From Gammaproteobacteria bacterium (GTDB lineage Bacteria; Pseudomonadota; Gammaproteobacteria; Pseudomonadales; Azotimanducaceae): a stretch of 57,558 nt of DNA. This document shows positions 1 through 57,558 of this stretch, piece by piece. The stretch spans positions 1 to 57,558 of the forward strand of contig JAPOVY010000001.1 in assembly GCA_026707905.1 (NCBI GenBank), given 5' to 3'. The notes beneath the pieces were generated by a model. That model was not told the origin of the DNA. It did not search any database and saw nothing but the letters and a program-made list of their open reading frames with translations. The first letter of the stretch is position 1. The number at the start of each line of letters is the position of its first letter. The position numbers and the translations under genes are program-made.

Positions 1-219
1 AGCGCGAGGTCCGAAGATCCCCCGCTTTCACCCTTAGGTCGTATGCGGTATTAGCGCCAGTCTCCTGGCGTTATTCCCCACTACTAGGTAGATTCCTACG
101 CGTTACTCACCCGTCCGCCACTGGGTTGGTACTCCCGAAGGAGTCCTCCCCGTTCGACTTGCATGTATGAAACCTGCCGCCAACGTTCAATCTGAGCCAT
201 GATCAAACTCTTCAATCAA
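1..219 (-). rRNA. rrs: 16S ribosomal RNA, 5' end (partial)
   Basis: The minus strand carries the universal 16S start AGAGTTTGATCATGGCTCAG (complement near 195-214), followed by the GCAAGTCGAACGG and GGCGGACGGGTGAGTAACGCG blocks. The gene runs off the left edge, so only about the first 219 bases are present. The pattern, including the TAATACCGCATACG region, fits Gammaproteobacteria. Bases just after the 27F site differ from the usual class sequence: ACGTTGGCGGCAGGTTTCATACATGC here against ACGCTGG and GGCCTAACACATGC in E. coli. The exact 5' end is estimated from alignment to E. coli by eye. Confidence 0.95.
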
Positions 220-330
220 AGATTGGTTTGCTCACGCATCGAATCCCCACGAATGAGAATCAAATCGCAAGCGTGTTTGTTTGTGCTCTCAGCTCATATG
301 AATCAAGCGCCCACACGAATGGCTTGTTCT

Positions 331-345
331 GATTTTTAAAGAGCG
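331..345 (-). promoter_or_regulatory. boxA-like rrn antitermination element in the 16S leader
   Basis: The minus strand reads CGCTCTTTAAAAATC about 110 bases upstream of the 16S start. It matches the boxA core (GCTCTTTAA) that recruits NusB/S10 antitermination factors on rRNA leaders. The rest of the leader (220-398) shows no other recognisable gene. Confidence 0.7.
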
Positions 346-398
346 ACCCCGTTCGCTGAGGGCAACAGTGCCTGCCGCCTTCGGCAAAGGGGTGGGAG

Positions 399-426
399 AT
401 TATAGGTACTTCCGATATCGATGCAA
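399..426 (-). promoter_or_regulatory. rrn promoter (sigma70 type)
   Basis: On the minus strand a -35 box TTGCAT (complement of 421-426) and a perfect -10 box TATAAT (complement of 399-404) are separated by 16 bases. The start site would fall near 392, about 170 bases before the 16S 5' end. A GC-rich stretch (CTCCCACCCC) follows the -10, which resembles the discriminator of stringently controlled rRNA promoters. The -35 box directly abuts the tyrS stop codon, so any UP element must lie inside the tyrS coding sequence. Confidence 0.75.
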
Positions 427-1710
427 CTAACTAAGAGTTTCACCCTCGTGAACGCACATTGCCCATGATTTTTTCCCGCGTCTGAGCAAATGAAATCGCC
501 CAAACATTGCGCTTACTCGGGTTAAGGACGCATCGATTTTCTCAATCTTTCGATTATTAACACTGATACCACCTTGCTGAACTAGCGCTCGCGCACGCCC
601 TTTTGACTCAGCCAATCCGACAGCCACTAGACCGCTAAGGACATCTTCGTTTTCATCGATCACTGCACACGGCACACCATCGAGTTGAAGTTGAGCCAGA
701 TCGTTTTCAGTGAGTCGCTCAATTTCGCCGCCAAAAAGGGCCTCTGTAATACGCTCTGCAGACCGAGCGCCCGGAACACCATGAACGAGCTCTGTTATCT
801 TCGACGCTAAATAGCGTTGACCTTCACGTCGTGACGGCTCTGTCTCGTGAGTACCAGCAATCGCATTGATCTCATCAATGTCATCGTACGTAAAGTAATG
901 CAAGAATGGTCGAACGTCCGCGTCGTCCATGTTCATCCAAAACTGATAAAACGCATACGGCGATGTGAGATTAGGATCTAGCCAGATGGCGCCACCCGTG
1001 CTTTTACCAAATTTCTTGCCGTCGCTGCGTTCAACTAAGGGCAGTGTCAAAGCGAATGAGGAACCACCTTCGGCACGGCGGATCAAATCTACGCCGCTCA
1101 CGATATTGCCCCACTGGTCATTCCCACCAACTTGGACTGTGCAGTTGTAATCTCGATAGAGATGCAGGAAATCAAGTGCTTGCACCAATGCGTAACTGAA
1201 TTCCGTGTACGAAATTCCGCCACCTTCACGCTCGAGACGCGACTTGATCGCGTCACGTTGAATGAGCGAATTGACTGAGAAGTGTTTCCCTACGTCGCGG
1301 AGAAATTCAATCAGATTCGTCTCGCTTGCCCAGTCGTAGTTGTTTACGGCTAACGCAGCATTCGAACCCTCGAAACTGACAAATCGACTGGTCTGTTCCT
1401 CGAGTCGGGCCACCCATTCATTTACGACCTCGGTCGGATTGAGTTGCCGTTCTTCATCACGTCCCGACGGGTCGCCGATTAAACCGGTCGCGCCGCCAAC
1501 TAAAACGATGGGTCTGTGACCACACTGTTGAAACCTGCCAAGCGCCATCAGGGGAACTAGGTTGCCTACATGAAGGCTTGGTGCGGTAGGATCGAAGCCA
1601 CAATAAACCGTTCTTGATGCACTAGCTAAGTGATCGTCGAATTCATGCTCGTGGGAGCGTTGCACGAGCATTCCGCGAGCATCAAGTTCTTTGAGAATCT
1701 CAGGCATCAA
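427..1710 (-). CDS. tyrS: Tyrosyl-tRNA synthetase
   Basis: Class I aminoacyl-tRNA synthetase that charges tRNA-Tyr with tyrosine in the cytoplasm. The 427-residue length fits the family. The HIGH-type motif appears as PSLHVGN near residues 44-50, after the typical YCGFDPTAPS lead-in. VGGNDQWGN near residue 197 is part of the tyrosine site, and KFGKST near residue 233 is the KMSKS loop. The C-terminal 70 residues (GLAESKGRARALVQQGG and following) form an S4-like RNA-binding domain. The gene lies just upstream of the rRNA operon and points towards it, an arrangement also known in Pseudomonas (tyrZ-rrn). The start is an ATG followed by a second ATG one codon later; either could be used. It is divergent from the M23 peptidase gene. 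Confidence 0.97.
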   Translation of the reverse strand: MMPEILKELDARGMLVQRSHEHEFDDHLASASRTVYCGFDPTAPSLHVGNLVPLMALGRFQQCGHRPIVLVGGATGLIGDPSGRDEERQLNPTEVVNEWVARLEEQTSRFVSFEGSNAALAVNNYDWASETNLIEFLRDVGKHFSVNSLIQRDAIKSRLEREGGGISYTEFSYALVQALDFLHLYRDYNCTVQVGGNDQWGNIVSGVDLIRRAEGGSSFALTLPLVERSDGKKFGKSTGGAIWLDPNLTSPYAFYQFWMNMDDADVRPFLHYFTYDDIDEINAIAGTHETEPSRREGQRYLASKITELVHGVPGARSAERITEALFGGEIERLTENDLAQLQLDGVPCAVIDENEDVLSGLVAVGLAESKGRARALVQQGGISVNNRKIEKIDASLTRVSAMFGRFHLLRRGKKSWAMCVHEGETLS

Positions 1711-1932
1711 AGGAGCTTCTGAAAAAAGGAAAATTTAAGGTACGTATTTTCGATAAAATCCCGACTACCTAAATGTGCAGTCATATGGCTCGTACCGCTT
1801 GCCGCGTTTTCGTGTCGGCGAACGCGCCTGTTTCCGCATTTTTGACGGTCCCAAGCTACTACGAATTGTGACTCGTCAAATCTGTGGTCTACAAGGACGT
1901 AGATCAGGCTCGACACACGGAGTGGTAACGAG

Positions 1933-3300
1933 ATGAATTTTGCAAATTCCCAAGGGGCGAATGCTGGAGTAGGTACCGTCAATCCATTTCTCAAGAAATT
2001 CCCGGTAAGAGCTGCGTGCGGTGCGGTCATTGCGATCGTGGTTTACCTTTCAGCGCAGGCGTACCTCGCCTTTCCTTCGCCGGACAATATTCCGTCGAGC
2101 GTACCGACAGAACCGGTCAAATCTCAATCCGAGCTAGGGAATATCCCACCATTACCACGGATCGACTACGATCATCCACCTGCGCCGCGTCTCGTGTCGC
2201 ATCAGATAAAACCTGGCGATACGTTAGGTGCACTCTTAGGCTCGTTCGGTACCGATGAGCGAGACATTAATCGTATTGTTACTTGTCGAGGCGAATGCCG
2301 ACAGCTACATAAATTGATCCCGGGGGCTACGCTGATTACTCGATTGACACACGATAGCCGTTTGATATCAGTTGGGCAATCGCTCCCATATGGCCAGATC
2401 CAGCAGTATCGTGTCTACCCTGATAGCGTGGAAGTCACTTTGTCCCCTCTTGAACGCCGGTCCATTCCAACATACAAGCATGTTGTCATTCATGACGGTG
2501 AATCGCCTATTAGCGCGGCACTTCGCACGGGAGGTATTAAAGAAGCGACGGTATTAAGAGCCACGCAGATTCTCGAATATGACATTGACTTTTGGCGAAA
2601 CGTGTATCCCAATGACGACTTCGAAATCTATTTTGATCAGATTTTTGTTAACGACGAATATGTTCAAGATGGCGATATCCATGTATTGCGGTTTACCAAT
2701 CGCGGTAGATTGCACGAAGCGTATTTACATACCGACGGACTTCATTACGAAGCCGACGGTTCAGCTATTCAGAAGCAATTCTTGAAAGCACCATTGCGTT
2801 ACAAGCGGATATCGTCAAATTTCTCAAACGCGCGGAAACACCCCATCCTCGGTTACACGCGAGCCCACAGGGGGGTCGACTACGCAGCGCCGAGAGGTAC
2901 GCCGATTCGATCCACCGCAGACGGTGTTGTCAGCAGCGTTGTGCGTAATGATCGTGCTGCCGGGAATTACCTCGCAGTCAACCACTCAAACGGTTACGTA
3001 ACGAGATATATGCATTTAAGCGGATTCGCATCCGGCATCACGAACGGTACACGCGTAACTCGGGGTAGTACGATTGGGTATGTTGGTTCGACGGGATTAA
3101 GTACGGGACCTCATCTACACTACGAAGTCATAAAGAATGGCCGGCACCTCAATCCACTCACCGTACCGAACCCAAGTGTTGAGAGTCTTGAAGGGCCACA
3201 ACGGGGCCTCTTCTTGGCGAACGTCGAAACCTATCTAAATACGCTCGAAGGGCTTCGCGAACAGAATCTGATCGTCGAACCAGTCGCTGTCGCTCAATAA
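1933..3300 (+). CDS. OapA/M23-family murein endopeptidase (MepM-like)
   Basis: Predicted periplasmic zinc endopeptidase that cuts peptidoglycan cross-links. The 455-residue protein has an N-terminal membrane anchor near residues 28-50, an OapA/LysM-like segment (HQIKPGDTLGALL, about 90-130) and a C-terminal M23 lysostaphin domain. Zinc ligands are visible as HRGVD near residues 311-315 and HLHYE near 394-398. It matches the MepM/YebA group, whose N-terminal domain shields the active site. The gene starts 222 bases from divergent tyrS and ends 17 bases before anmK, so the two probably form a cell-wall turnover operon, as in Pseudomonas. The ATG at 1933 has an upstream GGAG. The specific bond cleaved cannot be read from sequence. 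Confidence 0.9.
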   Translation: MNFANSQGANAGVGTVNPFLKKFPVRAACGAVIAIVVYLSAQAYLAFPSPDNIPSSVPTEPVKSQSELGNIPPLPRIDYDHPPAPRLVSHQIKPGDTLGALLGSFGTDERDINRIVTCRGECRQLHKLIPGATLITRLTHDSRLISVGQSLPYGQIQQYRVYPDSVEVTLSPLERRSIPTYKHVVIHDGESPISAALRTGGIKEATVLRATQILEYDIDFWRNVYPNDDFEIYFDQIFVNDEYVQDGDIHVLRFTNRGRLHEAYLHTDGLHYEADGSAIQKQFLKAPLRYKRISSNFSNARKHPILGYTRAHRGVDYAAPRGTPIRSTADGVVSSVVRNDRAAGNYLAVNHSNGYVTRYMHLSGFASGITNGTRVTRGSTIGYVGSTGLSTGPHLHYEVIKNGRHLNPLTVPNPSVESLEGPQRGLFLANVETYLNTLEGLREQNLIVEPVAVAQ

Positions 3301-3317
3301 TCGAAACGTAGTCAAGC

Positions 3318-4415
3318 ATGTTGTTTGTCGGCGCTATGACCGGCACCAGCGTCGACGGCTTGGATCTTGCCCTGCTTGACTTGCCGACAGATCTAAAACC
3401 TCAAGCTGCTCGAACTGCGCCGTTTCCGCCGTCTTTGCAGAGGCGATTGCTCGCGCTAAACTCACCTGAGCGCGATGAGATCTTTCGTATGGGTGAAGCG
3501 CATGTCGAGCTCGGAATCTTCATCGCCTCGACGTGCCTTGAGTTTATTTCAGAGCTCGGATTAGAGCCTAAAGAAATCCGTGCGATCGGCAGCCATGGTC
3601 AGACAATACGACACCACCCAAATGTAGATTTCCCATTTTCGGTCCAAATCGGTAGTGGGCATGTGATCGCTGAAAAGACTGGCATCGATGTCGTCGCGGA
3701 CTTTCGAGGTCGTGATATTGCCGCAGGCGGTCAGGGCGCACCGTTAGTACCAAACTACCACCGTGCTGTGTTCGGCGGAGAGAAGAATTTGCGTGTCATC
3801 GTCAACATTGGCGGTATCGCGAACGTCTCAATACTGAGTCCCGAAGGCACCGCAACTAAGGGCTTTGATACGGGCCCCGGAAACGCGCTCCTGGACGCAT
3901 GGGTGCAAGAATGTCGTGACGAAGCTTACGACATAGGAGGGACTTGGGCAATGTCCGGCGAGGTCCACGAGCCATTACTTGAACAGCTTCTGAATGATCC
4001 GTACTACGAGGCAGTCCCACCTAAGAGCACAGGAAAGGAACATTTCAATTTACTGTATTTACATAACTACATGGCCGAGTTTCCAAACATCGCGCAAGCG
4101 GACGTTCAGGCCACCCTGCTTGAGCTAACGACCCAGACAATTACGTCTGCAATTGAACAGTACGCGAACGCATGTGTCGACATCGTCGTGTGTGGTGGCG
4201 GTCGTCTGAATGGTTACCTTATGGGTCGCCTTACGGAGCTGAATAAGAAACGTGTAGTAAATACATCCGAATCGCTTGGGATTGACGGCGACGCAATAGA
4301 AGCAGCCGCATTCGCATACTTGGCGTGGCAATTCATGGAGGGATTGCCCGGCAATCAACCAGACGTAACCGGCGCTACTGGCTCGCGTGTATTGGGCTGT
4401 CTATATCCCGCTTAA
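3318..4415 (+). CDS. anmK: Anhydro-N-acetylmuramic acid kinase
   Basis: Cytoplasmic kinase that opens and phosphorylates 1,6-anhydro-MurNAc to MurNAc-6-P during murein recycling. The 365-residue length is normal for AnmK. The family signature GAMTGTSVDG is at residues 5-14, the GSHGQT motif follows near residue 92, and the phosphate-binding segments NIGGIANV (about 166) and DTGPGNALLDAW (about 186) and the CGGGRLNG adenosine motif (about 291) are intact. It follows the M23 peptidase with a 17-base gap and converges with erpA. Together they link murein hydrolysis to sugar recovery. Confidence 0.97.
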   Translation: MLFVGAMTGTSVDGLDLALLDLPTDLKPQAARTAPFPPSLQRRLLALNSPERDEIFRMGEAHVELGIFIASTCLEFISELGLEPKEIRAIGSHGQTIRHHPNVDFPFSVQIGSGHVIAEKTGIDVVADFRGRDIAAGGQGAPLVPNYHRAVFGGEKNLRVIVNIGGIANVSILSPEGTATKGFDTGPGNALLDAWVQECRDEAYDIGGTWAMSGEVHEPLLEQLLNDPYYEAVPPKSTGKEHFNLLYLHNYMAEFPNIAQADVQATLLELTTQTITSAIEQYANACVDIVVCGGGRLNGYLMGRLTELNKKRVVNTSESLGIDGDAIEAAAFAYLAWQFMEGLPGNQPDVTGATGSRVLGCLYPA

Positions 4416-4433
4416 TATCTAGAGCACCTATTA

Positions 4434-4766
4434 CTACAAGGCAAATGAGTTTCCGCATCCGCAGGTGGACGAGGCATTGGGATTGTTCACAACGAACTGC
4501 GATCCCTGAAGATCTTCCTTATAGTCGATCTCAGCCCCAGCGAGATACGGATAACTCATTGAATCGACGACCATCAAAACGCCGCTTCGCTCAACCACTG
4601 CGTCATCCTCGGCTGTTGCGTCATCGAACGTAAAACCGTACGAAAAGCCATTGCAACCACCACCGGTGATAAAGACGCGCAGCTTCAGATCTGGATCGCC
4701 TTCTTCGACGATCAAATCGTGTACTTTCCGCGCGGCACGCTCAGAAAAAAGGATATCGGTGTTCAT
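4434..4766 (-). CDS. erpA: Iron-sulfur cluster insertion protein ErpA
   Basis: A-type Fe-S carrier that hands clusters to target apoproteins, classically IspG/IspH. The 110-residue protein shows the three conserved cysteines of the HesB/IscA fold: one in GGGCNG near residue 38 and two in CGCG near residues 103-105. The N-terminus ([13 protein letters not shown]) is typical. Neighbour order anmK-erpA is conserved in many gammaproteobacteria. The gene is convergent with anmK (18-base gap) and divergent from the CLC gene 29 bases away. Confidence 0.95.
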
Positions 4767-4795
4767 AGTGTCTAGCCTGAATTTTAGCGGCGCTT

Positions 4796-6115
4796 ATGAC
4801 TGAACCGCTTCCAGATCCGCATCGATCCTTCGACGCGATCCAATACCTACGCCTGAATGCGATGGCGTCTCTCATCGCCATCCTCGCAACCTTGGTCATT
4901 GCTGCTCTATTTCATGCGATCCGACTTTTGTCCTTAGCTGTCGGTATGGAATTGGACCGTTTCGAGGACTCGCCGCTATGGTTGCGATCCGTCCTACCAG
5001 TCGGAGGGTTTCTATTGTTGATGACGTACGTTCGACTCTTTCGTGTCGACGGTCGAGACGTTGGCGGAACCCACACACTCAATCGCATCGCAAACTACAA
5101 CGGCGAATTCCCATGGCGAAACGCAGTCATGCAGTTCGTGAGTGCCGCGACTGCGCTTGCCGCAGGATTTTCCGGTGGACGTGATGGCCCTGGTCTACAC
5201 CTTGGCGCATGGGTGGGATCGGTTTTCCGGTCGCGGCTGAGAGTCACCAAGGCAGAAGCAGACTTACTCATTCGGACCGGAATGACCGCCGCCATTGCGG
5301 CGGGTTTTCACACAACGTTCGCTGCTGTTTTATTTGTCGCCGGCATCATTAAGACGGAACCAATGTCAGCTCGAAGTTTCATTCCGTTGACGATCGCCGC
5401 CGCTCTAGGAAGCGTGCTTTCGACATGGCTCGGTGTTGATCAGCTGCTCGTAGGCACTAGGTTCTACTCAACGCTAGGGGCTATCGAATGGCTGTTTGTC
5501 GTCGCGATGGCGATACCCGTCTTATTGGTGGGCGTCGCCACTATGAGGCTTGTTATCGATTTCACTCGCGTTCGCGGTCCGCTCTATGCCCGGATCATGG
5601 TGATGACGATTCTGACCGCTGGTCTCGCGATCGTGTTTCCCGACGTACTCGGTCTCGGTTTTGACACGTTAACGGCGCTTGAGCAGGATCGGCTTAACGT
5701 CGGTATGTTGTATCTGATTGCATTCGTATCGATCAAGTTACTGCTTACATCTGCCTCCGTCGCGTTTGGTGTGCCTTTAGGGGTCATCGGACCAACCATC
5801 GTCAACGGTGGTGCTCTCGGCGCATTGTGTTACTTGGCGCTTACATTTACTTTTCCCGATCTGGTCGTTGCACCAGTGAGTTTGTACGTTCTCCTCGGCG
5901 CGGCGGCATTACTTGGTACAGTCTTTAACGTTCCGTTCGCCGCAGCCGTGTTCTTCTTGGAACTCACAATGAACCTTTGGCTGACCTTGCAAGTCGCCCT
6001 TACCATCGTGTTAGCTCATGAGTGCAAAATAAAACTCTGGGGAACCCAATCAATCTTTGAAGCCCGTTTGGCAGCGCAAGGTATTAGTGCGCGAGCTCGC
6101 AGCGAATCAGCCTAG
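4796..6115 (+). CDS. CLC-family chloride channel/antiporter, divergent
   Basis: Integral inner-membrane protein of 439 residues with about ten or more hydrophobic segments and the CLC architecture. The selectivity-filter motif appears as GGRDGPGLHLG near residues 128-138 and the second filter segment as GVIGP near residue 330. In characterised CLC proteins the first motif is GREGP and its Glu is the gating and proton-coupling residue; here it is Asp. The usual GSGIP segment is also not clear: the matching region reads DVGGTHTLN. It is therefore a CLC-fold anion transporter of an unusual subgroup, and transport mode and ion are not predictable. It overlaps nothing and ends 10 bases before the hemJ start. 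Confidence 0.85.
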   Translation: MTEPLPDPHRSFDAIQYLRLNAMASLIAILATLVIAALFHAIRLLSLAVGMELDRFEDSPLWLRSVLPVGGFLLLMTYVRLFRVDGRDVGGTHTLNRIANYNGEFPWRNAVMQFVSAATALAAGFSGGRDGPGLHLGAWVGSVFRSRLRVTKAEADLLIRTGMTAAIAAGFHTTFAAVLFVAGIIKTEPMSARSFIPLTIAAALGSVLSTWLGVDQLLVGTRFYSTLGAIEWLFVVAMAIPVLLVGVATMRLVIDFTRVRGPLYARIMVMTILTAGLAIVFPDVLGLGFDTLTALEQDRLNVGMLYLIAFVSIKLLLTSASVAFGVPLGVIGPTIVNGGALGALCYLALTFTFPDLVVAPVSLYVLLGAAALLGTVFNVPFAAAVFFLELTMNLWLTLQVALTIVLAHECKIKLWGTQSIFEARLAAQGISARARSESA

Positions 6116-6125
6116 GAATGAATCT

Positions 6126-6554
6126 GTGTATCTCACTATTAAGTCACTACACCTAATCACCATGGTCGCCTGGTTCGCCGCGATGTTTTACCTGCCGAGG
6201 TTGTTTATTTACCACTGCACGGCACCAAATGCGGAAGCAGCGGAAATGCTCACAACCATGGAGCATCGGTTATATCGTGCCATCATGACGCCGGCTGCTT
6301 TACTCACCTTGATCTTTGGCGTTTGGTTAGTGTTGCTGAACTGGGCTGCGTATCAAACTGCACTTTGGTTCTGGGTTAAATTGTTGTGCGTACTGGCGTT
6401 GTTCGCGTACCACGGTATGTGTGGTGGCATGGTTCGTGCCTTCCGCGACAATTCCAATCAACGAAGCCAAAAGTTCTATCGCGTATTCAATGAAGTGCCG
6501 TTGCTATTCCTGGTACTGATTGTGTTGCTCGCGGTATTTAAACCAAACATCTAG
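6126..6554 (+). CDS. hemJ: Protoporphyrinogen IX oxidase HemJ (UPF0093/CopD-like)
   Basis: Membrane enzyme that oxidises protoporphyrinogen IX to protoporphyrin IX, the penultimate haem step. I chose the GTG at 6126 because the protein then begins [20 protein letters not shown], matching the usual HemJ start, and gives the standard 142 residues; an AGGAAT lies just upstream. Four hydrophobic helices are visible. The conserved His in the first helix (SLHLI) and the YLPRLFIYH motif near residue 25 fit the haem-binding site of the family. A longer reading from 6057 would overlap the CLC gene and add an unlikely basic leader. It sits 23 bases before hemL, so two haem-pathway genes are paired. Confidence 0.9.
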
Positions 6555-6577
6555 CTCGCCCTTCAGGTTTATCGGAA

Positions 6578-7864
6578 ATGACACTTGAAACTTCCGACGC
6601 GCTCTACGAGCGTGCGTCTAGAGTCATACCCGGTGGCGTGAACTCACCAGTCAGAGCGTTTCGAGGCGTCGGAGGAACACCGGTGTTCTTTAGCGAAGCG
6701 GATGGTGCCTTCATCACCGACGTCGATGGCAATCGATACATCGATTACGTCGCCTCGTGGGGACCAATGCTTCAAGGCTTCTCATACAAACCTGTGGTCG
6801 ACGCAGTTCGCGAACAAGCCCAACTCGCAATGAGCTTCGGTGCGCCGACCGAAATCGAAGTGAAGATGGCAGAACTGATCTGTGATCTTGTACCCAGCGT
6901 CGAAAAGGTCCGTATGGTCAATTCAGGTACTGAGGCAACGATGTCGGCCATCCGGTTGGCGCGCGGAATCACGGGTCGCGACAAAATCGTGAAATTCGAA
7001 GGCGGGTTTCACGGTCACGGAGATTCGCTGTTAGTCAAGGCGGGCTCAGGTGTACTTACTTTGGGATTGCCTGATTCCCCTGGCGTACCAGCTGACCTAG
7101 CGCAACACACGCTCACGGTTCCTTACAACGACCTTAATGCAATCGAACGAGTGTTCGATACCTATGGGCAAGCAATAGCCGCGGTCATCGTCGAACCAGT
7201 CGCTGGCAACATGGGATGCATTCCACCCTTGCCTGGTTTTCTCGAGGGCCTCCGCTCTCAGACCACAGATCACAATACGCTGTTGATTTTTGATGAAGTC
7301 ATGACCGGGTTCCGCGTCGCGCCTGGTGGCGCACAGCAGCTATACGACGTAAAACCCGATCTAACAACACTCGGCAAAGTGATAGGCGGAGGTTTACCCG
7401 TTGGCGCATTCGGTGGACGAGCGGACTTAATGGATCAATTAGCACCCGTCGGCTCGATCTATCAATCCGGCACATTGTCCGGAAACCCTCTGGCGATGCA
7501 ATCAGGCTACGCGCTTCTGAGTTCACTTGATGCAAATCAGTATTCGTCGCTCGAACAACAAACAACACGTCTCGTTTCCGAACTCAAAGAGCGAGCGCGA
7601 ACGAACGGGATCAAGGTGGTCATAAATAGCGTCTGTGCGATGTTCAGCATCTTTTTCACAGATCAACCGGCAGTAACCTGCTATTCAGAAGTAAATGTAG
7701 CAGACACAGATCGCTATCGTAGGTTCTTTCACGGAATGCTCTCTGAAGGCGTCTACTTCGCACCATCGCCTTTTGAAGCGGCATTTGTAAGTACTTGCCA
7801 TACCGATGCAATCCTCGACTCCACTCTAACCGCAGTCGACAAGGTTTTTTCAACGCTCGCATGA
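6578..7864 (+). CDS. hemL: Glutamate-1-semialdehyde 2,1-aminomutase
   Basis: PLP enzyme that converts glutamate-1-semialdehyde to 5-aminolevulinate in the C5 haem pathway. The 428-residue length is typical. The N-terminus [17 protein letters not shown], the FHGHGD segment near residue 147 and the PLP lysine Lys267 in [17 protein letters not shown] are all present. Its presence indicates tetrapyrrole synthesis from glutamyl-tRNA. It follows hemJ closely, and its TGA stop overlaps the ATG of the kinase gene (ATGA), which suggests translational coupling. Confidence 0.97.
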
Positions 7865-8904
7865 ACCGCCCACGAATTGACGTATTTGGAATCGGCAACG
7901 CCTTGCTTGACGTTGAATACCGTGTAACTGACGCGTTTCTCGTCGAACACGGCATAGAAAAACGCCGCATGACGCTCGTCGATAAAGATCGAATGTTGCG
8001 ACTCATCAATGCCCTCGAAGAGGACGCCATATCCTCAAATTGCGGCGGTTCAGTAGCGAACACGATGTACGCCATGCGTGGTTTTGGTCGTCGTACGTAC
8101 CTTACCTGTCGAGTCGCGCCAGATGAAGCTGGTCGACATTTCGTCATGCAACTCGAAAGTGCCGGCATCGGGACCAACACGATTTTGCCTAGTGACGATG
8201 GCGTTACAGGACGCTGCCTCGTGCTTATCACACGAGACGCCGAACGGACGATGAATACCTGTCTTGGTGTGTCTGACCAGCTCCTATCGACCCAAGTGGA
8301 AACAGAAACCCTTCGCAATTCGAAGAGCATATTTATCGAAGGCTATCTTGCATCGTCTGATACCGGACATCTTGCGGCTAAGCGTGCTCGTGAAATCGCT
8401 GATGACTACAAACTTGAAACGAACTTGACCTTAGCGGACACGAGCATGGTGAAGATGTTTCGACCTCAACTTGAAACGATCATAGGGAATGGCTTGACCC
8501 GTGTATTCGCGAACATCGACGAGGCACTTGAGTGGTGTCGTACTGACCGACTCGACATCGCACTAACCCAGCTGCGCGAAATTGCACGTGAGGCAGTCAT
8601 TACGCTTGGTCCAGGTGGTTGCTCAATCAACACAGGGACGACTCGTATTCACGTGGACGCGTTCCCCGTAAAACCGATCGACTTGAATGGTGCAGGAGAT
8701 ATGTTCGCTGCGGCGTACCTCACCGCGATCCGTGATCATGACACAGAAAGCGCCGCACGCTTTGCCAATTTCGCTGCATCACGTGTTATTCAGTACACAG
8801 GCGCACGTCTTAGATCGACTTCCGCGTATGACGCGATTAGTCGACAGTACTTGACGATCCAAGAAAAGGCACTGACCGGTCAAGTACGAGTGTCTTCGGC
8901 GTAA
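7861..8904 (+). CDS. PfkB-family carbohydrate/adenosine kinase
   Basis: Cytoplasmic ribokinase-type kinase of 347 residues. I start it at the ATG overlapping the hemL stop, giving [19 protein letters not shown], a normal PfkB N-terminus. The [13 protein letters not shown] segment near residue 61 is the substrate-binding motif, and [14 protein letters not shown] near residue 275 is the anion-hole/catalytic-base motif with Asp in GAGD. The protein resembles the adenosine kinase/sugar kinase branch found in many proteobacteria, but the substrate is uncertain. Its 3' end overlaps the 3' end of sfsA by 68 bases in convergent orientation. Confidence 0.88.
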
Positions 8905-9541
8905 TCTCACACCGATAAGCAAGGACCTCTACTCCCGCAGCGACCGCATCGCGCACAGCAGCGTCATACACAGGATCGATATCGTCTGCGATCGCCACCT
9001 GATTGATTCCTGTATGTGCAACACAGAAGAGAAGAACCGCACGTTCGCCACGCTTTACACACCGGTGCAGTGCATTGACATGTTTCGTAGCGCGTGCACT
9101 TCTGGCATCCGGAAAGACTCCCACCTTCTCTCGTAAGTAGGTGACGTTCTTAACTTCAATGAAGACGTCTTCGTTACCGAAATCGAAGCGACCTGCTTCA
9201 TCAGGAATCTTCACTTCACTCTGGAACTCGCCGTTGCGAAGTCCGTCGATCGTATGAGTAGCTAACGCTTCTTTGACGATACGATTCGCCCGGTTCGTGT
9301 TAACGCAAATAAGATGGTCTTCGGGCGTCTGGACGATTTCAAGGCTACCTCGTAGTTTTCGGTTGGGATTGTCGCTAACTGAAAAGTAGACGGGAAAACC
9401 AGGAAATACACACGCCGACATAGCGCCGGTGTTTGCACAATGGATCGTGTCACGCGTGCCATCAGGCAAACGCACGTCGACAAGGAACCTCTTATAACGA
9501 CGCACCATGGTAGCCTGATGCAATGCAGGTTCAAATCTCAT
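8837..9541 (-). CDS. sfsA: SfsA family protein (sugar fermentation stimulation protein A)
   Basis: 234-residue SfsA family protein. Recognisable features are RYKRFLVDV near residue 14, HCANTGAM near residue 34, the VNTNRANRIVKEAL segment near 80 and IEVKNVTY near 127. The last has an acidic-Lys pattern like a PD-(D/E)XK nuclease core, in line with the fold proposed for the family. E. coli SfsA was described as DNA-binding and affecting maltose genes; its molecular role is poorly known. sfsA-dksA linkage is conserved in gammaproteobacteria, though here they are divergent. The 3' end overlaps the PfkB kinase gene. Confidence 0.93.
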   Translation of the reverse strand: MRFEPALHQATMVRRYKRFLVDVRLPDGTRDTIHCANTGAMSACVFPGFPVYFSVSDNPNRKLRGSLEIVQTPEDHLICVNTNRANRIVKEALATHTIDGLRNGEFQSEVKIPDEAGRFDFGNEDVFIEVKNVTYLREKVGVFPDARSARATKHVNALHRCVKRGERAVLLFCVAHTGINQVAIADDIDPVYDAAVRDAVAAGVEVLAYRCEITPKTLVLDRSVPFLGSSSTVD

Positions 9542-9695
9542 CGACCGGCGACAATAACTCGCGATGGTGAAACTTGCTTTTCAGTCCGTTCTGTGTGCAA
9601 AAACCACGCCCCGATTCACTTCGTAACAGATTTTGTGGCAATCTCAACGAGATGTTGCTATCGTTCCCACCTTTTATTTTGCGGGGAGCGACGAA

Positions 9696-11072
9696 ATGGC
9701 GACGAGGAAAGCTACGACTACGAAACGAAAGACGACTACAACGAAAACGACAAGAACGTCATCCGCTCGGAAAAAATCAACGCCATCGAAGTCACCTACC
9801 TCTAAATCTAAAGCTGCAACTACCACCCGTCGTACGTCATCACGCAAGTCCTCGCCAGCAAGTAAAAACAAAGCCACAACCGCAAAACGTACAAAAAGAG
9901 CAGCTTCATCGACTCGAAAGACGACCTCAAAGCCATCGCCCCGAAGAACAACGAAATCGACCTCCAATAAGTCTGCATCCAAATCTACAACCACTAAGTC
10001 CCAAGTCAGTTCGAAAGCCACTAAATCCACCGTTACGGCCACAAGACGGTCAACACGTACCGCCGCAAAAACAACAAAAACCCGAAAACCAACCAATCAA
10101 AAAAATACGACGGTAACTAAAACGCGGACGGCTAAAACCACGCGTGTAGCCACAAAGGCTAGTTCGACAACCAAACCTAAGCGTTCAACAAAAACGCCAA
10201 CGTCGAAATCCAAACCTCGTTCTCAGACGAAGACCCGGACCACTCGCGCTGCTGCGACTAAGACGAGCACACGGGCGAGCACGGCAACAGCCTCGAAATC
10301 CTCAACGAAAAAAACGGCTGCTGCGACTAAGAAAAGCACACGAGCGAACAAAGTTACAACCTCGAAATCCTCGGCAAAAAAAACGGCTGCTGCGACAAAG
10401 CGATCGACCGCGAAGCAGAATGCCAAGTCGACGACTCAGAGGAACACCGCTTCCAAGTCCCGGTCGTCAAACGCTGCGAAATCCAAGACGAGTCGTGCGC
10501 GAAAGGGCACTCCGAAATCTCCAAGAGTCAAGGAAACGACCTCAAGTCAAGCCGAAGTGGTCAGCATTGGGATCGTCGCCCGACGCCGAAGACGTCCCGC
10601 AAGCGGATCTGGAAGACGCTCAAGGAAAGCCGTAGAAGCTTCGATTAGTCGGATGTCCGGTAGCGATCGGCGTGGTCAACCGCTCGACACTCAAGCGGAC
10701 GATCAATACATGAATCCGGACCAACTTGACTACTTTCGACAGATTCTGGTTGATCAACTCAACAGTCTGGACGAGAACGCCGGAAATGCGCACGGGAAAC
10801 TCATTTCAGAACCGAAAAATCTCCCAGACGAACTTGACCAAGCGGCTGAAGAGGACAATCGACGAACCGAACTGCGGATTCGCGATCGGGAACGCAAATT
10901 GATCAATAAGATCAAGGAAACGTTGGAGAAAATCGATAACGGCGAATACGGTTACTGCAAGAGCTGCAGTTATCCGATCGGTAAAGCTCGATTAGAGGCA
11001 CGCCCGACAGCGGATCTCTGCATCAACTGTAAAGATCTCGAGGAACAAGAAGAACGTCAGTTCGGAGGCTGA
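9696..11072 (+). CDS. dksA: DksA with a long N-terminal histone-H1-like basic extension
   Basis: RNA polymerase secondary-channel factor that works with ppGpp. The ATG at 9696 follows GGGGAG and starts MATRKATTT; an upstream in-frame ATG at 9633 is less likely. Residues 1 to about 330 are almost only Lys, Thr, Ser, Ala and Arg, resembling AlgP or histone H1 tails and probably disordered and DNA-binding. The DksA core starts near residue 335. Its coiled-coil tip keeps the DxxDxA motif (D378, D381, A383), and the zinc finger is Cys421, Cys424, Cys442 and Cys445. E. coli DksA has 151 residues; this one has 458. A 69-bp tandem repeat lies inside the extension. The open frame through the whole extension and its steady composition argue that the fusion is genuine. 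The gene ends 12 bases before gluQ. Confidence 0.95.
   Translation: MATRKATTTKRKTTTTKTTRTSSARKKSTPSKSPTSKSKAATTTRRTSSRKSSPASKNKATTAKRTKRAASSTRKTTSKPSPRRTTKSTSNKSASKSTTTKSQVSSKATKSTVTATRRSTRTAAKTTKTRKPTNQKNTTVTKTRTAKTTRVATKASSTTKPKRSTKTPTSKSKPRSQTKTRTTRAAATKTSTRASTATASKSSTKKTAAATKKSTRANKVTTSKSSAKKTAAATKRSTAKQNAKSTTQRNTASKSRSSNAAKSKTSRARKGTPKSPRVKETTSSQAEVVSIGIVARRRRRPASGSGRRSRKAVEASISRMSGSDRRGQPLDTQADDQYMNPDQLDYFRQILVDQLNSLDENAGNAHGKLISEPKNLPDELDQAAEEDNRRTELRIRDRERKLINKIKETLEKIDNGEYGYCKSCSYPIGKARLEARPTADLCINCKDLEEQEERQFGG
10254..10415 (+). repeat. 69-bp tandem repeat within the dksA extension
   Basis: Copies start at 10254, 10323 and 10392, each opening GCGAC(T/A)AAG, at exactly 69-base spacing. 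The first two copies are full length and the third is partial. Each encodes a 23-residue unit beginning ATK(T/K/R)ST and ending with KKTAA. The copies differ at several bases, so this is an older, diverged expansion that preserves frame. Confidence 0.85.
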
Positions 11073-11084
11073 AAACTCCTAGCC

Positions 11085-11954
11085 GTGTACGTCGGCAGGT
11101 TCGCACCAACCACATCAGGTCCGCTTCACCTCGGCTCGTTGCTCGCAGCCGTCGCGAGTTACCTAGACGCTCGTTCACACGATGGTCAATGGCTTCTCCG
11201 TCTTGACGATATCGATGAACCAAGAACGAGCGCTAACGCAGAAAAGATCGCGCTGACGACGCTTGAAATTCACGGACTCGAATGGGACGGTGTGGTCGTT
11301 CGTCAATCCGATCATCGAGATCGCTACTGGGACGCGATCGCCGAGCTTCGAAAAAAGGAACTCATTTTTTACTGCACGTGTTCTCGCAGGAAACTGCGCA
11401 ATACAGCTACGTATCCGGGTTACTGTAGGACTCGGCTCGTGAAGCCAAGTGATCCCGCATCCATCCGCGTCCACGTGCCAGATCGCAAAATAGGTTTTGA
11501 GGACCGAATTCAAGGATCTGTAGAAGGCAATCTATCTGTTGGTGAGGGTGACTTTGTTGTGATGCGAAAGGAAGCTATCGTTGCCTACCCTCTAGCAGTT
11601 ATCGTCGATGACGATATCACTGGTGTGACCGATGTTGTAAGAGGTGCTGACCTTCTAGAAAACACACTAACGCAGATCTTCTTGATTGAAACACTCGATT
11701 TGGCGATCCCACGATATGCTCACATACCAGTTCTCAATCAAAGGAATGAAATCAAGCTATCGAAACGAGATCAAGCGTTCGCAATTGATAATCGCGTGCC
11801 GTTGTTGAACTTAGTGAGTGCGCTGCACATGCTTGGATTGGACCCATCTTCAGATCATCAAGATGTACATCTCCTTCTTATATGGGCAATCGAACAATGG
11901 GACGTTCGGAATGTGCCGAAAGAAGTCGCAATTAAGGACTTCATCAGCATCTAA
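11085..11954 (+). CDS. gluQ: Glutamyl-Q tRNA(Asp) synthetase
   Basis: Paralogue of the GluRS catalytic domain that attaches glutamate to queuosine in the anticodon of tRNA-Asp. It begins at a GTG (11085) giving MYVGRFAPTTSGPLHLGSL, with the HIGH-type motif as PLHLGS near residue 14. The KMSKS-type loop is KLSKRD near residue 226. A zinc-binding Cys pattern is visible (CTC near residue 101 with YCR near 115). The 289-residue length, lacking the anticodon-binding half of GluRS, identifies the family. dksA-gluQ is a conserved pair in gammaproteobacteria. Presence implies that this cell has queuosine-modified tRNA. Confidence 0.94.
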   Translation: MYVGRFAPTTSGPLHLGSLLAAVASYLDARSHDGQWLLRLDDIDEPRTSANAEKIALTTLEIHGLEWDGVVVRQSDHRDRYWDAIAELRKKELIFYCTCSRRKLRNTATYPGYCRTRLVKPSDPASIRVHVPDRKIGFEDRIQGSVEGNLSVGEGDFVVMRKEAIVAYPLAVIVDDDITGVTDVVRGADLLENTLTQIFLIETLDLAIPRYAHIPVLNQRNEIKLSKRDQAFAIDNRVPLLNLVSALHMLGLDPSSDHQDVHLLLIWAIEQWDVRNVPKEVAIKDFISI

Positions 11955-12072
11955 AGTTGTCTTGTTGTCTTCCCAGTAAATCCGGTTTGAATCGATTTGA
12001 CCGATACTGACTGTCAGCGTTTGTCACCAAATCTATGCGCCAATGTTTCCGTAACCGTCGGCACGCGTCTTA

Positions 12073-13326
12073 TTGACTCTATATAAGCCCAAGGTCGTCA
12101 CACTCGACGATTTTGATCGGAATGCCGTACCCTCACAGCTCATCGAAATACATCGTCGACTTCGTCGTGGCGGTCACGATGCATTTCTTGTGGGTGGTTG
12201 CATACGCGACTATCTGCTTGGCTTATCACCGAAGGACTTCGATACCGCGACGAACGCAAGACCCGAGAAGATCCGCAAGCTACTCCCACAAGCTTTCATC
12301 ATCGGACGTCGCTTTCGTCTGATCCATGCTCGGCGTGGGGATACGACCTTCGAAATCGCCACATATCGTAAGGAACCGCCTTCCATCAACTCGACTCATA
12401 GTAAGCGCAGAATTTCACTGGAGAACACCTTTGGCAATCAGCGAGAAGATGCCTTTCGACGTGATTTCACCATTAATGCGCTCTATCTAGATCTACGTCG
12501 TAAGGAAGTTGTCGACTACGTCGGAGGACTGAAGGACTTACAGGATCGGGTGATCAGATCAATTGGACCGGCCGATGAGAGATTCCAAGAAGACCCAGTG
12601 CGCATGATTCGAGCTGCGCGTTTTGCGGCGAAATTAGGCTTCTCACTGGATGCCGAAGTAAAGTCTGCAATACGCTCGAACAAACGTCTACTTGGTCTTG
12701 TGAGTCGACCACGCATGAGAGATGAGTTAACCAAGCTTTTTCTCAGCGGACATGGAGTCGCGAGTTATCAAGTAATGACCGATCTGAATCTACTTGAATG
12801 CGTATTCCCACAACACAAAGCCGCAAGTTCGATGATCAAGCATGCGATGATTGAATCCGACGAACGGTACGCGTCCGGCCATAAGCTGTCTAGCGCCTAT
12901 TTCTTCGGCGCGATGCTCTGGCATTTTTATGCAGACCGACTGCAAGTTTTAGATAACGAGCACGGTGCGAATTCGAATATTGGTGTGTTACGCGAACAAG
13001 CATGTTTTGATGTGCTTCAAATGAGTCGTCAGTACGTCTCCTTAAACCGTGAAGCGCAACAGTTCATCCTCAATATCTTCGCACTACAACGTCGTCTTGA
13101 GCGAAAACAGAATGTCGGCAGAACATTGGACCACCCGCGAATTCGTGCTGCAATACACCTTCTCGAACTAAGAGCAAAATCGGGTGAGATCGATCCATCA
13201 TTAGTTGAATGGTGGAAAAAACGGCAACCCGCTCGCAAGGTCGATCGAAGGCGTAAGCGAAGATCGAACCGAAACTATCGCCGATCACCTGGCGATAGAC
13301 ACCGACTAAAAGTTGAGAAAAACTAA
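12073..13326 (+). CDS. pcnB: Poly(A) polymerase I
   Basis: Nucleotidyltransferase that adds 3' poly(A) tails to RNA and so promotes decay. The reading frame opens at TTG (12073), with no obvious better ATG before the catalytic region; the start is therefore tentative. LVGGCIRDYLLG near residue 39 and KDFDTAT near 54 contain the GG and DxD catalytic motifs, and RRDFTINALYLD near 137 and EDPVRMIRAARFAAKLGF near 177 are the class II nucleotidyltransferase/neck motifs. The C-terminus ends in an Arg/Lys-rich tail typical of PcnB (RRRKRRSNRNYRRS). The length of 417 residues fits. In most relatives folK follows immediately; here the next gene is panB after 92 bases. Confidence 0.94.
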   Translation: MTLYKPKVVTLDDFDRNAVPSQLIEIHRRLRRGGHDAFLVGGCIRDYLLGLSPKDFDTATNARPEKIRKLLPQAFIIGRRFRLIHARRGDTTFEIATYRKEPPSINSTHSKRRISLENTFGNQREDAFRRDFTINALYLDLRRKEVVDYVGGLKDLQDRVIRSIGPADERFQEDPVRMIRAARFAAKLGFSLDAEVKSAIRSNKRLLGLVSRPRMRDELTKLFLSGHGVASYQVMTDLNLLECVFPQHKAASSMIKHAMIESDERYASGHKLSSAYFFGAMLWHFYADRLQVLDNEHGANSNIGVLREQACFDVLQMSRQYVSLNREAQQFILNIFALQRRLERKQNVGRTLDHPRIRAAIHLLELRAKSGEIDPSLVEWWKKRQPARKVDRRRKRRSNRNYRRSPGDRHRLKVEKN

Positions 13327-13418
13327 CGCCATCCCACCTTCGCTTCACGCCAAAATCTACGTGCCGATTAACATTAGTGAAGCGCTAGTCAGCTCGATGA
13401 AATAGAAAACGGAAACTA

Positions 13419-14243
13419 ATGAGCTCACAGTCAACGCGTGGACCCATTTCTATCAACACGCTGAACACGATAAAAAGGAGAGGTGAGAAATTCGCCGCTC
13501 TGACTGCGTACGACGCACTATTCGCTAACCTCATCAGTACAAGTGGAATCGAGGTCATTCTCGTCGGTGATTCACTTGGGATGGTACTTCAAGGTCACGA
13601 CAGCACCTTGCCGGTGACGTTAGACGACATGGTCTATCACATGAACACGGTGCGGCGAGGGAATCAAGGAAGCCTCATCATGGCAGACCTGCCATTCATG
13701 AGTTACGCGTCGGAAAACCAGTCGTTAGAAAGCGCTGCTGCCCTCATGCGATGTGGTGCGCACATGGTCAAACTTGAGGGTGGCGCATGGCTAGCGGCGA
13801 GTACGCGGCTCCTATTTGAACGTGGTATCCCAGTATGCGCACACATGGGCTTGACGCCTCAAGCGATCAACCGACTTGGTGGCTATCGAGTTCAAGGTCG
13901 GAATCCCGATCAAGCTACCGCGATGATTGAAGAAGCAAAGATCCTTCAAGACGCAGGAGCTTCCATCCTGTTACTTGAGTGTGTGCCGACCAATCTTGGC
14001 AAAGAAATCACGGAGACGCTTGACGTCCCCGTAATCGGAATCGGTGCGGGTCCTCACACCGACGGGCAAATCATGGTAATGCATGACATGCTCGGAATTA
14101 CGCCCACGAGCATCCGAGTACCGAAATTCGTCAAGAATTTCATGCCCGAGAGTACCGACGGCGGAATTAAAGGAGCATTCGAAGCATATGCGCTCGCTGT
14201 GCATGAGAATCGCTTCCCTGGTCCAGAACACAGTTTTAAGTAG
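13419..14243 (+). CDS. panB: Ketopantoate hydroxymethyltransferase
   Basis: Adds a hydroxymethyl group from 5,10-methylene-THF to 2-oxoisovalerate, the first committed pantothenate step. The 274-residue protein shows TAYDALFA near residue 29, the metal-binding LVGDSLGMV near 46, and GLTPQAINRLGGY near 142 with IGIGAG near 207. All are characteristic of PanB. It is 8 bases before panC, so the two are probably co-transcribed. The enzyme uses a folate cofactor, which is relevant because folK is missing from the gap just upstream. Confidence 0.97.
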   Translation: MSSQSTRGPISINTLNTIKRRGEKFAALTAYDALFANLISTSGIEVILVGDSLGMVLQGHDSTLPVTLDDMVYHMNTVRRGNQGSLIMADLPFMSYASENQSLESAAALMRCGAHMVKLEGGAWLAASTRLLFERGIPVCAHMGLTPQAINRLGGYRVQGRNPDQATAMIEEAKILQDAGASILLLECVPTNLGKEITETLDVPVIGIGAGPHTDGQIMVMHDMLGITPTSIRVPKFVKNFMPESTDGGIKGAFEAYALAVHENRFPGPEHSFK

Positions 14244-14251
14244 GCGACTGT

Positions 14252-15097
14252 ATGGACGTCGTCGAGACCATCCATGACTTGCGCCAACGACGGCGTATCC
14301 AAGGGCTCAATCAAGTCGTTGGTGTAGTACCAACCATGGGTGACCTGCACGCGGGACATCTACGTTTAGTCGACTATTGCCGCGAGCAATGTACCTTCGC
14401 GATCACGACGTTGTTCGTAAACCCCCTGCAATTCGGTCCGAAAGAGGACTTCGCTAATTACCCTCGTGCACTTGCCAAGGACAAAGCCGAACTTGAGCAA
14501 CGTGACGTCAACCTGTTGTTTGCACCATCAATTGAGGAAATGTTTCCTGATGGACAGTCGGCGCACACCACGGTTACGGTTCCAGGGCTTAGTGAACAGC
14601 TGTGCGGCGCGTCTCGACCCGGTCACTTTAACGGAGTGACAACTGTCGTTACAAAGTTACTTCAGATCACTCAACCCGATTTTGCGTATTTAGGCGAGAA
14701 AGATTGGCAGCAGTTGACGATCATCAGGCGAATGGTGCGTCAACTCAACATGCCAGTCGAGGTCGTCGGCGTACCTACCTGCCGCGAATCTGATGGCTTA
14801 GCTATGTCGAGTCGAAACCGCTATCTCACGCGCGAGGAGAGGGAGACTGCGCCGCACCTATTCCAGACTCTTCGTGAGGTCGCTACTCATCTCCACGAAG
14901 GATCTAAGGCATACGCTGACCTCGAAGAAGCGGCGACAAGCCAGTTGCGGAAAGTTGGATTCAGATCTGATTACGTGGCGATCCGCGATCCTGAGACGCT
15001 CGGACCACCAACGGCGAGTGAACAATCGCTACGTGTCTTCGGTGCTGCGCGTCTCGGACGCGCACGCTTGATTGACAACATCGGCGTCGAACGCTAG
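14252..15097 (+). CDS. panC: Pantothenate synthetase
   Basis: ATP-dependent ligase joining pantoate and beta-alanine. The 281-residue sequence shows VPTMGDLHAGHLRLV near residue 28 (HIGH-type motif), FVNPLQFGPKED near 61, FAYLGEKDWQQL near 148 and MSSRNRYL near 187 (KMSKS-like). These are the standard PanC motifs. Its TAG stop is directly followed by the pgi ATG, suggesting a single panB-panC-pgi transcript. panD is not seen in this window. Confidence 0.97.
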   Translation: MDVVETIHDLRQRRRIQGLNQVVGVVPTMGDLHAGHLRLVDYCREQCTFAITTLFVNPLQFGPKEDFANYPRALAKDKAELEQRDVNLLFAPSIEEMFPDGQSAHTTVTVPGLSEQLCGASRPGHFNGVTTVVTKLLQITQPDFAYLGEKDWQQLTIIRRMVRQLNMPVEVVGVPTCRESDGLAMSSRNRYLTREERETAPHLFQTLREVATHLHEGSKAYADLEEAATSQLRKVGFRSDYVAIRDPETLGPPTASEQSLRVFGAARLGRARLIDNIGVER

Positions 15098-16636
15098 ATG
15101 GCGCCCGACGTCGCACGCATCTGGCGTCGGCTTGAAGAACTCGCATCAGATCATCGCTCTCAAACGCCAGATTCGTATGTACTTCAGCCCGACGTGCTCA
15201 GAGATCGGACGCTCTCAGTCGACGGTCTAATGCTGGATTGGTCGCTTCAACGATTGGATCACGATGTTATCGAATCTCTGATCGAATTGAGCGATGCGAT
15301 AGATCTTCAGAAGCGATTACAACGGCAGTTCGCCGGTGAAATCGTTAATCCGACGGAGCAACGGGCGGCGTTACATACGGCTATTCGAGATACACCGACA
15401 TCCCGTCGTACAGTTAATGATCAACTGCGAATATCGCGAGCGGAATTGCGCCTTTTCGCAGCTAATGTGCTATCTGGTCGCACGACAGGCTACAGTGGGG
15501 GCGCGTTCACGGATGTTCTTCATTTGGGTATTGGTGGCAGCCACCTGGGTCAAGAGCTCCTCTGTGATGCGCTCGGAAACACTCGATTGAATATCCACTT
15601 TCTATCGAATAGCCAGTCGAAACACATTCAGAACGCACTCGTGGCGCTGAATCCTGCAAAAACCCTCGTCATCGTTGCGTCGAAGTCCTTTACAACTCCT
15701 GAAACTCAACAAAATTTCCAGCACGTAAGCAACTGGTTCGCTGAACGAACAGGGCGACTGGATGCACTATCCTCAAACCTTGTGCTAATCTCGTCCAATG
15801 AGTCGGTGTTGGCTGGATTACCTGGGAAACACTTCATCGTACCCGAGGAAGTCGGTGGACGATATTCGGTTTGGTCAGCGATGGGCTTACCTGTGTTGCT
15901 TCGAATTGGTCCGGAACAATTCGAACAACTATTAGAAGGCGCAAACCTCATGGATCAACATGTGGTGGCGGCACCAAGCTCCGTAAACGCTGCCATCATG
16001 CTCGCTTTACTCGCGCTTTGGAACACGAATTTCCTCGCGACGACTTCACATACCGTCTTATCGTACGTCGCCGCATTACGCTGGCTACCAGGATATCTAC
16101 AGCAGCTAGAAATGGAGAGTCTTGGAAAATCCGTAACGGTCGATGGTGAAGCGGTATCACACCATACCACCAGCGTGATTTGGGGAGGCGAAGAAACCGA
16201 CGGGCAACATGCCTGGCACCAGTGGCTACATCAAGGAACTCACTCCTATAGCGCAGATTTCATTGCATCAGCCGAACACAAAACGCTAGCGGACGTGTGG
16301 ACGTTGGCGAACAGTCTTGCACAACACCACGTGACTTTTTTTGGGCATCAGGACAGCGCGGACCCTGAGAAGAACATCCGAGGAGGCCATGGTTCAACGT
16401 TGATTCTGCTAGACCGCGTAAATGCGAAGGCGATCGGCATGCTACTTGCGTTGTATGAGCACAAAGTTGCTTGCCTAGGCTATCTTTGGAATATCAATCC
16501 ATTTGATCAATGGGGTGTTGAGCGCGGTAAGGTAATGGCTGACGAAATTAACAAAGCGCTAGTCGAACCTAACCACACACTGTCAAACACCCTCCTGAAT
16601 GAACGTGTTCGTAAAATCCTGCCGCGCCAAAAGTAA
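15098..16636 (+). CDS. pgi: Glucose-6-phosphate isomerase
   Basis: Interconverts glucose-6-P and fructose-6-P. The 512-residue length is slightly shorter than E. coli Pgi. Signature segments are [10 protein letters not shown] near residue 146 (usual text GIGGSxLGP), [11 protein letters not shown] near 190, [13 protein letters not shown] near 253 and [12 protein letters not shown] near 428. A Lys-containing C-terminal [12 protein letters not shown] near 467 matches PGI signature 2. It starts immediately at the panC stop codon. The gene shows that upper glycolysis or gluconeogenesis is used by the cell. Confidence 0.96.
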
Positions 16637-16653
16637 GGGAAACCCGCACCGTT

Positions 16654-18591
16654 ATGGCTGAGATTTATCCGGTTCCAGAGTCGTTTACCCGAAAGGCGCA
16701 CATTGACGATGCACTTTATCAGTCGATGTATAAGGCGTCTCTTGAGGACCCCGAGTCGTTTTGGACAGAGCAGGCGCAAGAGTTCTTAACTTGGATCGAA
16801 CCTTGGCACAATCTCAATTCTGCGGACTTTGAAAAGGGACGGTTTACTTGGTTTGAAGGCGCACAACTCAATGCCTGCGTGAATTGCGTAGATCGCCACC
16901 TTGAATCGCGCGGCGATCAGATCGCGCTTATCTGGGAGGGTGACAACCCGGATGACTCAAAAAAAATAACGTACCGTGAACTTAGCGGCCATGTAAATCG
17001 CTTGGCAAACGCACTTCGTGCACGCGGCGTGGACAAAGGCGATCGTGTGTGCCTTTACATGCCCATGATCCCTGAAGCCGTGTATTCGATGCTCGCATGT
17101 GCACGTATCGGTGCAATTCACAGTGTCGTATTCGGCGGTTTTTCTTCACAATCACTCCGTGACCGAATTCTTGACTCCGATTGCCAAACGTTGATTACCG
17201 CGGACGAAGGTGTTCGCGGAGGCGCAACGGTACCGTTAAAGAAGAACGCGGATGTCGCGCTCGAGAACTGCCCCAATGTCCATACCGTCTTAACCGTTAG
17301 ACGAACTGGTGGCGACATTGACTGGCTATCAGGGCGAGATGTCTGGTACCACGAACTCGTAACACGACAGTCGCCTGATTGTCGTCCAGCGACCATGGAT
17401 GCAGAGGATCCACTCTTTATCCTCTACACGTCTGGCAGCACCGGAAAGCCTAAGGGTGTGCAACACGGCACAGCCGGCTACCTACTCCACGCCGCAATGA
17501 CACACCAGTACGTCTTCGACTATCACGACGGCGATATCTATTGGTGCACTGCCGATGTCGGTTGGATTACTGGCCACTCGTATATCGTCTATGGACCATT
17601 GGCAAATGGCGCCACGACCCTCGTGTTCGAAGGTGTGCCGACCTATCCCGATGCCGGTCGGTGCTGGGACGTGGTCGACAAGCACGGCGTGAACATTTTT
17701 TACACCGCGCCAACCGCGATCCGGCAACTAATGAGCCAAGGCGACGAATTCGTAACCCGTTCTTCACGCGCTTCGCTTCAATTGCTCGGTACGGTGGGTG
17801 AACCGATCAATCCAGAAGCTTGGCAGTGGTATCACGGAATTGTTGGACAGCGTAGGTGTCCCGTCGTCGATACGTGGTGGCAAACGGAAACCGGGGGCAT
17901 CATGATCACGCCCTTACCCGGCGCAACGGCATTGAAGCCAGGTTCAGCTACCCGCCCCTTCTTCGGCGTCTGTCCTGGTCTCGTGGATGGCGAAGGGAAG
18001 CTGATTGAGTCGGATGAGGCGAGTGGCAATCTGGTAATCACCAAGACATGGCCCGGACAAATCCGAACCGTCTACGGTGACCACCAACGTGTTATTGATA
18101 CCTACTACGCTAGCTATCCTGGTATGTATTTCACTGGGGATGGTGCACGTCGTGATGTGGATGGCTATTACTGGATTACGGGACGCGTCGACGATGTTTT
18201 AAACGTCTCTGGCCACCGACTTGGTACGGCTGAAATCGAGAGCGCGCTGGTGCTGCACGACGAAGTTGCCGAAGCGGCTGTCGTCGGCTATCCGCACGAT
18301 ATCAAGGGTGAGGGTATCTACGCTTACGTGACACTCATGACGGCGAGTGAACCGAGCGACGCACTGCAAGAGGCACTGGTGCAACTCGTACGAACCGAGA
18401 TCGGGCCGATCGCTCGACCCGACATCATTCAATTCGCGCCGAGCTTGCCTAAAACACGATCAGGTAAGATCATGCGGCGCATTCTGCGCAAGATTGCGGC
18501 AGACGAGATTGAGGAACTAGGCGATACCTCAACGCTAGCAGATCCCGCGGTCGTTGAAGACCTTGTGGCCAATCGCGCCGTCTTGCGCTAG
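16654..18591 (+). CDS. acsA: Acetyl-coenzyme A synthetase
   Basis: Activates acetate to acetyl-CoA via acetyl-AMP. The 645-residue protein is typical of the AMP-forming enzymes. Motifs include the P-loop-like [11 protein letters not shown] near residue 260, WWQTETGG near 409, the hinge [17 protein letters not shown] near 507 and [15 protein letters not shown] near 601. The Lys in that last motif is the residue acetylated for control in relatives, but no acetylase gene is nearby. It starts 17 bases after pgi and is the last core gene before the accessory region at 18.6 kb. Confidence 0.97.
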
Positions 18592-18745
18592 ACTCTCAAG
18601 CTGCCGTGTATCGCGATTCGATCATAACCCTAGGCCGTCTGATAGACTCGATTTCACGTTAGTTCACCTGTTCCCTAACATTTAGCGTTTGCGGTGAGCA
18701 CTCGGCTGTGGATTTGGTTTGCTGCGCGTCCAAAATGGAAATTAA

Positions 18746-21676
18746 ATGGCACTACCAGAGCATGCAGTAAATCATGCGCTTGCGAGCGTGTTGAATAGGA
18801 TGCGTCAGACTTGGAATGCGACCGCTGAACTAACAGGACAGATAAGAGAGAATCGCTCTCTACGGATTGACCTGTTAGTCAACTCGCCTGGTGGTTCGTA
18901 TCTCGTAATCGAAAACGAGTATCAACCAGCGACTACAGTGGCGGCGGATGCAAAAAGCCGACTTGGTAAAACACTCGACGCGGACGGTACGACAATCTCT
19001 CAAGTCGTAGAACTGATTACCCCAGGCAACCTGAAAAACTGCCAGTCAATTGAAGAAGCCGAGCGCTTAATTCACCAAGTCGAATTTGGCTATGCGTTGC
19101 ACTTTGAGAATGTCCTGCCAAGCGAAGCAGCCGAAGCGAATCGACTAGTTGAACGAATTCCGCCGATCACAAACGCGTATTTACAAGGATCCATCTTTGC
19201 CCTGGCTGAGTTTTTGGCCCATGCGGGGCTTTGCGGCTCGCTTCTGGCGGAATCGATTGAGGAACTTGATCGTGGCGTTCAAGACTCTATCGGCATACTG
19301 AGTGACATTGCGCAAACTAACGATGATTTGAAAGCAAAGCTTGCGGACCTTCTGATGCAAGCGTTTTCCGACGATATTGCTCAAGGATTGGGTGTCGCGG
19401 TAACCGTGATCATAAATGCTGCGCTCTTTCAACAGCGCCTCGCTGTTCACTATGAGCAAGTTCGGAGCCTTCCTCAGCTCCATGCGAACGGCTTGCTTCA
19501 TCAAGCGGGTCTGATTGAACAGTGGAAAACGATCTGCGAGATTAACTACTGGCCCATATTCTCCATCGCAATCTCTGTGCTCGAAGCGATTAGCGACCCC
19601 TACGTCGCGTCACGATTTGTGAAACGCCTATTCGAAACGACTCAGAGGCTTACTGAACTTGGGATCGCCGATACCCATGATCTATGCGGCGTCGTGTTTC
19701 AACGGTTTATGACGGAACGCAAGTACCTTGCATCGTTCTATACAAAGCCCGAGTCAGCAACCTTGTTAGCGCATCTCGCTGTTCCAGATCACAATTGGAA
19801 CGAAGCGTCGATATACGAGAACTTTAGATTTGCTGATTTCGCTTGTGGCACGGGCGCGCTCGTTCACGCCGTATATCAACGAATAGCCAATTTGTCCGAA
19901 TTTACGGGCGGTGCGCCGCAGCTTCAACACGCACACATGATGGAGCAGAACATTACGGCAGCCGACATCGTGCCTTCCGCCGCGCACCTAACAGCTACGC
20001 TTTTATCCTCGATTTACCCGCAAATTACTTACACTGCCTCACGTGTGGTCGTACCTCAATATGGCGTGAATGCCGAAGATGGGCGTGTTCGGCTAGGATC
20101 GTTGGAGCTTCTTGATGAAGACGAATCGTTCCTCACGCTTTTTCCAAACACCAGCGATGCTCAAGTCGTCGGTCCGAAATCTACATCGAATGTGTCGTAT
20201 GAGCTATTGACGAAGCCTCAATCTCAAGACCTGGTCATTATGAATCCTCCGTACACACGAGCGATGTCAGATTGGATCGACGCGGCGCATGGCACATGGA
20301 AGCCGTTTCGAGCTCTTGGGAATTCCATCCAAGTACAGCAACAAATGCGTCAGCGCGAGAAGAAGATCACACGTGATATCGATTGTTACAACGGATATCA
20401 ATCAATGCCCTCGGCATTTTGCGGACTTGCTGATCGAATGCTCAAGGAAGGAGGGACTTTTGCATTCGTATTGCCTTCAACCAGTCTTCAAGGCATTTCT
20501 TGGCGTGGTTTCAGAAGTATGCTTGCAGAGCGATACAAGAACATACTTGTACTGAGCATCGCAGCAAATAATGCGCCTTCATGCGCATGGTCAGCCGATA
20601 CTGCTCTTGCAGAAGTGCTCATTGTTGCGACGAAGAAATCGCTTGACGAGAGAAAGATCCGTACGCAAGAAACCGCTGTACTAGTAAATCTCTATGCTCG
20701 ACCGTCAAATACCATGATCGCAGCCGCATACGCCTCACAAATCAAAAACTTAATGTCCTGGGAGAGTATTCGGTCTATTAACGAAGGTCCTCGGGGAGGT
20801 ACAGTAATTGAAGTCGGCAGCGAAACCGTAGGTGAGCTAGTATCGGTTCGTGTATCCGACTCACCTTGGCCGGACCTATGCATACGCGACTTCTCGTTGG
20901 CTCAGTTCGCAACTCAGCTGAATGAAGGATTCTTGTGGTTCCCACGCCACAAATCGCCAATGCGAAAGAAACTACCCATCTCGAGGATCGGCGAGTTTGC
21001 GACCGTGGGATTCGCCGACAACAACATTGCGAATAACCAAAACGCAGCATTTAAGCGAGTCAGCATTGGTCAAGTTGCCGACTATCCGATGGTATGGCGC
21101 AACGACTCAGGCTCGCAACGAAACATTGTCTTGAAACCAGACCAGGAAGGTCGGATTGTCCTCGGTCGCGAAAATCTAGCGTTTCGCATTTGGCAGCGTC
21201 GAAGTCGTTCACTCGTTGCGCGTGAGGTCGCCTATTCCTCCCAATCGTTGATTACCGGATTTGCATCGGAATCTGTCATCGGTGGTCGTGGCTGGCCAAA
21301 TGTGCAACTCGATAACGAAACTCAGGAGAAAGCGTTTGTACTCTGGGGAAATTGCACCCTCGGCGTCATCTCCTTTTGGTACTACTCAAGTCGTCAACAG
21401 GTCCGACGAAGCATTGTCACAGTAACAAGCATCAACTCCCTACCTTGGCTTGATCCGACAGCTTTGACCGACGAGCAGCTTGCGCGCATTGATGAGATTT
21501 TTGAGTTCTTCAAACAACGTTCATTCTATCGACTAAATCAAATGCCAGAGGACTCAGTTCGAGCAGAACTCGATCGTCGCCTACTCGTTGACGTACTTGG
21601 AATTCCAGCCTCAATTCTTAGATCAGTTCGATTACTTCAGAAGAAGTGGTGTGCGGAACCATCCATAAAAGGATAG
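18746..21676 (+). CDS. Probable Type IIG-like restriction-methylation protein (N6-adenine methylase with N-terminal nuclease-like domain)
   Basis: A 976-residue protein. The central adenine methyltransferase has motif I FACGTGAL near residue 364 and catalytic NPPY near 499, with YTKPES near 333 as the usual lead-in. The N-terminal 100 residues hold RIDLLV near 39 and VIENEYQ near 54, an order like the PD-(D/E)XK fold but with E-x-E in place of E-x-K, so cleavage activity is inferred only. The C-terminal 300 residues probably form the target-recognition part. No separate restriction, specificity, helicase or BREX gene is adjacent. It could be a single-chain restriction-modification enzyme, or an orphan methylase if the nuclease part is dead. 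It lies alone between acsA and a decayed region, on the plus strand, and its recognition sequence is unknown. Confidence 0.8.
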   Translation: MALPEHAVNHALASVLNRMRQTWNATAELTGQIRENRSLRIDLLVNSPGGSYLVIENEYQPATTVAADAKSRLGKTLDADGTTISQVVELITPGNLKNCQSIEEAERLIHQVEFGYALHFENVLPSEAAEANRLVERIPPITNAYLQGSIFALAEFLAHAGLCGSLLAESIEELDRGVQDSIGILSDIAQTNDDLKAKLADLLMQAFSDDIAQGLGVAVTVIINAALFQQRLAVHYEQVRSLPQLHANGLLHQAGLIEQWKTICEINYWPIFSIAISVLEAISDPYVASRFVKRLFETTQRLTELGIADTHDLCGVVFQRFMTERKYLASFYTKPESATLLAHLAVPDHNWNEASIYENFRFADFACGTGALVHAVYQRIANLSEFTGGAPQLQHAHMMEQNITAADIVPSAAHLTATLLSSIYPQITYTASRVVVPQYGVNAEDGRVRLGSLELLDEDESFLTLFPNTSDAQVVGPKSTSNVSYELLTKPQSQDLVIMNPPYTRAMSDWIDAAHGTWKPFRALGNSIQVQQQMRQREKKITRDIDCYNGYQSMPSAFCGLADRMLKEGGTFAFVLPSTSLQGISWRGFRSMLAERYKNILVLSIAANNAPSCAWSADTALAEVLIVATKKSLDERKIRTQETAVLVNLYARPSNTMIAAAYASQIKNLMSWESIRSINEGPRGGTVIEVGSETVGELVSVRVSDSPWPDLCIRDFSLAQFATQLNEGFLWFPRHKSPMRKKLPISRIGEFATVGFADNNIANNQNAAFKRVSIGQVADYPMVWRNDSGSQRNIVLKPDQEGRIVLGRENLAFRIWQRRSRSLVAREVAYSSQSLITGFASESVIGGRGWPNVQLDNETQEKAFVLWGNCTLGVISFWYYSSRQQVRRSIVTVTSINSLPWLDPTALTDEQLARIDEIFEFFKQRSFYRLNQMPEDSVRAELDRRLLVDVLGIPASILRSVRLLQKKWCAEPSIKG

Positions 21677-21699
21677 CTTGAGTTCAGGTGGTTCCGCAC
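21651..21699. repeat. 11-bp perfect inverted repeat at the 3' end of the methylase gene
   Basis: GTGCGGAACCA (21651-21661) and TGGTTCCGCAC (21689-21699) are exact reverse complements separated by 27 bases. The left arm lies within the last codons of the methylase gene, and the stop codon is in the loop. No T-run follows on either strand, so it is not a classical intrinsic terminator. It may mark a recombination scar, a stabilising 3' hairpin or a target site. Confidence 0.6.
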
Positions 21700-22348
21700 C
21701 TTGCTGAAGACGCTAAATTAGAAAACGGTACTTATAGTGGTGTCATCGCCGATATGCGAGTAGGCACTTTGTAGACGATCTGTTCTTATTTCTATCATGT
21801 AGTCAGATTCAAGCAAGGGTTGTTGGACTTTTACTCGATCACGTGCGGACCTTGGTCACGGACCGGTCTGTCCTAAATTCGCGCGACCGCGATGCCGTAG
21901 GCTCATTTATGGGTCATTACGATGCGTCATGCTACAGTTCGACTGCGGTCTTATGAGCGACGTTGGTTTCATAGTCTTCATCCGACGCGGTATTGTGGCG
22001 CGACTACCCGGGAACGACCGTTAGCACCGCACACTGGACGGCTACCTCGTAAGCGGGTGACTACGACGGCGGAGGCGGATAGGCTGGGCGCGCGATAAGG
22101 AGGGCGCTCCTGTGGTTCCGGTTTGTTCAGAACGATATCCTACCCGCACCCGGCGAGTGGAGCGGTCACGCTTCCGGTCCCGCAACCGAGCGGTCGTGAC
22201 AAAATCCCGACCCCGAAACCTCAATTGTCACCGATCGGCCCCAAAGACCATCGGAAACGTACGCAAAATCTCAATAAATTTGCTGGTCACAATCGACATA
22301 CGGGACTTGCGCCCCAGAAAGACTCACGTAAAGTAATCGGATCCCGGA
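21700..22348. other. Gene-free stretch of about 650 bases
   Basis: I see no gene here. Short open frames at 22112-22383 on the plus strand have no recognisable family, and their Arg/Pro-rich composition is what random frames give. Composition and codon pattern look unlike the dense core on either side. It is probably decayed sequence in the accessory region. Confidence 0.6.
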
Positions 22349-22582
22349 TCATCCAACTTTCGCTGAATGGTCTCTTGCAATAGTTAGCCCCGGATGCTTT
22401 TTCTGCACGATTGCAATAGCCTCGTTTAAATTCATTGCCTCTACGATTTCCGTAAAGCCCACCAGCGCCGGATGAAGCTCTTCCCCGTCTGAATTGACGT
22501 TGATCTCGCGATCCCAGAAATCGCGGTAGTCCTTTTCCCGACCTTCATGTATGACTGTGAACATGTATGTGTATTTCGACAT
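22349..22582 (-). CDS. Small hypothetical protein (77 residues)
   Basis: I do not recognise the family. The start at 22582 gives MSKYTYMFTVIHEGREKDY, with GGAA 9 bases upstream. A longer in-frame reading from 22618 is less likely. The sequence is soluble, mixed acidic and basic, and ends in AIVQKKHPGLTIARDHSAKVG, which looks like a folded alpha/beta protein rather than a random frame. No signal peptide or membrane segment is seen. It lies just downstream of and in the same direction as the broken DUF2971 gene. Confidence 0.55.
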   Translation of the reverse strand: MSKYTYMFTVIHEGREKDYRDFWDREINVNSDGEELHPALVGFTEIVEAMNLNEAIAIVQKKHPGLTIARDHSAKVG

Positions 22583-22713
22583 GTTAATTTTTCCGGGACC
22601 TGTTCGTTGCAATCTCACTTACCTGCACATAACAACAGTGCTCAGCGGCAAGCGGAACGCTGGTCCGCTGCAGAGAATTATTATGTTCGTCCTGCACGAT
22701 TACTGATTCAATC

Positions 22714-23631
22714 TTACGCACGTATAGGAATACCAGACTGTTTGATTTTCACAGATTGATAGCCATGCCGACTCAGTATTGCTGCAAGCGTGCGACTTTC
22801 TTCATCTGGGTCGGCGCATGGTCCAATAGTAATCGACTCAATCGGCAATTGACCTTCATTGAGAAAATCAATCTCAACATATGGCGTTAAACCATATCGA
22901 CCGGACCTGAATTTGTTTTCCAACAACAACGACGATGTGGACGGTTGGTATATCTGACGGTATTCAGCCTCTTCTTCAAATCCCTCATGCTTGACGACAC
23001 ATGCGACGATATTGAACGTTGCTGCCAGCATGCCGAGAAGGTAACCCACCTCCACCTCACCGAAATCACTTTTCGCCAAGAATTCCTCAACGCGATCAAG
23101 CAAACGCACCACAACAGCTTCAGCGACTTCCTCACGGTAGATGACTTTTTCGAGTAACGGCATCCGGCCATCTGTGGTTGCCATTTCACCAGACTTGAAT
23201 CCAATGCAATAACCAACACCTAGACCTGCGTATGCACGCCACTGGCTAAGCCGATTTACCTCAGATGAGTAACAAGCGATATATGTATCTACGGACACAA
23301 GGTTGGATATCGCTCTTTCGACGATTGGACGCGACTAGCGTTCCATATTTCCCCGCACCAATTGTTCCACCAACTCGACCCCGATTTCATATTCCATCGA
23401 ATCATTCATCCGGCTTACATGCGTAGCCCAGATCTTGCCGGATTCAAGCATTCCAATCAGTGCACTTGAGTTTGTATAGTGAAAAATCACATCTGCCGGA
23501 TTTGGTTCGATCAGATCTGCCAGTTCAAAACCTAGTGCTTTAGCCCACTCATCGATCTGGGCCACACGCCGTTGATATTCCGTCTCATTCATCGTTTGTT
23601 GTGTCGAGGAATCCACGAAGAACATAGCCAC
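22714..23631 (-). pseudogene. DUF2971 protein gene interrupted by one in-frame amber codon
   Basis: Two open segments in the same frame (23335-23631 and 22714-23298 on the minus strand) together read as one DUF2971 protein of about 305 residues. The N-terminal piece has the family hallmark IFHYTNSSALIGMLESGKIW and MNDSMEYEIG; the C-terminal piece has LSQWRAYAGLGVGYCIGF. They are separated by TAG (23335-23337) and 12 further sense codons, with no frameshift. The C-terminal piece could be restarted at a GTG (23298). DUF2971 has no established activity. A single nonsense change suggests recent inactivation; readthrough or a sequencing error is the alternative. Confidence 0.75.
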
Positions 23632-23890
23632 TGACTAACACGCAAGTCTACCCGATAGCGCGATACTGGGTCCTGTTTCGAGCAGGTCTGCGACAAACAT
23701 TGTGGAAGAGACCATTTGTCGCCTAGTGCATCATTCAGTCTGAATTACAGATGTTTCCGCGGCGTTCGTCTAGCTAGCGGCCCAGGAGCTGGACACTTGA
23801 AGTGCCGTTCTGGCGGTCGACTGGCAACCTCCGAAAGCGGCCGGAGTCTCCGCTGCGCGCAATGGCCCGCAGCTCTGAAATCGGAGCAAT

Positions 23891-24223
23891 TGTTAGGCGA
23901 CATCGAAACTGCCTTAAAAACGACTCCGAAACTGCCGGTGATTTTCGCGCGACCGTAGGCGGTCGCGGCGAAGTCTGTCACGATCATGGAGTTTCAGTAT
24001 GACGACGTTTTACCCATCCGATGCCATCGACCGCATCACGCCAACGGTGCAAGGTGCGTACACGATGAAGGGACCCGAGGAAGTCTTGACGATGAAGACC
24101 CTGCATGCCAAAGGCCATTCTCCATTGAAGATCGCGAAGCTGCTGGGGTGCAGTCACCATACGGTGTTGCGCTATGTCAGGAACGGTTTCGACGCCGCAC
24201 CGCGGGAACTTAGGTATAGATAG
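23891..24223 (+). mobile_element. IS21-family insertion sequence relic (left end plus istA fragment)
   Basis: A probable left end starts with TG at 23891, followed by two direct copies of CGAAACTGCC (23904-23913 and 23927-23936) 23 bases apart, as in the multiple terminal repeats of IS21 elements. A small hairpin, GCGACCG-TAGG-CGGTCGC (23949-23966), follows. An open frame then encodes the start of an IstA-like transposase. No istB, no remainder of istA and no right end are present. The element is dead and strongly truncated. Confidence 0.6.
23999..24223 (+). pseudogene. istA N-terminal fragment (IS21 transposase helix-turn-helix)
   Basis: Only 74 residues remain. The segment EEVLTMKTLHAKGHSPLKIA followed by KLLGCSHHTVLRYVRNG is the N-terminal helix-turn-helix of IstA-type transposases. 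The DDE catalytic core is absent: the frame ends at TAG near 24221 after a few unrelated residues. It cannot catalyse transposition. Confidence 0.7.
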
Positions 24224-24753
24224 GATGAAAGCTGTACAAGAGATTTAGGGATTTCTATTACACTACACTCGGCTCCAGAACGATACTAGTATCTCGCCTA
24301 CGAACAACAATCAATGCGGCGGGCGGCGAATCACAACCTAAGCTCGTACAGTGCGCAACACTCTGTAAGGTGATCAGCCTTGACTGCGCGCGAGTCCTCG
24401 CACTTTCGCTAAAAATCCATCGTACGCTAAAGCGTGGAAGCCAGTTGAACGAGGTAAATACGGAAATTTGTAGCAAGGTACGCCATTAGCTTAATCGGTC
24501 ATTCGGGACCGTACAAAGATACAAGGCAACGTCGAAGACTCGTAATCCAATCTGAAAAGTAAGTCGGTCTATGTGGACTGAAATTTCCCAAAAACAAATC
24601 CCAAAGTTAAACTCATCGATTCGCGTACATCTATACGAATGTGAAAGGGAGCGAGGCAGCACTTCAATATCCCATGTCGCGACCTCGTATCGAACCAGTC
24701 GTTGAGACTCGCAATCAATCCTGTGCGTTCACCTCCGTTCGATCTAACGCACC
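24224..24753. other. Gene-free stretch of about 530 bases downstream of pnp
   Basis: No gene, RNA or clear terminator is seen. The short minus-strand frame at 24258-24476 has no recognisable motif. The stretch probably combines the decayed flank of the IS21 relic with the pnp 3' region. Confidence 0.55.
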
Positions 24754-26880
24754 TTAACCGAAGGACGCGTCCTCAGTTTCCGAACCTTCCGAATCCGCGT
24801 CGTCTACTTGTTCAACATCCTTCATGGTAAGAGAAATCCGACCACGATTGTCAATTTCAGAAACTCTTACCCGTAGTTCTTGATTGTCGCTGATTCGATC
24901 TCGGACGTTGTTGACACGCTCGTGCGCTATTTGCGAGATGTGCAATAGACCGTCCTTCCCCGGTAGGATATTGACGAACGCGCCGTAGTCCTCAATGCGT
25001 CTTACAACGCCGGTGTAGATCTGGCCGACTTCTGCGTCCGCAACGATCTCTTCTATCCGCGCCTTAGCTGCTTGCATATCCGGGCGCGATTCAGCAAATA
25101 TCGTGACTGTGCCGTCGTCCTTTAGGTCGACAACTGCATTGGTGTCCGCCTGAATTGACTTGATCACCGCACCACCTTTACCGATCACGTCCCGAACCTT
25201 GTCCGGTGCGATGCTCATGACAACAGAGGCCGGCGCAGACTCTGGTGGTTCGGCTCGCGGTTCTGCGATGACGCCGTTCATGTGATCGAGAATATGTAAA
25301 CGTGCGTCTCGTGCCTGATTAAGAGCTTGCTCCATGATCACGTCGGTGATGCCCTCAATCTTGATGTCCATCTGCAAAGCAGTAACGCCGTTAGCAGTAC
25401 CTGCAACTTTGAAATCCATGTCGCCAAGGTGATCTTCATCACCCAAAATATCGGTCAAAACGGCCGCGCGTTCACCTTCTAGCACAAGCCCCATCGCGAC
25501 ACCGGCTACGGCCGCGCGAATGGGAATTCCTGCGTCCATCAAAGCCAGAGACGTGCCACAAACACTCGCCATTGAGCTAGAGCCATTGCTTTCCGTTATT
25601 TCGGAGACCACACGAATCGTGTACGGATAGTCCTCAGCACTTGGCAACATCGGCTCAATTGCACGGCGAGCCAGACGTCCATGACCAATCTCCCGCCGCT
25701 TAGGAGAACCGAGTATGCCGGCTTCGCCTACGCTGTACGGAGGGAAGTTGTAGTGCAACATGAACTTGTCAAAGGTTGTACCGGACAATCCTTCAATTAA
25801 CGCGGAATCTTTGTCTGGTCCTAATGTGGCCACCACAATCGCTTGTGTTTCGCCGCGCTGGAAAAGAGCAGACCCGTGCGCTTTTGGTAACAAACCAACC
25901 TCGACGTCCAGATTGCGCACATCGGTGGTGGTTCGACCGTCAATCCGTGGTTCACCATCGAGTACGCGCTCACGAACGATCTTTTTCTCAAACGATGCGA
26001 ATGCGTCGGCTACCTCATCGGCGTCAAAACCTTCGAGTTCATCTACAGCCTTGCGACGCAAGTCATTGACTTGCGAAAGACGAGACGTTTTATCTGTTAT
26101 CCGATAAGCATCGCCAAGTTGCGTGCCGACGCAGTTGGTTAATGCCTCATTCAACCCGTCGTTGCTTGGTGGGGGCTCGAATTCCCATGCTGGTTTACCG
26201 GCCTTGCTCGCAAGTCGTTTGATCGCTTCGATCTGCACCTGCATTTCTGCGTGTGCAAAAAGAACCGCCCCAAGCATTGTGTCCTCAGGCAACTCATGAG
26301 CTTCTGATTCGACCATGAGTAAAGCGGATTCAGTGCCTGCTACGACCATGTTGAGCTTGGACTTTTCAAGATCGTCGTACGATGGGTTGAGAAGGTATAG
26401 ATTCTGAGCAGGATCGAATCCAATCCGCGCGCCTCCAATCGGACCGTGGAAAGGTATTCCCGAGATTGCTAACGCAGCAGAACAACCTATCATCGACAAA
26501 ACATCAGGGTCGTGGGTCTTATCCGCCGACATAACGGTCGCAACAACATGGACTTCGTTTAAGAAGCCCTTCGGGAATAACGGCCGTAATGGCCGATCGA
26601 TCAAACGACTTGTAAGGGTTTCTTTCTCAGAAGGACGCCCTTCGCGTCGGAAAAAGCCGCCGGGGATCTTGCCCGACGCATACATTTTTTCTTGATAGTT
26701 GACCGTGAGTGGGAAGAAATCCTGCCCAGGTCTCGCGTGAGGCGCACCGACTACCGTGCAAAGCACAACGGTGCCGCCCATGCTAGCCATAACTGCGCCG
26801 GTTGCTTGTCTTGCAACACGACCAGTTTCTAATACGACGGTTTCGCCAGCTAGCTCAAATTGTTCTTTAACAATACTCAA
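24754..26880 (-). CDS. pnp: Polyribonucleotide nucleotidyltransferase (PNPase)
   Basis: Phosphorolytic 3'-5' exoribonuclease of the RNA degradosome. The 708-residue protein has two RNase PH domains (about 1-230 and 310-540), a KH domain ([13 protein letters not shown] near 565) and a C-terminal S1 domain ([20 protein letters not shown] near 615). The core motifs [21 protein letters not shown] (split near residues 57-77) and [13 protein letters not shown] are intact. It ends in an acidic tail. It lies 14 bases after rpsO and closes the rimP-nusA-infB-rbfA-truB-rpsO-pnp operon, a conserved order in gammaproteobacteria. Confidence 0.98.
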
Positions 26881-26894
26881 TAGTTACTCCGTGA

Positions 26895-27164
26895 CTACCG
26901 ACGGAGACCTAGTTTCTGAATCAACGTCGAATAACGCTCGTATTCGTTTCGACTTAGGTAATCTAGCAACTTCCTTCGCTGGTCCACCATCGCTTTTAGT
27001 CCTCGTCGCGAGTGATGGTCCCCTTTATGGGTGTTGAAATGCTCCTGAAGGGAATTGATATTTGCCGTTAGCAGCGCGATTTGGACCTCGGGAGAACCGG
27101 TGTCGTCTTCGCTCCGCTTGTATTCAGATACAACTTTTTCTTTGGTCTCGGCGGTTAGTGCCAT
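26895..27164 (-). CDS. rpsO: Ribosomal protein S15
   Basis: 89-residue primary 16S-binding protein of the 30S subunit. [13 protein letters not shown] near residue 20, the HSRRGL segment near 50 and RRKLLDYL near 62 are standard S15 motifs. It lies between truB (6-base gap) and pnp (14-base gap), the usual position. Confidence 0.98.
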
Positions 27165-27170
27165 GTTTAC

Positions 27171-28112
27171 TCAATGGGATGGTGAATGGTTTGAGGCTAC
27201 GAGTCGGCGAGGGGCCACGTGGCCGCTTTCGATTTCGCCAATGCCTAAAAAATTGAACTCTCCATCTGCGCGTTCTTCGAGTAGTCTTACCCAACCGCGC
27301 GTAGGAGAGCATGGAGGAACAGGGACAGCCTGTCCCTGTCGCACTAGATATGCTGTGGGACGCGGCAATTTTATATCAAGCCAACCCTCAACCATCGACG
27401 AAACAGGTCTCAAAAACTCGTCAATTTGGCAGTTGTTCTTAGCTTCTACGAGATGTTTGAAGGTCACACAGTCCCGTTTTCTGAAATGTCCAACCTGAAG
27501 CCTATCCAGCTTGGACACGTGTGCGCCGCACCCGATGGCGTCGCCAATGTCCGCGACGAGGGTTCTTATATACGTGCCTTTAGTGCATTCAACGGCAAGC
27601 TCGAATGAGTTCCCCTCGAATTGCTTCAGCTCGTTCCTATAGATTGTGATTCGACGCGCCGCACGTTCAACTTCAATTCCCTGTCTCGCTAGCTTGTACA
27701 AGCGCTGTCCGTCGCGTTTGATTGCAGAATACATTGAAGGTATCTGATCAATCTCGCCCCGAAATGACTCAAGTACGTCTTCGATTTGACTGCGGCCGAG
27801 CTGCGGCACGGCTTTTCTTGCCGTGACAGTACCGTCCGCATCTCCCGTATCAGTCGCAACACCCAGCTGGACACCTACTTCGTATGTCTTGTTGGCGTTG
27901 AGACTATATTGTGAGAATTTCGTTGCCTCGCCGAAACACAGTGGTAGTACACCCGTTGCACGCTGGTCGAGGGTACCCGTGTGCCCGACTTTTCGAGCGT
28001 TGAATAGACGCTTGACGCGTTGGACTGCGTGATTAGAAGTCCATCCGAGTGGCTTATCGAGCACGATGACGCCGTCAACGACGCGACCGCTCGACCTCAA
28101 GCGTCGTCCCAT
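27171..28112 (-). CDS. truB: tRNA pseudouridine55 synthase
   Basis: Makes pseudouridine 55 in the T-loop of tRNAs. The 313-residue protein has VIVLDKPLGWTSN near residue 15 and the catalytic segment GHTGTLDQRATGVLPL near 42, with the nucleophile Asp in TLD. The consensus has Pro or Ala after that Asp; here it is Gln. A PUA-like C-terminal region is present. It begins 2 bases after the rbfA stop and ends 6 bases before rpsO. Confidence 0.97.
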   Translation of the reverse strand: MGRRLRSSGRVVDGVIVLDKPLGWTSNHAVQRVKRLFNARKVGHTGTLDQRATGVLPLCFGEATKFSQYSLNANKTYEVGVQLGVATDTGDADGTVTARKAVPQLGRSQIEDVLESFRGEIDQIPSMYSAIKRDGQRLYKLARQGIEVERAARRITIYRNELKQFEGNSFELAVECTKGTYIRTLVADIGDAIGCGAHVSKLDRLQVGHFRKRDCVTFKHLVEAKNNCQIDEFLRPVSSMVEGWLDIKLPRPTAYLVRQGQAVPVPPCSPTRGWVRLLEERADGEFNFLGIGEIESGHVAPRRLVASNHSPSH

Positions 28113-28114
28113 AT

Positions 28115-28504
28115 TTACGAGGATCGAACTCGAGCCAGCAACTCCTCGATGCGATTTGCTTCTGCTTCCGTTCTGTCGAAATGGAAGCGTAGTTCCGGTG
28201 TTGTTCTCATGCTATGGCGTTGCGCAAGTTCTGAACGGAAAAACCCTGCGGCGTTCCGCATGACCGAGATAAGTTCGTCCTCTGACGACGCTTCTGAAGC
28301 GCCACTGCATGCTACATATACGTCAGCGTACGCCAAGTCTCTTGAAACTCTAACGTCCGAGATCGTTACATCTGCCGCTGTGACTCGAGGGTCACGCATT
28401 TTGTGCCGAAGGAGATCAGTAAGTTCAACGCGTATGAAATCCGCTACACGCAGCTCACGCCCAAAATTCTTGGGTCGGTGATATAGCTTCTGTTTCGCGC
28501 TCAC
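28115..28504 (-). CDS. rbfA: Ribosome-binding factor A
   Basis: Cold-shock-linked 30S maturation factor with a KH-like fold. The 129-residue length and segments [10 protein letters not shown] near residue 32, [19 protein letters not shown] near 45 and [22 protein letters not shown] near 105 are typical. The start overlaps the infB stop by four bases (ATGA), which couples their translation. Confidence 0.96.
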
Positions 28505-31128
28505 AACGCGCGTGCGACCTGACGGGTTTCGTAAACCTCGATCAGATCACCTTGGCGCACATCGTTGTAATTTCTGACGCCGATGCCGCACTCAACGCCG
28601 TTGCTCACCTCTTGGACGTCGTCTTTGAAACGACGTAAGGACTCGAGCTCACCTTCATAGATTACGGTGTTGTCGCGGAGTACACGGATGCGCTTGTTTC
28701 GGAAGACCGTACCTTCGACGACGAGACAGCCTGCCACTTGACCGAATCTTGGTGACGTGAAGACCTCACGTACTTCCGCAGTACCCACGATTTCCTCGCG
28801 CTCGTCTGGGATCAACATATCCGTCAACATCGCTTTTACGTCATCGAGCAATTCGTAAATTACTTGGTAATAACGAACTTCCATGTGATTGCGATCTAGT
28901 AGTACCTTGGCTGGCTTGTCTGCACGAACATTGAAGCCGAATACCATCGCATCGTACGTCATCGCCATGTTTACGTCAGATTCGTTGATACCTCCAATCC
29001 CAGACCCGAGGACGCGTACGGAGACCTCATCGTTACCTACTTCGCTGAATGCGTGAGTAATTGCCTCGAGAGAACCACGCACGTCCGCTTTCAAGATGAC
29101 GTTTAGGACCCGTTTCTCACCCTTGCCCAAATGCTTGAACATGTTGTCCAATCGGGCTTGCTGCTGCATCTGTTGCTGCTGCTTCTGGCTCGTGTGCGCT
29201 CTGGATTCTGCTAGCTGACGAGCCTGACGTTCGTCAGGTGAAACCGTGAACCCTTCACCCGCTTCTGGAATGCCGTTGAAGCCTAATATCTCAACCGGGA
29301 TCGAAGGCCCTGCCGACTTGATCTTCTTTCCTTGGTCATCGATGATCGAACGCACCCTGCCGTAATGCTCACCAGCGATAACGATGTCGCCTTGTTTCAA
29401 TGTTCCGTTCTGAACCAACAGCGATACGACGGCGCCTCTTCCACGTTCGAGTTTCGACTCAATGACGAGCCCACGACCAGATGCTGCTGGTACAGAGTTA
29501 AGTTCGAGAATTTCGGCCTGAGCGGTAATCGCTTCAAGAAGGTCCTCGATACCCTCGCCCGTTTCAGCGGACACGTTGACAAACTGTGTTGTACCACCGA
29601 ATTCCTCAGGTATTACTTCCATTCCTGCCAATTCAGTACGTACGCGCTGTGGATCAGCGCTGTCCAAGTCAATCTTGTTGACAGCAACGACCATGGGTAC
29701 GCCTGCGGCTTTTGAATGGTTAACTGCCTCCTCAGTCTGAGGCATCACGCCGTCGTTCGCCGCGCAGACAAGTACAACGATATCTGTGGAATTCGCACCT
29801 CGAGCACGCATTGCGGAAAACGCAGCGTGTCCTGGGGTATCTAAGAACGTGATGTCGCCATGTGACGTTGTTAGGTGATAGGCACCGATGTGTTGGGTAA
29901 TACCGCCCGCCTCGCCTGCAGCGACCTTGGACTTACGGATGTAATCGAGTAACGAAGTCTTACCGTGGTCGACGTGTCCCATAACGGTCACAACTGGGCA
30001 GCGCGGGAATTCCTCTCCTTCAACTTTCGTCGCCTCAATCAACTCTTCCTCTTGCGAGGTAGCGAATTTGACTTTGTGACCTAACTCCTCGACGATCAAT
30101 GCTGCCGTATCTTGATCCAGTACGTCATTGATGGTGACCATGACGCCCAGCTCCATCAATTTTTTGATGAGCTCAGCGGCTTTGACCGACATTGCCTGTG
30201 CAAGGCTTCCAACTGCGATCGAGTCGCCGACTTCTACCTCTCTTACAACAAAAGCTGCAGGACGTTGAAAACCGCCGCCTTGTTCCAGCTCTTGAACACG
30301 GTCGAGAGGTTTTGCAGGAGTACGTCGTCGTCCGGTACGTGGGATGCGTGTGCGGTCGTCTTCGCCTCGTGTGATCTCCCGCAATCCACCGCCTCGGCGC
30401 CCATTGCGACCGGAACGTGCATCGTTTGTGCGTTGCCGACCACGAGAAGGGGTTTCCTTCTGTTTCGCGTATCGAGGCGCTTTTTCCGGTGTCGCACGTT
30501 GTGGTTCTGGCTTAGAAGTTTTTGCCGCTTTGGCAGCTTCAGCAGCTTTTACCTGTGCCTGTTCCGCTTCACGCTGCTTCGCTTCCTCGCTCTCGCGCTT
30601 CCTCTGTTCTTCCTCTTGGCGCGCTTGAATTCGACGTTCTTTTTCTTCCTGGTCCCGCTGCTCCGCTTCTCTTCGACGCGCTTGCTCTTCTCGAATTTGC
30701 GCCGCCTGACGTTTGAGTTCGCTCGTGGTATCTCTTGCTCGCGTAGTCTGTGAAGCGGTACCCGTAGCCTGCTTCGTATCCGCGATTGGCGTCGGCGCTG
30801 TTCGTCCTCCACCCGTCTTTACGACTACTGTCGCGGTACCGCTCGATCGACTGCCAGAATAAAGTTGCCCACGATTAACACGAGAACTCGCGTTTTGCTT
30901 TCGCTGAATTTGCTGCTCAGCAGTAGGTCTCGACGGCTGCGCTGTCTTGTGCACGGTCGGCGCGCTCTTCCCACCTCGAAAATGCGCACCGAGTGCTTTG
31001 ATAGCGTCCAACTCCAGCTCTGAGTCCGCGTCGGCGCACTCAAAACCTAGGTTCGTCGCCAGTTCGACAACTTCCTCGGGTGTTCTCTTAAAGCTAGTTG
31101 CGACTTGTGCAACTGTGCGAGTCGGCAT
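28501..31128 (-). CDS. infB: Translation initiation factor IF-2
   Basis: GTPase that brings fMet-tRNA to the 30S subunit. The 875-residue protein has an N-terminal IF2N motif (residues about 1-50), a long charged Arg/Glu/Gln linker, a second IF2N region near 300 and the G domain near residues 378-550 with [20 protein letters not shown] and NKID motifs. The C-terminal domains 2-4 follow and end in [16 protein letters not shown]. The linker resembles that of other gammaproteobacterial IF-2. It follows nusA with a 29-base gap. Confidence 0.98.
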
Positions 31129-31157
31129 CTAGGCAGTTCCCTCTGCGTTCTTGTTCT

Positions 31158-32765
31158 TCAAGCGTTGCTTATCTCTTCTTCTTCTTCAAACCAAGGTTTA
31201 CGCGCAGTAACGATAAGGTCGGCAGCGCGTTTCTCGTCGATCGATTCATCGATATCAAGAAGCTCGTCAATCGACAGTTCCGCTAAATCATCCATCGTGA
31301 CGACGCCATTTTCCGCCAGCTGACTCGCTAACACGTCATCCATACCCGCCATGTAGCGAAGATCATCCGCAGGGACGGCTGTACCTTCCTTGGTCTCACC
31401 GGTCAATACTTCATCAAGCAAGATGTCACCGGCGCGATCGATGATTGCCTGCGCACTGTCAGCGTCCAGTGTTTTGGATGCGATCTTTAGATCTTCGGCG
31501 GTTGCTTCACTGACTTGCTCCAAGTTGACATAGCCAGCATCGAACAAATCTTTCGCAGTCTTGTTCTCGACCTCAAGCGAACTCACAAAACGCGTGACGG
31601 TGTAGTTCTCTTGACGAGCGATCTTCTCCTCATATTTCTCACGGCTTATGACCTTGAGTGTCCAACCCGTCAGCTCTGATGCAAGTCGAACGTTCATCCC
31701 ATGTTCGCCTATCGCAGAGCCACTTTGATGTTCCTCAACGACCAGATCCATTGCGTGCGTTTCCTCATCAATCTCGATGCGCTGGATTTGGGCGGGTGCC
31801 ATAGCATTAAGAACCAATTCGGCCGGATCTTCTGACCATAAAAACACGTCAATTTTTTCGCCGCAGATCTCACTTGAAATGCTTTGAATCCGGGAGCCTT
31901 TGATTCCGACACATGAACCGACCGCGTCGATTCGTTGGTCATTCGTACTTACCGCAACCTTCGCTCGACGTCCCGGTGAACGTGCAACGCCTCGAATCTT
32001 GATCACGTCTTCGTGAACTTCCGGGATTTCTCGCTTGAAAAGCTCGATGAGCATCCCGTCATGGGTTCGTGAAAGAAGGAGGTTTTGACCCCGATCTTCA
32101 GCAGTCACGTCTACTAGATATGCCTTGACCTGATCTTCCTTATGAAGGATTTCGCGTTTGCCGTCCCCGATAGGAATCAAGTTTTCGCGATCTAATCGAC
32201 CCTCCGCCAGTTGTGGCAGCTCGAGGATAACCGAACGGGTTTCCTTGGTCTTGTTGTTGATGAGAAAGCGTGACACTTTGCCCGTCACCAACTCACCTAT
32301 CCGTGGTCGATATTCAGCAACGATTCGCTCTCGTTCAGCGCGTCGGACCTCTTGGTTGATCACCTGCTTTGAGATCTGAGCAACAATTCGACCCATATTG
32401 ACGTTTTCGTGAGGTTCTTCCCACGTTTGGCCGATATCCAGTACGGGATTCCGTTCCCTTGCCTGGTCAACGGTAAGATGGACTTCAGGATTGAACGGGA
32501 TGCGTTCCTCTAGCTCTTCACCATTTGCTTGGTCTTCAACTTGATAGAACGGCATGTCAGCAGGATCTACTACATGCCAAATTCGAAAAGTCGATTGCGC
32601 ATCGTTCTCCCAGTCGATCGCGACCCGGAATTCCTTGTCCGTTCCGTGTCGCCGCTTCGTCGCAACGGAAAGCGCCGACTCAATCGCATCGAATACGACG
32701 TTCTCCTGAATCCCTTTTTCATTGGCGATCGATTCGACCGCGCTTTTCACTTCTTTGAATCCCAT
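31158..32765 (-). CDS. nusA: Transcription termination/antitermination factor NusA
   Basis: RNA polymerase-associated factor controlling pausing and antitermination. The 535-residue protein has the N-terminal polymerase-binding domain, an S1 domain near residue 135, two KH domains near 230-370 (GSRIQSISSEICGEKIDV and IGEHGMNVRLASEL) and two C-terminal acidic repeats near 380-520. Full length and domain order match E. coli NusA, including the alpha-CTD-binding repeats. The gene is the second in the rimP operon. Confidence 0.97.
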   Translation of the reverse strand: MGFKEVKSAVESIANEKGIQENVVFDAIESALSVATKRRHGTDKEFRVAIDWENDAQSTFRIWHVVDPADMPFYQVEDQANGEELEERIPFNPEVHLTVDQARERNPVLDIGQTWEEPHENVNMGRIVAQISKQVINQEVRRAERERIVAEYRPRIGELVTGKVSRFLINNKTKETRSVILELPQLAEGRLDRENLIPIGDGKREILHKEDQVKAYLVDVTAEDRGQNLLLSRTHDGMLIELFKREIPEVHEDVIKIRGVARSPGRRAKVAVSTNDQRIDAVGSCVGIKGSRIQSISSEICGEKIDVFLWSEDPAELVLNAMAPAQIQRIEIDEETHAMDLVVEEHQSGSAIGEHGMNVRLASELTGWTLKVISREKYEEKIARQENYTVTRFVSSLEVENKTAKDLFDAGYVNLEQVSEATAEDLKIASKTLDADSAQAIIDRAGDILLDEVLTGETKEGTAVPADDLRYMAGMDDVLASQLAENGVVTMDDLAELSIDELLDIDESIDEKRAADLIVTARKPWFEEEEEISNA

Positions 32766-32779
32766 GTTTCTCGTTTTGG

Positions 32780-33271
32780 CTATTCGAATACAGGAACCAG
32801 TCTGGTACGTCGCACTTGCGAAAACGGGATGATCTTCAACTCGTCATCAACTAAAACTGAGATCGACTCATCGCTGCAATGCTGCAAAGTACCTCGTAGG
32901 TGTCGCGTGCCATTGACCGGCAAATGCAAGCGTACGTCAACGCACTCACCAACATTTCGCTCATAGTGATCGTGCTTAAACAGCAAACGATCCATACCAG
33001 GCGAGGACACCTCCAAGTCGTAGGTTCCGGCGATACCGTCCTCTACTGCCAGGAGTGTGCCTAGTTGTTGACTCACCGTTTCACAATCCGCTACCGAAAT
33101 GCCATTTGGTGTATCAATGTAGATGCATAGACGCCGACGGCGACCTATTCCTGTCTGTTCAACTCCCCAAAGTTCAAACCCGAGATGGTTGACTGTCGGC
33201 TCAACGAGTTTCTCTAGAAACGTTGTTCTTGGTTCTGCCAACGCTTTCCCTCGTAGGTGTCGATGCGACAT
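32780..33271 (-). CDS. rimP: Ribosome maturation factor RimP
   Basis: Factor for 30S subunit maturation. I take the ATG at 33271 (MSHRHLRGKALAEP); an in-frame TTG at 33301 would add 10 residues. The segment VNHLGFELWGVEQ near residue 26 and DLEVSSPGMDRLLF near 90 are RimP hallmarks. The length is 163 residues, a little longer than E. coli (150). In relatives the initiator tRNA gene lies just upstream; here a 3.3-kb cassette separates them. Confidence 0.93.
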   Translation of the reverse strand: MSHRHLRGKALAEPRTTFLEKLVEPTVNHLGFELWGVEQTGIGRRRRLCIYIDTPNGISVADCETVSQQLGTLLAVEDGIAGTYDLEVSSPGMDRLLFKHDHYERNVGECVDVRLHLPVNGTRHLRGTLQHCSDESISVLVDDELKIIPFSQVRRTRLVPVFE

Positions 33272-33736
33272 TCCATGCCCACTGACCTTACCAGCGGTCA
33301 ATCTGCAAATAAGTACGGGAAAAGGATCGTTACGACCTCACCTCCCGACCTTGCCGATGCGGGACGCGACTAAAACGATCCGCGGATCGTTGCGCGAACA
33401 TGTGTGCGCAACAACCGTCGCGATAAATCACGACTGTCGGATTTCAGATCGAGCGCTAGACTGCCGTCGAGCGGATCGGAAGCACTCAGTACCGAATCTC
33501 AGAGGTGAAATTATATTTAAATCCCACAAAATGAATGGGTTACAAGCCCGATGCCTACATCCCACTACCTCCCTGATGCGATATCACGGCCGATACAGAG
33601 TTGAGAACGTTTTCACGATCGCGTTTCGTCACTCCGTGGGTACTGATACTCGACGATTCGGTATAAGAGCGCATTTAAGGCTTCGCTGAATTCCTATAGT
33701 TCTAATATATAGTGTTCTATGCAGGAGAGGTTTCTG
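33272..33736. other. Leader/intergenic region upstream of rimP
   Basis: A 465-base stretch between divergent rimP and the ABM-protein gene. It should hold the promoter of the rimP-pnp operon, but I could not settle on boxes. Two inverted repeats lie at 33374-33412. An open frame on the plus strand through this stretch begins inside rimP and has no family signal. The last 30 bases (TTCTAATATATAGTG) are AT-rich and may be part of the promoter of the ABM gene. Confidence 0.6.
33374..33412. repeat. Adjacent palindromes in the rimP-nusA-infB leader
   Basis: AACGATCCGCGGATCGTT (33374-33391) is an 18-base perfect palindrome. It overlaps a second inverted repeat with arms GTTGCGC (33389-33395) and GCGCAAC (33406-33412) around a 10-base loop. 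No T-run follows. They lie 103-141 bases upstream of the rimP start, a place suited to a protein operator or a structured leader. Confidence 0.65.
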
Positions 33737-34039
33737 ATGTTCATCGCAATGAACCGCTTTAGGATTGCATTGGGTGCCGAAGAAGGCTTCGAAGAGGTAT
33801 GGCGCGCGCGCGAGTCGTTCCTATCAGAAGTTCCGGGGTTTCTAAAGTTCAATCTACTCCGAGGACCGCAGAACGGTGACCATACCCTTTATGCATCCCA
33901 CAGCGTATGGGAATCGCGCGATGCTTTTGAAGCATGGACGCAATCAGAGAATTTCCGAAAAGCTCATGCGCAGCGAAGTGCACCGAAAGGTACGTACTTA
34001 GGGCATCCTGAGCTTGAGTTATTTGAATCCGTACTTTGA
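33737..34039 (+). CDS. Antibiotic-biosynthesis-monooxygenase (ABM) fold protein, haem-degrading-type
   Basis: A 100-residue protein of the ABM ferredoxin-like fold. I start it at the ATG at 33737 (MFIAMNRFRIALG) because AGGAGAGG lies just upstream. VPGFLKFNLLRGP near residue 33, SHSVWESRDAFEAWTQSE near 55 and FRKAH near 76 match the IsdG/HmoA-like group. In that group Asn near residue 6, a Trp near 60-67 and a His near 77 bind or attack haem, and all three types of residue are present here. Haem breakdown is inferred from this; other ABM functions are possible. It starts the cassette between rimP and tRNA-fMet. Confidence 0.8.
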   Translation: MFIAMNRFRIALGAEEGFEEVWRARESFLSEVPGFLKFNLLRGPQNGDHTLYASHSVWESRDAFEAWTQSENFRKAHAQRSAPKGTYLGHPELELFESVL

Positions 34040-34232
34040 GCTAGAACCGGTTCGTAATCAGAAATAGCATCAATTCAACAACGTCGTCGGTAAACGCATC
34101 GTAGTCTGGCGCTGCGTTACATGTCGGCTCTATCGATTTATATATTGGAAACCAAACCAGACCGATAAACCATGAAATCCAAGCTAACAACTCTGCGTTT
34201 CGCGAACACCCGTACAAGGGGGATCTAGACCG

Positions 34233-35414
34233 ATGAGCGCACTATCGATTCCGACGCAGAAATCCGACCTTACGTTAGGCTGGTTAAACGCTGCACTATT
34301 CAATAAAGACGGGGAAATCGACGGTCCGATCCAAAACGTCGAAGTAGAAACAATTGGCACCGGTGTGGGGCTGGTCGGGGGTCTCTATAGATGTAGTTTG
34401 AGTTATGCACCGGCTGACACATTTGAACCATCCAGTGTCGTCGTAAAAATCCGTTCTGACGACCCCAAGAGTCTAAAAGTCGCGAAAACGTTTCTCCTTT
34501 ATCAGAAGGAGGTGGCGTTCTATCACGACATTGCGCCATCGACACCTATAGTAGTACCGAAACTGCACCACTGCGCTTTCGATCCAAGCAGTCACGACTT
34601 CGTATTAGTGCTTGAAGACCTTGACCGATTGGATGTCCCTAACCAATTAATTGGCGGTAGTGAAGAACAGGGCAGAATCGCGATTCGGCACGCAGCGCGA
34701 TTGCATGCTCGGTTTTGGAACAAGGTCAACGAACCACCACTAAAAGGTTACTTTTCACTCGTCGCACCAAGCTTCACAGTGAAAATCCATGTCGGATTTC
34801 ACAATAGTGTTGCGAAAGTACTCGACGTATTCGCTCAACAGCTTTCCCCTGTCGCCAAGGACCTAATCAAGACATTTGGCAACAATCTCGCCGGCCATTA
34901 CCACGAGATGGCGCAGGGTCCTAGGACACTCACACACGGTGACTACCGCCTAGACAATATGTTCTTCGGTCATGGCGACGACCCTGAGCTGGTCGTGATT
35001 GATTGGCAAACCAATGGTATCGGCGTCGGTATGGCGGATGTCGCGTATTTCATGGCAGGAAGCTTGGATCCTAACGTGCGTCAATCCATCGAACGTGACG
35101 CGATCGCCGACTACCACGAGATTACATCAGCCGAGGGTGGCGCGACCTGGAGTCTAGATGAATGTTGGCAAGCGTATCGTCAGGCTTTTGTTGCGGCAAT
35201 GACAGTTCCCGTGATCGCTGCCGGGGAGCTATCCTTAGACAACGAACGGGCATTCGAGCTTGTCCAAACCGGAATCCGACGGATGAACGCGGCGTTGGAG
35301 CAACTCGATGTCGAAGAGTTCATGCCGCATCGAAGGTCCATTTTTTCCTTCGCGGGTTTCCAGTCAACACTAGCGAACCAAATGGCCCGCTTCGTACCGA
35401 CGGGCAACCCTTGA
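34233..35414 (+). CDS. Aminoglycoside phosphotransferase/ecdysteroid-kinase-like (EcKL) family kinase
   Basis: A 393-residue protein-kinase-fold small-molecule kinase. The catalytic loop is LTHGDYRLDNMFF near residue 233 (Brenner-type HGDxRxDN with catalytic Asp and metal-binding Asn) and the DFG-equivalent is VVIDWQ near 255. The N-lobe Lys is probably in VVVKIRSDD near 70, with LVLEDL near 128 as hinge. The group is commonly annotated as phosphotransferase or DUF1679/EcKL and is frequent in marine bacteria; substrates are mostly unknown. There is no reason to call it a resistance gene. It is the middle gene of the cassette. Confidence 0.85.
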   Translation: MSALSIPTQKSDLTLGWLNAALFNKDGEIDGPIQNVEVETIGTGVGLVGGLYRCSLSYAPADTFEPSSVVVKIRSDDPKSLKVAKTFLLYQKEVAFYHDIAPSTPIVVPKLHHCAFDPSSHDFVLVLEDLDRLDVPNQLIGGSEEQGRIAIRHAARLHARFWNKVNEPPLKGYFSLVAPSFTVKIHVGFHNSVAKVLDVFAQQLSPVAKDLIKTFGNNLAGHYHEMAQGPRTLTHGDYRLDNMFFGHGDDPELVVIDWQTNGIGVGMADVAYFMAGSLDPNVRQSIERDAIADYHEITSAEGGATWSLDECWQAYRQAFVAAMTVPVIAAGELSLDNERAFELVQTGIRRMNAALEQLDVEEFMPHRRSIFSFAGFQSTLANQMARFVPTGNP

Positions 35415-35467
35415 TACGCTGGAATTCCGACGATATGGCAGCTCAATCCGAGTAATAGAGTTTTCAG

Positions 35468-36094
35468 ATGGCGCAGCACGTTGATTCTCATCTATCCGCT
35501 ATCAAACGACATGTTCACCTTGTTGAACGAGACGGCAAATCCGCTGCGACGGTCCAACTGTCTCGTCATTTCGATGTCGCTTCACAGACGCTTTGGCATG
35601 CAATAACTTCACAAGAAGAAATTTCAAAGTGGTTCGCACCAGTTTCAGGGGACTTTAAAGTTGGCGGTTCTTATGCGATAGAAGGGAACGCAAGTGGTGT
35701 TATAGAGGCATGTGAACCACTTGCTCATGTTGCCTTAACCTGGGAATTCGCCGGTGATGTAAGTTGGGTCGATCTCCGTTTGAACAACGGTTCTCATTCG
35801 GGCTCGTCGTTTGACCTTTGCCACACATCGCTACTTTCGCCGCACTGGGCTCAGTATGGTGCTGGTGCGACCGGCGTTGGATGGGAATTGAGTTTCGTTG
35901 GTCTCTACCAATACCTGGTGCACCCCAACGACGCGAAAATCGATGAAGAAGCGTTCGTTGCATCGGACGCAGGTAAGCAATTTGTTCGCAGCAGTAGTCA
36001 AGGATGGGCAGAAGCGTCCATTCTGCCTGGTACGACCGCAGAAGCTGCCCTAGATGCCGCTAAACGAACGACCTCTTTCTATTTGGGTGTTTGA
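35468..36094 (+). CDS. SRPBCC-family protein with AHSA1-type domain
   Basis: 208 residues. The segment VQLSRHFDVASQTLWHAITSQ followed by EEISKWFAPVSGDFKVGGSY (about 27-70) is the AHSA1/START-like N-terminal half, and VIEACEPLAHVALTWEF near 78 continues it. The second half (about 140-208) is less conserved. These helix-grip proteins bind hydrophobic ligands; the ligand here is unknown. No signal peptide or membrane segment is seen. It follows the kinase gene with a 53-base gap on the same strand. Confidence 0.85.
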   Translation: MAQHVDSHLSAIKRHVHLVERDGKSAATVQLSRHFDVASQTLWHAITSQEEISKWFAPVSGDFKVGGSYAIEGNASGVIEACEPLAHVALTWEFAGDVSWVDLRLNNGSHSGSSFDLCHTSLLSPHWAQYGAGATGVGWELSFVGLYQYLVHPNDAKIDEEAFVASDAGKQFVRSSSQGWAEASILPGTTAEAALDAAKRTTSFYLGV

Positions 36095-36273
36095 TGTTCC
36101 TGAAGATCATCATGATTGCGGATCAACCTTTGTCCTACCAAAGTTGCCAGAGATTAGCTTTCACCTCATCTTGGGCGTGTAATCGACATCAAGATTTCCA
36201 TGGACTAGCAGCTTAATTCGACACTTAATCAGAGATTACACGCGTTTTTAGACTCAATTTCGATGAGCTAAAT

Positions 36274-36549
36274 TCAGTGGAAGAACTCTAAGAAAAATCG
36301 AACTTCCCCGACTGGTTGAACCATGTGTAGAACTTCGGGTTCGACGATTCCCGGTACTTCAGGTGAGAGCACGATGTCAATTTCGTACGGTTCTAGGACG
36401 CGATAGTTCAATCTGCCCTCTAAGACGACAATCCTCGCCCAAGTACCCGCTTTTGTTCGATGGGAAGTACGCAGACTGTTCGGAATAGATCGTTCACTGA
36501 ATTCTGGCGAACTACCATAGCATGCGACGTTCGAAGGGAGCCTTGCCAA
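36274..36549 (-). CDS. DUF1971 (YeaR/TehB-associated) cupin-like protein
   Basis: A 91-residue protein. The segment SHRTKAGTWARIVVLEGRLNY near residues 28-48 (quoted in part) and PGIVEPEVLHMVQPVGEVRFFLEF near 66-89 match the small DUF1971 family that includes E. coli YeaR and the TehB-associated domain. YeaR is nitrate/nitrite induced and of unknown activity. The gene is on the minus strand, downstream of tRNA-fMet, with a strong hairpin 26 bases before its start. It converges with the SRPBCC gene. Confidence 0.8.
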   Translation of the reverse strand: MARLPSNVACYGSSPEFSERSIPNSLRTSHRTKAGTWARIVVLEGRLNYRVLEPYEIDIVLSPEVPGIVEPEVLHMVQPVGEVRFFLEFFH

Positions 36550-36574
36550 CGCTCTAATTCCGATAGCTCGGAAA

Positions 36575-36601
36575 CTGACATCCCCCTATCGGGGATGTCA
36601 G
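36575..36601 (-). terminator. Hairpin after tRNA-fMet, terminator-like
   Basis: CTGACATCCCC and GGGGATGTCAG form a perfect 11-bp stem with a 5-base loop, six bases after the encoded CCA of tRNA-fMet. Only TTT follows on the minus strand, so it is a weak intrinsic terminator or a 3' processing structure. Part of it (CTATCGG, 36586-36592) can instead pair with CCGATAG (36560-36566), giving a competing 7-bp stem nearer the DUF1971 start. Confidence 0.65.
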
Positions 36602-36607
36602 CGAAAG

Positions 36608-36684
36608 TGGTTGCGGGGGTAGGATTTGAACCTACGACCTCTGGGTTATGAGCCCAACAAGCTACCAGACTGCTCCACCCCGCA
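36608..36684 (-). tRNA. metY: Initiator tRNA-fMet (CAT)
   Basis: 77 bases including the encoded CCA. The anticodon loop is CTCATAA, and the stem has the GGG:CCC run (TTGGG/CCCAG) that marks initiators. The D and T loops are normal (GGTTCAAATCC). Position 1 is T and position 72 is A, which can pair, unlike the C1xA72 mismatch of E. coli. The location upstream of rimP is that of metY in E. coli, but a cassette now separates them. Confidence 0.95.
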
Positions 36685-36784
36685 TTCAGGTGAATTATAT
36701 TTTCAGTCTATTGAAAACCGGTCGTTCCTAAAACCTTATCGACGACGTTTTTCTACCCTAATTCTTTGATTTACCTAACAAAAT

Positions 36785-36870
36785 TGGTGCCGAAGAGAGG
36801 ATTTGAACCTCCACGGGCATAGCCCACTGCCCCCTCAAGACAGCGTGTCTACCAGTTCCACCACTTCGGC
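36785..36870 (-). tRNA. leuU: tRNA-Leu (GAG)
   Basis: 86 bases with encoded CCA, a long variable arm and GCCGAAG acceptor stem (pairing with CTTCGGC). The anticodon loop TTGAGGG sits on a CTGTC/GGCAG stem, giving anticodon GAG. It matches E. coli leuU in sequence and in position next to secG. Confidence 0.95.
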
Positions 36871-36881
36871 GAAATAATCTT

Positions 36882-37337
36882 CTATTGAGGAACTTCTTCC
36901 TCCGGCGAGTCAGGTGATCCTTCGCCATCAGTCGTAGCTTCAACGTCCGGCTCGGGGGCCGTAAGTATAGGAAGTTCATCGCCTTCCAGTAGAGTCGAGT
37001 CATCTATGCTTGAATCGACGCCGACGTCCGGGATTTCCTGCTCAACTTCTGCTGCGGGTGTTTCCTCCCTGAACTCAAACCCACTTAGCCTATCAGCGCG
37101 TTGCTTCGCCGTATAGGCAAGCGCGAAGGTAATTACGAAGAACAGGATCGCAAGAATGGTTGTAACTTTTACTAGGAAAGAAGAACCACCAGTAGGTCCG
37201 AACATAGCGCCGGCGCTCCCACTGCCGAACGCAGCACCTACATCGGCTCCTTTGCTTTGTTGGATTAACACTAAACCAATCAAAGCGAGCGCATCAACGA
37301 TGAGCAATATAAGAAGAACCGTTTCGACTGTACCCAT
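36882..37337 (-). CDS. secG: Preprotein translocase subunit SecG
   Basis: Small SecYEG partner in the inner membrane. Two hydrophobic helices span about residues 4-22 and 52-76, with the conserved cytoplasmic loop VLIQQSKGADVGAAFGSGSAG near 23-43. The C-terminal 70 residues are strongly acidic and Glu/Pro/Asp-rich, making the protein 151 residues against about 110 in E. coli. It lies 2 bases after tpiA and 11 bases before tRNA-Leu, the usual order tpiA-secG-tRNA-Leu. Confidence 0.95.
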   Translation of the reverse strand: MGTVETVLLILLIVDALALIGLVLIQQSKGADVGAAFGSGSAGAMFGPTGGSSFLVKVTTILAILFFVITFALAYTAKQRADRLSGFEFREETPAAEVEQEIPDVGVDSSIDDSTLLEGDELPILTAPEPDVEATTDGEGSPDSPEEEVPQ

Positions 37338-37339
37338 AG

Positions 37340-38083
37340 CTAACTCTTCACCGCCTCACAAATTTGATTGAATTCGTCGACGTCCAATGACGCGCCACCC
37401 ACCAGAAATCCGTCGATGTCGTTCTGAGCGATCAATTCCGACGCATTCGAAGCTTTCACGCTACCCCCGTAGAGGATTCGCAATTCGTCACTCTTACCAG
37501 ATCCCTTCCTGTCAATATGATCTCGGATACGAGCCTGCATCTCTTGTGCGATCTCCGCTGTCGCAGCCTTCCCAGTCCCAATAGCCCAAACCGGTTCATA
37601 GGCGATCACTTCGTGCGAGTAATCCTGGCATTCCCAAACGTCCTCGACCGCGTTCAACTGTCGGTGCACCGCTTCAAACGCCAAACCAGACTCTCGCTCC
37701 TCCAACGTCTCCCCGACGCATAACACAGGGACTAACCCAGCTTCCGCGATCTTGCTGAATTTCTTCGCAACAACTGCGTCAGAATCACCAAACATAGCGC
37801 GCCGCTCTGAATGACCGACCAAGGCGAACCGAGCACCTAAGGTCTTAACCATCATCGCGGAAATTTCGCCCGTGTACGCGCCCTCTGGTTCACACCAGAC
37901 GTTCTGTGCGCCAGTCGCGATGTCGCTATCGCGAAAGTAATCCGTCAACGACGCTAAATGTAACGCAGAAGGGAAAATCCAAACGTCTGCGAATTCAGGC
38001 CGCGCCAACTTACGCGTGAAGCACTCGCACAGTTCGAGGGATCCATTCATTTTCCAATTAGCCGCAACGACGGGTTTCCGCAT
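37340..38083 (-). CDS. tpiA: Triosephosphate isomerase
   Basis: Glycolytic enzyme interconverting DHAP and glyceraldehyde-3-P. The start at 38083 gives MRKPVVAANWKMNGS; an in-frame ATG 21 bases upstream is possible. The catalytic residues are visible: Lys in NWKMNG near residue 11, His in GHSERR near 93 and Glu in AYEPVWAIGTG near 164. GGSVKASNA near 209 is the phosphate-binding loop. The length is 247 residues. Confidence 0.97.
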   Translation of the reverse strand: MRKPVVAANWKMNGSLELCECFTRKLARPEFADVWIFPSALHLASLTDYFRDSDIATGAQNVWCEPEGAYTGEISAMMVKTLGARFALVGHSERRAMFGDSDAVVAKKFSKIAEAGLVPVLCVGETLEERESGLAFEAVHRQLNAVEDVWECQDYSHEVIAYEPVWAIGTGKAATAEIAQEMQARIRDHIDRKGSGKSDELRILYGGSVKASNASELIAQNDIDGFLVGGASLDVDEFNQICEAVKS

Positions 38084-38161
38084 CCCTCGACCCCAAACGC
38101 TCACTGCGACTCGAAACTAATTTTAGCCAGTCGAACCAACTTGAAGAACACAGGATCGAGC

Positions 38162-39496
38162 TCAGGTCGCGGCTGAAATCGCATTCGTCAGCTCATCCGC
38201 GAATTTGTTAGCTTCATCCGCTTCGTGATGTTCAACCATTACTCGCAACAGCGGCTCAGTTCCTGAAGCACGAACTAATATGCGTCCGTCGGCCTGAATA
38301 AGTGCTGAAAATTGCGCGATCAGCTCACTAACCCCTGGTTTCTGAAGTAACGCACTGGGATTCGGAGAAGGTACGTTGCGCTGAACCTGTGGCATCATCG
38401 GAACAGAAGCTACAAGCTGTCTCAACGACAATCCTGCTCGATGTATTGCCTCTACTACGCTCAATCCAATCAAGATACCATCGCCTGTATCCGCAACATT
38501 GCGCCAGATCAGATGACCCGACGGTTCGCCGCCTAGTCGCCACTCTCGAGACATTAGCTCGTCATAGACATTCTTGTCGCCGACATCGGTTCTAACGAAA
38601 GGAATTCCAATCTCATCGAGAGCGATCTGGAGTCCGTGATTGCTCATGACCGTACCCACCACCCCGCTATTACTTGAATTCGACGTCAGGTGTCGTTTTG
38701 CAAGTAGGTAAAGTACTTGATCCCCGCCGACTAGATTACCGCAATCGTCGATAAACAACACCCGATCGCCGTCGCCGTCGAAGGTAATGCCAAGATTAGC
38801 GTCTAGCTCACTAACAGATCGTTGTACCGCATCGACCGAAGTTGAACCCACTTCCTCGTTGATATTGGTGCCATTTGGCGCATCACCGATAAAGTGAAGG
38901 TCTTTAGCTACGTAGCCAAATGCTTGTGCAGCGATCTCCGATGTTGCACCGTGCGCACAGTCAACTACGATCCGTAGTCCGGTCTGACCAATTTGAGCTG
39001 CTTTTGCCTCTAACATCGCCACGTAGTCACGCGATGGTGAGTGCGCAACTGCCAACGCCACGAAACGCCTATCCGGGCTCTTACGATCAGAATCCAGAAG
39101 CCATTTTTCGATCTGATACTCGGCGTCGTTGTCTAATTTCGCTCCATCCTCCCCCAGCAACTTGAATCCGTTGTAACCATGAGGATTGTGGGACGCAGTC
39201 ACCACGATGCCGAGAGTCGCCGGACCTACTTTGGTGCAATAAGAAACTCCAGGCGTAGGCAGAACGCCTAACGAATCAACTCGAGCGCCACCGTCCAGGA
39301 TGCCATGCGCTAAGAAGGTTTCTAGCTCAAGGGACGATTGACGCGTGTCCCGTCCTACATAAACCAATGCATTCGGAGCGAGTGTATGAGTCGCCAAAAC
39401 ACGACCCAAGTGGTACGCAAATAAAGGCGTGATCGGATCACTACCAACCCGACCACGAATTCCATCAGTACCGAATAGTCTTACGTCCTCGGTCAC
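38162..39496 (-). CDS. glmM: Phosphoglucosamine mutase
   Basis: Converts glucosamine-6-P to glucosamine-1-P for UDP-GlcNAc synthesis. The 444-residue protein has the N-terminal FGTDGIRGRVG (residues 8-18), catalytic phosphoserine in VTASHNPHGYNGFK near 98, Mg-binding DGDGDR near 241 and sugar-binding GGEPSGHLI near 326. It lies 27 bases downstream of ftsH. In most gammaproteobacteria folP sits in this gap; it is absent. Confidence 0.98.
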   Translation of the reverse strand: MTEDVRLFGTDGIRGRVGSDPITPLFAYHLGRVLATHTLAPNALVYVGRDTRQSSLELETFLAHGILDGGARVDSLGVLPTPGVSYCTKVGPATLGIVVTASHNPHGYNGFKLLGEDGAKLDNDAEYQIEKWLLDSDRKSPDRRFVALAVAHSPSRDYVAMLEAKAAQIGQTGLRIVVDCAHGATSEIAAQAFGYVAKDLHFIGDAPNGTNINEEVGSTSVDAVQRSVSELDANLGITFDGDGDRVLFIDDCGNLVGGDQVLYLLAKRHLTSNSSNSGVVGTVMSNHGLQIALDEIGIPFVRTDVGDKNVYDELMSREWRLGGEPSGHLIWRNVADTGDGILIGLSVVEAIHRAGLSLRQLVASVPMMPQVQRNVPSPNPSALLQKPGVSELIAQFSALIQADGRILVRASGTEPLLRVMVEHHEADEANKFADELTNAISAAT

Positions 39497-39523
39497 GGGA
39501 CGACGCGTCGAAACCGTTTTTAT

Positions 39524-41470
39524 TTACGGATCAGTCGCGGGAGGTCCAAAAGGTGGCGTTTCCGGTGAACCACCTCGAATATTGGGATCCGTATCCGGTG
39601 TCGGTTCGGGTGTCGGATTGGATTCTGGTTCCGGCGGAACCTCTGGCGGTCGAGGATCTTGCCCACCCATGATATCTTCGACCTGCTCGGGGCTAAGCGT
39701 CTCATATTCGATAAGCCATTTCGCCATAGCGTGGAGTTTGTCTAAGTTAGACTCGACTATCTCCTTTGCACGCGCGTAATTTCGATCGATGACTTGACGA
39801 ATCTCCTCGTCGATCTCGCGAGCCGTGTCATTTGACATTGTCGCCGACGGCGTACCTGCTGACATGCCAAGAAAGACTTCACCCTCGTTCTCGGCATACT
39901 GCAATGGACCCATACGCTCCGAAAACCCCCACTTGGTGACCATGTTGCGTGCCAACTGGGTCGCGCGTTCAATATCGTTCGACGCACCCGTTGTCACGGA
40001 ATCCGGACCATTGATCAGCTCTTCCGCGATACGCCCGCCGAAGAGCGAGCAAATCTGTGAGTCTACCGCTGATTTACTCAAGCTGTAGCGATCTTCCTCG
40101 GGCAAGAATGTTGTTACACCTAGCGCTCGACCACGCGGTACTACAGTAATCTTGTAAAGTGTGTCGTGATCAGGCAGCGAATACCCTACGATCGCATGAC
40201 CGGCTTCGTGGTAAGCGGTGTTGCGTTTTTCTTTCTCAGACATCACCATCGATCGGCGCTCAGCACCCATCATGATCTTGTCTTTCGCTTTCTCGAACTC
40301 CGCCATCGACACCTCAGCGCGACCACCACGTGCTGCAAATAGCGCAGCTTCATTGACAATGTTTTCGAGATCGGCACCCGAAAATCCCGGTGTTCCTCTC
40401 GCGATGAGGTCAGGCCTCACATCTTCAGCCACGACCACGCGGCGCATGTGTACTTTGAGAATCTGTTCTCGACCACGAATATCGGGTAGAGGCACAACAA
40501 CCTGTCTGTCGAATCGTCCCGGTCGCATCAAGGCAGGATCTAGTACATCTGGTCGGTTGGTCGCTGCGATCACGATCACACCGTCATTCGGCTGAAACCC
40601 ATCCATCTCTACGAGTAGTTGGTTTAAGGTTTGTTCGCGTTCGTCATGACCGTTACCTAAACCCGCACCACGGTGACGACCAACCGCGTCAATTTCGTCG
40701 ATGAAAACGATGCACGGCGCGTTAGTTTTGGCTTCCGCAAACATATCTCGCACACGGGATGCGCCGACACCGACGAACATCTCAACGAAATCCGATCCAG
40801 ATATGCTAAAGAAAGCGACCTTCGCCTCGCCAGCAATCGCTTTTGCAAGCAGAGTCTTTCCGGTACCTGGCGCACCGACCATTAGTGTGCCACGAGGAAT
40901 ACGGGCGCCTAACTTTTGAAATTTTGATCCATCGCGAAGAAATTCAACTAATTCCTGTACCTCTTCCTTCGCTTCATCTACGCCGGCAACGTCCGCAAAG
41001 GTTGTATCAACCTCTTCTTCGGTGAGTTTTCGTGCGCGATTCTTCGCAAACTGAAGTGGTCCTCCACGGCCACCTAACCCCTGCATATTTCTGAGCATTA
41101 GAGCGAATAATCCAACGATGAACAGCACGGGTAGCATCGCTAACAATAAGTTCATCCAAAATGAGTTTCCACTATCCTCAACGCTTTGGACTTCGACACC
41201 GTTCTTCAATAGGTCATCAAGAATCTGCAGATCAGGAATTCCGGTCTTGACTACCTTAAATTTCGTACCGTCTTTCCGAATGCCATAAAGCACCTTGTTA
41301 TCTTCAACAATCGACTGAACCTTACTGTCTTCGACCTCTTCAACAAAGGACGTATAGCTAATTTCTTGTGGATCAGGTGAGCTTGTAAAGTTTGTGAACA
41401 AGGTCAGCGCGACGAGTCCGATGACCACCCACAGGAGCAAGTTTTTGGTCATACTACTCATTGCACGCAC
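39524..41470 (-). CDS. ftsH: ATP-dependent zinc metalloprotease FtsH
   Basis: Membrane-anchored AAA+ protease that degrades membrane proteins and regulators such as sigma32 and LpxC. Two transmembrane helices (about 10-30 and 105-130) flank a periplasmic part. Walker A is [12 protein letters not shown] near 201, Walker [10 protein letters not shown] near 258, the SRH near 305 and the zinc motif HEAGH near 426. The tail after residue 610 is Pro/Glu-rich and repetitive. The frame opens with three close Met codons (1, 4 and 7), so the exact start is uncertain. The length of 648 residues is normal. Confidence 0.98.
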
Positions 41471-41789
41471 CGCAGATTTGGTCGCATATCACCCTCAATC
41501 ATAGCACAACGAAAGTGCTCAATCGTCTCGTTTGCACTGACATTTGCCGATTTTCTAATAGTTTTCATTCTGTTGATTACACCTTCTGAAATACTGTGAC
41601 ATCAAAAACATATGAAGTTTCACTTTTTACGTTTTTGGTTCTTCGCATCGACATTTGGTGATGGGACCATCGCTACTGAATCGTTTATTGCTAGGACGAT
41701 AGAAATCAAGATTGGTGCCGTTAATATAAATCCACGTTTTATATTAACTAACATATATTCCAGATTCCGATTCGATATACCTATCGTAT
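41471..41789. other. AT-rich intergenic region between greA and ftsH
   Basis: 319 bases without a convincing gene. Relatives carry yhbY and rlmE here; neither can be found. A short plus-strand frame overlapping greA has no family signal. The region probably holds the ftsH promoter and the inverted repeat described separately. Confidence 0.7.
41720..41748. repeat. 11-bp perfect AT-rich inverted repeat upstream of ftsH
   Basis: GTTAATATAAA (41720-41730) and TTTATATTAAC (41738-41748) are exact reverse complements around TCCACGT. It lies 42 bases after the greA stop and about 250 bases before ftsH. There is no T-run on either side and the arms lack G/C, so it is more like an operator than a terminator. 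Confidence 0.6.
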
Positions 41790-42260
41790 TTAGATATATT
41801 CAACTTTTTCGATTCTGTATCTGATGAGTTGATCGACACCATCTATTTCTACTACTTCGCCTTGTTCTCGCGAAATCAATGCTCTCGCGACGGGAGTATT
41901 GATCGAGAGCTTCTGTAAAGCAACATCCGCTTCGTCTTCACCAACGATTTGATACACGTTTCGTTGCTCCGTCGTCATATTTAATAAAGTTACCGTCGTA
42001 CCGAACACAACACGACTACTTTCGGCTAATTTCGTTACGTCTATGACTTGAGCACTCGCTAGGCGCGACTTAATCTGTGCGATCTTCGCTAGCACCATAC
42101 CTTGCTTGTTCTTATTGGCGTGATAATCAGCGTTTTCACTTAGGTCACCATGTTTGATTGCTTCGCCGATAGCGTCCGCGATTTCACTTAGCGATATTTC
42201 TAGGTTTTCAAGTTCTTCTCGCAACTGCGCTTGACCATTAAGGGTCATGGGTATCTTCAC
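41790..42260 (-). CDS. greA: Transcription elongation factor GreA
   Basis: Restores backtracked RNA polymerase by stimulating RNA cleavage. The 156-residue protein has an N-terminal coiled coil whose tip [12 protein letters not shown] near residues 37-48 includes the Asp and Glu that coordinate the catalytic Mg. The C-terminal domain is FKBP-like ([18 protein letters not shown] near 120). It starts at GTG overlapping the carB stop (GTGA); an in-frame ATG lies four codons later. carB-greA order is conserved. Confidence 0.94.
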
Positions 42261-45200
42261 GTAGTCAATCCTTCATGTAGTTCCTGTAACGGGCGTACGT
42301 TTTCAGATTTCCCATCGCGGATCGCGGCGCATATTGCCATCCCGCCGGATAACGTTGTCGTATAGGCGATCTTGTGTTTCAATGCCAGCCGTCTGATGAC
42401 CGCCGAATCTGCAATTGACTGACTCCCTTCTGTGGAATTAATAATCAATTTCACATCGCGATTTTGGATTAAATCGGAAACATCTGGTCGACCTTCTGTC
42501 ACTTTATTCACGCGTTCAGTCTTGATACCGGCTTGCTCGAGAACTTCGGCTGTGCCTCGCGTCGCAACGATATCGAATCCTAGATCGATGAGTTCATGAC
42601 CGATTGGCGTTAGAAACGGTCTATCCGATGCCTTTACACTTAAAAATACGAGTCCCGAACGCGGTAATTCGACACCCGCTGCGAGCGAAGCTTTATAGAA
42701 AGCCTCGGAAAACGTCTCACCTACACCCATTACTTCGCCAGTCGACTTCATCTCCGGTCCCAATATCGGGTCAACACCCGGGAACTTGATGAAGGGAAAT
42801 ACCGACTCCTTTACAGAAATATGCTTCGGTTGACGTCCATTGGCAAATCCTTGACTCTTTAGAGACTGACCAGCCATGCAACGTGCCGCAACTTTCGCCA
42901 GCGAGGTCCCAATACACTTCGATACGAACGGAACGGTTCGTGACGCCCGAGGGTTTACCTCAAGAACATAAATCTCATCGTTTTGAATCGCCATTTGTAC
43001 GTTCATCAATCCGACAACGTGGAGTTCTTCCGCTATCGCAACGGCCTGACGACGAATGTCTTCCTGAATCTCTTCACTGAGGTCGTGTGGGGGCAACGAG
43101 CACGCAGAATCCCCAGAATGTACACCCGCTTGCTCTATGTGTTGCATGATCGCGCTAACGACGACTTCCTCGCCATCTGAGACGACCTCAACATCCACTT
43201 CGACGGCTTGATCTAAGAAGCGGTCGAGCAATACCGGCGCAGCATTCGACTCCGGCAAAGCATTTTCGAGATACATGCTCAGCTCACGATCGTTGTACAC
43301 GATTTCCATAGCGCGACCTCCCAAAACGAAACTCGGTCTCACGACGATCGGATAGCCAATCTCAGCTGCTGCACTCAGACCTTCCTCGATTGAAACAACG
43401 GTCGAGTTTTTAGGTTGTTTTAGATTAATTCGTTCGATAAGTTGCTTGAATAGTTCTCGATCTTCAGCGCGCGTAATCGCTTTCGAGTCCGTTCCGATGA
43501 TCTTTACACCTAACTCGGATAGCTGGTCGACCAGCTTGAGTGGTGTCTGCCCGCCAAATTGGACGATGACCCCATCGGGTTGTTCAATGTCGACGATGGC
43601 TAGCACGTCTTCGAGCGTAACAGGTTCAAAATACAGTCGATCGGACGTGTCATAGTCCGTTGAGACGGTCTCTGGATTACAGTTCACCATGATGGTCTCA
43701 TAGCCGTCTTCGCGCATTGCCAAAACGGCATGTACACAGCAGTAGTCGAATTCAATACCTTGACCAATTCGATTAGGTCCACCTCCCAGCACCATGATCT
43801 TTTTCCGATCGCTCGGGTCCGCTTCACACTCCTCTTCGTAGGTCGAATAGAGGTACGCGGTTGCAGCGGAGAATTCCGCTGCGCAGGTGTCGACCCGTTT
43901 ATATACAGGGTTTACGCCCGTTATTTTTCGGTGCTCACGAACCTTAGACTCGTCCTCACCAAGCAATTCCGCGATACGGGCATCACTGAAGCCGTCCCGT
44001 TTCAGCCGTCGCCAATAGGCTTCATCAAACGACTCAAGGGAACGCGAAAAAATGTCTCTCTCGGTATTGATCAGATCCTCAATTTGAGCCAAGAACCAGG
44101 GATCAATCGCAGTCATGTCATAAAGTTGATCCACGCCTATCCCATAACGAATCGCATCGCCAATGTACTGCAACCGATCTGCGCCTGGTTGACGAAGATT
44201 TGCCACTAGATTACGTTCGTCATCAGTGGTCTCGACGCTTACGATCGAATTGAACCCCGTCAAATTGGTTTCGGTACTCCGCAGCGCTTTTTGAAGCGAC
44301 TCTTTAAACGTACGCCCGAACGACATCGCTTCGCCGACGGATTTCATCTGTGTCGTCAGTCGATCATCAGCCTGTTCGAACTTCTCGAACGCGAAACGTG
44401 GTAGTTTGGTGACGACGTAATCAATCGAAGGCTCAAACGACGCTGGGGTCGCACCCGTGATTTCGTTATCAAGCTCGTCAAGGGTGTATCCAACCGCTAG
44501 TTTTGCAGCTACCTTGGCGATCGGAAACCCCGTTGCCTTCGACGCCAATGCTGATGATCGGGACACCCGGGGGTTCATTTCGACAACGATCATTCGTTCA
44601 CTCTTTGGATCCGTCGCGAACTGAACATTCGATCCACCCGTCTCTACGCCGATTTCACGCAACACCGCGATCGACGCATTCCGCATGGTCTGATATTCCT
44701 TATCAGTCAACGTCTGAGCGGGTGCTACGGTAATCGAGTCGCCTGTGTGAACTCCCATAGCATCGACATTCTCAATCGAACAGATGATGATGCAGTTGTC
44801 CTTTCGGTCTCGGACGACCTCCATCTCGAATTCCTTCCAACCAAGAAGCGATTCGTCGATTAGGAGTTCATTCGTTGGCGAAAGGTCTAGTCCTCGCGTA
44901 CAGATTTCAATGAATTCGTCTTCGTTGTAGGCGATCCCGCCACCTGAACCACCTAACGTGAATGAAGGACGGATGATGCACGGATAGTCAACGAGCTTCT
45001 GGACCTGTAACGCATCCTCGAGGTTATGCGCGATCCCTGAACGAGCCGTTTCAAGCCCGATACTAGCCATCGCCTTATCAAATAGCTCACGATCTTCGGC
45101 TTTGTCGATGGCTTCTTTGCTGGCGCCGATCATCTCGACACCGTACTTTTCTAACACGCCTTCCCGTACTAGATCGAGCGCACAATTAAGTGCTGTTTGA

Positions 45201-45475
45201 CCACCCATCGTTGGAAGTAACGTATCCGGTCGCTCACGCTCGATGATTTGTGCGACTGTACGCCACTCAACAGGCTCGATGTAGGTGCGCGTCGCCATCG
45301 ACGGATCCGTCATGATCGTCGCAGGATTGGAATTCACGAGGACGACCTCGTATCCCTCTTCTTGCAGCGCTTTGCATGCTTGAGCGCCTGAATAGTCGAA
45401 CTCACAAGCTTGGCCGATCACAATCGGTCCCGCGCCGAGGATCAGTACCGAATCAATATCTATTCGTTTAGGCAT
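42257..45475 (-). CDS. carB: Carbamoyl-phosphate synthase large subunit
   Basis: Makes carbamoyl phosphate for arginine and pyrimidines. The 1072-residue protein is a tandem of two ATP-grasp units: the first has [18 protein letters not shown] (residues 13-30) and [12 protein letters not shown] near 169; the second has [17 protein letters not shown] near 562 and [15 protein letters not shown] near 714. The C-terminal MGS-like allosteric domain (about 935-1072) is present, where UMP and ornithine act in E. coli. It overlaps carA by eight bases and greA by four. Confidence 0.98.
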
Positions 45476-46616
45476 TCGCGCGTCGCCTATCTTCCCGCAT
45501 TAGATCGATAAAGCGATCAAATAGGAATCGACAATCCTGAGGACCAGGACTTGCTTCAGGATGACCTTGGAAGCCAAACGCCGGTACATCGGTCCTGCTT
45601 ATACCCTGCAAGGTTTGATCGAATAAGGAAATGTGGGTCGCCCGAAGATCGCTAGGCAACGTTTCTCGATCGACGGCAAAGCCGTGGTTTTGACTCGTGA
45701 TGATGACCGTTTCCGAGTCCAAGTCAAAAACCGGATGGTTTGCGCCATGGTGGCCATACGGCATCTTCATGGTGCTTGCGCCACTCGCCAAAGCTAGTAA
45801 CTGGCAACCAAGGCAAATACCGAAAATCGGGATGCTCTCGTCTAGAAAGTGCTGAATCGCTTCGATCGCGTAATCGCACGGATCGGGGTCACCGGGCCCG
45901 TTAGACAAAAAGATGCCATCAGGTTTATGTGAAAGCGCTTCTTGAGCGGGGGTTGCTGCCGGAACAACGATAACCTCACAACCTCGATCTATTAATAACC
46001 GAAGGATGTTGCGTTTGACGCCAAAGTCGTAGGCTACGACCCGATATCTTGTGCCGACAGGCAAGTTAAATCGTTCAACGCCACTTTCGCTATACCAACT
46101 ACCTTCCTTCCAGACGGTCGTCTCTTTCTGGGTTACGATCTTGGCTAAGTCCATCCCAGTCAATCCGGGAAATTGCTGAGCACGGTCGATCGTGTCCGAT
46201 TCTGAAACAGCCGAACCGGCGCTGATGCACGCGCCCATTGCACCGCATTCTCGAATGTGCCTTGTGAGCTTTCGAGTATCGATATCCGCAATCGACACGA
46301 CCTGCTGTGCCGCTAAAAAGTCGGTTAAGGATGCCTGTTCCCGCCAGTTTGAGGATCGAAGCGGCAAATCTCGAATGACGAGACCTTCAGACCATACTTG
46401 CGTCGACTCGAAGTCAGCTTGATTTGTACCGGTATTACCAATATGTGGGTAGGTGAGCGTAACGATCTGACGTGCGTATGAAGGATCCGTCAGGATTTCT
46501 TGATAGCCCGTCATCGACGTGTTAAACACGACCTCACCGACCGCATGGCCTTCAACCCCGATAGAAGTACCGTGGAAAACCGTGCCGTCTGCCAACGCGA
46601 GAATCGCAGCATCCAC
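45468..46616 (-). CDS. carA: Carbamoyl-phosphate synthase small subunit
   Basis: Glutaminase subunit that feeds ammonia to CarB. The 382-residue protein has the N-terminal CPSase domain ([13 protein letters not shown] and [19 protein letters not shown]) and a class I amidotransferase domain with LSNGPGDP near 236, nucleophile Cys in [12 protein letters not shown] near 264 and the His/Glu pair in GHPEASPGP near 348. It starts 41 bases downstream of the terminator that follows dapB. Confidence 0.98.
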
Positions 46617-46657
46617 TAGTGGTTAGCCTCGATGCTGCTAAAACGTATGCAGAGGTT

Positions 46658-46685
46658 AAAAAAAAGAGGAGAGCACTCCTCTTTT
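46658..46685 (-). terminator. Rho-independent terminator between dapB and carA
   Basis: On the minus strand a perfect 10-bp stem (AAAAGAGGAG/CTCCTCTTTT, 46662-46685) with a four-base loop is followed by a run of eight T. It lies 18 bases after the dapB stop. It should end the hrcA/dnaK/dnaJ/dapB transcript and leave carAB to its own promoter. With only about 40 bases between it and carA, it could also act as an attenuator for carAB. Confidence 0.9.
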
Positions 46686-46703
46686 ACTGCCAAAATCAAC
46701 GTA

Positions 46704-47522
46704 TCACGCTCCGAGTCCGAGGACGCTATCCATATCGAAGAAACCAGTTTCGCCGCCATCGAGTTTAGCAGCGATGAACCTAACCGCTCGGATCGCTCCT
46801 GCGCCGAAATTCACGCGGCTCTGGGCACGATGGGTGATTTCTACTCGTTCACCCGTTCCTGCATACACCACGGTATGTTCACCGACAATGTCGCCGCCTC
46901 GAGCTGAGTGAAATCCGATGGTTCCTTTTTCCCTCCGACCCGTGTGGCCGACTCGACCATGCACCGCCTTGTCGTCAAGTGCTACTTTTCTGGCGTCCGC
47001 GACAATCTCACCCAAGCGTACCGCGGTGCCTGACGGAGAATCGTTCTTCAATGAATGATGAATTTCAAAGATCTCAATATCAACCTCATCTCCAAACGCT
47101 TTGGTCGCCATTTCCACCAACTTGAACGTAATGTTCACACCAATACTCATATTTGGTGACATAAGTATCGGTACGGATTCAGACGCCACCTTAACTATCG
47201 CAAGTTGTTGACCAGACAAGCCGGTCGTACCGATGACTAGACCCTTGTTTTCGTTCTTGCAGGATTCAGTGGCCTCAACACTCGAATCGGCATGGCTGAA
47301 ATCAACCAACACATCACATTGCCGTACAGTGTCAGCAATTCCTTGAGTGATGGCAACATCTAAGTTGCCGACTCCCGCAACCTCTCCCGCATCGCGGTCG
47401 ATCGCACCACTACTCGGATGGTCGCACGCACTGGTTAATTGAAGATCATCGCTCGCGGTTACAAGCTGTGTGATCGTACGCCCCATTTGACCAGCGGCGC
47501 CACAAATGCCGACACGCGTCAC
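46704..47522 (-). CDS. dapB: 4-hydroxy-tetrahydrodipicolinate reductase
   Basis: NAD(P)H reductase of the lysine/diaminopimelate pathway. The Rossmann motif GICGAAGQMGRTI (residues 5-17), VDFSHADS near 92, GTTGLSGQQ near 118 and the catalytic segment EIHHSLKNDSPSGTA near 171 are intact. The length is 272 residues. The GTG start overlaps the dnaJ stop (GTGA). Confidence 0.97.
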   Translation of the reverse strand: MTRVGICGAAGQMGRTITQLVTASDDLQLTSACDHPSSGAIDRDAGEVAGVGNLDVAITQGIADTVRQCDVLVDFSHADSSVEATESCKNENKGLVIGTTGLSGQQLAIVKVASESVPILMSPNMSIGVNITFKLVEMATKAFGDEVDIEIFEIHHSLKNDSPSGTAVRLGEIVADARKVALDDKAVHGRVGHTGRREKGTIGFHSARGGDIVGEHTVVYAGTGERVEITHRAQSRVNFGAGAIRAVRFIAAKLDGGETGFFDMDSVLGLGA

Positions 47523-48673
47523 TCAGAGTCGCCATTGTTGTTGAAATAACTCTTTATCTTTTCAAACCAACTATCGTGCGTCGGACTGTGCTTGCCAGGC
47601 GCTTCGTCCAACGTCTCCTGGAAAGCTTGCAAAAGCTCCTTTTGCTTCGCATTCAATGACCTAGGGGTCTCAATCACCACCTGACAGATGAGATCCCCGT
47701 GCCTCTGGTCGGAGCGAATTGCTGGCATGCCTTTCCCTCGCAGTCTAAATTCGCGACCGCTTTGCGTCCCTTCCGGCACCTTGATACGTAGCTTACCGTC
47801 GAGTGAGGGTACTTCGAGACTTGCTCCGAGTGTCGCGTTTACGAAGGAAATTGGAACACGGCAATGCAAGTTCCGTCCATCACGTTCAAAAATCGGGTGC
47901 GGCTTAATCGCAAACTGGATATATAGATCGCCGATCGGCCCACCTCGCAATCCATCGCCACCTTCGCCGCGTAACTTTAAGCGCATGCCATCGTCGATGC
48001 CAGGTGGTACAGTGACTGCGAGTGACTTGCGTTTTGGTCGTCGACCACGTCCGTTACAGGCTTGACACGGCTGCTCAATGATCTGACCTTCGCCGTGACA
48101 TTGACCGCACGTCGATGCAACGCGCAAAAATCCTCGATTGATGGCTTGTTGTCCTGTCCCATCGCAAACCGGACACGTTATTGGCGAAGTACCTGGTTTC
48201 GCACCCGTACCTTGGCAATCGTCACAGTGACGAAGTGCATTAACATCGATTTCTACCGTGTCGCCACGCGCCGCTTGCTCAAGCGTAATTGAGAGATCGT
48301 ATTGAAGATTCTCGCCGGGTTCGCCACCATGACGTCTCGCTGAACGCGTTCGACCACCAAACACGCTACTGAAAATGTCGTCAAAGCCACCGAATAGATC
48401 TTCAAAGCCCTGCCCGTCGAAGGAGAATGCGCTGGAACCGAACTGTCCCTTTAAGCCTTCTTGGCCATATTGGTCATAGACGGTGCGTTTTTCCTTATCA
48501 GATAGCACCGCGTAAGCTTCACTGACCTTCTTGAAGTTTTCCTCGTCTTCCGCAGAAGACCCATCACTCCGATCAGGGTGATACTTCATAGCTAACCGAC
48601 GATACGCCTTTTTTATATCGCCATCGCTCGCGTTGCTTTGTACGCCGAGTACTTCGTAGTAGTCGTCAGACAT
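47519..48673 (-). CDS. dnaJ: Chaperone protein DnaJ
   Basis: Hsp40 co-chaperone that delivers clients to DnaK and stimulates its ATPase. The 384-residue protein has the J domain with HPD in MKYHPDRS near residue 30, a Gly/Phe-rich segment with FGSSAFSFDGQGFEDLFGG near 78, and four CxxCxGxG zinc repeats (CDDCQGTG, CPVCDGTG, CGQCHGEG, CQACNGRG) near 151-210. The C-terminal substrate domain follows. It is 147 bases after dnaK and overlaps dapB. Confidence 0.98.
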   Translation of the reverse strand: MSDDYYEVLGVQSNASDGDIKKAYRRLAMKYHPDRSDGSSAEDEENFKKVSEAYAVLSDKEKRTVYDQYGQEGLKGQFGSSAFSFDGQGFEDLFGGFDDIFSSVFGGRTRSARRHGGEPGENLQYDLSITLEQAARGDTVEIDVNALRHCDDCQGTGAKPGTSPITCPVCDGTGQQAINRGFLRVASTCGQCHGEGQIIEQPCQACNGRGRRPKRKSLAVTVPPGIDDGMRLKLRGEGGDGLRGGPIGDLYIQFAIKPHPIFERDGRNLHCRVPISFVNATLGASLEVPSLDGKLRIKVPEGTQSGREFRLRGKGMPAIRSDQRHGDLICQVVIETPRSLNAKQKELLQAFQETLDEAPGKHSPTHDSWFEKIKSYFNNNGDSE

Positions 48674-48820
48674 GGCTAGTTAGGCATCGTGGATCACGAG
48701 GAATGTGTCGTGAGTAGCGATTGTTGCATCGTACCCGCTCAATATGAGCGAAGGACCGTCCATGGCTCGTAGAACGATCCTTCGAAATGGAATTATGCAA
48801 CAGCGTTTCTCCCACGGAGA

Positions 48821-50761
48821 TCACTTCTTGTCGTCGTCCTTGACCTCCTCAAAATCTGCGTCTAAGGTATCGTCTGATCCGCCACTATCGGCTGTATTGT
48901 CAGTTGTACCGTCGCTCTCGGGTTGCTGCTCGTTCGCCGATGCTTCTTGATACATACGCTGTATTACTGGTGCAGAAATCTTCGTCAAGTTCTCAAGTTT
49001 CGCTTGAATCGCATCCTTGTCATCCGATTTAGTCGCTTCTTCCAGTTCCTCGACTGCTTTCTGAATATCGGCTTTTTCGGCATCCGTCGCCCTATCGCCG
49101 AATTCCTCTAGTGATTTTCGTGTCGAATGCGCTAGTGCGTCCGCTTGGTTGCGGAGCGTGACGAGCTCCTGGAACCGCTCGTCTTCAGCGCTATGCGTCT
49201 CAGCATCCTGCACCATCTTTTCAATGTCTTCAGGCGACAAACCACTGGATGCCGTGATGACGATCGATTGTTCCTTGTTGGTCGCAAGATCCTTAGCCGA
49301 TACATTCAATATGCCATTTGCATCGATATCGAACCGGACTTCAATCTGCGGTACGCCACGCGGTGCAGCTGGAATGTCCTGCAAGTCGAAACGACCCAGT
49401 AATTTGTTGTACCGGGCTTCCTTTCGCTCTCCCTGTAACACTTGAATCGTGACTGCGCTTTGGTTGTCTTCGGCTGTTGAGAAGACTTGCTCTTTGCGCG
49501 CTGGAATGGTCGTGTTCTTGTCGATTAGGACGGACATCACACCTCCCAACGTTTCTATACCTAGGGACAGAGGCGTCACATCCAAAAGAAGGACATCTTT
49601 CACGTCGCCTGAAAGAACGCCGGCTTGAATCGCGGCACCCATGGCGATCGCTTCATCCGGATTCACGTCCTTGCGCGGCTCACGTCCAAAGATCTCTTGG
49701 ACTTTCTTCTGTACGAGTGGCATACGCGTCTGACCACCGACCAGGATGACCTCATCGATGTCACCGACTGCGAGACTTGCGTCTGATAACGCGATACGAC
49801 AAGGTTCCATCGTACGATCGACAAGCCCTTCTACCAGTGCCTCTAACTTGGATCGAGTCAACTTCATCACCAAGTGTTTGGGTCCGGTTTGGTCCGCCGT
49901 GATGTACGGCAGATTGATATCGGTCTCTTGACTCGTAGAAAGTTCGATCTTTGCGGTTTCAGCCGCTTCCTTAAGTCGCTGCAGCGCAATCGGATCGCTA
50001 TGCAGGTCAATACCGTTTTGAGACTGAAATTCCTCAGCGAAGTATTCAATGATCCGAAGGTCGAAGTCTTCGCCACCTAAGAAGGTATCGCCATTCGTGG
50101 ATAACACCTCAAACTGGTGCTCACCTTCAACTTCGGCAATCTCAATGATGGAGACGTCAAAGGTTCCGCCACCGAGGTCATAAACGACGATTTTCGCATC
50201 GCCGCGTTTGTGATCCATACCGTAAGCAAGGGCGGCAGCGGTCGGCTCATTGACAATACGCTTAACGTCCAAGCCGGCGATCTTGCCAGCGTCTTTGGTT
50301 GCTTGACGTTGTGCGTCGTCGAAATAAGCAGGAACCGTTACCACGGCATCGGTCACCGGTTCACCGAGATAGTCTTCCGCCGTCTTCTTCATCTTCTTCA
50401 GAATTTCGGCAGAAACTTGAGGAGGCGCCATCTCCTCACCTTTTGCGGATACCCATGCATCACCGTTAGCTGCCTTCACGATTTTGTATGGCACCATATC
50501 GATGTCTTTTTGTACGACGCCGTCTTCGAAGCGTCGACCAATGAGTCGCTTGATTGCGAACAACGTGTTGTCTGGGTTCGTAACAGCCTGACGCTTAGCG
50601 TTTTGACCGACTAGGATTTCACCGCTGTCTGTGTACGCGATGATCGAAGGCGTCGTTCGATCGCCCTCTGAATTTTCAATGATTTTGGTTTCGTCGTCTA
50701 GCAGCACCGCAACACACGAATTCGTTGTGCCGAGGTCAATGCCAATCATCTTGCCTGCCAT
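48821..50761 (-). CDS. dnaK: Chaperone protein DnaK (Hsp70)
   Basis: ATP-dependent Hsp70. I start it at 50761 ([20 protein letters not shown]) with AAGGAAAA upstream; an in-frame ATG 54 bases earlier adds an unlikely leader. The ATPase domain (1-385) has [22 protein letters not shown] and [13 protein letters not shown]; the linker [15 protein letters not shown] near 388 and substrate domain follow. The acidic C-terminus ends [13 protein letters not shown]. The length is 646 residues. It has its own sigma32-type promoter and a leader inverted repeat. Confidence 0.98.
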
Positions 50762-50806
50762 GGGATTTTCCTTGCTTGTTTCGATTGTTCGTTTTATTCT
50801 GATTTC

Positions 50807-50828
50807 GCATCGCAACTTTTCGCGATGC
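50807..50828. repeat. Inverted repeat in the dnaK 5' leader
   Basis: GCATCGC (50807-50813) and GCGATGC (50822-50828) are exact reverse complements with an 8-base spacer. It lies just downstream of the predicted sigma32 start site and 46 bases before the dnaK ATG. The position fits an HrcA operator, but the sequence is not the CIRCE consensus (TTAGCACTC-N9-GAGTGCTAA). Confidence 0.6.
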
Positions 50829-50837
50829 CTATTGGAT

Positions 50838-50865
50838 ATATGGGTACTAATCCAGATATATCAAG
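50838..50865 (-). promoter_or_regulatory. Sigma32-type heat-shock promoter of dnaK
   Basis: The minus strand reads CTTGATA (complement of 50859-50865), 13 bases, then ACCCATAT (complement of 50838-50845). The E. coli sigma32 consensus is CTTGAAA, 11-16 bases, CCCCATNT. Six of seven and seven of eight bases match. It lies 17 bases after the grpE stop. Confidence 0.75.
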
Positions 50866-50881
50866 CGAATTCCGTTCGGAT

Positions 50882-51622
50882 TTACGCGTCGTCAGCTGCC
50901 TCGTTCTCTTGCGTCGGCACCTCTTTCGCAACGACCACTTGAGCTGCTCGGAGCACACTACCATCAAGCAGATAACCTACCCTAAGTACATCAATGATCG
51001 TACCTGGTGCTTCGGTCTCACTCGGAACGATCGCTTGGGCTTCGTGGAATTGTGGATCGAACTCATCACCGATTGGATTCGACAATTCGAGACCTTCACC
51101 GATGAGAACTTTGTCAAACTCTTTGATCGCCATTTGAATCGCCGTCACGACCACGTCGGTCCGCTCATCTTTCTCAATCTTTTCCAGTTCGTTCGCCGTT
51201 TGATGAAACGTATCAGCAACCAGCATCAGACGGGTGAGTAAATCGCGTCTTGCACGATTGACTGCTCGTGTCATGTCCTCGCGGCCGCGTCGAGTTACGG
51301 TCTGCGTTTCAGCCTTCGCGTAACTAACTTCGCGTTGCGATTCGGCCAGTTGACCTTCTAAGTCAATGAGCTTTGAGGTCAATTCGTTGACCTCGGCCTT
51401 TAGCAGCTCAATCTCTGTAGGTTCAAGCGACTCTGCATCAGCTTCGTCTTGTATTTCGACATCAACCGAGACGCTCGGCTCTTCAGCTTCACTCGACGCT
51501 GCTTCTTGATCGCTTTCAGTCGTATTGGTAGACTGCGAATGGCTATCAACCTCTTCCGTATCCGATCCTTCCGACGTAACCTCGGGTGAATCTTCAGTAT
51601 CCGACTTCTTTTGCTTCGCCAT
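50882..51622 (-). CDS. grpE: Nucleotide exchange factor GrpE
   Basis: Releases ADP from DnaK. The 246-residue protein has an acidic, Ser/Glu-rich N-terminal stretch (1-70) longer than in E. coli (197 residues). The long coiled coil covers about 70-150, and the C-terminal beta domain has DPQFHEAQAI near 188 and VLRVGYLLDGSVLRAAQVVVAK near 210. It lies between hrcA and dnaK with its own sigma32-type promoter. Confidence 0.96.
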   Translation of the reverse strand: MAKQKKSDTEDSPEVTSEGSDTEEVDSHSQSTNTTESDQEAASSEAEEPSVSVDVEIQDEADAESLEPTEIELLKAEVNELTSKLIDLEGQLAESQREVSYAKAETQTVTRRGREDMTRAVNRARRDLLTRLMLVADTFHQTANELEKIEKDERTDVVVTAIQMAIKEFDKVLIGEGLELSNPIGDEFDPQFHEAQAIVPSETEAPGTIIDVLRVGYLLDGSVLRAAQVVVAKEVPTQENEAADDA

Positions 51623-51669
51623 CGAAAGCTAGCCTTCCTCGTAAAGCTGATGCGACCTCTCTATCACGC

Positions 51670-51698
51670 ATATGGTGGTAGATCGATCAAAACTCAAG
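51670..51698 (-). promoter_or_regulatory. Sigma32-type heat-shock promoter of grpE
   Basis: The minus strand reads CTTGAGT (complement of 51692-51698), 14 bases, then CACCATAT (complement of 51670-51677). Five of seven and seven of eight bases match the sigma32 consensus. It lies between the hrcA stop and the grpE ATG, about 48 bases before the start. Confidence 0.65.
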
Positions 51699-51722
51699 TG
51701 GTAAAGGTCGTAATTTTCTTAA

Positions 51723-52790
51723 TTAAGTTCGTTCAAACACATGACCTAATACGCGAGAGGTCACGTCAACTAGCGGTACGACCTTCTGGTACGACATGCG
51801 GGTTGGTCCAATAACGCCCAACACGCCAGCAACCTTCCCCTTCACTTCGTATGGTGCCGTTATCAGACTGTAGTCTTCGAAGGGTTCGTAGCCGGATTCT
51901 TGGCCGATGAATAAACGGACACCCTCGCCGTCAATACAAGCATCCAATAGATGTACGATCGAGGATTTGCTTTCAAACGCTTCTAAGAGCTGTTTGATCT
52001 TCACTGACGAAGACGTGGAGGACACGAGATTACTTTCGCCCGATACGACGAAATCATGCTCTGACTCGACGAATGTCTTCGACGCAATGTCGAACGCGCG
52101 TTGAAGCATCTCGTTGATTTGCGCCTTATCTTGCGACATGCTATCGAGCACGCCTGTCCGAATCGCTTCTAACGAACGCCCAGCGAAAGCGTCATTGATG
52201 TAGTTCGCTGCTTGTCGAAGTTCTACATCCGAGTACGCTCTTGATGTCTCGATCACGCGGTTCTGAACTTCACGCTCATTCACAATCAGGATCGCTAGGA
52301 CCTGTCGACCTGTTAGTTGCAGGAATTCGACCTGACGTAATGAAATCTGTTCTTCCCGTGGGACGGTGACCAATCCTGCCATTTGTGTGACTTCAGAAAG
52401 CAAATGTGAAGCAGACTCAAGCAGGTCCTGAGTTGATTGATCTCGAGACAACTCATCCCACACGTGTCGTTCCGCGTCCCGATCAAGCGGTTCGTAAGAG
52501 ATCAAGCCGTCAACGAAGAAACGAAGTCCGTGCTGGGTAGGTATACGACCTGCCGAGGTGTGAGGGGAGCTTACGAGACCAAGTTCCTGTAACCTGGCCA
52601 TGTTGTTACGCACGGTCGCGGAACTAACAGAATATCGACTTTTCTTGGCGACCGTGCTGGACGATACGGGTTCGCCATCCACGAGGTACTCTTCTACCAA
52701 GACCTTGAAAAGGTGTGCGGCTTTCTCACTGAGATCCAGGTTCGTATCAAGATGTGAATCTCTAAAATGAGAAAAACTGCTTCGTTCCAT
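51723..52790 (-). CDS. hrcA: Heat-inducible transcriptional repressor HrcA
   Basis: Repressor of chaperone genes that binds CIRCE operators and is activated by GroE in characterised bacteria. I start it at the ATG at 52790 (MERSSFSHF); an in-frame start at 52814 would overlap the recN leader. The N-terminal winged helix has SSSTVAKKSRYSVSSATVRN near 45-64 and GLVSSPHTSAGRIPT near 74, both hallmark segments. The C-terminal GAF-like part contains GPTRMSYQKVVPLVD near 330. The length is 355 residues. HrcA is missing in most model gammaproteobacteria but known in Xanthomonas and others. It is divergent from recN. Confidence 0.95.
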   Translation of the reverse strand: MERSSFSHFRDSHLDTNLDLSEKAAHLFKVLVEEYLVDGEPVSSSTVAKKSRYSVSSATVRNNMARLQELGLVSSPHTSAGRIPTQHGLRFFVDGLISYEPLDRDAERHVWDELSRDQSTQDLLESASHLLSEVTQMAGLVTVPREEQISLRQVEFLQLTGRQVLAILIVNEREVQNRVIETSRAYSDVELRQAANYINDAFAGRSLEAIRTGVLDSMSQDKAQINEMLQRAFDIASKTFVESEHDFVVSGESNLVSSTSSSVKIKQLLEAFESKSSIVHLLDACIDGEGVRLFIGQESGYEPFEDYSLITAPYEVKGKVAGVLGVIGPTRMSYQKVVPLVDVTSRVLGHVFERT

Positions 52791-52844
52791 TATTCTCGCC
52801 GTTTCTGTCCTCAAAACGACTTCAAAACTAACTTAAGCGCGTCG

Positions 52845-54518
52845 ATGCTCGCATACCTGACCGTGCGCAATTTCGCGCTCGTAGCCGACCTTGAATTGCA
52901 CTTCGCGGGTGGTCTTACAGTCATTACTGGCGAGTCCGGAGCTGGTAAGTCTATATTGTTGGATGCACTCGGGCTAGTCTTGGGGCAACGTGCGTCGAGA
53001 ACGCAAATTCGGCCGAATTCCGATGAATGCGAAGTTTGCGCCGAATTTGACATTAGCAACGCTCCGCAATCCCAACGCCTGCTTATTTCTAACGGTCTTG
53101 ACGACAAGGACGAGTCAACTCGATGTGTCGTAAGGCGAATCGCTTCGGTCGACGGTCGATCGCGCGCTTGGGTGAATGACACACCTGTAAGTCTTGCAAC
53201 CTTGCGTGAGTTATGCAGTTCAATGGTCGCGATTCATGACCAATTTGCCCAACAGCAACTACTAGGCGTAACAACACAGCTTTCCTGGTTTGACGACTTC
53301 GCCGCACAGCCACAGATTGTCGAAGAAGTGAAGGAGTCTTTTCGTAACTGGCGCGGCCGCGCATACGAATATGAATCGGAACGTCAGCGAATCAACAATG
53401 CGCTTGAACGTCGCGAACTCCTACAGTATCAAGTTGAAGAGCTCGATGCGTTTCGACTGGAAGAAAGTGAATTTGAGCAACTTTCAAACCGTTACAAACG
53501 CCTGAATCAGACGCAAAGCATCTTGGCAGCTGTCGGTCAAGCTGTCGCTGCACTAGAGGAGAACCACATTCCAGGTATCGGCCGTACCCGTACCGAGTTG
53601 GACAGAGTGGACGACAAGTCTCCTGAACTTGATTCTGCACGAGAGTTACTCGACGGCGTCGAGGTAGGTGTCGATGAGAGCATTCGACAATTACGTGCTT
53701 ACGCGGACGCCTTAGCCATGGACGAAGACTCATTAGACGAGGTAGCCGAGCGTCTTGATCAAATCCATGATCTTGCGCGCAAACATCGTGTACCGTCCAC
53801 TGACCTATATTCGAAAGCACTCGAACTGCATAAAGAGCTCGACGCTTTGAACGAAAGCGAAAACCAACTTACCGTATTGCAGGAATCGGTTAAAACCGCG
53901 CTCGCGGAGTACCGCCGATGCGCGAACGAGCTGTCAGAATTAAGGAGTCGAGCAGCGAAGCCATTCGCCAAAGCCGTTATGACGACATTAAATGATATCG
54001 GCATGAAACAAGCCACATTCAAAGTCGCATTTGTCGAATCCGAGGCTGAAACAGGACACGAACGAGTCGATTTCGCTGTTTCTGCGAATTCACGTTATGA
54101 GCCAGGACCTTTAAAGGCGATTGCGTCCGGAGGCGAGCTCTCGCGCATAAGTTTGGCGATACTGGTCGTTGTCGCGTCTAATTCAAAGCTGCCATGTCTA
54201 ATACTCGACGAAGCGGATATTGGCGTCGGTGGAACTACTGCCGATGAGGTCGGTCGAATGTTGGGCCGCTTGGCTGAGCATACACAGGTTGTGTGCGTAA
54301 CACATGCACCCCAAGTCGCGGCGCTAGGCGACACGCACTTGCGGGTATTGAAGACACGCGAGCAGGACATTGCGGCGTGCGAATTGACTGGAGAAGATCG
54401 TATAGAGGAACTCGCCCGAATGGTCGGTGGCCATCGTATCAATGCGGAATCGCGCAAGTACGCGTCTGTACTCCTCGAGGAAGCACAGGAATTCAACCGA
54501 ACGCAACTAGCAAAATGA
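52845..54518 (+). CDS. recN: DNA repair protein RecN
   Basis: SMC-like ATPase acting in double-strand break repair. I start it at the ATG at 52845 (MLAYLTVRNFALV), giving 557 residues (553 in E. coli); the frame opens 78 bases earlier but that overlaps the hrcA start. Walker A is GESGAGKSILLDAL near residue 30, the coiled coil spans about 150-360, the ABC signature is SGGELSRISLA near 429 and Walker B LILDEADIGVG near 455. No clear LexA box is seen upstream. Its stop overlaps the bamE start (ATGA). Confidence 0.97.
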   Translation: MLAYLTVRNFALVADLELHFAGGLTVITGESGAGKSILLDALGLVLGQRASRTQIRPNSDECEVCAEFDISNAPQSQRLLISNGLDDKDESTRCVVRRIASVDGRSRAWVNDTPVSLATLRELCSSMVAIHDQFAQQQLLGVTTQLSWFDDFAAQPQIVEEVKESFRNWRGRAYEYESERQRINNALERRELLQYQVEELDAFRLEESEFEQLSNRYKRLNQTQSILAAVGQAVAALEENHIPGIGRTRTELDRVDDKSPELDSARELLDGVEVGVDESIRQLRAYADALAMDEDSLDEVAERLDQIHDLARKHRVPSTDLYSKALELHKELDALNESENQLTVLQESVKTALAEYRRCANELSELRSRAAKPFAKAVMTTLNDIGMKQATFKVAFVESEAETGHERVDFAVSANSRYEPGPLKAIASGGELSRISLAILVVVASNSKLPCLILDEADIGVGGTTADEVGRMLGRLAEHTQVVCVTHAPQVAALGDTHLRVLKTREQDIAACELTGEDRIEELARMVGGHRINAESRKYASVLLEEAQEFNRTQLAK

Positions 54519-54904
54519 CTATTTACCGCTTACTAATCTGTATCTTCGCGGTATCGACGATCGTCGGATGCGCAGACGGATTGTTGCACCGATTGGATCA
54601 GCAACAAGGGAACTTGGTAACTGACCGAATGATCGAGCAACTCAAGCCCGGTATGAACCGAGAGCAAGTCGTGTTCATCATGGGTCAGCCTATTCTTAAG
54701 AACTCGTTCGATTCTGATCGATGGGATTACATCTATACCTTCGCTCCGCGCAGCCAAACTCCTGAAAAACGCTATATAACCCTCTATTTTGAAGACGGGT
54801 TACTTGCTCGACTAGTCGGAAATTACGAGCAGATGGAAAACGATACTGAAGACGAGCCGGAAGACAATCTCGGCGGCATATTCACGCTTCGCAACGGCGA
54901 TTAG
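54515..54904 (+). CDS. bamE: Outer membrane assembly lipoprotein BamE
   Basis: Small lipoprotein of the BAM complex that inserts beta-barrel proteins in the outer membrane. The 129-residue protein has a signal peptide with lipobox VGC near residue 18. The SmpA/OmlA domain shows IEQLKPGMNREQVVFIMGQP (about 41-60), the DRWDYIYTF segment near 69 and ITLYFEDG near 90. The C-terminus is acidic. It overlaps recN by four bases; recN-bamE linkage is common in gammaproteobacteria. Confidence 0.95.
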   Translation: MTIYRLLICIFAVSTIVGCADGLLHRLDQQQGNLVTDRMIEQLKPGMNREQVVFIMGQPILKNSFDSDRWDYIYTFAPRSQTPEKRYITLYFEDGLLARLVGNYEQMENDTEDEPEDNLGGIFTLRNGD

Positions 54905-54975
54905 AACGGCGGCCTTTTACCGTAGGTAAATTACCGAGACCATCCGACAGATTTAACCGGAAGAAGGGATTCCCC

Positions 54976-56190
54976 ATGGACGATCCGAGGCCGTTGATTT
55001 TCGATGGTTTAAAAGTCATCGACGCTGGATCATGGGTCGCTGGACCCGTTTCCGCGACGATGCTCGCCGACTATGGCGCCGAAGTCATCAAGATCGAGAT
55101 GCCAACGGGCGATCCTTTTCGTCGCCTAGCAACGGGTCCTGGTACACCCGACGCCGATATCGACTATGCATGGGCGCAGGACGCTCGCAACAAACGATCG
55201 ATCGTATTGAATCTGAAGACTCCAGACGGTGTGGATATCCTCAGACGTTTGGTTGAGGATTGCGACGTCTACGTCACGAATTACCCTCTGCCGATGCGCC
55301 GCAAGTTGGGTTTAACCTATGAAGATCTAAAGCAAGTCAACAAGCGACTCATTTACGCATCGCTTACGGCTTACGGCGAAGAAGGTCCGGAGAAAGATCG
55401 TGAAGGTTTCGACCTCGTTGCGTATTGGTCACGTACTGGTTTGATGGATTTGGTGCGCGATGCAGATGCGAAGCCTTCCCCAAGCATTCCCGGGATGGGA
55501 GATCATCCGACCGGCGTCTCTCTCTATGCCGCGATAGTTACAGCGCTCTACCAGCGCGAACGCACCAACGAAGGTAGTTTGGTGCACACTTCGCTGATCG
55601 CGAATGGGATGTGGGCAGCATCGTGCATCGCAAGTGCAAAGTTCGCACACGGTCACGACTTTTCGAACTACCCTCGACTTACCGCGAAATACTTCACTCG
55701 GGAGCTCTATCAGACGCGCGACAAACGCTGGCTCCAGTTCACGATGGTTCGTACTCCGGAAGAGATTTCCGCGTATTTCCGTATCCTCGGCGCCACTCAC
55801 TTATTAGATGATCCTCGCTTTCAAACGACACGTGCTCGAATTGAATCTGGGGACGCGCTCGCCACCGAGATCCGTCCCATCATTGCGCAACGAGACGCGG
55901 CGGCGTGGATCCGAGAGTTCAAAGACGCAAATGTCCCTGTTTCACTATTAGGAACGATCGACGACCTCCCTTCCGATCCACAGTTGATCCCGAATGCAAT
56001 TCTTCGCGAACCCGATGAGCCGATTGGGGCAGACTACATCATCAATCATCCTGTAAACGTTGAAGCCAGTAAACGAGCACCTGTGAAACGTGCACCAGAT
56101 GTTGGTGAACACACTGAGGAAGTACTTGCAGAAATCGGATACGAAAAACGCGAGATTGTGCGGCTTCGAGAAGCAGGGGTGATCGCCTAA
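54976..56190 (+). CDS. CaiB/BaiF-family (class III) CoA-transferase
   Basis: 404-residue CoA transferase of family III. The N-terminal FDGLKVIDAGSWVAGPVSATML (quoted in two parts: FDGLKVID and AGSWVAGP, about 9-25), DYGAEVIKIE near 36 and NKRSIVLNLKTPDG near 74 are typical. The catalytic Asp is probably in EGFDLVAYWSRTG near 152. The substrate acid is unknown; related enzymes use carnitine, bile acids, formate/oxalate or mesaconate. It begins 71 bases after bamE with AAGAAGG upstream and converges with rnfH. It is not usually part of the bamE-ratA cluster, so it is probably an insertion. Confidence 0.92.
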   Translation: MDDPRPLIFDGLKVIDAGSWVAGPVSATMLADYGAEVIKIEMPTGDPFRRLATGPGTPDADIDYAWAQDARNKRSIVLNLKTPDGVDILRRLVEDCDVYVTNYPLPMRRKLGLTYEDLKQVNKRLIYASLTAYGEEGPEKDREGFDLVAYWSRTGLMDLVRDADAKPSPSIPGMGDHPTGVSLYAAIVTALYQRERTNEGSLVHTSLIANGMWAASCIASAKFAHGHDFSNYPRLTAKYFTRELYQTRDKRWLQFTMVRTPEEISAYFRILGATHLLDDPRFQTTRARIESGDALATEIRPIIAQRDAAAWIREFKDANVPVSLLGTIDDLPSDPQLIPNAILREPDEPIGADYIINHPVNVEASKRAPVKRAPDVGEHTEEVLAEIGYEKREIVRLREAGVIA

Positions 56191-56267
56191 CTCGCCCGGC
56201 TTCAGAACGTAGGACTCGAGAATCAACTACGTATTTCACAGATTAGAACGCCTCACGAGACGCTCGA

Positions 56268-56549
56268 TCAGTCTTTCTGAGCAGCCGCCTTCCGTCGACG
56301 CGTTTCCATAGGATCGATTGGTAGGGGTCGCAGTAACTCAAGTCGATCGCCATCTTTCAATTCGTACTCTCCTGGTACCTCTTCGCCCCATATCGCGTAC
56401 GCGACGACTTTCAAATCGTCTACCCAAAGTAACGGCTCTGACGTCCGCGCAATCCCCGCCGCCTCTTCCGCAGAGGTACCGACCTCAATTTCAATGTTCA
56501 CCTCCCACTGACGATTTGGTAGTGCGTAGACGACCTCAATCTGAATCAT
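56268..56549 (-). CDS. rnfH: RnfH family protein (RatB)
   Basis: A 93-residue beta-grasp (ubiquitin-like) protein. MIQIEVVYALPNRQW at the start and VVAYAIWGEEV near 48, with DGDRLELLRPLPIDPMETRRRKAA near 66, are typical of RnfH. The function is unsettled. The gene overlaps the 3' end of ratA by 14 bases, the usual ratA-rnfH pair. Confidence 0.93.
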   Translation of the reverse strand: MIQIEVVYALPNRQWEVNIEIEVGTSAEEAAGIARTSEPLLWVDDLKVVAYAIWGEEVPGEYELKDGDRLELLRPLPIDPMETRRRKAAAQKD

Positions 56550-56943
56550 GACGATGTCTAACCTCGGTTACAAACGCTTCAACCGTTTTCTCGATCGCAC
56601 GTTTCATAAGGGTGTTAGAAAAAACGTTTAACAGGCGAGACGCAAACACACACGTCAGCTCGAGAGACACTCGACAACCTTCCCCATAGTCCGTGAAGGT
56701 CCAGTTGCCTTCAAGTTCCGCAAAAGGACCTTCGATCAATTCCAGTTTCAGTGACGTGTTTGGCACCGGTGTGTTTCGGGTGACGATCTTCTCCTGAATA
56801 CCGTATGCCGACACCGCCAATTCCGCATCATAGGTCGTCGGTGTTTCATTCAGCACCTCAGATTCTTGGCACCCCGGTAGAAACGCCTGGTAGTTTCTGA
56901 CGTCATTGACGACTTCGAAAATCTCCAGAACCGTAAATGGCAC
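56536..56943 (-). CDS. ratA: RatA-type coenzyme Q-binding (COQ10/START) protein
   Basis: START-domain protein of the RatA/Coq10 family; in E. coli it was described as an inhibitor of 70S assembly and is otherwise thought to bind ubiquinone. The given frame starts at GTG (56943) and yields 135 residues. The conserved NDVRNYQAFLPGCQESEVL near residue 13 and LIEGPFAELEGNWTFT near 69 identify the family. In relatives the protein begins about nine residues earlier (pattern LKIQHSVIVPF here). Those codons are open, but only CTG (56967) or ATT (56961) could start there. The true start is therefore uncertain. Confidence 0.9.
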   Translation of the reverse strand: MPFTVLEIFEVVNDVRNYQAFLPGCQESEVLNETPTTYDAELAVSAYGIQEKIVTRNTPVPNTSLKLELIEGPFAELEGNWTFTDYGEGCRVSLELTCVFASRLLNVFSNTLMKRAIEKTVEAFVTEVRHRHDSD

Positions 56944-57009
56944 GATGACGCTGTGCTGAATTTTCAGATGATCGACACCAGATCTACGTGTATCAGTTCC
57001 ACAGGCACC

Positions 57010-57558
57010 CTACATGTGTGACATTACTTCACGAACCGCTTCAATAATGAATACGGCGAAAACCGCGGCTGGCGTTACGTAACCAACAATGTACGACCAA
57101 CTTTGTTGCGTTTTTTCCCGCACTAACCCAAGTTCTTCATAAACGACGTCTCTCGGCAAAACGTGACCAACGATTAGTGCTATGAGCATGCCGCCCAGTG
57201 GCAGTAACACAAGCTGCGTGAGTTTGTCGAGGCTGTCGAAAAAGGTCCACTCGAAAAACGCGAGTTTGACGTCCGCCCAAACATTGAACGACAACACACT
57301 TCCGACGCCTAATACCCAGCAAACAACACCGATGATCATGGCGATTTGAGCACGTGTCAGCTTGCTTCGCTCAGTTACGTAAGCGATAGCCGGTTCAGAA
57401 ATCGAAATCGCAGACGTTAACGCCGCTAACGCGACCAACAAGAAGAACAATCCACCGAACAGCGTTCCCCCAGGTAGGTTGCCAAAGGCAATGGGGACGG
57501 TTTCGAAGAGCAATCCAGGTCCCGAACTTGGTACCAATCCATACGCGAACACGATCGC
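57010..57558 (-). CDS. Sodium:neurotransmitter symporter (NSS/SNF) family protein, C-terminal part
   Basis: Partial gene running off the right edge; about 182 C-terminal residues are visible. There are about five hydrophobic segments. The stretch LFGGLFFLLVALAALTSAIS near the left part resembles the TM8 sodium-site region of the LeuT fold (FFLxLxxAALTS), with ISISEPAIAYV following. It probably imports an amino acid with Na+. It ends at TAG 66 bases before the ratA GTG and in the same frame. Confidence 0.9.
   Translation of the reverse strand, partial: AIVFAYGLVPSSGPGLLFETVPIAFGNLPGGTLFGGLFFLLVALAALTSAISISEPAIAYVTERSKLTRAQIAMIIGVVCWVLGVGSVLSFNVWADVKLAFFEWTFFDSLDKLTQLVLLPLGGMLIALIVGHVLPRDVVYEELGLVREKTQQSWSYIVGYVTPAAVFAVFIIEAVREVMSHM

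Follow-up and report, generated by a model that had tools for sequence, protein, structure and literature searches.

Organization of the dksA locus

The window, i.e. the whole stretch of 57,558 nucleotides analyzed (contig JAPOVY010000001.1, assembly GCA_026707905.1, from a gammaproteobacterium of the family Azotimanducaceae), carries a dksA gene next to a divergent sfsA gene and upstream of gluQRS and pcnB (Table 1). DksA was originally predicted to be fused here to a long basic tail, and the layout of the gene bears this out. Positions 9696-11072 (+) form one uninterrupted reading frame of 458 codons, encoding 458 aa, free of stops and of any frameshift that could set tail and core apart. 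The core starts at YMN and is preceded by 337 residues, made up by the tail and a linker of 52 residues.

The start ATG is kept in all five near relatives of the same genus (L003-L007), which also feature a Shine-Dalgarno sequence at the same place (GGGGAG in L003-L006, AGGGAG in L007). The sfsA gene adjoins dksA in 17/17 same-genus relatives checked, hence one orthologous dksA locus is recognized across the genus. Named relatives are MAGs of Pseudomonadales or Gammaproteobacteria. No promoter was found by a scan which is uninformative here, and a plasmid search with the locus returned weak matches, the five listed out of 66 all falling on the hemL part.

Table 1. Features of the dksA locus and of its immediate neighbors
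Feature	Position	Strand	Evidence
sfsA, divergent neighbor	8837..9541	-	TIGR00230 above cut-off
Ribosome-binding sequence GGGGAG	9683..9688	+	7 nt before ATG 9696; sequence and conservation in L003-L007
Basic tail (residues 1-285; net charge +83), predicted as coil	9696..10550	+	composition, AF2, pN<pS, K/R spacing
Tandem repeat within the tail (2.2 copies of a 69-bp in-frame unit)	10248..10400	+	TRF; alignment gap of 20 residues here in five near relatives
Conserved linker, residues 286-337 (AEVVSIGIVARRRRRP...), modeled as helical in part	10551..10706	+	alignment; AF2
DksA core, residues 338-458	10707..11069	+	PF21157, PF01258, TIGR02420, 1tjl (E 6.7e-33)
Coiled-coil tip D378-E-L-D381-Q-A383 (DxxDxA)	10827..10844	+	alignment to 1tjl, residue check
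Zinc-finger stretch with C421, C424, C442, C445	10956..11030	+	domain profile, residue check
gluQRS, downstream neighbor	11085..11954	+	TIGR03838 above cut-off
pcnB	12073..13326	+	TIGR01942 above cut-off

The DksA core

The core scores above cut-off with profiles PF21157 (73.4 vs. 27), PF01258 (32.1 vs. 24.9) and TIGR02420, the DksA equivalog (128.6 vs. 115.5), and falls below the cut-off of NF008045, also named DksA (125.7 vs. 289). E. coli DksA (151 residues, PDB 1tjl) aligns to it over residues 29-151 without gaps, and residues in the window protein are thus numbered as in E. coli plus 307. The intact DxxDxA tip and four-cysteine zinc finger claimed earlier were confirmed residue by residue. 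Residues R91, L95, K98, R129 and K139 of E. coli DksA, named as ppGpp (site 2) contacts in PMC7676912, are all kept as R398, L402, K405, R436 and K446. The net charge of the core is -7. The genome, 93% complete, has one match to PF01258, which is the window dksA, and RelA/SpoT-family proteins, two or three per genome, were found in 11/11 genomes of the genus searched. As the functional residues are all present, and RelA/SpoT-family proteins are found in the genus, the core should act, judging from its sequence, as a ppGpp-responsive DksA. Unlike the window protein, E. coli DksA has no basic tail.

Composition and structure of the tail

Threonines (77), lysines (54), serines (52), alanines (38) and arginines (30) account for most of the 285 tail residues, which include 11 prolines and a single acidic residue. 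The Lys/Thr/Ser/Ala-rich region of over twice the core length described at first is therefore present as such, while its likening to histone H1 holds in part. SPKK-type repeated motifs are a mark of histone-H1-like tail proteins. Composition fits, and a long basic, net-positive stretch like those of H1-like or AlgP-type proteins is found (285 aa, +83, disorder being predicted only); KPAA motifs are missing from residues 1-285, and a single [ST]P[KR][KR] motif is present. AlgP of Pseudomonas aeruginosa (PMC9239181) and Hc2 of Chlamydia (PMC2848022) are H1-like proteins reported to bind DNA. Both are basic and repeat-bearing, as the window tail, but are not joined to an RNA-polymerase factor; in AlgP, moreover, the KPAA repeats are C-terminal (PMC9239181), whereas the tail of the window protein is N-terminal.

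AF2 was run on six sequences (mean pLDDT 47.7). The model features helices for the coiled coil, a low-confidence helix in the linker (residues 306-320), and coil throughout the tail, with ten-residue pLDDT means of 34-49. The tail is thus probably unfolded, as far as low-confidence coil in a model built on six sequences may tell. The linker is Arg-rich and conserved among relatives. Repeats, also part of the original prediction, are present but modest, being limited to the 69-bp unit. The tail of L003 has 9-aa repeats of its own, and together with the in-frame unit, which corresponds to a gap in relatives, they indicate that tails can grow through in-frame repeats. Used as query against its own genome, the tail retrieved only itself at E<=0.001 (150 of 188 candidates scored, composition-biased matches being liable to be missed).

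In the comparison with the nearest relative, L004, tail differences are distributed over the three codon positions as 57/47/105, and synonymous changes outnumber replacements on a per-site basis (pN 0.18, pS 0.48; in the core, pN 0.007, pS 0.37). Because of this constraint, and of the start, signal and frame kept in five relatives, we conclude from the sequences that the tail is translated, and made as part of one 458-aa protein.

Selection on charge and on its spacing

K-to-R and K-to-E changes are both single A/G transitions, expected to make up about equal shares of replacements (7.1% and 6.4%, respectively). Between the window and L004 tails, single-step K/R swaps are four and K/E swaps none; adding the L005-L006 comparison, the figures are 6 and 0, or 19 and 0 when all differences are considered, all small counts. 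Residues Asp or Glu are involved in none of the 46 single-nucleotide replacements separating the window and L004 tails (9.2% expected, P 0.012), hydrophobic residues in 4 (29.5% expected, P 0.0006). In the two comparisons together, Asp/Glu occur in 1/85 single-step changes and in 1/239 total differences. In four neighboring genes, used as control, 21-24% of the replacements involve Asp/Glu, and single-step K/R:K/E ratios are 5:2, 5:3 and 2:3 in three comparisons.

Positive charges are also evenly spaced. The variance of K/R residues per 20 aa is 0.54-1.07 in the tails of the six-genome clade to which the window belongs, vs. 3.7-4.0 in shuffled tails (3.6-7.2 times lower in 6/6 tails), and none of 2000 shuffles was as low in any of them; the six tails are relatives, and not independent replicates. 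Spacings of 4-5 residues are in excess, and no stretch free of K/R exceeds 7 residues. The shortage of acidic and hydrophobic replacements, the retention of K/R and the even spacing indicate, at the sequence level, that tail charge is selected in this clade while the letters turn over.

The pattern is not shared by all tails of the genus. The L033-L036 pair agrees partially (14 K/R and 2 K/E swaps, 6% of changes involving Asp/Glu), the constraint is missing from L040-L042 (0 K/R and 3 K/E, Asp/Glu in 22%), and Asp/Glu are involved in 17% and 8% of the changes in L037-L035 and L035-L042, respectively. L035 and L038 are too close for their comparison to be informative. L033 and L043 lack even spacing, which L036 shows weakly (P 0.07). 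Among seven tails tested from the class, those of L097 (P 0.0045) and L095 (P 0.03), and weakly that of L105 (P 0.07), are more even than shuffles, those of L090, L096 and L060 are not, and that of L066 is less even than shuffles. Since L040-L042, L033, L043 and several class tails disagree, selection on charge appears to be a trait of the window clade and perhaps of a few others, and not of all DksA tails.

Distribution of tailed DksA proteins

A comparison of lengths across related genomes had been suggested along with the prediction, which placed part of the novelty in tail length. Long tails turned out to be common in the genus, and basic ones to recur through the family, the order and the class. 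In the genus, DksA is encoded by open frames of 334-661 aa in all 18 genomes searched, and the tails measure 209-514 aa, with net charges from +35 to +123; the tail figures rest on a crude rule, tail starts being set at the Met/Val or start codon giving most net charge, and single lengths are rough. By the same rule the window tail measures 334 aa, and is the fifth longest of 18. The open frames of L033, L036 and L043, of 518, 616 and 661 aa, respectively, have basic tails that enclose some 25-30 residues of non-basic sequence, which resembles AIDRASKALEMLKGYVLASEEEA in L036 and has diverged in L043.

In other genera of the family, open frames of at least 250 codons were found in 53 of the 129 matching genomes, and 19 of the 20 long-frame genomes fetched carry a tail by the same rule, that of L133 being doubtful. 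The 53 genomes are an upper bound, as listed frame lengths exceed the re-derived stop-to-stop frames in G190 (946 vs. 228), and likewise in G112, G176 and G108. In the class sample, 175/184 genomes matched, including the window's own, and 146 others were tabulated from the better matches listed. Those with frames of at least 230 codons, 59 in number, were fetched, and all but L094 were parsed. Basic tails of at least 75 aa and a net charge of at least +20 were found in 41 of the 58, i.e. in about 40 of the 146 tabulated genomes; at least one of these tails, that of L069, seems spurious on inspection, its upstream frame being rich in Arg, Pro and Gly. Cores were located by a zinc-finger anchor in both family and class counts. 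Class tails have a median length of 154 aa (n=41) and a maximum of 349, and by this yardstick the window tail is long. Tails of other gammaproteobacterial DksAs (e.g. L097, L095, L066, L121) are N-terminal, K/R-rich and of low complexity as in the window, but most are Lys/Ala-rich, whereas those of the window clade are rich in Thr and Ser, their Lys and Arg being evenly spaced. On a tree of 70 cores, poorly resolved and sampled in favor of long frames, tail presence needs 13 changes, at least 2 of which are forced by well-supported branches; resolution is too poor to count tail origins.

Tail length is weak news for a further reason. The DksA of Xanthomonas euvesicatoria is longer than annotated, as proven by peptides and start-codon mutagenesis, and a processed form is reported as well (PMC5559785). 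A table in that paper gives 256 and 147, which we read as new and old lengths, i.e. an extension of about 110 aa. The two proteins are alike in having an N-terminal extension, supported by experiment in X. euvesicatoria. TraR/DksA homologs "even longer than DksA" are mentioned in PMC9239242. Among the top matches listed in a search of the full-text literature, which leaves subscription journals mostly outside, no report of a basic DksA tail as such was found. What seems new is the evidence that even charge is selected for in the window clade, and how widespread basic tails are.

Possible role of the tail

The explanation we favor, with a probability of about 0.55, is that of an ordinary ppGpp-responsive DksA provided with a tether which binds polyanions, probably DNA or RNA. 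It is proposed because even positive charge retained without sequence conservation is what a tether needs. The 458-aa protein would act as a normal secondary-channel, ppGpp site-2 factor, its N-terminal tail having been selected as a long, evenly charged cation. The tail would bind polyanions non-specifically, the most probable ones being DNA of the nucleoid or nascent RNA in the vicinity of RNA polymerase. DksA would in this way be concentrated locally around polymerase that is transcribing or bound to promoters, the chemistry of the core remaining unaltered. The DNA-binding tether first imagined agrees with the complete core and the charge-selected tail, but binding to RNA or polyphosphate would fit the same sequences.

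A bolder version is possible, though doubtful. DksA may be a fused nucleoid-associated factor, the uniform-charge tail coating or condensing DNA or RNA and distributing a ppGpp-dependent factor along the nucleoid; one protein would then serve both stringent control and chromosome packing. If true, and with basic tails having evolved repeatedly, stringent control would operate widely among Gammaproteobacteria in a mode so far unrecognized. Textbook knowledge of DksA, a regulator through which RNA polymerase responds to starvation, comes mostly from the E. coli protein. If about a quarter of the sampled gammaproteobacterial genomes carry a DksA with a long basic tail, and charge is selected in some lineages, the usual account of how DksA reaches RNA polymerase and acts upon it leaves something out in many bacteria.

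The tail may instead be a low-complexity expansion under loose constraint, harmless to the core and charged as a result of codon bias and repeat slippage, but this is unlikely. The wide range of lengths within one genus, the tandem units of the window and L003 tails, the repeated gain or loss on the core tree and the lack of charge constraint in L040-L042 all speak for such an expansion; but neither drift nor slippage would give the pN<pS, the few acidic or hydrophobic replacements and the even spacing seen in the window clade, and tails are present in all 18 genomes of the genus searched.

Somewhat less likely still is that the tail binds polyphosphate, or polyphosphate granules, coupling DksA to the polyphosphate of starved cells. 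AlgP, with its H1-like tail, associates with polyphosphate granules (PMC9239181), K-rich stretches bind polyphosphate (PMC12077175), and a polyphosphate kinase family match was found in 11/11 genomes of the genus searched; but the same match occurs in 7/14 control genomes, hence the presence of the kinase says little. Proteins modified by polyphosphate on lysines (KPM) are described as having dense lysines, about 9 of 20 residues, and runs of at least three, the positive cases EngA and SrmB both featuring 9 Lys per 20 aa (PMC12077175). The window tail has at most 6 Lys per 20 aa and no KKK; tails of its clade peak at 6-7, lack KKK as well, and use Arg freely. Because of these sparse lysines polyphosphate is a less likely partner for the window tail, DNA or nascent RNA near RNA polymerase being favored. 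The polyphosphate reading fits better the 26 of the 41 class tails which reach 9 Lys per 20 aa.

Removal of the tail after translation, which would leave a core-sized DksA as the main working form and make the tail a regulatory or targeting pre-region, is improbable. The processed form of the X. euvesicatoria protein would be a precedent, and the conserved Arg-rich linker could serve as a processing site; but disordered basic tails may get clipped in extraction, and a processed band may be an artefact. The chance that translation begins at an internal start near residue 335, giving the core alone and leaving the upstream frame untranslated, is practically negligible: M339 is a conserved residue, shared with E. 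coli DksA, and GAGG precedes the equivalent Met in L003, alone of six, but none of the three internal starts of the window gene (GTG at residue 288, ATG at 320 and 339) is preceded by a Shine-Dalgarno-like motif in a simple scan, M320 is found in the window only (F, L or I in five relatives), the Met in SRMSG is not conserved among relatives, and the conserved upstream ATG and signal, with the codon-level constraint on the tail, speak against a non-coding upstream frame, the GAGG of L003 being the one exception.

Variation among DksA cores

The window core is diverged, sharing about 40-53% identity with the best DksA matches in genomes beyond the clade of six. The branch that carries the cores of this clade is very long (5.2 changes per column, with a support of 98) relative to other DksAs of the genus (L008-L051), yet these cores retain the functional residues checked; the placement of long-branch rows in the tree is unsure. 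Two deeply different DksA cores occupy the sfsA-dksA locus within one genus. In DksA-like proteins of L045, L049, L116, L117 and L047 the zinc-finger cysteines are replaced (e.g. YCEETGEEIG), and some of these proteins keep basic tails.
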